From contig JAGVXP010000016.1 in assembly GCA_018303725.1 (NCBI GenBank), positions 1-32,102 on the forward strand: a stretch of 32,102 nucleotides of DNA, read 5' to 3'. The DNA comes from Candidatus Woesearchaeota archaeon. Its GTDB lineage: Archaea; Nanobdellota; Nanobdellia; Woesearchaeales; JAGVXP01. Positions 1 to 32,102 of the stretch are shown piece after piece (within the stretch, counting starts at the first letter, position 1; each line of letters begins with the position of its first letter). Position numbers and translations under genes: made by a program. Below the pieces are notes generated by a model that saw only the letters and a list, made by a program, of their open reading frames with translations, did no database searches and was not told the DNA's origin.

Positions 1-3000
1 CATTAGTTTCTTCTACATTATTATTATAGTCAACAACAGCATAAACAGCATGCCTGCCTAGTTTAGAGGTATTCCATTGTATGCTGTGAAGTTGAATTGC
101 ATCAGCTGCTAAACTAGCTACATCTTTTGTTCCAATATCATAGTTAGCTGTATAGCCATTTGGATATGTATACTGGTCATAGAAATAAACAGTGAAATTA
201 TTTGCAGCTGTCTTTCCTTTATTCCAGACCACAACAGTTGTGTTTATTGTTGTGTTAGCTTCTGGCGCTAGAGTGTTAAAGCCAACAACTAATGAATTTA
301 AATCTGGCTTTTGCGGTTTTTTAGTTGTGCTAAAAAAATATGTTTCATTCTGCTGGACATAAGCCTGTTTAGTTGCATTTTCCATTAAATTAGCTGTATT
401 ATTGTCTATACTTTCAGTTATTTCAGGAGGTGTAGAACTTAACAAAACTCCACCATAATAGTACCGATTCCAATTGACTCCTGTAAAAGTTGGAGAATTT
501 GTTAAAGTGTATAAATACTGACATGCCTGTTGATCCCAATATCCTTGGTTGTAAGATATATTTAAACCTAAACTAAATATGTCATCAGAATCAATTATAT
601 CTCCAAATGGCACTTTATCTCTTGGCTGATCTTTAAACCATTGAGCTAACACTATTGAGGTAAATGCCCTCCTCAAATCAGCATATTTTGCGTCATTATT
701 TATTTTCTCTATAGTTTCAGAAGTTATATTCTGGCGGTGTGCTTTAATATTCCTTTCCTTCCATCCCTCTAATCTATTGTTTAAATCATCTACAATTTCC
801 TGCCTAAAGCCATATCCAGACAAATCTAATGCAGTAGCATCCCAAACATAGCTTACATTTAAGGTAAGATTAGTTATAGATATGGTACAACCATTGCCTT
901 TTGCTTCTGCAACTGCAGGATGTATCCATGACCTTCTTTTTGTGTATGGGAATGTGTTAAACCCTTGTGCCTGTATTTCATTCCAATAAGGGCTTGAGCT
1001 TACATTATCTATCCAGTCCTGCATCATATCCCTTTCCCACTGCTCTGTTCCAGAGCCAAACTGGTCAAATTTCATCTTTACATCTGCATCCCACAATATT
1101 CTAGCTAACTCTGTCTGGGCAAAAGTTCCATCAACTCTTGAACTATCTCCGCACCTTCCATCAGGAGCTCCCCAATACGCTGGATTAATTGGCCCTTTCA
1201 AATCCAAAGTAATCCATTGTTTGTCATTTGGAATGACCAATGCTGTTAGGAATGTGTTCATTGAATCTGTTGTCGCATTTGAGATATTAATCAATTCATC
1301 ACCAGCTTCTGCTTCTTCTGCTGACATTACAAAAGAAACTTCTGATGGGTCACAGGTTGAGATAAACTTAAGCTTTGCTGAGGTGAAGTTGATTCCTCCT
1401 GGACCTGCACCTGAACCTCCTTCAGATGGTTCTGTTTTTACCATTGATGTTGAGATTGTGAAATCAATGTAATTGTTAACATTAGCACCATAAACTTTTA
1501 TGAACCATGTTCCTAGCGTTACATCAATTGTCAAATTCTTTGCATAACTTCCACCAGTTACAGAATAATTAGCAGTTGGTCCTTCTAAGTATAAATTTAA
1601 AACATCAGTTGTACCCCATGTTAATAGTGTGTTTAATTTCATTGAAGATTGAACACCAAGATTTATTCTCCACATCTGTCCTTGTCTTATTTCTCCTTCG
1701 TATGTGTCTCCTACGTTTAGGGTTGTTAAAGAAGCGATTGCTGCTGCTACGTCTATTCTTGGTACCGTTTTATTTATTGTTGTATCATTAATTGGAACCC
1801 CTGTTTCATTTAACGCTTCTTTTATCTGATCAGGATTTAGATAATTCCCCGTTTTTAAATAATAATATTGTTGTAGTAGAGCAGCAGAGCCAGAAACATG
1901 AGGAGTTGCCATTGATGTGCCTTGCAAACGAATAAAATATTCTCCAACATCAAAGTCATCATCTTGGCAGAACCAAAAGTTTGAAATATTAACCCACCTT
2001 AAACATAGATTGATATCATCTCTAACTCTTGTTGAATAAAGTGAGACTATATCTGTGAAAGAGGGTGGGTTAGTACGGATATCCTGTGTCCCACCAGGAG
2101 CATAAAAGTCAAGGTACTTGTTTCTGGTAGTTGAAGGCCAAATAGTCTCATCTTTCTGGATCGACCCTACTGACACAACTTTTGAAGCACAAGCTGGCAA
2201 ACCAAGAGTACCAATAAATTCAGGATCATTCCCGCTTCCTGCTGCTAAAAAAATACCATTGTTATAAGCGTTAGTGGCATTCTTACCAACAAAGTGATTA
2301 TCGCATACGGATGGTAATGAGTAGAATTCACTATAACCTGCTAAACTCATACTAATTACTCTTATATTGTAGGTGTCTTTATTATCTACACACCATTGAA
2401 TCGCCTTGGTTAAATCAGATTCTTTATAATTGCCAGTTTTATTTGTTACTTTAACTGCTACAATACCTACACCATTTGAGACGCCTTTGTATTCAGAATG
2501 TGTTGAAGCAATTATACCTGCTACGTGTGTACCATGACCATTATCATCTGAAGCATTTTCATCTTCTTTTTGTTTATTGGGACAACAACCACCTAAGCCA
2601 TAATCTGATTTTTCACAGAAACATTTCTGCGCTACCACTCTACCATTTAGGTATGGATGATTTGAGTCAATACCTGAGTCAATAAGACATACACTTATTC
2701 CAGAACCATTGTAACCAAGATTATTAACAAAATCTGCATTAATAATAGTTCTGCTTTCCTTTAGAATTATCCCTGGTTCATGATACTCACTGATGGTTAT
2801 AATATTTCTATTCTTTTGAATCTTAGAGAGAGCATTTTTAGAGATATAGGTTATTAAAATATTGCTATAATATTCGTCAATTTGGTATTCTGATTCTTCT
2901 ATATCTCTAAACAAGGAGTCTATCAATTCATTTTCATTTGAATATTCTTCTCTAAACATTATCTGTACTTTAACAAGTTCTTCTTCTTCTAATCTATCAA

Positions 3001-3361
3001 CTACTTTCTTTGAAATAAATACCTCCTTACCAGAGAAAATTCTTTCTTCAGTAAGTTCTGTCTCTGGAGTTACAATTGTGACAGTAATATCTGGCTTAAC
3101 TGGTATATTTTCTTTTTCAATTTCTTTTGTTTCATTTTTATGTTTAGATATAATCTCTAAGATTTTCTCAATTGTAGTTTCATTTTTTTCAACAACCTCT
3201 GCAGTTTCAACAATCTCTTCAGTCACATTCACAGGTTGGTATTTTCCTTTTGGAATAGTAATTTTATAAAATGCTAAAGAAATAACTATTACAAAAGCTA
3301 TTATAGCTATAACTAATAATAAATTTGATTGTGCTCTTTTTTTTATTTTAACTACCCCCAA
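1..3361 (-). CDS. Subtilisin-like (S8) secreted serine protease, 3' end beyond window
   Basis: One frame stays open from 3361 to the left edge (at least 1120 residues). Seen: a membrane/signal segment at about residues 12-28, an inhibitor-I9-like propeptide (about 90-180), then the S8 triad: Asp228 in LIDSGIDSNHPY, His276 in DDNGHGTHVAGI, Ser483 in GTSMATPHVSG, with oxyanion Asn378. After the protease come a beta-rich domain, a long unrecognised region and a CARDB-like domain reaching the edge (ending VVDYNNNVEETN). Many N-x-S/T sequons suggest an exported N-glycoprotein that probably matures by self-cleavage. The start is TTG; no in-frame ATG or GTG lies before the catalytic region, and a TATA box sits 24 nt upstream, so the mRNA is probably leaderless. 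Identity as an S8 protease is secure; substrate unknown. Confidence 0.93.
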   Translation of the reverse strand, partial: MGVVKIKKRAQSNLLLVIAIIAFVIVISLAFYKITIPKGKYQPVNVTEEIVETAEVVEKNETTIEKILEIISKHKNETKEIEKENIPVKPDITVTIVTPETELTEERIFSGKEVFISKKVVDRLEEEELVKVQIMFREEYSNENELIDSLFRDIEESEYQIDEYYSNILITYISKNALSKIQKNRNIITISEYHEPGIILKESRTIINADFVNNLGYNGSGISVCLIDSGIDSNHPYLNGRVVAQKCFCEKSDYGLGGCCPNKQKEDENASDDNGHGTHVAGIIASTHSEYKGVSNGVGIVAVKVTNKTGNYKESDLTKAIQWCVDNKDTYNIRVISMSLAGYSEFYSLPSVCDNHFVGKNATNAYNNGIFLAAGSGNDPEFIGTLGLPACASKVVSVGSIQKDETIWPSTTRNKYLDFYAPGGTQDIRTNPPSFTDIVSLYSTRVRDDINLCLRWVNISNFWFCQDDDFDVGEYFIRLQGTSMATPHVSGSAALLQQYYYLKTGNYLNPDQIKEALNETGVPINDTTINKTVPRIDVAAAIASLTTLNVGDTYEGEIRQGQMWRINLGVQSSMKLNTLLTWGTTDVLNLYLEGPTANYSVTGGSYAKNLTIDVTLGTWFIKVYGANVNNYIDFTISTSMVKTEPSEGGSGAGPGGINFTSAKLKFISTCDPSEVSFVMSAEEAEAGDELINISNATTDSMNTFLTALVIPNDKQWITLDLKGPINPAYWGAPDGRCGDSSRVDGTFAQTELARILWDADVKMKFDQFGSGTEQWERDMMQDWIDNVSSSPYWNEIQAQGFNTFPYTKRRSWIHPAVAEAKGNGCTISITNLTLNVSYVWDATALDLSGYGFRQEIVDDLNNRLEGWKERNIKAHRQNITSETIEKINNDAKYADLRRAFTSIVLAQWFKDQPRDKVPFGDIIDSDDIFSLGLNISYNQGYWDQQACQYLYTLTNSPTFTGVNWNRYYYGGVLLSSTPPEITESIDNNTANLMENATKQAYVQQNETYFFSTTKKPQKPDLNSLVVGFNTLAPEANTTINTTVVVWNKGKTAANNFTVYFYDQYTYPNGYTANYDIGTKDVASLAADAIQLHSIQWNTSKLGRHAVYAVVDYNNNVEETN

Positions 3362-3384
3362 ATCTTATCTGGTAATACTCTTAT

Positions 3385-3393
3385 ATTTATAAA
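3385..3393 (-). promoter_or_regulatory. TATA box of the S8 protease gene
   Basis: On the minus strand this reads TTTATAAAT, preceded by a purine-rich BRE-like GAAAAAGG. It lies 24 nt before the TTG start. The 21 bp at 3385-3405 are identical to 5563-5583 in front of the 647-aa glycoprotein gene. Confidence 0.75.
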
Positions 3394-3412
3394 CCTTTTT
3401 CATATTCCTAAC

Positions 3413-3552
3413 AAAAAATTCCAACAACAATGGCGGGCTGATGGGTGTAGAGGAAATTTCAGCTTACGAAGTTCTGAAATTTCCTTTACCCATAGGACTT
3501 TTGCGAAGCAAAAGTCCGTTAGCCCTGCCATTGTTGTTGTTGGAATTTTTTT
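3413..3552 (+). repeat. Structured inverted-repeat element, copy A (three-way junction)
   Basis: The outer arms 3413-3439 and 3521-3552 pair over about 25 bp (core CCAACAACAATGG with its complement), with a 1-nt and a 3-nt bulge on the 3' arm. Inside are two hairpins. The first has a lower stem ATGGGT/ACCCAT (3441-3446/3488-3493) and an upper 11-bp stem GGAAATTTCAG/CTGAAATTTCC (3452-3462/3474-3484) with loop CTTACGAAGTT. The second is a 10-bp stem at 3495-3504/3508-3517 closed by a GAA loop (GCGAAGC). It sits between the end of the glycoprotein gene and the promoter of the protease gene. Copies B and C share this architecture. It may be a MITE-like DNA element, a structured RNA or a terminator; the sequence does not decide. 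Confidence 0.8.
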
Positions 3553-3593
3553 CTTATTCATTTTCTGTATTATTTTCATTTGAAATATTTGAT

Positions 3594-5537
3594 TCATACC
3601 CCAAACCCGCTTATATTTAGTTCAGCTTTAGTCACATTTGCGCCTTCAGGCAAAGTAACATAAATGTTCTGGCTTTCACCAACAACAGAAAAGTTCAGAG
3701 GAAGATTGCAAAGGCCAAATATATCAAATGAGCAAATAGCTAAATAATTCATTATAGCAGTTATATTTAAATCAGCTAATTGTGGAGAATTATCTTCATT
3801 TAATTCATTTACAAAGGAGTAATCTACACTGCCATCATTTCCTGTGTCTTCTTCAATATCATAAGGGTATTTTGCTGCTGCAACTTCAATCTGTAACAGC
3901 TTTATTTCTGGTGTTGTGGTGTTATCAGTTGTAGTTAAAGAGCAGTTATACATCAAGCCAAGGCCATCAACTAAATCCTTTTCTGTTCCGTTCACAATCT
4001 GCTCCCATGCATTATTCGCTGTTCTCATTTTGCAGGATATATTTGTTCCTGAAGGTGTTGCAGCTTCTGCTAATGTTAAAGTTGCTTTAGTTATGGATTT
4101 AGAAGAATTTAGTTGTGTTGAAACCAAAGTTGAATTTTTATAAAAAGCATATTCTCCAAGCGGTTTATCATTTTCAGTTTCATTATAGCAGAATATGTCG
4201 TCTAAAAATACATATTCATTTTGCATAATTTGGACATCAAGAGTTACATTTGCTATGTTCCCATCACACATGTTTTGGTTTCCTAATTCATCGGATTTAT
4301 AGGATTTTATCAGTTCTCCAGTTCTGTTATAGAAGCTGTAATTAACAAATGGATGATTGTAAGATATCACAAGTTTATACCAGGTGTTAAGTGAAAATGC
4401 TATGCCTGTGTTATTTATGGTAGCTAAATTTTGTGAAAATTTAAAAGTTCCTGCACTTGACATACCTACACTAAAACAGTATTGGCCTAATATATTCATA
4501 AATGGCAGGTATATGTCATTACCACCAACTTGAATTGATGTAAGATTGAATTTAGCTGCCATCTCGCATGTTACATTTGTATTATTCCCCAAACCTTTTT
4601 TAACATGCCACCAGTGTCCAGCATTTTCAAGGTCTTGGCTTAAATTCATACTCCAACTTCCATTATAAACATTTAGCTGAGAATAACCGCCTATACCATT
4701 ACCATCACAGCCCTCACATAAAGAACCGCTATAACCATAATCTTTAAAATCTGGTTCTGAACCATTCTGAGATACTGGAGAACTGCCATTAGGCAATATT
4801 TCTGTTCCATTCGGCAAAGTCCCATCAAATAATAAATAAGCATTCATGCCTTTCCCGCCTTCTCCTGTTTGGTTTAGCTCTACTTTGCCTCCACTAACTA
4901 CAGCATCTGATTCAGTCAAATTGATATAAGCTGTATCATCAAAAGTTTCATTAAATATAGTGGCATTTATCCATATATACTCGGTAAAATTGTAGTTAAA
5001 CAAAGAATAATACTGGTCTATTTGAACTCCAAATAAGTCAAATGGATAATATACTGTTTGTGTTATCTTGTGGCATTTCTTTTTTAGTAAGGTACTTCCA
5101 ATAGCTGTCCAAGGAATTTTTCTTTTTCCTATAACCTGGTTTTGTAGCTCTACCGGATTGCAATTCTCTACTACTGTATCATTAACTAAAGTATATGGGT
5201 TGCATTGCAGAACGATTTTAGTTCCAATAACATCTTCTTCTATTTCAAATTTATATGATGTAACTTTGTTTCTTTTCTCTACAAAAAGAGCATCAAATTC
5301 GTCTTTGGAGCTGATAATATAGTTATTATCAGTAGGGTTGCAGATTGTAGCTTCTATCTCTGCACTAGCTAATGTTAATTTTATTACTTTAACATCTTTT
5401 ATATAATCAGTATAATTCAAACTAGCAAGAGAATTGTATGAATCAAAGTCAAAAGGCAAGGCAACAACAGCAGTAACCAATAAAAAGGTAATTATAAATA
5501 ATAAAACATATGATTTCACTCCCAACACACCCCCCAA
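3594..5537 (-). CDS. Sequon-rich secreted surface glycoprotein, family unknown
   Basis: A 647-aa protein with an N-terminal hydrophobic signal segment (SYVLLFIITFLLVTAVVALP) and roughly 30 N-x-S/T sequons, so probably exported and glycosylated. The middle (about 280-460) resembles a LamG/concanavalin-like jelly roll (WYKLVISYNHPF, FLDDIFCYN). The C-terminal part has NDGSVDY and AELNISGF motifs seen in beta-sandwich repeats of DPANN surface proteins. The protein stops just after AELNISGFGV, where such a repeat would begin, and has no C-terminal anchor, so the end may be truncated. The start is probably TTG at 5537, 26 nt below a TATA box; in-frame GTG codons within the next 20 nt are alternatives. 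No enzymatic motif was recognised. Confidence 0.8.
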   Translation of the reverse strand: MGGVLGVKSYVLLFIITFLLVTAVVALPFDFDSYNSLASLNYTDYIKDVKVIKLTLASAEIEATICNPTDNNYIISSKDEFDALFVEKRNKVTSYKFEIEEDVIGTKIVLQCNPYTLVNDTVVENCNPVELQNQVIGKRKIPWTAIGSTLLKKKCHKITQTVYYPFDLFGVQIDQYYSLFNYNFTEYIWINATIFNETFDDTAYINLTESDAVVSGGKVELNQTGEGGKGMNAYLLFDGTLPNGTEILPNGSSPVSQNGSEPDFKDYGYSGSLCEGCDGNGIGGYSQLNVYNGSWSMNLSQDLENAGHWWHVKKGLGNNTNVTCEMAAKFNLTSIQVGGNDIYLPFMNILGQYCFSVGMSSAGTFKFSQNLATINNTGIAFSLNTWYKLVISYNHPFVNYSFYNRTGELIKSYKSDELGNQNMCDGNIANVTLDVQIMQNEYVFLDDIFCYNETENDKPLGEYAFYKNSTLVSTQLNSSKSITKATLTLAEAATPSGTNISCKMRTANNAWEQIVNGTEKDLVDGLGLMYNCSLTTTDNTTTPEIKLLQIEVAAAKYPYDIEEDTGNDGSVDYSFVNELNEDNSPQLADLNITAIMNYLAICSFDIFGLCNLPLNFSVVGESQNIYVTLPEGANVTKAELNISGFGV

Positions 5538-5562
5538 CTTCTAACAAAGTGAATACTCTGTC

Positions 5563-5571
5563 ATTTATAAA
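5563..5571 (-). promoter_or_regulatory. TATA box of the surface glycoprotein gene
   Basis: TTTATAAAT on the minus strand, 26 nt before the TTG start, with the same upstream AAAAAGG as the protease promoter. Structured element B begins 7 nt beyond the shared 21-bp block, exactly as in copy A. Confidence 0.75.
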
Positions 5572-5590
5572 CCTTTTTCATATCTTTAAC

Positions 5591-5724
5591 AAAAAATAAC
5601 AACATGGGCGAAAACTTGCCTGAAGAGGAAAAATCCGTTACGAAGTTCGGAAAAATCCTTTTGACATAGGGTATTTTGCGAAGCAAAATGACCGTGTTTG
5701 AACCCTATGTTGTTGTTATTTTTT
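5591..5724 (+). repeat. Structured inverted-repeat element, copy B
   Basis: The outer arms 5591-5608 and 5703-5724 pair, with the same 1-nt T bulge next to CCC and the same 3-nt extra TTG on the 3' arm as in copy A. The second stem is AAAC/GTTT beside tandem G-A mismatches. Hairpin 2 (5627-5637/5648-5658) has two 4-bp blocks around an A4 by A4 internal loop and loop TTACGAAGTT, nearly that of copy A. Hairpin 3 (about 5670-5693) is closed by GCGAAGC (5678-5684). It lies between the divergent promoters of the glycoprotein gene and the nucleotidyltransferase gene. Confidence 0.8.
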
Positions 5725-5784
5725 GCTACTTTGATAAAAATCTTAGAAAATAATTAAATGGATGAAGCCCTCTTATTCGAAACC

Positions 5785-5797
5785 TTTATATATAAAA
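5785..5797 (+). promoter_or_regulatory. TATA box for the nucleotidyltransferase-like gene
   Basis: TTTATATATAAAA, about 40 nt before the ATG at 5836. The short leader carries an AGGTGGT Shine-Dalgarno at about 5823-5829. Confidence 0.7.
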
Positions 5798-5835
5798 CTA
5801 TAACACTGGGATTGTTCTAAGTTAGGTGGTAAATA

Positions 5836-7740
5836 ATGGCTAAAGGGCAAGATAACGACAAAGAGTATACAAAGGAAACTAAAGAAACTAAGGCTCCTGC
5901 TGATGAATTAAGTAAGAGGGAGGAAGACGCTATTTCTAAGCTGCCAAAAGAGGCTCAGCAAAAATTAAAGGCAATTAAGGCCAAATTAGAAAAATTCCAA
6001 AAGAGGGTAGTTGAGAAGTTTGATAAGTATATCATGGGGGTTACTCTGTTACCGCCTCCAAAGCCGATGCCTCCAAGGCCCGGGCAATTACCGTCACAAG
6101 ACAAAGAAGAGGATAAGATAGACAAGGATAAAATAAGCGTTTTGGTTTTGGTTGATGATTCTGACAGCAAAAAGATGAGCAAATTTGAGTTAAAAGACAA
6201 ACTAACATTAATAATTGGCAATATTGCAAAAGAGATTGACAAAAATATAGAACCTCAAACCCTTATCTTATCTGAATTATGGCAGAACTGTTATGATGGC
6301 AAATATGATTTATTGCAGCTGATAGCTTTAGGTGCCCCTATTTATGATACGGGCATGCTGTCAGCTATAAAAATAGCAGAAGTCCATAAAAATATGGTTT
6401 TAAATAAATTTGAAAAATATATTGTCAGCTATGTTCTTGCAGGCTCATTGGTGCAGGGAAGGGCAACAAAAACATCCGATATAGACGTATGGATTGTGAT
6501 TGATGACACAGATGTAAAAAAGATGACAAGGGCAGAGTTAAAGGATAAGTTAAGAGCTATAATCATTGGGATGGGCATTGAAGCAGGTGAAATTACAGGC
6601 ATAAGAAACAAGATAAACATTCAGGTTTATATCCTGACTGATTTTTGGGACAGCTTAAAAGAAGCAAATCCTATCATTTTTACTTTACTTAGGGATGGTG
6701 TTCCTTTCTATGACAGGGGAATTTTCATGGCCTGGAAGCTGTTGCTTAAAATGGGCAAGATAAAGCCAAGCGCAGAAGCAATTGATATGTTTATGAGCTC
6801 TGGCGAGGGGATGCTTAAAAGAGTTAGGAGTGAATTAAAGAATATTGGAATGGAGGATATTTATTACGCAATATTAACGCCGTCACAAGCTGCTTTGATG
6901 CTGTATGGCGTAGCGCCTCCGGCTCCCAAAGAAACCGCGCAACTCATGAGCGAGATTTTTGTCCAGAAGGAAAAATTATTGGAGGAGAAGTTTATTAAGA
7001 TTTTGGAAAATAACATAAACATAAGAAAGCAGATAGAGCACGGCGAGAAGAAGGAATTAACAGGCAAAGAAGTTGACGATCTTTTAAATAATGCAGACAA
7101 ATATCTGAAAAGGATTAACAGGCTATTCACCCAAATAGAGAGGATGAAGGAAGAGGAGGATATGGTTCACATATATGATTCCGTTATAACCATCATCAGG
7201 GATGTTTTAAAAATGGAAGGCATCGAAAAGGTCTCTGATGTTGAGATTGTGAAAATATTTGAGGATGAATTGATATCTGAGGGAAAAATTCCTGCTAAAT
7301 TTTTGAGGATTTTGAATGAGATAATCAAAGCTAAGAAGGACTATGATGAGAAAAAGTTAACAAAGCAAGAAGTTGAAAATGTTAAAAAGGATTCAGGGAT
7401 ATTCATCAAGTTTTTAGTTGAGTTTATGCAGAGAAAAAGAGGAAGAGAGCTAGAGAGAGCAAAGATAAGGGTAAAGCATGGGAATAGGTATGGTGAGGTC
7501 ATATTATTAGAAGATACGGCTTATATAATACATGATATTGACCATGAGGAAAAAGAGCTAAGCAAAGCGAAGATAAAACAAGATGGTAGTTTAGAAACAA
7601 TAGAGAAAAGTTCTTTAGAGGAATTGGAGAAAGCATTGGCTAAGATAGAAATCCCGCCCAAGGTTTTCATTAAAGAGCCTATTTTTGAGGACTTGAAGAG
7701 GATATTTGGGAAGGATGTGGAAGTATTGGTTAATTATTAA
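5836..7740 (+). CDS. Nucleotidyltransferase-fold protein with duplicated domain and HEPN-like helical region
   Basis: A 634-aa protein. Residues about 190-300 form a polymerase-beta-type (MNT) nucleotidyltransferase domain: G203-S204 in LAGSLVQGR and D215-x-D217 in TSDIDVWIVIDDTD. Residues about 60-180 repeat the same layout (KFDKYIM, VLVLVDDSDSKKMSKFELKDKL matching VIDDTDVKKMTRAELKDKL), but the Gly-Ser and Asp-x-Asp motifs are replaced by a proline-rich linker (PPPKPMPPRPG), so this copy is probably catalytically dead. The helical region after 300 resembles HEPN-type partners, and the C-terminal third is charged and helical. Substrate unknown: it could modify a protein or tRNA end, or act as an antitoxin-like AMP transferase. 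An ATG with a good Shine-Dalgarno supports the start. Confidence 0.8.
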   Translation: MAKGQDNDKEYTKETKETKAPADELSKREEDAISKLPKEAQQKLKAIKAKLEKFQKRVVEKFDKYIMGVTLLPPPKPMPPRPGQLPSQDKEEDKIDKDKISVLVLVDDSDSKKMSKFELKDKLTLIIGNIAKEIDKNIEPQTLILSELWQNCYDGKYDLLQLIALGAPIYDTGMLSAIKIAEVHKNMVLNKFEKYIVSYVLAGSLVQGRATKTSDIDVWIVIDDTDVKKMTRAELKDKLRAIIIGMGIEAGEITGIRNKINIQVYILTDFWDSLKEANPIIFTLLRDGVPFYDRGIFMAWKLLLKMGKIKPSAEAIDMFMSSGEGMLKRVRSELKNIGMEDIYYAILTPSQAALMLYGVAPPAPKETAQLMSEIFVQKEKLLEEKFIKILENNINIRKQIEHGEKKELTGKEVDDLLNNADKYLKRINRLFTQIERMKEEEDMVHIYDSVITIIRDVLKMEGIEKVSDVEIVKIFEDELISEGKIPAKFLRILNEIIKAKKDYDEKKLTKQEVENVKKDSGIFIKFLVEFMQRKRGRELERAKIRVKHGNRYGEVILLEDTAYIIHDIDHEEKELSKAKIKQDGSLETIEKSSLEELEKALAKIEIPPKVFIKEPIFEDLKRIFGKDVEVLVNY

Positions 7741-7766
7741 CTATTTTTCTTTAATATTGTTGATGC

Positions 7767-9119
7767 CTACAATCCGCCCCTGCCAAACTTATCTCCAATT
7801 TTATCTAACTGGGTTTTAATTTCTGGAGAATATAGCTCTCTGCAAACTTCTTCTGATAGAACTAAGCCTGTTAATGACAATTTTATGAAATTTCCATCAT
7901 CTTTAATCAGTCCTAATTTTCTTAGCCTTTCCAGTTCCACTCCAAAAAATGATTCAACAGTTATTCCAAATCTTTCTTCAAACATTTTTTTGTCTAAACC
8001 ACTATCTTCCCTGTTTATTCCGCTTGTTTTTAACCCAAAAATTAAGGTTCTTCTCATTAGTTCTTTTGCAGAAACTTCTTTTCCAAGCCAGACGGGCAAT
8101 TTTCCTTCTTGGACTAGTTTACTATAATCTTTTATTGATCTTGCATTATAATAGACAAAGCCATTAAAAAACGAATATCCAGATGCTCCTAAGCCAATTA
8201 ACTCTTTTCCAACTTTCCATTTATTTTCCTGCTGTTCAAAAATATTCCCAGGCGAAGCAAATTGATCTGGAGCTATTTGAATATAGCCTAATTCTTTTAG
8301 CCTATTCAGGCCTTCTAAATACATCTTTATTATCTCTTCTTTTGATGGAAATTCTGATTTTTTAAGAGTAGCGATAACAGTGCCTTTTTCTCTTCTTAAA
8401 TGGTATATTGTGATATATTCTGGTCTTAATTTTGAAATAATACTTAGATTATTTTTCCAATGATTGATTGTTTGTCTTGGCAATCCATATATTAAGTCAA
8501 TATTTATTTTTTTGAAACCAGCTTTTCTTGCTTTTTCTATTGCTTCTATCGCCATCTTTCCTGTATGCCTTCTCATTACAAATCTTAGTATATCATCATT
8601 AAAATCTTGCACCCCAATGCTTATTCTATTAATGCCATATTCCAGATATGAAAATAATTTCTTTGCAGTTAATGTTTCAGGGCTAGATTCAATTGTAATC
8701 TCTACATTTTTACTAACCCTAAGATTCTTTCTTATAAGCCTCATCAACCATTTAATTTGGTCTATTCTTAAAATAGAAGGTGTCCCACCCCCCAAATAAA
8801 TGGAATCAATAACCCTATCTTTTAGGTCTGATTTTTTTAGGTATATTTTTAATTCTTTTTCAAGGTTGCCTAAATAATTTTGAATCACTTTTTTATCCTT
8901 GACACAAAAGCTAAAGAATTTACAATAAGCACATTTTCCTGTGCAAAATGGGATATGAATGTACAACTCAATAGCTCTTCGTTTAAACTTAAAATTAGAT
9001 ATCTTGTTCAATGTTAACGGCGGGGGGTATTGTGTGATAAAGCTAAAACTATTAGGGTCTCTTACAATGCCCCCTTTAGATAGTCCTTGTATCTTTGAAA
9101 TTAAACTTCCATATTTCAT
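7767..9119 (-). CDS. hemW: HemW-like radical SAM protein
   Basis: A 450-aa protein of the HemN/HemW (coproporphyrinogen oxidase-like) radical SAM family. The 4Fe-4S cluster motif C-x3-C-x2-C is at Cys59, Cys63 and Cys66 (HIPFCTGKCAYCKFFS). The SAM-binding glycine motif is YLGGGTPS, followed by RISIGVQDF and DLIYGLPRQT, all family signatures. The C-terminal part matches the HemN_C winged region. HemW proteins are heme chaperones rather than oxidases; no heme-synthesis or cytochrome gene is visible here, so the role is open. An N-terminal extension of about 50 residues precedes the barrel. A TATA box at 9141-9152 sits just over 20 nt before the ATG, suggesting a leaderless mRNA. Confidence 0.85.
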   Translation of the reverse strand: MKYGSLISKIQGLSKGGIVRDPNSFSFITQYPPPLTLNKISNFKFKRRAIELYIHIPFCTGKCAYCKFFSFCVKDKKVIQNYLGNLEKELKIYLKKSDLKDRVIDSIYLGGGTPSILRIDQIKWLMRLIRKNLRVSKNVEITIESSPETLTAKKLFSYLEYGINRISIGVQDFNDDILRFVMRRHTGKMAIEAIEKARKAGFKKINIDLIYGLPRQTINHWKNNLSIISKLRPEYITIYHLRREKGTVIATLKKSEFPSKEEIIKMYLEGLNRLKELGYIQIAPDQFASPGNIFEQQENKWKVGKELIGLGASGYSFFNGFVYYNARSIKDYSKLVQEGKLPVWLGKEVSAKELMRRTLIFGLKTSGINREDSGLDKKMFEERFGITVESFFGVELERLRKLGLIKDDGNFIKLSLTGLVLSEEVCRELYSPEIKTQLDKIGDKFGRGGL

Positions 9120-9186
9120 ATTACCACTATATAGTAAAAAGTATATTTAAACTTATGTTGTAAACAAATTTACTACAATAGAAAAA

Positions 9187-9198
9187 TTTATAAATAAG
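9187..9198 (+). promoter_or_regulatory. TATA box of the TrmB-like gene
   Basis: TTTATAAATAAG, about 25 nt upstream of the ATG at 9218; fits a leaderless transcript. Confidence 0.65.
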
Positions 9199-9217
9199 CT
9201 GGAATTAACAATAAAGC

Positions 9218-9879
9218 ATGAAAGAAGAAGCGCTCAGAAAATTTGGTTTAAGTGACAGGGAAATAAAAGTCTATCTTGCTTTATTAGAATTAGGCGAAGC
9301 TTTAGCCAGCAAAATTGCAGAGAAGACAAATACCCCAAGGACATTGTCTTATGATATACTTGAGAATCTGTTAAAAAAGGGCTTAGTAAGCTATGTTATA
9401 AAATCTAACAAAAAATATTTTTCCGCTTTTGACCCAAATAACCTGGCAAAAAATTAGAGGAAAAAGCAAAGGTTGAGGTTTATGAAGGAAAAGAAGGAGT
9501 TAAAACAGTCTTTAATGATGTTCTAAGAGTTGGAAAAGAATTTTTATGTTTTGGCTCAACTGGGATTTCCCCCGAGCTAATACCTTATGAATTATCAAGG
9601 TTTCATAAAGAAAGGATTAAAAGAAAAATAAGCTGGAGGGTAATCTATAATGATGATAAACCAGGCAGAAAAAGAGGGCAGGAAACAAGCAAATGGAAAT
9701 ATACTCAAATAAGATACATGGAGAAAACCAGCCCAACAACGACTTATTGTTACGGGAACAAAGTTGCTATTGTTCTTTGGATAAAGGAAAAGTTGTTAGC
9801 TATAATGATTGAAGATGAAGTTATTGCAAATTCATTCAAGGAATTCTTTGAAGTACTTTGGAAAAATGCTTATCATTAA
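9218..9879 (+). pseudogene. TrmB-family transcriptional regulator, split by a frameshift
   Basis: Residues 1-79 (9218-9457) are a TrmB winged-helix domain: FGLSDREIKVYLALLELGEA, AEKTNTPRTLSYDILENL, KKGLVSYV. The frame stops at TAG just after an A6 run (GCAAAAAATTAG). In the -1 frame the reading continues without a stop to 9879, giving LEEKAKVEVYEGKEGVKT then FGSTGISPELIPYELSRFHK and the rest of a TrmB C-terminal ligand-binding domain. One extra A, or a -1 slip on A-AAA-AAT, would give about 220 residues. The usual coiled-coil linker between the domains is also short. Frameshift mutation, sequencing error and programmed frameshifting are all possible. Family assignment is good; functional state unknown. 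Confidence 0.8.
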
Positions 9880-9917
9880 TTAAAAAATTTCGGGTTGTAT
9901 CTTCCGCCACCAAAACA

Positions 9918-9925
9918 TTTATAAA
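9918..9925 (+). promoter_or_regulatory. TATA box of the CBS-domain gene
   Basis: TTTATAAA, placing transcription start near 9945-9950, between an in-frame TTG (9946) and the ATG (9958). Confidence 0.65.
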
Positions 9926-9957
9926 CTTTAAAATCTATAACTCCTTTGGTCGGAAAA

Positions 9958-10533
9958 ATGAAAACAGGCATTAAAGTTATTGATACAATGACTGAAAGAC
10001 CAATTTTTGTTAGTCCTGAGATGACATTACAGGAATGCTCAAGGATAATGGCTGACAACCACGTTGGTTCTTTGGTGATTAAAGAAAAGAGTTTATTGAA
10101 AGGGCTAATAACCGAACAGGATATAGTCAGGAAGGCTGTTGCTTTGGGCCTGGACACCAAGGAAATTGATGTTGGTTCAATAATGGTGCAGAAATTAACA
10201 ACTATTGAGCCAGAAAAAGACATTTATGATGCATTAGTCCTTATGAAAAAATTAAATATAAGGCAGCTGCCAGTAATGAAGGACGGGGAGATGGTTGGCT
10301 TGTTAACATTAAAGGATATTTTAAAGATAGAGCCGCAATTATTTGACTTATTGGTTGAAAAATTCGAGTTAAGAGAGGAATCTAGAAAACCTATAAACAG
10401 GATAATCGCTTCTGAGGGCATTTGCGAGGCCTGCGGGGGCTATTTTGAAAAGATAAATGACCTAGATGGTTCTTTGTTGTGCAATAGCTGCAAAAGGGAG
10501 CAGGAAGGTTTGGTTATATCGAAAGTTATATAA
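9958..10533 (+). CDS. CBS-pair protein with C-terminal zinc ribbon
   Basis: A 191-aa protein with two CBS motifs (Bateman module): residues about 4-60 (VIDTMTERPIFVSPEMTLQE, ADNHVGSLVI, GLITEQDIVRKAVA) and 68-125 (VGSIMVQKLTTIEP, LNIRQLPVMKDGEMVGLLTL). The C-terminus has two C-x2-C pairs (CEACGGYF and LLCNSC) that would bind zinc. CBS pairs usually sense adenine nucleotides or SAM; fused zinc ribbons suggest contact with nucleic acid or protein. The target is unknown. The ATG at 9958 is preferred because it directly precedes the conserved domain; TTG at 9946 would add four residues and cannot be excluded. The promoter of the next gene lies in its last codons. Confidence 0.85.
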   Translation: MKTGIKVIDTMTERPIFVSPEMTLQECSRIMADNHVGSLVIKEKSLLKGLITEQDIVRKAVALGLDTKEIDVGSIMVQKLTTIEPEKDIYDALVLMKKLNIRQLPVMKDGEMVGLLTLKDILKIEPQLFDLLVEKFELREESRKPINRIIASEGICEACGGYFEKINDLDGSLLCNSCKREQEGLVISKVI

Positions 10534-10534
10534 A
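10526..10534 (+). promoter_or_regulatory. TATA box of the four-paralog operon
   Basis: TTATATAAA overlaps the stop of the CBS gene and lies about 25-30 nt before the ATG at 10557, with no Shine-Dalgarno between; a leaderless first cistron is likely. Confidence 0.7.
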
Positions 10535-10556
10535 TATAGTTCTTTCTAATTAATCT

Positions 10557-11129
10557 ATGGTTGCACCAACCAAATATTATGAAAAAGCAGTTCCTACCCC
10601 TACTTCTTTTATTAGATATAAAGGCATTTGGGATATGCAGGACCTTTACGAGTCAATGGCCGGCTGGTTCAGGCACAGAAAATATAAGCTTCATGAGAAA
10701 GTATATAAACACAAGCACCCAAGCCCCTTTGGGGTTGAGAGGCAGTATATATGGCAGGCCGAAAAGAAAGAAACAGATTATGAGCAGGTTATATATGATG
10801 TGTATATGCATACTTATGATGCGCACGACATCGAAGTTGTAATGCCTGATGGAGCCAAGAAAACATTCACAAAAGGCAGGATATGGATAGAGCTGAAGGT
10901 TGTTTTGAACTATGATTGGGAAGGGAGATGGAACGAGAAATTATTTTACAAATATCTTAAGGATTTTTACAACAAATATGTTGTTAGAAAAAAATTTACC
11001 CAGGGCTATGCGCCTAAGTTCAGGACTGAGCTGTATGAGCTGCAGAATTTGATTAAGGAACGCTTAAAGATGGAATCCAGAGGATTTGAGCAGAGATATA
11101 TGCCTGGCGTGCATGTGAGAACGGTTTAA
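10557..11129 (+). CDS. Tandem paralog 1 of an unrecognised family
   Basis: A 190-aa soluble, aromatic-rich protein without signal peptide or membrane segments. The pattern shared with the next three genes is an N-terminal strand and helix (RYKGIWDMQDLYESMAGWF), a Tyr/Lys-rich strand region (HEKVYKHKHPSPFG), YIWQAEKKETDY, then KKTFTKGRIWIELK, YDWEGRW and a helix ending DFYNKYVVRKK. No catalytic motif is apparent and I do not recognise the family; similar hypothetical proteins are my vague recollection from DPANN genomes only. 89 nt (10629-10717) are identical to paralog 2. It is first in a tight rightward array and probably cotranscribed with the next three. Confidence 0.85.
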   Translation: MVAPTKYYEKAVPTPTSFIRYKGIWDMQDLYESMAGWFRHRKYKLHEKVYKHKHPSPFGVERQYIWQAEKKETDYEQVIYDVYMHTYDAHDIEVVMPDGAKKTFTKGRIWIELKVVLNYDWEGRWNEKLFYKYLKDFYNKYVVRKKFTQGYAPKFRTELYELQNLIKERLKMESRGFEQRYMPGVHVRTV

Positions 11130-11148
11130 AACAACAAAAAATTAAGGT

Positions 11149-11718
11149 ATGATGATGGCCAAAGAATTATTGCACGATTTAAAATGCACAACTCCTACAG
11201 CCTATTTGAGGTATACCGGAATCTGGGATATGCAGGACCTTTACGAGTCAATGGCCGGCTGGTTCAGGCACAGAAAATATAAGCTTCATGAGAAAGTATA
11301 TAAACACAAGCATCCAAGCCCTTTTGGGGTTGAAAGGCAGTATATATGGCAGGCCGAGAGAAAGGAGGAGGATTATGTCCAGTTTGTTATTGACGTTTAC
11401 TACCACACATACGATGCGCACGACATTGAGGTTGTAATGCCTGATGGAGCCAAGAAAACTTTGACAAAAGGAAGGCTTTGGATGGAATTCAAGGGTTATG
11501 TGAGGTATGACTGGGAAGGTAGATGGGAGGATAGCAGGTTTTATAGGAGCTTAAGGAGCTTTTACAATAAATATATAATAAAAAAGAAATTAGAGGGCAC
11601 ATGGTGGGATTTAGTGTGGTACAGGGAAATACATAAGTTATACCAAATGATTAAGGAAAAATTAAAATTGCAGTCAATGGGGTATGAGCATAGGTACTGG
11701 ACAGGAGTCCACAGGTAA
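11149..11718 (+). CDS. Tandem paralog 2 of the unrecognised family
   Basis: A 189-aa protein starting at the first of three consecutive ATG-type codons (ATGATGATGGCC), 19 nt after paralog 1; an AAGGT motif just upstream is a weak Shine-Dalgarno. The central region (about residues 24-75 and 84-105) is almost identical to paralog 1, including HEKVYKHKHPSPFGVERQYI and AHDIEVVMPDGAKKT, while the first 15 and last 50 residues have diverged strongly (for example GTWWDLVWYREIHKLY). This mosaic looks like recent gene conversion rather than a uniformly recent duplication. Function unknown. Confidence 0.85.
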   Translation: MMMAKELLHDLKCTTPTAYLRYTGIWDMQDLYESMAGWFRHRKYKLHEKVYKHKHPSPFGVERQYIWQAERKEEDYVQFVIDVYYHTYDAHDIEVVMPDGAKKTLTKGRLWMEFKGYVRYDWEGRWEDSRFYRSLRSFYNKYIIKKKLEGTWWDLVWYREIHKLYQMIKEKLKLQSMGYEHRYWTGVHR

Positions 11719-11723
11719 TCAAA

Positions 11724-12260
11724 ATGTCTGAATTAAGAATATTAGTTGACCATATGAAGCTTGAATATACAGGCCTTTTTGATGTTAATAACTTGTTTAG
11801 GACCATTGATGCCTGGCTTAAGGAAAGGGCTTTTGAAAAAAGGACAGATATGAATCAGGAATTAAACACACCAACAGGGAAATTTTTGGAATGGGTAATC
11901 GCCCCATGGAAGAAGGTGAGTGATTATACAAGGTACATAATAAAAATTAGAATGCTGGTTTATGACCTCAATACAGTAGAAGCTGTTAAGGACAAAAAGA
12001 AGCTTAAGCTGGGCCAAGGCAGGGTTTTGATGTATTTCGATGCTTATATTGAGCATGATTATGAGCATAGATGGGATAGAACCCCAATGCTTATCTTTTT
12101 AAGGACAATGTATGATAAATTCATTTATAGAACATACACTGAAAGATTTGAGCATAGATTGGTTTATGATACGCATTATCTATTTGATGTTGTTGAAACC
12201 TTTTTTAATATGTACAAGCAATACAGGCCTGTGTCAAAAGTGCCTCATTTTGTGGATTAA
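11724..12260 (+). CDS. Tandem paralog 3 of the unrecognised family (diverged)
   Basis: A 178-aa protein starting 5 nt after the stop of paralog 2. It keeps the family skeleton: LEYTGLFDVNNLFRTIDAWL, KFLEWVIAPWKKVSDYTRYI, KLKLGQGRVLMYFDAYIEHD, YEHRWDRTP and FLRTMYDKFIYRTY. Compared with paralogs 1 and 2 only the glycine, tryptophan and aromatic positions and helix spacing are retained, so this is an older duplication. Tight spacing implies cotranscription and perhaps a heteromeric assembly of the four proteins (inference). Confidence 0.83.
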   Translation: MSELRILVDHMKLEYTGLFDVNNLFRTIDAWLKERAFEKRTDMNQELNTPTGKFLEWVIAPWKKVSDYTRYIIKIRMLVYDLNTVEAVKDKKKLKLGQGRVLMYFDAYIEHDYEHRWDRTPMLIFLRTMYDKFIYRTYTERFEHRLVYDTHYLFDVVETFFNMYKQYRPVSKVPHFVD

Positions 12261-12261
12261 G

Positions 12262-12762
12262 ATGGTTGAAAAAAAGATAGTTGTGGACCAGTTAAGGCTT
12301 AGCTATAATGGCGTCTTTGATATTAATGATTTTTATAATGCAGTTGAGGATTGGATCCAAGAGAAGGGAATGGAAAAAGAAACAAAAAAGAAGCTGGAGC
12401 ATGTTATGCCCCATGGCAAAAAACTTGAGTGGTATATTGAATGCTGGAAAAGTGTTGCAAGTTACGCAAAGACTATTGTGAGGATGAGGGCCTTGTTTGA
12501 TGAAGTTAAAGAAGTTCAAATTGTAAAAAATAAATCCAAAAGAAGGCTAAACCAGGGAAAGGTTTTGATAATATTGGATGGTATCCTAGAGACCGACATA
12601 GAGGGGTCATGGCAGCAAAAGCCCCTTTTTTATTTCATGAGGGCCTTGGTTGACAAGTATATATGGAAATTCCATACAAACAAATATGAGGCACCCTTGA
12701 TAGATGAGGTGTATGACATGCACAAAACCCTGAAGAAGTTCTTTGCTAGGTATAATTATTAA
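12262..12762 (+). CDS. Tandem paralog 4 of the unrecognised family (diverged)
   Basis: A 166-aa protein. The start is the ATG one base after the stop of paralog 3; a longer reading upstream to 12112 would overlap paralog 3 by 150 nt and gives no family-like sequence, so it is rejected. Shared skeleton: LRLSYNGVFDINDFYNAVED, KKLEWYIECWKSVASYAKTI, RRLNQGKVLIILDG, DIEGSW, FYFMRALVDKYIWKFH and a C-terminal helical segment. The last gene of the array; the tRNA-Leu promoter follows directly. Function unknown. Confidence 0.83.
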   Translation: MVEKKIVVDQLRLSYNGVFDINDFYNAVEDWIQEKGMEKETKKKLEHVMPHGKKLEWYIECWKSVASYAKTIVRMRALFDEVKEVQIVKNKSKRRLNQGKVLIILDGILETDIEGSWQQKPLFYFMRALVDKYIWKFHTNKYEAPLIDEVYDMHKTLKKFFARYNY

Positions 12763-12770
12763 ACAAAAAG

Positions 12771-12778
12771 TTTATATA
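12771..12778 (+). promoter_or_regulatory. TATA box of tRNA-Leu
   Basis: TTTATATA, about 35 nt before the mature 5' end of the tRNA. Confidence 0.65.
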
Positions 12779-12820
12779 GGTTTCTTTTTTCTTTTATGAT
12801 ACCAGGCAATATGCGAGGGT

Positions 12821-12851
12821 AGTCTTTAAGCATCTGCTTATAGATCCTCAG
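12821..12851 (+). other. tRNA-Leu intron 1 (position 8/9, 31 nt)
   Basis: Central helix GAGG 12815-12818 with CCTC 12846-12849; bulges GT^A and AG^A. The intron arm GTCT/AGAT plus TAAGCA/TGCTTA closes the fold. Confidence 0.88.
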
Positions 12852-12867
12852 AGCGAAGCCTGGTCAA

Positions 12868-12919
12868 TTGAAAATCGAGGATTTTCAAAGCGTCTTTAAA
12901 ATCTTCGATTTTAGACCAA
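12868..12919 (+). other. tRNA-Leu intron 2 (position 21/22, 52 nt)
   Basis: Central helix GGTC 12862-12865 with GACC 12914-12917; bulges AA^T and AA^A. The intron carries a 15-bp stem, 12871-12885 with 12898-12912 (one G-U). Confidence 0.9.
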
Positions 12920-12935
12920 ACGCGCAGGACTTAAG

Positions 12936-12970
12936 TTATTCATGATGGAGCACCCATCTGTAAATGGGAT
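12936..12970 (+). other. tRNA-Leu intron 3 (canonical 37/38, 35 nt)
   Basis: Central helix CTTA 12930-12933 with TGGG 12965-12968 (two G-U pairs); inner hairpin GATGG/CCATC. Confidence 0.85.
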
Positions 12971-13057
12971 ATCCTGTTCCTTAGTGGATTCGTGGGTTCG
13001 AATCCCATCCCTCGCATTTTTTCTTACAAAAAATGCTTTATGGATTTGAACCCCCTA

Positions 13058-13576
13058 TCACTTTTCCAATTTATTTAGAAATCTCTTACTTCCCTCTCCA
13101 ATTTTTATTTCTGCAGAATTAAAATTTTTAATTAAAACATCATACCTCCAGTCATCATAAAACCAGATAATAACGATGAAAACTTCAAAACCATTTTTTA
13201 TTGCTTTTTTATAAATTCCCAGTTCTTTACTTGTTACATCTACAATATAAGCTTCTTTTCTTAAGTTGGGGTAATAGCTTCTCGCTTTTATTTCAAACAA
13301 CTGTAAATTTATCAATTTGTAATTTTCACTCTTGAATCTAAATGCATCAATAGAGAACCAATTTTCTTTTAAAAAATGTTTTATCTCTTCAGATAAATAT
13401 CCGAAAGGGAATTGTTGGTCTAGATAGTCTTTCTTATATTCCCTCCTTAAATGTAGGTAAGGTATTCTGTATTTTGCTATAACTTCTCCTACTTCAGATT
13501 TTATTTTTATATTCTGTCTTCTTAGATCATATTTCCCCATATTTAATGGAATCTTTTTATTGATATCAAAAACCAT
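13058..13576 (-). CDS. Hypothetical protein, possible PD-(D/E)xK nuclease fold
   Basis: A 172-aa soluble protein. Residues Asp77 (SIDAFRF) and Glu95-x-Lys97 (LQLFEIKAR) have the order and spacing of a PD-(D/E)xK nuclease active site, each at the end of a hydrophobic strand, followed by a helix and a strand (GFEVFIVIIWFYDD). This is suggestive, not proof. N-terminal residues are basic and would suit nucleic-acid binding. It stands alone on the minus strand, with an AT-rich promoter region at about 13605-13620 (ATTTAAATA on the plus strand). No methyltransferase or other restriction-modification partner is next to it. It could be a repair or RNA-processing nuclease, or an unrelated orphan. Confidence 0.7.
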   Translation of the reverse strand: MVFDINKKIPLNMGKYDLRRQNIKIKSEVGEVIAKYRIPYLHLRREYKKDYLDQQFPFGYLSEEIKHFLKENWFSIDAFRFKSENYKLINLQLFEIKARSYYPNLRKEAYIVDVTSKELGIYKKAIKNGFEVFIVIIWFYDDWRYDVLIKNFNSAEIKIGEGSKRFLNKLEK

Positions 13577-13673
13577 TTTAATTAAATTGGATGATAAACT
13601 TGGTAATATTTAAATATAATCATTTATAACCTCATGCAGTTAGGGTATCTTAAAGAAAAATATAAGAAATGGT

Positions 13674-14222
13674 CTATGAGAAAAAACTTGCGATTCCTAT
13701 TAGTATAAACAAGGTTCCTGATATTATGGAGATAGTTTTTCTGTTTATTTTCTGCGTTATAAACTTGCCGAGGTAAACAGCTATTATTGACAGAACAGTT
13801 AAAGCGGACACAACACTAATCAGAACTAAAATTGGGTTAAATCTAGTGGCAAACAAGCCAGCTGCTATCTGTGTTTTGTCTCCCATTTCTAAGAGGAGGA
13901 TTAAACTAAAACCAGAGATAAATGGATTTTTAAGGTGATATTTTTCCCTTTCCTTTTTATGATTAATTAATGTTACAACCCCAAAAATGATGAAGATAAT
14001 GCCAGCCCCGCTTTTTATATATCCCATTGGGATTACCTTTATTATGAAATCCCCAAAAACTACTGCTATCCCATCTGATACTATAACTGCTAAAACAATC
14101 CCCAAAAGCAGCTGCAAATGTTTTTTTGTTTTCGTGGCTAAGCCAAGGATAGCTAACTGGGTTTTATCCCCAAATTCAGCTATGGCTATTGTCAGGAATG
14201 GCAATAAGATATCTTGAATCAT
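13674..14222 (-). CDS. UPF0016/GDT1-type cation transporter (Mn2+/Ca2+)
   Basis: A 182-aa membrane protein with about six helices arranged as two repeats. Each repeat carries the family signature E-x-G-D-(K/R)-T: EFGDKTQ near residue 16 and EMGDKTQ near residue 112. The family (TMEM165/GDT1, bacterial MneA) moves Mn2+ or Ca2+ across membranes, often as an exporter. Size is typical for prokaryotic two-repeat members. In an archaeon with AglB this could supply or control divalent metal for glycosylation (inference). It is transcribed leftward from an AT-rich region at 14240-14260, divergent from tRNA-Thr. Confidence 0.92.
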   Translation of the reverse strand: MIQDILLPFLTIAIAEFGDKTQLAILGLATKTKKHLQLLLGIVLAVIVSDGIAVVFGDFIIKVIPMGYIKSGAGIIFIIFGVVTLINHKKEREKYHLKNPFISGFSLILLLEMGDKTQIAAGLFATRFNPILVLISVVSALTVLSIIAVYLGKFITQKINRKTISIISGTLFILIGIASFFS

Positions 14223-14307
14223 ACATCGGATTGGGATAAATGTTTATATTTAAATTTATTGCAAATTTGATAATAGACTACTAATCAAATTTATAATAAC
14301 TTTAGCA

Positions 14308-14319
14308 ATATTTAAATAC
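14308..14319 (+). promoter_or_regulatory. TATA box of tRNA-Thr
   Basis: ATATTTAAATAC, about 25-30 nt before the tRNA 5' end. Confidence 0.7.
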
Positions 14320-14342
14320 AATTATCCAATTCTGAAGCTTAT

Positions 14343-14463
14343 GCCTCTGTGGCTCAGTGGTAGAGCGATACCTTGGTAACTTTAAGCTTTGCTTTAAGGC
14401 TTAGAACGAGCGAAGCGAAGTTCAAAGAGGTATAGGTCGCGAGTTCGATTCTCGCCAGAGGCT
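14343..14463 (+). tRNA. tRNA-Thr(GGU) with one BHB intron
   Basis: Acceptor GCCTCTG/CAGAGGC, discriminator T14463; D arm GCTC-AGTGGTA-GAGC; anticodon stem ATACC/GGTAT; loop TTGGTAA (anticodon GGT, 14375-14377); T arm GCGAG-TTCGATT-CTCGC. The intron at 37/38 is 14379-14427 (49 nt): central helix TTGG/TCAA (14373-14376/14422-14425) and bulges TA^A and AG^A. The intron contains nested hairpins, including the mini-hairpin sequence GCGAAGC (14410-14416). Mature length 72 nt. Confidence 0.95.
14379..14427 (+). other. tRNA-Thr intron (canonical 37/38, 49 nt)
   Basis: BHB as described for tRNA-Thr; the inner helix begins CTT/AAG. Confidence 0.88.
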
Positions 14464-14505
14464 TAACCAATAAATTTAAGAATAAGGCTGGGTATTATAA
14501 TAAAA

Positions 14506-15024
14506 ATGAAAAAAAGACTAATGCTGTTTTCCATTTTTTTGATTTTAGCTGCTGGATGCGCAAAAGAGGTTGAAGTTTTTAGGTATGTCTGCCCTGATGG
14601 GGCTGTTGTTAGCGATTCTGGCAAGTGTTTAACAGCCGAGAAAGATGCTGAAAAACAAGGCGAATCCTACCCAGTTGAGATAAAGAATAAAGCAAATTTG
14701 GATGTTAAAATAATAAGAACGTCTGTAATCAAGGAATATGACTCCACTAAAGGCGATTTTATAAGATTACAGGTTGATGCCCAGAACACCCAAGATTATG
14801 ATGGTTACCTTTATGTCAAAGCAAGTTGTTTAAGAAGGGATGAAGACGGGGATGTTATACTGAATGAGGTTAATTATAAAGAGATAGGTGTTATTGAGAA
14901 AACATGGTTTATTGAGGGGAATGAAGTTGCTCCTTTCATAGCAGAAGGATGTTTTGAAAAAGATGTTGAAAAAACAGACAAAGTTAAGGTGGATGAGGTT
15001 TACGCTTATAGATACAAATACTGA
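14506..15024 (+). CDS. Small lipoprotein of unknown function
   Basis: A 172-aa protein with a short basic start (MKKR), a hydrophobic core and a lipobox LILAAGC (Cys18), so probably a lipid-anchored extracytoplasmic protein. The mature part contains YVCPDGAVVSDSGKC, a Cys-bracketed motif seen in other archaeal surface proteins, then a beta-rich domain (VDAQNTQDYDGYLYVKASCL) resembling a FxLYD/DUF-type immunoglobulin-like fold. Function unknown. It is flanked by tRNA-Thr and, 8 nt downstream, tRNA-Val, so the tRNA-Val primary transcript may extend from this gene. Confidence 0.8.
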   Translation: MKKRLMLFSIFLILAAGCAKEVEVFRYVCPDGAVVSDSGKCLTAEKDAEKQGESYPVEIKNKANLDVKIIRTSVIKEYDSTKGDFIRLQVDAQNTQDYDGYLYVKASCLRRDEDGDVILNEVNYKEIGVIEKTWFIEGNEVAPFIAEGCFEKDVEKTDKVKVDEVYAYRYKY

Positions 15025-15069
15025 TATGATATGGGCCTGTGGTCTAGCGGTTATGACGTCACCTCGACA

Positions 15070-15116
15070 AGGGACATTAAATTTGCGTAGCAAATTTATG
15101 GATGTTCCCATTGAAA
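15070..15116 (+). other. tRNA-Val intron 1 (37/38, 47 nt)
   Basis: The inner stem GGGA/TCCC then CAT/ATG leads to a perfect hairpin TAAATTTGC-GTA-GCAAATTTA (15077-15097). Confidence 0.88.
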
Positions 15117-15138
15117 TGGTGAAGGTCCCCGGTTCGAG

Positions 15139-15167
15139 TTGGAAGGCAAAATTTGGTTCCACGAAGG
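15139..15167 (+). other. tRNA-Val intron 2 (59/60, T loop, 29 nt)
   Basis: Central helix TTCG 15133-15136 with CGAA 15162-15165, bulges AG^T and GG^T, intron stem TGGAA/TTCCA. Perfect 4-3-4 BHB geometry. Confidence 0.9.
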
Positions 15168-15192
15168 TCCGGGCAGGCCCATTTATAATAAG

Positions 15193-15202
15193 ATTTAAAT
15201 AA
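15193..15202 (+). promoter_or_regulatory. TATA box of the AI-2E permease/deoA operon
   Basis: ATTTAAATAA, predicting a start near 15220, just before the Shine-Dalgarno GAGGTG at 15225-15230. Confidence 0.65.
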
Positions 15203-15238
15203 TAAAGTGGATTTATACAAAAAAGAGGTGCATTAAAA

Positions 15239-16306
15239 ATCAAATCAAAGCATTACTCAACTTTTTTATTTGTAATCCTATTCTTAGCTATTCTTGTTGT
15301 TGCCTTTTTGATAGTCAAACCCTTTATTAAACCCATTTTGGCAAGCGTTATCATATCCTACATTTTTTATCCTGTTTACAAATTTTTTTATAGTAAAATG
15401 AAGAAAAAAAATTTAGCCGCGCTTATAGTATCCCTACTCATAATACTGCTGATAACTGCCCCACTTTTCTTTGTGATATACTCCTTATCTGATGAAATAA
15501 GCATTAGTTACGCTATTTTAAAACAAAGATTAGATTCGGGTGATTTATTCAATATGGGCTGTGATACCGCAGACAATCTGCTTTGTACTGTTTCAGACCA
15601 TGTAAAAAGGTTTATGCGCGACCCCCAAATAGAAAACCAGGTGAATTATATAATCAATCAGCTAAATACCCGCGCATCAACCAGAATTTCTGGTTTTATA
15701 TTCTCAATCCCAACAATAGTGGTAAACTTCTTTATTATGATATTTGTTGTCTTTTATCTTTTTAGGGATGGAGGAGAGATAATCCTGAAAATTAGGGGGA
15801 TATTGCCTATAGGGGAATCCCACCAGGGGAAACTATTCAAAAAATTTAATGATGTTACCTTTGCTGTTGTCTATGGAAATATCTTCGTTGCATTAATACA
15901 AGGCATTTTAGGCGGTTTGGGGTTTTTCCTTTTTGGGATAAATTCCCCTATCTTAGGCGGAATATTGATAGCCTTTGCAGCTTTAATACCTTATGTTGGC
16001 ACAGTAATAATATGGCTGCCTGTAGCTTTGTTGTTTATATCTAAAGGGTATATACAAGGAGTGAATAGCTATATCATAAATGGTATATTGTTTTTGGTGT
16101 ATGGCCTATTCATCAGCTCTATTGATAATATTTTAAAGCCAAAAATAATTGGCGACAGAGCCAAGGTGCATCCTATCTTGGTTTTGTTGGGCGTGTTAGG
16201 CGGCTTGAAAATGTTTGGTTTTATTGGGATCATCATTGGACCAGTGGTTCTTGCATTGTTCACAACATTTATCAAATTATACAGAAAAGAACCAAATCTA
16301 AAATGA
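15239..16306 (+). CDS. AI-2E family (UPF0118/PerM) membrane permease, apparent ATC start
   Basis: Polytopic membrane protein of the AI-2E transporter family, with about eight helices: paired N-terminal helices, a central soluble loop (about 90-150), and a C-terminal half with GILGGLGFFLFGINSPILGG and the conserved IGPVVLALF end. Members export small molecules or ions; the substrate here cannot be inferred. The first standard start (TTG 15308) falls inside the first membrane helix. In-frame coding continues upstream (KSKHYSTFLFVILFLAILVV) to an ATC at 15239, 8 nt after GAGGTG. There is no in-frame ATG, GTG or TTG between, so an AUC start is likely. The 3' end overlaps the next gene by 4 nt (ATGA). 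Confidence 0.85.
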   Translation: MKSKHYSTFLFVILFLAILVVAFLIVKPFIKPILASVIISYIFYPVYKFFYSKMKKKNLAALIVSLLIILLITAPLFFVIYSLSDEISISYAILKQRLDSGDLFNMGCDTADNLLCTVSDHVKRFMRDPQIENQVNYIINQLNTRASTRISGFIFSIPTIVVNFFIMIFVVFYLFRDGGEIILKIRGILPIGESHQGKLFKKFNDVTFAVVYGNIFVALIQGILGGLGFFLFGINSPILGGILIAFAALIPYVGTVIIWLPVALLFISKGYIQGVNSYIINGILFLVYGLFISSIDNILKPKIIGDRAKVHPILVLLGVLGGLKMFGFIGIIIGPVVLALFTTFIKLYRKEPNLK

Positions 16307-17796
16307 AACTAAAAGTTAAGGACCTTGATATATCAACAGGGGGTCCTTTAATAGCTATTCTTAATTGGAAAGACTCTTCTGAATTGGATTTGCACTATCT
16401 AGACAGGATCAAGATAATAAAAGGGAAAAAGATTGAAACAGTTACTATTGATATAGCCCAAAGCAAGAAAATGGTCTCTTCCGGAAGGATAGGCCTTTTT
16501 GAAGAGGTTCTCCAATCTTTGAATTTAAAAGACGGCGATATTATCAAAATAATTCCTGCAAGAAAACCAACGTCCATTGATTATATAAAGAAAAAATTAG
16601 ACGGCTTTAAACTGGACAAAAAGGAAATAGAGCAAATAGTCTGGGATATTGTCAACAATAAATTATCAGATATAGAGCTGACTTATTTTGTTGCTGCCTG
16701 TTATGCAAATGAGCTTGATTTGGAAGAAACCACAATATTGACTAATGCTATGGCTAAATATGGCAATACATTAAAGTTAAAGAGATACCCTATTATGGAT
16801 AAACATAGCGTAGGCGGCGTGGCAGGCAACAGGACAACCATGATAATTGTGCCTATAATAGCTGCAGCTGGTCTGACTATACCAAAAACAAGCTCTAGAA
16901 GCATTACAAGTCCAGCTGGGACAGCAGATACAGTAGAAGTTTTGACCAATGTCAATATTTCCATCAATAAGATGAAAAGGATAGTTGAAAAAACAAATGG
17001 CTGTTTGGTTTGGGGCGGCGGATTAGATTTAGCTCCAGCTGATGACAAGATAATTAAAGTAGAAAAGCCATTGGCTATAGATGCTAAAAGCCAGTTATTA
17101 GCGTCTGTTATGGCAAAAAAGGCCAGTGTTTCTGCTACGCATCTTTTAGTTGATATTCCGAGCGGTAAAGGCTCTAAGATTAGCTCCAAAGAAAAGGCAA
17201 GAAAGCTAAAAGGGGATTTTATCAGCCTAGGCAAGGAATTAAGAATAAAAGTTAGGGTTATTATAACTGATGGCAAAGAGCCGATTGGCAACGGCATTGG
17301 CCCGGCTTTAGAAGCAAGAGACGTGCTCTGGATTTTGGGGAATGATAAAAGAGGACCCAAAGATTTAAGGATGAAGGCTTTGAAAATGGCAGGTTTAATG
17401 CTGGAGATGGGTGGCAAAGCGGGAAAGGGCAATGGGTTTAAATTAGCTTTGGATATATTGAAAAGCGGCAAGGCATACAAAAAAATAGTAGAGATAATAA
17501 AAGCACAGGGCGGCAGGGAAGTTGATCCCGATGGAATTGAATTGGCTCCTGTAACTTATGATTATTCGGCTTATAAAGATGGTGTTATTAAAGAGATTTC
17601 AAACAGGGCAATATCAAAAACAGCAAGAGTGGCTGGTGCTCCTCAAGACAAAGGAGCCGGGATTTATCTACGTAAGCATGTTGGCGATAAAGTAAAGAAA
17701 GGCGAGGCGCTATTTACTATTTACGCTCCTAACAAGGATAAGCTGGATTATGTCAAAGATGTTATTAAGGCTGTTGATGGGGTTGTTATCAGATAA
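16303..17796 (+). CDS. deoA: AMP phosphorylase (archaeal DeoA/thymidine phosphorylase family)
   Basis: A 497-aa protein. AMP phosphorylase converts AMP (and CMP, UMP) plus phosphate to base and ribose-1,5-bisphosphate, feeding the archaeal pathway through ribose-1,5-bisphosphate isomerase and type III RubisCO. Seen: an N-terminal archaeal extension domain (about 1-85), the glycosyl-transferase helical domain, the phosphate-binding DKHSVGGVAGNRTT and the phosphorylase signature region ITSPAGTADTVEVLT. The C-terminal domain is VAGAPQDKGAGIYLRKHVGD. Length (about 500) matches archaeal AMP phosphorylase rather than the roughly 440-aa bacterial thymidine phosphorylase. It is translationally coupled to the permease. 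Neither of the other two pathway enzymes is in the window. Confidence 0.93.
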   Translation: MKLKVKDLDISTGGPLIAILNWKDSSELDLHYLDRIKIIKGKKIETVTIDIAQSKKMVSSGRIGLFEEVLQSLNLKDGDIIKIIPARKPTSIDYIKKKLDGFKLDKKEIEQIVWDIVNNKLSDIELTYFVAACYANELDLEETTILTNAMAKYGNTLKLKRYPIMDKHSVGGVAGNRTTMIIVPIIAAAGLTIPKTSSRSITSPAGTADTVEVLTNVNISINKMKRIVEKTNGCLVWGGGLDLAPADDKIIKVEKPLAIDAKSQLLASVMAKKASVSATHLLVDIPSGKGSKISSKEKARKLKGDFISLGKELRIKVRVIITDGKEPIGNGIGPALEARDVLWILGNDKRGPKDLRMKALKMAGLMLEMGGKAGKGNGFKLALDILKSGKAYKKIVEIIKAQGGREVDPDGIELAPVTYDYSAYKDGVIKEISNRAISKTARVAGAPQDKGAGIYLRKHVGDKVKKGEALFTIYAPNKDKLDYVKDVIKAVDGVVIR

Positions 17797-17819
17797 TTCA
17801 ATTCTAGAAAAAATAGAAA

Positions 17820-17830
17820 AGTTTAAATAC
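17820..17830 (+). promoter_or_regulatory. TATA box of the MNT-HEPN pair
   Basis: AGTTTAAATAC, about 27 nt before ATG 17853, which favours that start over ATG 17832. Confidence 0.6.
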
Positions 17831-17852
17831 TATGTATGTTTATAGAATACAT

Positions 17853-18461
17853 ATGACTGCTGATAACATACAATTTACAAAGATTGAAATTCAGATAGCC
17901 AAATACCTGTTTAAGCACTATAAAGACAGATACAACCCCAGGCAGCTAGCCAGGATATTGAATATAAACCATGCCCATGCAAATAAGCTCTGTAACCTTC
18001 TTGCGGACAAGCAGCTTTTGATTAAGGAAAGTGTTGGAAACTCAGTTTACTTTTCATTCAATTATGATGGTAAGCTGGCTGTTAAGTTTATGGAGTATAT
18101 ACTAAATATGGAAGAGAAGGCCTTCCCGAAATGGCTGATTGTCCTTCTTCACAGCCTAAAAAAGTTCAAGCCATACATAGCGTTAGGGCTTGTCTTTGGC
18201 TCTTCTATAAGGACTAAAGATTACCATGATATAGACGTCCTTCTGGTGTATGAAAAGAATAGGGCAAAAGATATCAGCAAAGTAAAGGGAGAAATCAGGA
18301 AATCCCAACTGATAGAACAACCTATAAGGTATGTTGATATGACTGAAAAGGATATCCTGTCAAACAAAGATGATAAGGTTTTTTACAGCATCCTGTCAGA
18401 CAGCCTAATATTCTATAACGCTGAAAAATATGTTGGGTTGATTAAAAAATGCCACAGATAG
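17853..18461 (+). CDS. Winged-helix fused to MNT-type nucleotidyltransferase (antitoxin-like)
   Basis: A 202-aa protein. Residues about 5-70 form a winged helix-turn-helix (FTKIEIQIAKYLFKHY, PRQLARILNINHAHANKLCN, ADKQLLIKESVGNSVYF). Residues about 105-190 are a minimal nucleotidyltransferase with G116-S117 (LVFGSSIR) and D126-I-D128 (HDIDVLLVY). It overlaps the downstream HEPN gene by 13 nt. In the known MNT/HEPN toxin-antitoxin type, the nucleotidyltransferase neutralises the HEPN RNase by AMPylation; fusion to a DNA-binding domain would add operon autoregulation. That role is inference from arrangement. ATG 17832 is an alternative start but lies too close to the TATA box. Confidence 0.85.
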   Translation: MTADNIQFTKIEIQIAKYLFKHYKDRYNPRQLARILNINHAHANKLCNLLADKQLLIKESVGNSVYFSFNYDGKLAVKFMEYILNMEEKAFPKWLIVLLHSLKKFKPYIALGLVFGSSIRTKDYHDIDVLLVYEKNRAKDISKVKGEIRKSQLIEQPIRYVDMTEKDILSNKDDKVFYSILSDSLIFYNAEKYVGLIKKCHR

Positions 18462-18931
18462 ATAATCACCTGAAATGGTGCCTTAAAGACGCTAAAAGGT
18501 TGGTGAAAGTAAAGCCTGACGCGGAACTTGCACAAAAGCATGTCAAGAAATCAGAATATAATTATGGTGTCCTGCAGACGCTTGAAAGGCTCAAAATATA
18601 TGACTGGGCTTTGAATGTTGGATTTTATGCTATCTATCACTGTTTTTTGGCCATTTTGGCTAAGTATGGCTATCAATCCAGGAACCAAGCCTGCACAATA
18701 ACAGTTTTGCACACTTTGATAAATGAGAAGAAGATGGAGCTGGAAAAGGATTTGGTCACGCAGTTTGATACTCTAGACGTTGAGGAGAATATGGCAAGCC
18801 CCACTATAAGAGTGGAAAGGGAAGTTTCAACTTATGGTGTTGAGACAACTATAGATTTGGAACAGCTGAAAAAAATAAAAGAGCTAATTATCAAAGTGCA
18901 AAGAGAGACGATTAGGATACTAGGGGAATAG
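18449..18931 (+). CDS. HEPN-domain protein (toxin-like partner)
   Basis: A 160-aa all-helical protein of the HEPN superfamily: the long helix with YDWALNVGFYAIYHCFLAIL and the following GYQSRNQACTITVLHTLINE are typical of archaeal HEPN proteins. Many active HEPN RNases have R-x4-6-H; here the equivalent stretch is SRNQACTITVLH, where Arg-to-His spacing is longer, so RNase activity is uncertain. It overlaps the nucleotidyltransferase gene by 13 nt, which indicates translational coupling and a complex between the two products. It could also be a non-toxic nucleotide-binding partner. Confidence 0.82.
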   Translation: MPQIDNHLKWCLKDAKRLVKVKPDAELAQKHVKKSEYNYGVLQTLERLKIYDWALNVGFYAIYHCFLAILAKYGYQSRNQACTITVLHTLINEKKMELEKDLVTQFDTLDVEENMASPTIRVEREVSTYGVETTIDLEQLKKIKELIIKVQRETIRILGE

Positions 18932-18991
18932 GTTGTAAAAATGCACTATAATAGCTACTTTTTTTGTCATAAGGCAAAAGATTAAAGCAAA

Positions 18992-19001
18992 CTTTAAATA
19001 C
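18992..19001 (+). promoter_or_regulatory. TATA box of the zinc-ribbon membrane protein gene
   Basis: CTTTAAATAC, about 30 nt before TTG 19024 and 50 nt before ATG 19042. Confidence 0.6.
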
Positions 19002-19041
19002 TCTATTCTGTTAATACATTATATTGTTGGGGTTTGATAAT

Positions 19042-19452
19042 ATGAAAAAAACCAGTAATGAAAAAGAAGAGATTAAAGCATATTTTTGTAAAAATTGTGG
19101 TACAATAGTTGAAGAGAATGATACCAAGTGTCCCAAATGCAAAAACTTTCTTTCACAAGATAGAGCTACTACCTCAAAAGTAATCACAATAAAAGAATAT
19201 AGAGAAGGATTAGAAAAAGCAAGTCCTTCTTTTAAACTTAAAAAATGGTATCATTATTTATTTTATGTTCTAGGTTGGTTTAATGCTGGAAATCTAATAT
19301 TTTGGGTAACTTTATGGATAGCTAATTCCAGAGCTGGTGTGAGGTATGATAAATTTTTTAATCCTCGTGTAAACAAAGCGATTTTTATTTGGGGGATAAT
19401 CACTATAATAGGTTATATTATTGTTATTCTATTAATTTTTACTGTTGATTAA
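19042..19452 (+). CDS. Zinc-ribbon protein with two membrane helices
   Basis: A 136-aa protein (from ATG). An N-terminal zinc ribbon has two C-x2-C pairs (YFCKNCGTIV and TKCPKCKNFL, about residues 15-37). After a basic linker come two membrane helices (YLFYVLGWFNAGNLIFWVTL; IFIWGIITIIGYIIVILLIF). This zinc-ribbon-plus-membrane layout is common in archaea (zinc_ribbon_2 type); function unknown. Start choice is uncertain: TTG 19024 would fit a leaderless mRNA from the TATA box and adds MLGFDN, while ATG 19042 has GGGG upstream as a weak Shine-Dalgarno. Confidence 0.75.
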   Translation: MKKTSNEKEEIKAYFCKNCGTIVEENDTKCPKCKNFLSQDRATTSKVITIKEYREGLEKASPSFKLKKWYHYLFYVLGWFNAGNLIFWVTLWIANSRAGVRYDKFFNPRVNKAIFIWGIITIIGYIIVILLIFTVD

Positions 19453-19518
19453 AAAAGACTATATAAATAGGAGTATAAGCCAACTTATTAAATATGGCTT
19501 TACCCCATCATATCCCTA

Positions 19519-19624
19519 CGCCGCGACCCGGACTTTCATGCTATTACTATAGCTTTTGAACCGGGACATCCTTTCGGAAAATGGCTCTCAAGGCCATCGC
19601 AGTACCAGGTTGTGCCATCGCGGC
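19519..19624 (-). tRNA. tRNA-Ser(UGA) with an intron in the T loop
   Basis: On the minus strand: acceptor GCCGCGA/TCGCGGC (19624-19618/19526-19520), discriminator G, T8-G9, D arm, anticodon stem ATGGC/GCCAT with loop CTTGAGA (anticodon TGA, 19590-19588), long variable arm TTCC-GAAA-GGA (type II, as for Ser) and T stem CCCGG/CCGGG. The T loop TTCAAA..T is interrupted at 59/60 by a 22-nt intron (19533-19554), with central helix TTCA/TGAA and intron hairpin GCTAT/ATAGC. The plus-strand reading also folds as a closed multi-branch RNA, but this is simply the complement of the tRNA. Confidence 0.93.
19533..19554 (-). other. tRNA-Ser intron (59/60, T loop, 22 nt)
   Basis: Central helix TTCA (19560-19557) with TGAA (19538-19535); bulges AA^A and AG^T. 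Same position as intron 2 of tRNA-Val. Confidence 0.9.
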
Positions 19625-19642
19625 ATAATAGCTGAGTTTTTT

Positions 19643-19656
19643 TATTTATATTTAAA
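19643..19656 (-). promoter_or_regulatory. TATA box of tRNA-Ser
   Basis: ATTTAAATATAAAT on the minus strand, about 20-30 nt before the tRNA 5' end. Confidence 0.7.
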
Positions 19657-19714
19657 TGTTGTCAAAATGTAAATTAAACCTTTAAAGTATGCACTTTGTT
19701 TTTTAGTAAACTCG

Positions 19715-19852
19715 AAAACCCAACAACAATAATGGACTCAAACACGGTCTTTTTTGCTGACGCAAAAAAGCCCTACTCACAAAGGAAATTTCCACACTTT
19801 GTATGGAAATTTCCTCTGCATTCGTGTTTTCGTCCATTGTTGTTGGTTTTTT
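19715..19852 (-). repeat. Structured inverted-repeat element, copy C
   Basis: Inverted relative to copies A and B. Outer arms (19715-19736 and 19831-19852) contain CCAACAACAATGG and its complement, again with 3 extra nt on one arm. Read on the minus strand: GGAC, then tandem GA/GA mismatches, then AAACACG/CGTGTTT. Hairpin 2 is GGAAATTTCC (19784-19793/19805-19814) with a loop like ATACAAAGTG. Hairpin 3 is TTTTTTGC/GCAAAAAA (19746-19772). Shares CGAAAAC and GACCGTGTTTGA with copy B. Lies about 60 nt downstream of the AglB stop codon, in the same direction. The gene-free stretch 19453-19910 is otherwise filled by tRNA-Ser and its promoter. Confidence 0.8.
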
Positions 19853-19910
19853 CAACTCGCTAAAAATAAAATGTGTATTTAAGGAGTGTACTTTACACAA
19901 AAAGAGCATT

Positions 19911-22772
19911 TCATTCAATTAAGATGTCTTCAGCATCCCACTTGACTTTCCATGTAATAATCCTTCCGCCATACACCGTTTGTGTGTTGTAGAACTTCTC
20001 AAATGAGCTAAGCCCGGAACCATCAAGGAAGAATAACCTTGTGAACATGGATGCTGCCAGCTCAGGAGACATAGCATATGCCCTGTAATTGCCTCCAAAA
20101 TTTGCCAGAGTTACACCAAGGCCGATTGTATCATTAAATTCCTTTGTTTTCATTATTCCATCTTCTGTTGTATAGGCAATTACATTTGGATGCTTTATCC
20201 CTCCCGGTGTAACTATATCTGCCTCTATTGTATTCAAATTTATGTTAAGGGTTAGCCCTTCCACAAAACCGCATTCTATATTTGTATCATCAACTTTGGA
20301 GCAATCAAACCAGCCAGCATATGATGGCCACGGGGCTATCCACCTGTTAATGTCGTCTTCATTTTTTAAAGAGTTCAGCTCCTGAATCCATTTTTTTGTT
20401 GTTTTTTCATCTATGTTGTAGTCTTCCTCGAACTTTTTTATAATCTCCTCTTCCGGGGTAGTTTTGTAGACAGCGTTGAGGTAGGATTTTTTGAAATTCC
20501 AGCTGCCAAAATGCGCCCATACACCGCCTTTGCTGATCATGTCATCTGATGTTATTAAAAAGTTTTCAGGCGGATTGCAATGGCTGTAGGACAATGCATT
20601 AGTGATTTCATCGGCTGAAAAATTATGTTTTGCGAGAGTGTCAGCCGCTTTACCCCTTCTTTCTACAATAATCTCATTGACTATGTCAATAGAGTGAGGA
20701 GCGTCATTCATTTTTGCATTAACAGCATTGAATGCATTATTGCCTCCGCAATCTAGCATGCGGAGAATCCCTCGCGACATGTTCTCATCTGAAGTCAACA
20801 ACAGCTTGCCTAGCCAATGCAGCTGCGGATTATTCTGGGAACTGCCGTCAAGGGTAACTCTCCTGTCTGCAAAATATTTGAACCAATGGCCAAAATCCCA
20901 CCATGAATTGATGATTGCATCTGGCTTTGAGGACTGTTTTATCTTCTCAAGCGTCTCAACCCATTCGTCAGACACATTTGGCAGATAATTTTGAGCTGCA
21001 ACAAACCCTGTCTGCACTGGTTTAACAAGGAATAAAAATGTCAGGATTATAATGCATGCTGTTGTGAAGAATTTAGGCAAAGAGGTCAACTTTCTGGTAA
21101 ATGAAAACAATAACTTAAGAACACCCTCAAAGAATATTGCAACAAAGATGCTTACCGGCACTGCCATAAGGAAAAGGAACCTTGCGCCACTATAACTAAA
21201 GTAAGTTACCAAGCAGATAATGACTGTTAATAGGAAAACCATATCAGGATGGAATGTTTCCTTCTCTTCCACAAAAAGATGGAGGAGTATGCCAATAAAA
21301 ACAGGAACCATAAACAGGAAAACAAGGATTTCCGCAGAAGATGATTTTACAAAAGAATAAATAGCTATATTTGCTGCAACAAACAGGGAAAAAGCAACCT
21401 TCTTTTTATTTATGAATCTGATAGTCGGGAATATAAGGAATACCATCCCTAAGGCTGCCATCAGGTAAAAGGTAATTGGGATGATTGTTAATCTTTTGAA
21501 AGTAATTGTGAAATTTTTGAAGCCAAAACTCCCAAATGATGAGATAATCTGTGAAATGCTGATTCCGTTGAACTCTGCAACAGTTGTAAGCACATTGGGC
21601 CAATAATTGGTATTTGCAGCTGCCTTGAAAGAAAGGACCTTAAATTGAGTGGTTAGCGCATCCCAGAGCGCAGTTGGGGAACGGAAGATAAACACAAAAA
21701 ATATGATGATTATTGCTAAAAATGAGATGGCAGGGAAAGCAATCCCTTTCAATGGCTCTTTACAATCTTTAAGTTCAAGACGCTTGTTAATGCGCCATTT
21801 TTGGAGTGCAACATAAACTCCTTTTATAATCAAGGCAAATATAAACAAATCAGCAAGATACCACCATCCTATCCAAAACAGCGAATAGATTGAGATTAAA
21901 ACACCAGCAATAGATGCCCATATGCTTTTATTTCTTAAGGAATCTGCATAAAAGCACTCAACAGCAAGCCAGAGAAAAATAACCTGAAAGAATACATTTG
22001 TTATATCACTGTCAGAGCCGAGGCTGCGGGTAAGCACAGAGGTATTAACATTAACAAGAACAGTCCCAATAACAGCAACTATATTGCCCCTGATTTTTCT
22101 GAGAAGGATAAACAATGGTATAGTAAAAAGCAGGGAAAAGACAAGGGGAGTTAAGAACGATGCCTGCATAAGGCTAATATCATGGTTAAATATTTTTAGA
22201 AATTTATAGACAGCTACAATAGCAATTGGATAATAATATATTGGCTTTTCCAGGATGTTTGGGGCAACAGTATATGCATCGTAACAGGCATTATCTTTTA
22301 CGACATCGCACTGCGTTCCCTTTTCGATTATATTCCTGCTCTGCCTGAGCCAATAATAAGAGTCAATATCCCCCAGGTAGACATATGTCTTTTTTCCTGA
22401 TTCATATTGCAGTCTGGATTTCAGCGAATCTGCATTTTGCTTGATGGCAGCTTGGAGCTGTTCCTTGCCTTCTTTTTGCATAAACTCTTTGAACTTTTGC
22501 TCGGTGAGTGCTTCTTTCTGGTCATTGGGCATATTTGGAAGCTGCTTGTCAATCTCTGCTCGAATCATTGAGCGGTAATAATTAAGCACATTATTCTCAG
22601 CGGATTTTTCAAGAGGCACAAGCTTCATAGGCTCAAGCCTTACCATAAGGGTTACAATCAAGGGGATAAGAATAAGGAGGATCCATGATTTTTTGATTAT
22701 GAACTCTTTCCAGTTTATCTTATTTTTATCAGCTGGTTTGTTTTCTTCCCCTTTATCGGCAACATCATCCAT
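19911..22772 (-). CDS. aglB: Oligosaccharyltransferase AglB/STT3
   Basis: A 953-aa GT-C membrane glycosyltransferase that moves the lipid-linked glycan onto Asn of N-x-S/T sequons of exported proteins. Seen: a cytoplasmic N-terminus and first helix (about 27-45), a first external loop with the metal-binding DxD-type motif (YLGDIDSYYWL), the second acidic motif GSDSD, about 13 membrane helices to residue 600, and then the catalytic WWDFG motif (W624-G628; usual form WWDYG) followed by the globular C-terminal domain with DDMISKGGVWAHFGSW (DK/MI-like motif). Length is usual for archaeal AglB. Natural substrates probably include the sequon-rich proteins at the left of this window. TATA box at 22792-22804 and ATG 22772 imply a leaderless mRNA. 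Confidence 0.95.
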   Translation of the reverse strand: MDDVADKGEENKPADKNKINWKEFIIKKSWILLILIPLIVTLMVRLEPMKLVPLEKSAENNVLNYYRSMIRAEIDKQLPNMPNDQKEALTEQKFKEFMQKEGKEQLQAAIKQNADSLKSRLQYESGKKTYVYLGDIDSYYWLRQSRNIIEKGTQCDVVKDNACYDAYTVAPNILEKPIYYYPIAIVAVYKFLKIFNHDISLMQASFLTPLVFSLLFTIPLFILLRKIRGNIVAVIGTVLVNVNTSVLTRSLGSDSDITNVFFQVIFLWLAVECFYADSLRNKSIWASIAGVLISIYSLFWIGWWYLADLFIFALIIKGVYVALQKWRINKRLELKDCKEPLKGIAFPAISFLAIIIIFFVFIFRSPTALWDALTTQFKVLSFKAAANTNYWPNVLTTVAEFNGISISQIISSFGSFGFKNFTITFKRLTIIPITFYLMAALGMVFLIFPTIRFINKKKVAFSLFVAANIAIYSFVKSSSAEILVFLFMVPVFIGILLHLFVEEKETFHPDMVFLLTVIICLVTYFSYSGARFLFLMAVPVSIFVAIFFEGVLKLLFSFTRKLTSLPKFFTTACIIILTFLFLVKPVQTGFVAAQNYLPNVSDEWVETLEKIKQSSKPDAIINSWWDFGHWFKYFADRRVTLDGSSQNNPQLHWLGKLLLTSDENMSRGILRMLDCGGNNAFNAVNAKMNDAPHSIDIVNEIIVERRGKAADTLAKHNFSADEITNALSYSHCNPPENFLITSDDMISKGGVWAHFGSWNFKKSYLNAVYKTTPEEEIIKKFEEDYNIDEKTTKKWIQELNSLKNEDDINRWIAPWPSYAGWFDCSKVDDTNIECGFVEGLTLNINLNTIEADIVTPGGIKHPNVIAYTTEDGIMKTKEFNDTIGLGVTLANFGGNYRAYAMSPELAASMFTRLFFLDGSGLSSFEKFYNTQTVYGGRIITWKVKWDAEDILIE

Positions 22773-22873
22773 AATAAATGGTTGTTGTGATGTTATATAA
22801 AAAGTTTGTTAAGCCAGAACTCCTTAGGGTTTATAAATAAAACCGAAAGCTTTTTAAATCTAACGATATTCCC

Positions 22874-22884
22874 CTTTATAAATC
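22874..22884 (+). promoter_or_regulatory. TATA box of the TFB gene
   Basis: CTTTATAAATC. The predicted start near 22900 leaves a leader of about 50 nt ending in AGGTGAT (22940-22946), the best Shine-Dalgarno in the window. Confidence 0.65.
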
Positions 22885-22949
22885 TTATTGTAAATAATTA
22901 GGGGGTGCTGGAAGCTGTATCTTCAAAAATCCCTCTAACAGGTGATAAA

Positions 22950-23875
22950 ATGCCAAGAGAAATGGTCAAAAAATGTCCTGAGTGCGGTTCTATAAATGTT
23001 TCCTGGAATAGGGAAAAAGGCGAGATTACGTGTAAGGACTGCGGTTTAGTTATAGAGGATAAGATGGTTGATTTCACGCAGGAATGGCGTGAGTTTGATT
23101 CTGATGGAGCTCAAAGGCAGAGGAGAGCGGGCGCTCCTATGACCTATACAGAGTATGACCAAGGCTTAGGAACTGAAGTTGGCCAAAAGTCTGACTTATT
23201 CCAGCTTAAAAGCCAAAGCAGGAATAAATTCTTTAGATTAAGGAAATGGCAGTATAGGATAAGCACTGCAATTGAAAGAAATCTTAAATTAGCTTTAGCT
23301 GAGCTTAAAAGGGTCAGTTCTTACTTAAAATTGCCTAAAAGCGTGGATGAGGAAAGCGCTAGGATATATACTTTAGCTGTGCAGAGGGGCCTTGTAAGAG
23401 GCAGAAGCATGGAATCTGTTGTGGCAGGAGCTTTATACGCAGCCTGCAGAAGGCACGATGTTCCTAGGACTTTAGATGAACTTTCCGAGGCTTCAGGTAT
23501 TGAGAAGAAGGAGATTGGGAGAACCTACAGGTTTGTTACAAGGGAATTGGGCATTAATATTTTACCTTCAAATCCAGCTGACTATATAGCTAGGTTTGCA
23601 TCTGCTTTAAAGCTTTCAGCTGAAACACAAAGCGAGAGCATTGAGATATTAGAGAAAGCACAGAAAGCAGAGCTTACTTCTGGCAGAGGTCCTACAGGGA
23701 TAGCTGCTGCTGCTTTGTATGTTGCTGCTTTGATACATGGCGAGAAAAGAACCCAAAGGGAAGTGGCAGATGTAGCTGGTGTTACAGAAGTTACAATCAG
23801 AAATAGGTACAAGGAATTACTTGATAAATTAAAGCTGGAGAAAGAGATAAAGAAAAAGAAGAAAAAAAAGAAATA
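22950..23875 (+). CDS. tfb: Transcription initiation factor B (TFB)
   Basis: A 308-aa archaeal TFIIB homologue that binds the TBP-TATA complex and recruits RNA polymerase. Seen: an N-terminal zinc ribbon (KKCPECGS, ITCKDCGL), the B-reader/linker (EWREFDSDGAQRQRRAGAP), and two cyclin folds (about 110-205, ARIYTLAVQRGLVRGRS; 210-300, RGPTGIAAAALYVAAL with the C-terminal helix-turn-helix REVADVAGVTEVTIRNRYKE). The C-terminus is an unusual all-lysine tail (KKKKKKKK). ATG 22950, 3 nt after AGGTGAT, is chosen over the upstream GTG 22905, which would add 15 residues before the zinc ribbon. Confidence 0.96.
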
Positions 23876-23971
23876 ATCTTTTTTTAGATTTGTTATCAAG
23901 CTTTAAAAAAGAGGGTGCAGAATATCCTCTAGGGTTATTCTTAAGGATTAATGATTAAGTGAGGTAGAAAA

Positions 23972-24304
23972 ATGCAAAACAAAATTAGAATTGCAGTATA
24001 TGGAGATGGCCATATGGGCCATGTTGATGAGTATTTAGCACAGTTAAATGGAGATCCAGTTAGTTATAGAGTTGAAGATAAAGAGTTCTTCTCTCACGTA
24101 TATATAAGTTCTAATTTAGAAGAAGAATTGCTTGATTCAGCTGGAAAATTCATTGCTTTTTTAAAGAGCAGAAATGTTGAAATGATGGATCCAAGCGGAA
24201 TTGTATTGAGAGATGCCGGTTTATTTGGAGTTCGTAGTGTAGGCGGCAGATTAGAGGTAAATGAAGGACCTTCAAAACCCTTAAAAGAACTACAACCTGT
24301 ATAA
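23972..24304 (+). CDS. Hypothetical protein, 110 aa
   Basis: A soluble small protein with no family I recognise. The first strand (KIRIAVYGDGHMGHVDEYLA) has a glycine-rich turn like a small alpha/beta fold; the rest alternates strands and one helix. Start supported by GAGGTA 8 nt before ATG. A weak inverted repeat (GAATATCC ... GGGTTATTC, 23921-23941) lies upstream and could be a regulatory site. The 3' end overlaps the convergent alkyltransferase gene by 15 nt. Confidence 0.7.
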   Translation: MQNKIRIAVYGDGHMGHVDEYLAQLNGDPVSYRVEDKEFFSHVYISSNLEEELLDSAGKFIAFLKSRNVEMMDPSGIVLRDAGLFGVRSVGGRLEVNEGPSKPLKELQPV

Positions 24305-24586
24305 TCTTTCTTTAAAATTTATTATTTTATTGTCTCTTACCTTAATGCCTTCTCTTTTCAACAACCTTGTCTTTTCTTTAACGCCCTTTGAATACCCGCC
24401 TAAACTTCCGTCTGAACTCACAACCCGGTGGCATGGCACAATTAGTGGCTTTTTGTTTTTGTTCAGCGCATTCCCAACTGCCCTGTAAGCCCTGGAGTTT
24501 AGCTTTTGGGCTATTATTTTGTATGTTGTGACTTTGCCTTTTGGGATTTTTTTGCACAGGTTTAACACTTTCTCATTGAATCTCAT
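24290..24586 (-). CDS. O6-alkylguanine-DNA alkyltransferase domain protein (Ogt/MGMT)
   Basis: A 98-aa minimal alkyltransferase consisting only of the catalytic/DNA-binding domain: KVTTYKIIAQKL, RAVGNALNKN (arginine-finger helix region), PCHRVV with acceptor Cys52, GGYSKGVKEKTRLLKREG. Cys is present, so it should be an active methyltransferase rather than an alkyltransferase-like (Cys-less) protein. The N-terminal domain of classical Ogt is absent, as in many small archaeal and bacterial versions. Last gene of a leftward operon; the start overlaps the upstream gene by 14 nt. Confidence 0.92.
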   Translation of the reverse strand: MRFNEKVLNLCKKIPKGKVTTYKIIAQKLNSRAYRAVGNALNKNKKPLIVPCHRVVSSDGSLGGYSKGVKEKTRLLKREGIKVRDNKIINFKERLYRL

Positions 24587-25736
24587 TTAAAATCAGCTTT
24601 AAATTTTCTTTACTCCGCTCTTTTTTGTATCTTTTGCACAACTCTATTATTTTATCCCTGTCAATTTTAACTCCTTTTTCTTTCAACAAACTTTTTGCAT
24701 GCCCCGAGATTAAAAAAACAGAAAACTGCGTCACATTCTTCGGCTTTTTTGTCTTATGGCACCTTTCAAAATCAATAAGATAGGGCTTTAATGTTTTGCT
24801 TTCAATTATTATATGTTTTAGAGGATGGTGCATTTCTTCCTTGTCAACCATTAATCTGTCCATTATAAAGCATTGGTTAAAAACATCATTAATTATTTTC
24901 CTTATTATTTTTTTATTATTGGCTAAATTTTTAATGAAATCCAAAATAAACAATCCATCAATATACTCGTAAACAAAATAATCCTTGTTTGAGAATAAAA
25001 ACTTTGGCCCAATACCTTTTTTATTTAATATTTTTAAATGTTTGATCTCGTTTTTTATTGGCGCTACTGCTTTTGTGTCCGGCCTTTGTTTTTTTATTAT
25101 AACCCTTTTATTTTTGTAATCACCAATATAAACAATCCCCCTATGGCCTTTTGTCAGTTTTTTTATGTTTTTTATTCTTTCTTTCTCTAACCCTTTTAGC
25201 AAATCTGATTTTTCAATCAAATAAACATATAAATCTTCAAAGAATATGTGTTTTTTTTCTAATATTTTTGATTTTAACAGGCTAGTTTCAATAAATTCAT
25301 CGACTTTTTCTTTTTTGGTTAATGAAGAGAAAATAATCAACACCATACCGTTTGGTTTGAGGTAATCACTCACTTCATTTAGGAACCTTTCAATTACCTC
25401 ATAGCCTTTTTTTCCGCCATCAACAGTTAAATCTTTCAGTCTGACATCTTCCGGCAGGTATGGGGGGTTGAATATGATTGTATCAAATCTGCCCTTAACA
25501 CCAGAAAATAAATCACTTTGCATAAATTTTATTTTTTTATTTTTAATTTTTTCTTTGCAATAATCAACAACATCTTTTTGTATATCAACAGCTACAACTT
25601 TCTTTACATTTTTCTTTTTAGCTGCTTCTAAAGCCTGTATTCCCGAGCCAGTGCCTATATCAAGGACTAGGCCCTTTGCATATTTTTTTGCATATTTTGC
25701 TAATAGTCGGGAGTCTTCTCTTGGTTCGTAGAGCAT
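24573..25736 (-). CDS. HemK/Mtq2-type methyltransferase fused to a kinase-like domain
   Basis: A 387-aa two-domain protein. Residues 1-190: SAM-dependent methyltransferase with motif I LDIGTGSG (from residue 25) and the N5-glutamine/N6-adenine catalytic motif NPPY (90-93), as in archaeal Mtq2/HemK enzymes that methylate the GGQ glutamine of release factor aRF1. Residues about 190-387: a protein-kinase-like fold of the COG2112/Bud32 kind, with a glycine-rich start (GHRGIVYIGDYKNKR), Lys in VIIKKQRP, hinge YEYIDG, and a catalytic-loop region EMHHPLKHIII then LIDFERCH in place of DFG. The usual HxD aspartate is not visible, so catalysis is uncertain. Overlaps the alkyltransferase gene by 14 nt and follows the SLOG gene after 3 nt. 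Confidence 0.85.
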   Translation of the reverse strand: MLYEPREDSRLLAKYAKKYAKGLVLDIGTGSGIQALEAAKKKNVKKVVAVDIQKDVVDYCKEKIKNKKIKFMQSDLFSGVKGRFDTIIFNPPYLPEDVRLKDLTVDGGKKGYEVIERFLNEVSDYLKPNGMVLIIFSSLTKKEKVDEFIETSLLKSKILEKKHIFFEDLYVYLIEKSDLLKGLEKERIKNIKKLTKGHRGIVYIGDYKNKRVIIKKQRPDTKAVAPIKNEIKHLKILNKKGIGPKFLFSNKDYFVYEYIDGLFILDFIKNLANNKKIIRKIINDVFNQCFIMDRLMVDKEEMHHPLKHIIIESKTLKPYLIDFERCHKTKKPKNVTQFSVFLISGHAKSLLKEKGVKIDRDKIIELCKRYKKERSKENLKLILNEIQ

Positions 25737-25739
25737 AGT

Positions 25740-26273
25740 TCAAGAAGTAGCTATTGCCTTTAATAATTTTTCTACCAATTCTTTTGGCGCTGGGTCATAA
25801 ATTATCTTATCTTTTTCTCCAACAGTATCGCAGTATTCAGCTATCTGCTTTACTATTTCTGTTATTCCGCCAGAGCCTGTTAGAACGCCTATTGGCTTCT
25901 TGGCATAGAAAGCTATTGTAAACTCATTTAAAGTCCCTATCTGCCCGGAAATCATTATTACAGCATCTGCTTCTTTGACTACAAATATATTTCTTCCTGG
26001 GATGCCTAGACCTGTGTATTTAATCTCGGTAAAAACATCTGTTGGGAAATCATATACCTTTATATGTTCATCCTTATTTTTTGCTGGGCTTATGGCAATT
26101 ACTTTTCCTCTCTCATCAAAAGCACCTTTTGCTGCTGCTTCGGGATAGCCCCTGCAGCCTCCTACCAATAAAGTGCAGTCATTGTTGGCAATTTCCCTGC
26201 CTATAATCTCTGCTTTTTTTAGAATATCCTTGTCTGATTCAAGGCTTGAGCCGATGACTGCTATTTTTAACAT
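25740..26273 (-). CDS. SLOG/LOG-like Rossmann-fold protein (TIGR00725 type)
   Basis: A 177-aa protein with nucleotide-binding Rossmann features of the lysine-decarboxylase-like/SLOG group: an N-terminal IAVIGSS strand-loop, LLVGGCRGYPEAAAKGA, GIPGRNIFVVKEADAVI, and SGQIGTLNEF in the place of the GGxGTxxE motif. The LOG phosphoribohydrolase signature is only partly kept. Members are annotated as conserved archaeal or bacterial proteins of unknown function; SLOG proteins bind or cleave nucleotides. Second in the wHTH-SLOG-methyltransferase-alkyltransferase operon. Confidence 0.85.
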   Translation of the reverse strand: MLKIAVIGSSLESDKDILKKAEIIGREIANNDCTLLVGGCRGYPEAAAKGAFDERGKVIAISPAKNKDEHIKVYDFPTDVFTEIKYTGLGIPGRNIFVVKEADAVIMISGQIGTLNEFTIAFYAKKPIGVLTGSGGITEIVKQIAEYCDTVGEKDKIIYDPAPKELVEKLLKAIATS

Positions 26274-26286
26274 TTTAATTAATTTT

Positions 26287-26622
26287 TTACCCTGAAGCCA
26301 ATACTAACCTTTCCTTCTGTTTTTTAATTTCTCTGTCAGAAGCGAACTTAGTGATATGATCATATAACTTAACAAGACCATTAACAAATTCATTTTCAAG
26401 ATTTATCTTGTAAAGCTGTATATTGCCAAATCTTCTTGTAGCTATGATCATCTTATTTCTCAACAACTCGTCCATCATCCTATAGAATGTGGCTCTCCCT
26501 ATCCCGGATTGTTCTGCTATATCTGATATGCTATAGTCCAATTCCCTCCCTGTTATTAACATATCTAATACCTTTATTTTTGGTGAATCTCCTAAAAATT
26601 TTACAAACAATGTTTTTTCCAT
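26287..26622 (-). CDS. Winged-helix transcriptional regulator
   Basis: A 111-aa ArsR/MarR-like winged helix: LGDSPKIKVLDMLI, SISDIAEQSGIGRATFYRMM (recognition helix), DELLRNKMIIATRRFGNIQLY (wing). This form is common in archaeal genomes as a single-domain regulator. It is the first gene of the leftward operon, with a TATA box (CATTTAAATA on the minus strand, 26648-26657) about 27 nt before the ATG, so the mRNA is probably leaderless. It may control its own operon. Confidence 0.87.
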   Translation of the reverse strand: MEKTLFVKFLGDSPKIKVLDMLITGRELDYSISDIAEQSGIGRATFYRMMDELLRNKMIIATRRFGNIQLYKINLENEFVNGLVKLYDHITKFASDREIKKQKERLVLASG

Positions 26623-26729
26623 TGTAGTATTAGTTAAATGTAATTAGTATTTAAATGTTTCGTTTTGAAACAATACTGTATCATAATTATACACAATATT
26701 AATAAAGATGTTTTTTAATTGATATAGTT

Positions 26730-26990
26730 ATGGACAAAAAGGATATACAAAAATTCTTTATTAGAAAACTAAGAAATTTTTCTCCACCAAAATGGGGAGC
26801 ATCGCATACAGAAGAGAGGAATTTATTTAAGGGTTTGCCAAGACATATTGTAGGAATAAAAGAAACAAAAGATGCCTTAAAAGAATTATACAAACTTGGT
26901 TTTATAAACAGGTACAAGAAAACATATGAAATACATGTTTCTCTTAATATTGATAAAAAGAAAGAGATAGAAAAATTCTTAGAGAGTTAA
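26730..26990 (+). CDS. Small hypothetical protein, 86 aa
   Basis: A basic, probably helical small protein (MDKKDIQKFFIRKLRNFSPP ... KGLPRHIVGIKETKDALKEL). The pattern helix-helix-strand (LGFINRYKKTYEIHVSLN) could be a winged-helix-like fold, but no family is recognised. It stands between divergent and convergent leftward genes, 5 nt before the pyrF stop. Coding is supported by sensible composition and an upstream AT-rich region, but not by a clear motif. Confidence 0.6.
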   Translation: MDKKDIQKFFIRKLRNFSPPKWGASHTEERNLFKGLPRHIVGIKETKDALKELYKLGFINRYKKTYEIHVSLNIDKKKEIEKFLES

Positions 26991-26995
26991 ACACC

Positions 26996-27694
26996 CTAAA
27001 CAATCTCTCTAGCCATCTCTTCAGCAGCCTTCTTTATATCTTTTGCTTCGTAAATTCCCCTGCCGACAATTGCATGCCAGTTTTCTCCTGCTGCTTTTGC
27101 CCCTTCAGTCAGGGAGCCGCCCTGCGCTATCAGGCCTGGGCTGTAAAATATCGGCTTTATGCCAAAGCTTTCAAGAAATCTTTTATACTCCTCTATCATA
27201 TAGGGCTTGTTTCCAGGAACAACAAAATCCATTATTCCCTTGTTAACAGCAATTTTGAATATTTTTTTAGGGGCATAGTTATCTATAAAGCCGCCATTTT
27301 TTGTCAAGTAAGCTTTATGTGTCATCTCACCGCCAACTATAATGTTGATTTTTTCCTTTCTTGCTGCCTTTATCCATCTCTCTTCTGTGACAGGGCCTGC
27401 CATTGGAAACAAAATAACATAATCAACGCCCTTTATTGCTTTCATGAATTTTTCTCCTAACTCAGGGATGTCGGTAGCTGCCTTCTGGTGATCATAAATT
27501 ATCGGTAAATCTGTGTGTTTTCTGATTATTTTAATAACAGCTTTCAGCCCAAATGGCAAAGCCAAACTAAAACCAACCTTATAAGCTCCCACTCCTTTTA
27601 CCTTGCAAGTTTCTTTGACCAATTTTTCTAGTTTTTCTAAAGAATCCACATCACAGGCAGGTATTACAGAACGTTTTAGTTTTATAGTTGCCAT
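26996..27694 (-). CDS. pyrF: Orotidine 5'-phosphate decarboxylase
   Basis: A 232-aa protein. Converts OMP to UMP, the last step of de novo UMP synthesis. TIM-barrel with VIPACDVDSLEKL at strand 1, the catalytic DHQKAATDIPEL loop (Asp/Lys/Asp tetrad region), PMAGPVTEE, and the phosphate-binding C-terminus IAQGGSL ... AIVGRGIYEA. The spacing within the D-x-K-x-x-D motif is longer than the usual DxKxxDI, as in the diverged archaeal subgroup. Starts 1 nt after the pyrE stop; last gene of the operon. Confidence 0.93.
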   Translation of the reverse strand: MATIKLKRSVIPACDVDSLEKLEKLVKETCKVKGVGAYKVGFSLALPFGLKAVIKIIRKHTDLPIIYDHQKAATDIPELGEKFMKAIKGVDYVILFPMAGPVTEERWIKAARKEKINIIVGGEMTHKAYLTKNGGFIDNYAPKKIFKIAVNKGIMDFVVPGNKPYMIEEYKRFLESFGIKPIFYSPGLIAQGGSLTEGAKAAGENWHAIVGRGIYEAKDIKKAAEEMAREIV

Positions 27695-27695
27695 C

Positions 27696-28286
27696 TTATT
27701 TATTTTCTTCCAGATATTTTAAAACTTCCTTATGTTTTTCTTCTTCTATCAAACCATTCTTTTTCATATAATCCAGCAATTCTTTTAATGTGATTAGCTT
27801 ATGAAGAGCAATCCCTTTTTCTTCCAGCGCCTCTTTACAGCCTTGTTCCCTGTCTAGCACAATTAAAACATTTTTCACTTCTGCTCCTGTTTTCTGGATG
27901 CCTTCAACAAAGTTTAATTTTGAATAGCCTCCTGTTGCCAGGTCATCAACTAAAACAACTTTGTTGCCTTTTGTCAATAAACCTTCTACCATTGAATTTG
28001 TGCCATAGCCTTTTGGCCTTTTCCTGACATAAACCATTGGCAGGGATGCCTTTAAGGCAATAGATGCCGCGTAAGGGATGCCGGCTGTTTCTGCTCCTGC
28101 CACTACATCTATATCAAGTTTTTTTGCTATTTTTGTCAGCTCATCCGATATTAGCTGGAATGATTTGGGAAAAGAAGGCAGTATCCTTAAATCAATATAT
28201 ATCGGGCTTTTTGCGCCAGATGCCAATTCAAATTCGCCGAACTTTACAACATTAGCGTCAACCAATGCTTTTGCTATTTTGCTCAT
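27696..28286 (-). CDS. pyrE: Orotate phosphoribosyltransferase
   Basis: A 196-aa protein. Joins orotate and PRPP to give OMP. Type I PRTase: the PRPP-binding motif VVLVDDLATGG, the flexible loop YVRKRPKGYGTN, and the N-terminal hood FGEFELASGAKSPIYIDLR. ATG 28286 is preferred over TTG 28295 because AGAGGT sits 8 nt before it. Overlaps the pyrC end by 29 nt in another frame, so the two are translationally coupled. Confidence 0.95.
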   Translation of the reverse strand: MSKIAKALVDANVVKFGEFELASGAKSPIYIDLRILPSFPKSFQLISDELTKIAKKLDIDVVAGAETAGIPYAASIALKASLPMVYVRKRPKGYGTNSMVEGLLTKGNKVVLVDDLATGGYSKLNFVEGIQKTGAEVKNVLIVLDREQGCKEALEEKGIALHKLITLKELLDYMKKNGLIEEEKHKEVLKYLEENK

Positions 28287-29550
28287 TTTCTTCAACCTCT
28301 TCTTGTACCTCTTCTGGGAGCATATTAGGGGTTTCTACTGTCCTATCTTCATATTTTAACTCTTTGGCTTTGATATCATTTATCTTGCCGTTATCGAATA
28401 TAATATTCCCCCTCACTATAGCCATAATAGGCCACCCTTTTAATACTTTTCCATTAAAGGGGCTCCATTTACATTGTGTAAACAGTTCTTCATTTTTCAC
28501 TTCTTTTTCCTTATTGATGTCTATAATAACCAAATCTGCATCATAGCCAAGGCTTATTTTTCCTTTTTGCCTTAGGTTGAATATTTTAGCTGGGTTTTCA
28601 GAGCAAAGCTCCTGTATTTTTTCTAAAGATATCCTGTTTTTATTGTAAGCATCCAATAATAATGGCAGCATGGTTTCACAGCCGGGAAAGCCAGATGGGG
28701 GGTTTGCTGAATTTTTCTCTTCTATTAAGTGTGGTGCATGGTCTGTTGCTATTGTATCAATCAGACCTTTGTTTATTGCTTCCCACAAAGCATCCTGGTC
28801 CTCTTTTGTTTTTAGGCAGGGCTTTACAACGCCCTTTCCAGGCAGCTTTTCTGCATCTTCTTGCGTTAGAAATAAATAATGAGGGCATGTTTCAATGAAT
28901 ACGTGCTTTGTTTTTTGTTTTTTTATTGTTTTTAAGTCTTCTTTTGATGTTATATGGCAGAAATAAAGTTTTTTCTTTTTGTCTCTTGTTTTGTTGAATA
29001 AATCTAATGCTAACTGTACTTTTTCGTTTTCTGCATGAACAGCCAATCTCTTTGACTCTTTAAAGATTTTTTCCAAAATTGCTTCATCATCTACCATTAA
29101 GCTGCCTGTTGTGTCATTCATGTAAACTTTGACAGAAGCGATATCCTCTGCTTTTTTTATTTCCTCTATATTCTCTTTGGTGCAGCCAAAATGGAATCCA
29201 TAATTTACAATTGATTTTTTTGCCAATTCCCTTTTCTGGTTTAACAATTCTATAGTTGTTGTAGCTGGTTTTGTGTTTGGCATGTCTATTATTGTTGTTA
29301 TGCCGCCAGCTGCTGCTGCGCAGCTTCCTGTAAAAAAATCCTCTTTATGTGTCAAACCTGGCTCCCTGAAATGAACATGTGAGTCAATTAAGCCTGGCAG
29401 GATGATGTTTCCTTTTGCATCAATAATCTCATCAACTGTTACCGTGCCATCAATTATGTCCCTTATGTAATGATTTTCAATCAGGATGTTTCTTTCCATT
29501 AATTTGCCATTTTCAAGGAGCTTGCCGTTGATTATTAGTTTGGAGATCAT
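28258..29550 (-). CDS. pyrC: Dihydroorotase
   Basis: A 430-aa amidohydrolase-superfamily enzyme (class I dihydroorotase, about 430 aa as usual) that interconverts carbamoyl aspartate and dihydroorotate. Metal ligands: H-x-H in DSHVHFREPG, the downstream histidines in LYFCHITS and the aspartate of TDHAPH. The substrate motif MPNTKPAT and CETMLPLLL are also present. The start overlaps the stop of the ribbon-helix-helix gene as ATGA, so its translation is probably coupled to the antitoxin. Confidence 0.95.
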   Translation of the reverse strand: MISKLIINGKLLENGKLMERNILIENHYIRDIIDGTVTVDEIIDAKGNIILPGLIDSHVHFREPGLTHKEDFFTGSCAAAAGGITTIIDMPNTKPATTTIELLNQKRELAKKSIVNYGFHFGCTKENIEEIKKAEDIASVKVYMNDTTGSLMVDDEAILEKIFKESKRLAVHAENEKVQLALDLFNKTRDKKKKLYFCHITSKEDLKTIKKQKTKHVFIETCPHYLFLTQEDAEKLPGKGVVKPCLKTKEDQDALWEAINKGLIDTIATDHAPHLIEEKNSANPPSGFPGCETMLPLLLDAYNKNRISLEKIQELCSENPAKIFNLRQKGKISLGYDADLVIIDINKEKEVKNEELFTQCKWSPFNGKVLKGWPIMAIVRGNIIFDNGKINDIKAKELKYEDRTVETPNMLPEEVQEEVEENEQNSKSIG

Positions 29551-29795
29551 TCCTTCCCACCAAGTTCTTTTCTTACAAAATTTTCTATTCTTGCTGACAT
29601 ACTAATTCCATTTTTCTTGCAGTAATTTCTGTATCGAATAAAAAGATCCTCATCTATTGTAAAGCTTGGCCTTATTTTGTAGCTCCTTTTTCTGAATTTA
29701 CCTGTTCTGTCAAGCTCTTCAAATACAGCTAACATATCTTGGTTTTCATCTATTACCTTCTTGGCTTTGTCAAAAAATGTTTGTTCTTTTTTCAT
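29547..29795 (-). CDS. Ribbon-helix-helix protein, probable antitoxin of the Doc-like toxin
   Basis: An 82-aa protein. The C-terminal half (YKIRPSFTIDEDLFIRYRNY, GISMSARIENFVRKEL) has the strand-helix-helix order of MetJ/Arc-type DNA-binding antitoxins; the N-terminal part (TFFDKAKKVIDENQDML) is helical and could bind the toxin. ATG 29795 chosen; TTG 29804 is an alternative. Lies 48 nt downstream of the Doc-like gene and overlaps pyrC by 4 nt. Family assignment is moderate. Confidence 0.75.
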   Translation of the reverse strand: MKKEQTFFDKAKKVIDENQDMLAVFEELDRTGKFRKRSYKIRPSFTIDEDLFIRYRNYCKKNGISMSARIENFVRKELGGKE

Positions 29796-29843
29796 CGTTT
29801 CCAACTCAGGAATATCTCTGCTTTAGTCATGGGTTGTTTATTT

Positions 29844-30188
29844 TTAGTAAATAATTATACTTTTAATCAGCCTCATTATCTTGTTTATGTCCGTTATATT
29901 TTTTTTAGAGATGTTCCAAAAGACCTTAGTTATTCTATCCTTATCGCATTCCAATTTTTTCTCTTTTAGGTAAGTAGCAACTATTATCATTGTAGTTCTC
30001 TTGTTCCCATCTTCAAAAGCATGGTCAACTAATAGACTTCTTACCAAATAACTTAGCTCATACAACCAGCTTTTCCTGTGCTTTATTATTGACAAAGCAA
30101 AATCCAAACTGCTTTCATTGCTGAAGTTTCCACTTTCACCTATTTCTTGGTTTATCCCTATTATATCCTTCTTGTTGATATAGGTCAT
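29844..30188 (-). CDS. doc: Fic/Doc-family protein (Doc-like toxin)
   Basis: A 114-aa small Fic/Doc fold: the catalytic motif HAFEDGNKRTT fits the Doc form H-x-F-x-(D/E)-G-N-K-R (bacterial Doc phosphorylates EF-Tu; Fic enzymes AMPylate). The N-terminal helices are SLDFALSIIKHRKSWLYELS. Followed by a ribbon-helix-helix gene, which completes a toxin-antitoxin layout, and then by pyrC-pyrE-pyrF. The toxin precedes the antitoxin, the reverse of the usual phd-doc order. Substrate unknown. Confidence 0.87.
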   Translation of the reverse strand: MTYINKKDIIGINQEIGESGNFSNESSLDFALSIIKHRKSWLYELSYLVRSLLVDHAFEDGNKRTTMIIVATYLKEKKLECDKDRITKVFWNISKKNITDINKIMRLIKSIIIY

Positions 30189-30189
30189 T

Positions 30190-30222
30190 TTAGTATATAT
30201 GAATATATATTAGTATATATGA
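30190..30222 (-). promoter_or_regulatory. Twin 13-bp direct repeats, probable operator of the Doc module
   Basis: TTAGTATATATGA occurs at 30190-30202 and 30210-30222, a 20-bp period (two helical turns, same DNA face). It lies between the doc ATG (30188) and a TATA box (about 30226-30234, TTTAAATA on the minus strand). The arrangement suits tandem ribbon-helix-helix dimers blocking transcription of doc and the downstream pyr genes. Confidence 0.7.
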
Positions 30223-30245
30223 CTAATATTTAAATCTTTTGGTTT

Positions 30246-31031
30246 TTAGCTTGTCCTGCAACTAAAATACCTTTCTAATGGAACTTTCTCGCCAGTCTTC
30301 ATCCTTGCTGATTTTCCAAATTCAGTCATTTTTCTCAACTGTGAAGAGGAAAAAACAGGGCCGTCCTTGCACACCCTAAACTCATTTATTACGCATTGCC
30401 CGCAAATGCCAAATCCGCATTTCATAAATCTCTCTAAAGATGCCTCGCATTCTATCTTGTTTTTCTCTGCAATCTCAAACACCTTTTTCATCATTATCTC
30501 CGGGCCGCAGGTGTAGATGACACTAAACTTTTTTTCTTTTAGCAGCTCTTTTAGCAAATCAGAGGTGAAGCCTTTAAAACCCACGCAGCCGTCATCTGTG
30601 CATAAATTAGCTTTGTATTTTTTCATTTCTGCCAGAAATAAAAATTCCTTTTTTGTTTTAACGCCAAAAATGATTGTTGGTTTTTTTAGTTTATTTATTA
30701 GGGGATTTAGACAAGCAATTCCCAATCCGCCAGCCACAATGCAGGCATTGTTTTTTATTGAATAGCCATTTCCATAAGGGCCTCTAACCCCGATTTTATC
30801 TCCTTTCTTCAATTTAAAGAGTTCTTTTGTGAACTTTCCTTTTTCCTCAACTGTAATTGCTGTTTCTTTTCCGATATTAGAAAGCGTGAATGGCTTTTCA
30901 TCAACACCAGGCAGCCATGCCATTATAAACTGCCCAGGCTTGGCATCAATTTGTTTGTCTAAATAAAAGGTTTTTACCTTATAGTTCTCATTTACCACCT
31001 TTTTTATTGTTGTTATTTCTGGTATGTCCAT
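30246..31031 (-). CDS. pyrK: Dihydroorotate dehydrogenase electron-transfer subunit
   Basis: A 261-aa protein. PyrK passes electrons from the PyrD (class 1B) FMN to NAD+ via FAD and a 2Fe-2S cluster. Seen: the FAD domain (LPGVDEKPFTLSNIG), the NAD domain with glycine-rich VAGGLGIA, and the C-terminal cluster motif with cysteines in FMKCGFGICGQCVI and FRVCKDGPVF. Downstream of pyrD, separated by 111 nt that hold two strong hairpins. No clear Shine-Dalgarno. Confidence 0.94.
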   Translation of the reverse strand: MDIPEITTIKKVVNENYKVKTFYLDKQIDAKPGQFIMAWLPGVDEKPFTLSNIGKETAITVEEKGKFTKELFKLKKGDKIGVRGPYGNGYSIKNNACIVAGGLGIACLNPLINKLKKPTIIFGVKTKKEFLFLAEMKKYKANLCTDDGCVGFKGFTSDLLKELLKEKKFSVIYTCGPEIMMKKVFEIAEKNKIECEASLERFMKCGFGICGQCVINEFRVCKDGPVFSSSQLRKMTEFGKSARMKTGEKVPLERYFSCRTS

Positions 31032-31053
31032 TTTTTGATATCTTTTATTAGTT

Positions 31054-31111
31054 CGCCAATTTTCAAAGAAAATTGGCGTGGTCGGCCAGGCTTTTTCCTC
31101 CGGAAAAAGCC
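31054..31111. repeat. Two perfect hairpins between pyrD and pyrK
   Basis: Hairpin 1 pairs 31054-31064 with 31068-31078 (11 bp, AAA loop); hairpin 2 pairs 31089-31098 with 31102-31111 (10 bp, TCC loop). A GC-rich 10-nt spacer separates them. They lie in the pyrD-pyrK intercistronic region and could stabilise or attenuate the transcript, or be a relative of the three-way-junction elements without the outer stem. Confidence 0.75.
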
Positions 31112-31142
31112 AAACTTATTATTTTTATTATTTTATTGATTA

Positions 31143-32054
31143 TTATTTATGAGCAACACCAATCATATCTTTTATTGACCTTGTATTATTCTCTTTCATC
31201 CACTGCAGCATTTCGTTTTCTATCTTTCTGAAAACATCTAAACCTCTGTAATAAACTGCAGAGCCTATTGCAACGGCTGTTGCGCCTGCCATGAGCATCT
31301 CAATAGCATCCCTTCCTGTTGTGATGCCGCCAACACCTATAATCGGGATTTTAACTGCTTCATAGATCTGGTAAACAGCATTAATGGCAATTGGTTTTAT
31401 TGCAGGGCCTGAAACGCCGCCAGACTTGTTTGCCAGTATTGGCCTTTTTGCTTCGATATTTATCAGCATGCCTGAAACAGTGTTTATAGCAGAGACCGCA
31501 TCTGCACCCCCTTTCTCAGCTGCTCTTGCTATTACAGCTATGTCATCAACATTAGGGCTTAATTTGGCTATTACGGGAATTTTGACTGTTTCTTTAACCT
31601 GCCTTGTTATCTCTTCCACCAGAGAAGGATTTTTCCCTATGATCTGGCCGACCATTTCATCTTTTGTGATATTAGGGCAGGAAACATTAAGCTCAACAGC
31701 ATCTGCCCCATACTCCTGCGCTTTTAAGGCTGTTTTTGCAAATTTCTCTGCATTCTCTGCGTATATATTAACAATTGTCGGGATTCTGTTTTTTTTCAGC
31801 TCTTTTATTTCATCCTTGAACTTGAAAATAGAAGGGTTGGACAAGCCAACTGCATTCATCAGGTAGTTGTCAGTCCCTATTATTGTTGGGTTTGGATGGC
31901 CTGTTCTCTCTGTTAACCCCACCCCTTTGGTTATAACAGCAGCTGCCCCATTCTCATAAGCCCGTTTCATTAAAGGAGCAGTTAAATCCAAAACACCGGA
32001 AGAAAGAAGCAATGGGTTTTTTAGAGCTAACCCGCATAACTCTGTTTTTAGCAT
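31143..32054 (-). CDS. pyrD: Dihydroorotate dehydrogenase, class 1B catalytic subunit
   Basis: A 303-aa protein. Oxidises dihydroorotate to orotate with FMN. Seen: NPLLLSSG, TKGVGLTERTGHPNPT, the catalytic-loop cysteine in VELNVSCPN (class 1 hallmark), VIAKLSPNVDDI and FMN-phosphate motifs GVGGITTGRDA and AVAIGSAVYYRG. Pairing with pyrK confirms class 1B. The ATG follows the stop of the upstream gene directly, without a gap. Confidence 0.96.
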   Translation of the reverse strand: MLKTELCGLALKNPLLLSSGVLDLTAPLMKRAYENGAAAVITKGVGLTERTGHPNPTIIGTDNYLMNAVGLSNPSIFKFKDEIKELKKNRIPTIVNIYAENAEKFAKTALKAQEYGADAVELNVSCPNITKDEMVGQIIGKNPSLVEEITRQVKETVKIPVIAKLSPNVDDIAVIARAAEKGGADAVSAINTVSGMLINIEAKRPILANKSGGVSGPAIKPIAINAVYQIYEAVKIPIIGVGGITTGRDAIEMLMAGATAVAIGSAVYYRGLDVFRKIENEMLQWMKENNTRSIKDMIGVAHK

Positions 32055-32102
32055 TCAAATCAACTCTATATCTTCTCTCTGCATACACCTCTCGCAGTAA
32101 TG
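32055..32102 (-). CDS. C-terminal end of an upstream gene, possibly pyrI
   Basis: Fifteen codons and a TGA run in from the right edge: HYCERCMQREDIELI. The C-x2-C pair near the C-terminus and the place directly before pyrD suggest the zinc domain of the aspartate carbamoyltransferase regulatory chain PyrI, but 15 residues cannot prove this. Confidence 0.5.
   Translation of the reverse strand, partial: HYCERCMQREDIELI

Follow-up and report, generated by a model that had tools for sequence, protein, structure and literature searches.

In the accepted picture of archaeal tRNA splicing, numerous non-canonical or relaxed introns go together with splicing endonucleases (EndA) of the (alpha-beta)2 or epsilon2 type that carry the Crenarchaea-specific loop (CSL) or the ARMAN-specific loop (ASL), enzyme and introns having co-evolved (PMC6379350, PMC12397907). 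Intron density is high in the Thermoproteales, at 0.84 introns per tRNA (PMC8450103), and near-identical introns in different tRNAs of that group have been attributed to transposition (reviewed in PMC4090602).

The window analysed here, a stretch of 32,102 nucleotides from a Candidatus Woesearchaeota archaeon, contains four tRNA genes interrupted by a total of seven introns (Table 1). These genes, introns and junctions had been proposed from the letters of the window, and an unguided search with a home-made finder that knew only the shape of a tRNA and the geometry of the bulge-helix-bulge motif (BHB, with a 4-bp helix between two 3-nt bulges) recovered the identical set; the DPANN-like character ascribed to the locus likewise agrees with its lineage. 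The same finder produced 0 matches in randomised (Markov-1) sequence of the same composition. Spliced in silico, the four genes give the standard tRNAs that had been foreseen, with cloverleaf template scores of 34.1-36.3 as compared to 33.3-35.9 for the uninterrupted tRNAs of the same genome.

Table 1. Interrupted tRNA genes of the window and their introns (positions count from the first nucleotide of the window)
Feature	Position	Strand	Exons or length	Structure or support
tRNA-Leu(UAA) gene	12813..13016	+	exons 12813-12820, 12852-12867, 12920-12935, 12971-13016	spliced-tRNA search, template score 34.2
tRNA-Leu intron 8/9	12821..12851	+	31 nt	strict BHB: central helix of 4 bp, flanked without a gap by the outer (3 bp) and inner (4 bp) helices
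tRNA-Leu intron 21/22 (D-loop)	12868..12919	+	52 nt	helix GGTC:GACC; without adjacent outer helix, relaxed
tRNA-Leu intron 37/38	12936..12970	+	35 nt	inner helix shifted 2 nt
tRNA-Thr(GGU) gene	14343..14463	+	exons 14343-14378, 14428-14463	Rfam RF00005, 59.6 bits
tRNA-Thr intron 37/38	14379..14427	+	49 nt	spliced-tRNA search
tRNA-Val(GAC) gene	15033..15181	+	exons 15033-15069, 15117-15138, 15168-15181	spliced-tRNA search
tRNA-Val intron 37/38	15070..15116	+	47 nt	spliced-tRNA search
tRNA-Val intron 59/60 (T-loop)	15139..15167	+	29 nt	strict BHB: TTCG:CGAA pairing, outer helix is the T-stem
tRNA-Ser(UGA) gene	19519..19624	-	exons 19624-19555, 19532-19519	spliced-tRNA search
tRNA-Ser intron 59/60 (T-loop)	19533..19554	-	22 nt	TTCA:TGAA pairing

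All seven introns possess the predicted central helix of 4 bp, and in five of them the flanking helices are imperfect. The strict 3-4-3 form, with both flanking helices directly adjacent, is confined within the window to Leu 8/9 and Val 59/60, and the inner helix of Ser 59/60 and of each 37/38 intron is offset by 1-2 nt. Relaxed motifs, which the original prediction had invoked, are thus present, the Leu 21/22 intron being an example. When the finder was made to demand flanking helices free of imperfections, it put the introns of Leu and Val in the wrong place, and the criterion was loosened. Unconstrained RNA folding places the 59/60 BHB in the minimum-energy structure of both the Val and the Ser precursors.

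Standard tools fare poorly on these genes because the introns interrupt the tRNAs: ARAGORN found 0 tRNAs in the window, and at gathering score Rfam reported only the Thr gene there, missing Leu and Val. On the single-contig genome G010, ARAGORN reports 15 tRNAs and Rfam 24 tRNA matches, and the BHB-aware finder adds genes missed by both. Standard tRNA finders therefore undercount tRNAs in Woesearchaeota genomes, and the apparent loss of tRNAs in DPANN archaea may in part be an artefact of annotation.

That every tRNA of the window is split, as first noted, holds for all four but is partly luck, given that 10 of the 26 confidently decoded tRNAs in the genome holding the window (G000, an assembly 81% complete) are intronless. 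The other 16 are interrupted, in keeping with the expectation that most would be, and carry 21 introns. The search of this assembly for intact second copies of the four tRNAs, which might have undermined the prediction, returned none. G010 presents the same picture of interrupted tRNAs and also encodes one EndA, and all introns decoded are cis.

A survey of EndA flanks in named genomes yielded few tRNAs and was replaced by a pattern survey with a decoy. The signature of an intron in the T-loop (59/60), a site without introns in most organisms but here the commonest non-canonical one, was detected in 174 of 241 genomes of the order, against 12 of 241 for the scrambled decoy; in a separate count it marks 131 of 166 same-order genomes and 24 of 113 others of the class, from sister orders. 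When 30 of the pattern loci were checked with the finder, 23 decoded as tRNAs carrying an intron at 59/60. The motif is seen again and again, in 141 of 170 genera, and the introns retain the pairing on which excision depends. This breadth speaks against dismissing the interrupted genes as pseudogenes in decay or as artefacts of assembly, a view for which one might cite that the genomes are mostly metagenome-assembled and that many of the tRNAs escape standard tools; moreover, the assembly yielded no other copies of these needed tRNAs, and the interrupted genes form complete cloverleaves after splicing, so that we regard such an explanation as scarcely credible. Judging from these sequence comparisons, the window genes are probably functional, single-copy tRNA genes with archaeal BHB introns, belonging to an intron proliferation that spans the Woesearchaeota.

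With respect to the origin of the introns, homologous introns occur in different tRNAs: 17 pairs reach a score of at least 24, against 0 in shuffles. The Leu 21/22 intron of the window has homologues at the same position in tRNA-Glu(UUC) of G000 and in a tRNA-Leu of genome G166; the Leu/Glu pattern has exactly two copies among the 241 genomes, both in G000. Similar introns at the same position also link Arg, Glu and Ile 59/60 in G010, and Asp and Lys 59/60 in G302. Near-identical introns in different tRNAs imply that copies of introns have passed from one tRNA gene to another, perhaps by reverse splicing followed by retro-copying.

The original prediction further held that the lineage should possess a heterotetrameric or epsilon-type endonuclease, and here the genome disagrees. 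A search with PF01974, a search with a 23-sequence profile and a comparison of structures led us to reject both the (alpha-beta)2 and the epsilon2 form: G000 encodes exactly one detectable EndA homologue, a single-unit alpha subunit of 186 residues with the domains PF02778 and PF01974, and the profile search of this genome returned no second homologue at E<=10. Among same-order genomes, 108 of 117 gave an EndA match, in nearly every case a single one, and nearly all of the 108 encode a single alpha-type protein of ~180 residues. The catalytic residues Y122, H132 and K163 (Tyr/His/Lys) are invariant. The CSL insertion, which has a conserved Lys and is visible in the S. tokodaii enzyme (2CV8), is absent from 50 of 50 aligned Woesearchaeota loci, and the ASL is likewise absent from Woesearchaeota EndA; in other archaea it is these loops that account for broad specificity. 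The single-chain model of the G000 protein aligns end to end with its best fold match, 1A79 (TM 0.85/0.92, 35% identity), which suggests assembly into a homotetramer (alpha4).

The predicted substrates of this enzyme are relaxed BHBs in about half of the cases, strict 3-4-3 motifs being found in 26 of 50 T-loop introns and 16 of 35 introns at 37/38. Because 26 of the 50 T-loop introns have a strict BHB, an intron can sit at a non-canonical position without having a relaxed motif. The relaxed half nevertheless conflicts with the rating of M. jannaschii-type alpha4 enzymes as narrow (PMC6379350), which implies that the loop-less EndA is broader than the M. jannaschii enzyme, or is helped.

Conceivably, this conflict is only apparent: the alpha4 enzyme could be ordinary and narrow and act always on near-canonical BHBs, the relaxed motifs being errors of predicted register or being rescued by the body of the tRNA. 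The strict motifs just enumerated would fit, as would the ability of the A. fulgidus alpha'2 enzyme to act on a full-length pre-tRNA whose 37/38 intron forms a bulge-helix-loop (PMC6379350), and some of the relaxed calls may indeed be wrong registers, the cut being uncertain in Arg-TCT, initiator Met, Val-TAC 37/38, His and the tRNA at G000:C61:20157-20293. However, in Leu, Glu and Gln the intron in the D-loop (21/22) has no adjacent outer helix, and the 13-nt 37/38 intron of Leu-GAG has almost no inner helix, so that we consider a narrow enzyme unlikely.

Another proposal is that broad specificity arises from the alpha EndA together with an unrecognised partner, either a highly diverged beta subunit or the conserved winged-helix/restriction-endonuclease-fold protein encoded just downstream of endA. 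The broad EndAs known so far do consist of two unlike units, and in 66 of 80 Woesearchaeota loci the 2.5 kb around endA include the gene of a 306-aa protein that belongs to no known family, in many cases on the same strand and separated by 20-110 bp; the model of this protein combines a putative Zalpha-like winged helix with an Mrr/MspJI-like nuclease fold. The fold matches listed for it comprise MspJI and winged-helix regulators and include no EndA subunit, and we accordingly rejected it as a hidden beta subunit and keep it as a candidate partner only. FEN1 is also part of the endA cluster, so the adjacency may reflect DNA repair, and the profile search of G000 returned no second EndA homologue. 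We consider a partner of this kind unlikely.

In the explanation that we prefer and regard as probable, transcripts take on BHB structures, both junctions are cut by the one alpha-type EndA, and the exons are joined by RtcB, which the genome also encodes. At 59/60 the central helix is formed by the near-invariant T54-U55-C56-R57 and a YGAA at the 3' end of the intron, with the T-stem as outer helix; therefore, almost any tRNA could accommodate an intron that ends in YGAA-NN. A bolder reading, which we hold to be less likely than not, is that Woesearchaeota have an additional route to broad tRNA splicing: their alpha-only EndA, which has neither CSL nor ASL, would have gained a wider specificity in another way, by changes in its active site or by the conserved winged-helix/nuclease-fold neighbor, and the T-loop would offer a universal point of entry to introns that spread between tRNA genes throughout the order.

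The Thermoproteales already provide examples of BHB introns, of position 59/60 and of transposition; the lineage, the T-loop bias and the mismatch with the enzyme are new, in a comparison made without Kaneta 2018, the main survey of EndA/intron co-evolution. Among DPANN relatives, Nanoarchaeum equitans has a catalytic EndA subunit among the closest in sequence (3IEY_A), but its enzyme (NEQ205 and NEQ261) includes a separate structural subunit, of which none was found in Woesearchaeota, and its split tRNAs are trans-spliced, in contrast to the cis introns decoded here. ARMAN-2 (Micrarchaeum) is likewise ultrasmall and has tRNA introns of diverse kinds together with relaxed BHBs (PMC12397907), whereas its epsilon2 EndA is a ~390-aa three-unit fusion with the ARMAN-specific loop, as opposed to the one-unit, loop-less protein described above. 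The alpha4 EndA of Methanocaldococcus jannaschii (1A79) shares with the Woesearchaeota protein the single subunit, similar length, fold and catalytic triad, yet it is classed as narrow (PMC6379350) while Woesearchaeota have many non-canonical and relaxed introns. The Thermoproteales (Pyrobaculum and relatives) resemble Woesearchaeota in having several introns per tRNA at many non-canonical positions including 59/60, in density, as originally suggested (0.84 per tRNA (PMC8450103) versus 21 in 26 confident G000 tRNAs), and in the similar introns at the same position of different tRNAs that mark transposition; they differ in phylum, in lacking the strong preference for a single non-canonical position (59/60), and in their (alpha-beta)2 EndA with CSL. 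That a large DPANN order combines dense introns at several positions with a plain alpha EndA breaks the correlation between EndA and introns: either an alpha-only EndA lacking these loops has a wider range than has been assumed, or it has an unrecognised helper, and the correlation can now be tested directly on one small protein with synthetic precursors.

All four tRNA genes of the window are interrupted, as found by a spliced-tRNA search, and the seven intron junctions that the original prediction had placed in them were all recovered by a finder run without prior knowledge of the answer. The finder requires a T-arm (intact or BHB-interrupted) together with an acceptor stem that fits it, allows at most three more BHB introns, and demands a cloverleaf once these are taken out. 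The spliced products score 34.2 (Leu), 36.3 (Thr), 34.1 (Val) and 34.6 (Ser), and uninterrupted tRNAs of the same genome score 33.3-35.9 on the same template; first-order Markov regenerations of these loci gave zero matches. Moreover, when the Val and Ser precursors were folded without constraints, the 59/60 motif appeared, with the T-stem, a 4-bp helix, 3-nt bulges and an inner helix. ARAGORN detected none of the four tRNAs in the window, and Rfam at the gathering score detected only that for Thr. No intact duplicates of the four were found in the assembly of the window's genome, G000 (1.30 Mb, 81% complete), in which the window is contig C32.

The claim that every tRNA is split holds for the window but not genome-wide: about two thirds of the tRNAs of G000 are interrupted (16 of 26 in the confidently decoded set), and the uniformly interrupted set in the window reflects this rate, together with some chance. 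Of the 21 introns in the confident set, ten interrupt position 37/38 and six 59/60; three lie at 21/22, and there is one each at 8/9 and near 28/29. Two introns per gene are seen in several tRNAs, such as Gly-GCC and Ile-TAT. Less certain decoding adds at least five interrupted genes (Val-TAC, initiator Met, Thr-TGT, His and the minus-strand locus C61:20157-20293). The last of these has an intact D-arm and T-arm, no set of one to three BHB introns restores its anticodon arm well, and it is possibly an elongator Met tRNA with introns around the loop. In G010, a genome of the same order in a single contig of 1,301,350 bases, 15 of 20 confident tRNAs contain introns, eleven of which lie at 59/60; ARAGORN counts 15 tRNAs there, RF00005 gives 24 matches (E<=10) and the BHB-aware finder about 27. 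An Ile-reading tRNA with a genomically encoded UAU anticodon recurs in the order (Table); many archaea read Ile codons via a CAU anticodon modified with agmatidine.

The T-loop pattern GGGTTCRA-N(12-42)-YGAA-NN-YCCC, which corresponds to a BHB intron at 59/60 within a T-stem of G/C pairs, is present in 174 of the 241 genomes and 141 of the 170 genera of this order, which spans more than 80 families. A decoy with AAGY in place of YGAA matched 12 of 241 genomes, most matches still resembling 59/60 introns in another register. In a phylum-wide draw, the pattern occurred in 131 of 166 same-order genomes versus 24 of 113 from the rest of the class, as counted by hand from the results table. For 23 of 30 fetched pattern loci, the match fell in a tRNA that the finder could decode and that has a 59/60 intron. 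As the sequences show, the near-invariant T54-T55-C56-R57 of tRNAs pairs with YGAA at the 3' end of the intron, the T-stem serving as the outer helix; among decoded 59/60 introns, the outer helix is intact in 50/50 and (T/C)GAA occupies the 3' end in 48/50.

With respect to motif quality, we call a motif strict when its 4-bp helix is directly bordered by a flanking helix on either side. Two introns, Leu 8/9 and Val 59/60, are of this kind; the inner helix is shifted by 1-2 nt in the 37/38 introns of Leu, Thr and Val and in Ser 59/60, and Leu 21/22 lacks an adjacent outer helix. In a census of 100 introns, all in tRNAs of G000 and its relatives that were decoded with confidence, strict motifs make up 26/50 at 59/60, 16/35 at 37/38 and 3/9 in the D-loop, bearing out the premise that relaxed motifs occur in this lineage. 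According to reviews, only (alpha-beta)2 and epsilon2 EndA remove relaxed BHBs efficiently, alpha4 being classed as narrow (PMC6379350), and non-canonical introns have been described as almost exclusively crenarchaeal (PMC3218864).

G000 encodes one EndA of 186 aa (PF02778 and PF01974), and a profile from 23 relatives revealed no second at E<=10. EndA matches occur in 108 of 117 same-order genomes, nearly all with exactly one, G010 included; among named genomes, the best 80 EndA relatives come almost entirely from Woesearchaeota, some being labelled Nanoarchaeota or unclassified archaeon. Three genomes have two matches: the additional match is a contig-end fragment in G037 and G115, and G035 carries two full catalytic-type genes on different contigs (L071, L072), the second being either a paralogue or contamination. 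At the CSL site, which lies between 'YG' and 'LSL' and holds an insertion in S. tokodaii 2CV8, none of 50 aligned loci (two listed twice) has one; the ARMAN-2 arrangement is likewise absent, and the catalytic residues (Tyr, His, Lys) do not vary. The AlphaFold model of the G000 enzyme (pLDDT 88) has M. jannaschii 1A79 as its best match (TM 0.85/0.92, 1.8 A). Thus, EndA proves to be single, loop-less and 1A79-like, contrary to the predicted (alpha-beta)2 or epsilon enzyme. The genome also encodes an RtcB ligase.

A possible splicing partner is a protein of about 300 residues, of no known or Pfam family, whose gene comes immediately after endA, on its downstream side, in 66 of 80 named Woesearchaeota loci (Table). 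It combines a Zalpha-domain-like winged helix with a C-terminal restriction-endonuclease-like domain (Mrr/MspJI) and does not look like any EndA subunit; it may instead belong to DNA repair, because the next gene in the G000 cluster is, by eye, what we take to be FEN1.

The window also contains tandem paralogous ORFs of ~180-215 aa (10557-12762), the first two of which have a nearly identical stretch in common, RHRKYKLHEKVYKHKHPSPFGVERQYIWQAE, and a gene for AMP phosphorylase, which acts in the archaeal nucleoside/RuBisCO pathway.

Coordinates of additional features in the window and in the compared genomes
Feature	Location	Strand	Remark
Tandem ORF	window 10557-11129		
Tandem ORF	window 11149-11718		
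Tandem ORF	window 11724-12260		
Tandem ORF	window 12112-12762		
AMP phosphorylase gene	window 16303-17796		NCBIfam TIGR03327, above cut-off
Ile(UAU) tRNA	G000:C62:20675-20794		
Ile(UAU) tRNA	G010:1020942-1021089		
Ile(UAU) tRNA	L172, L180, L287, L289, L297		
endA-neighbour gene	L029:497-1417 = G000:C9:62637-63554	minus	homologues in L080-L158

Judged from their sequences, the similarity of same-position introns in different tRNAs is far above chance: 17 pairs score at least 24, a value that none of 1,601 comparisons with shuffled sequence reached. Some few of these pairs link the same isoacceptor of different genomes, where vertical inheritance could be responsible. The 21/22 introns of the window's Leu-TAA and of Glu-TTC on contig C62 score 70 including shared flank (shuffled maximum 28); a pattern built from the two matched exactly those two places in 241 genomes, and a third, diverged copy lies in a Leu tRNA of G166. 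One 59/60 intron is common to Arg-TCG, Glu-TTC and Ile-TAT of G010. Furthermore, in a sister order, outside that of the window, neighbouring Asp and Lys tRNAs (G302:C42; L320:484-706) carry 32-nt T-loop introns with two positions different, the product of a recent copying event.

BHB introns, multiple introns per tRNA, position 59/60 and intron transposition are all known in kind. Judged by the open literature, three features are new: the scale reached in Woesearchaeota, the concentration of introns in the T-loop, and their coexistence with one alpha EndA that lacks the loops; an open-literature search found no paper on Woesearchaeota tRNA introns, the key co-evolution survey lay outside its reach, and priority is uncertain. 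Similar introns in different tRNAs of Thermoproteales were termed intron transposition by Fujishima and colleagues (reviewed in PMC4090602), and the Woesearchaeota introns carry the same signature.
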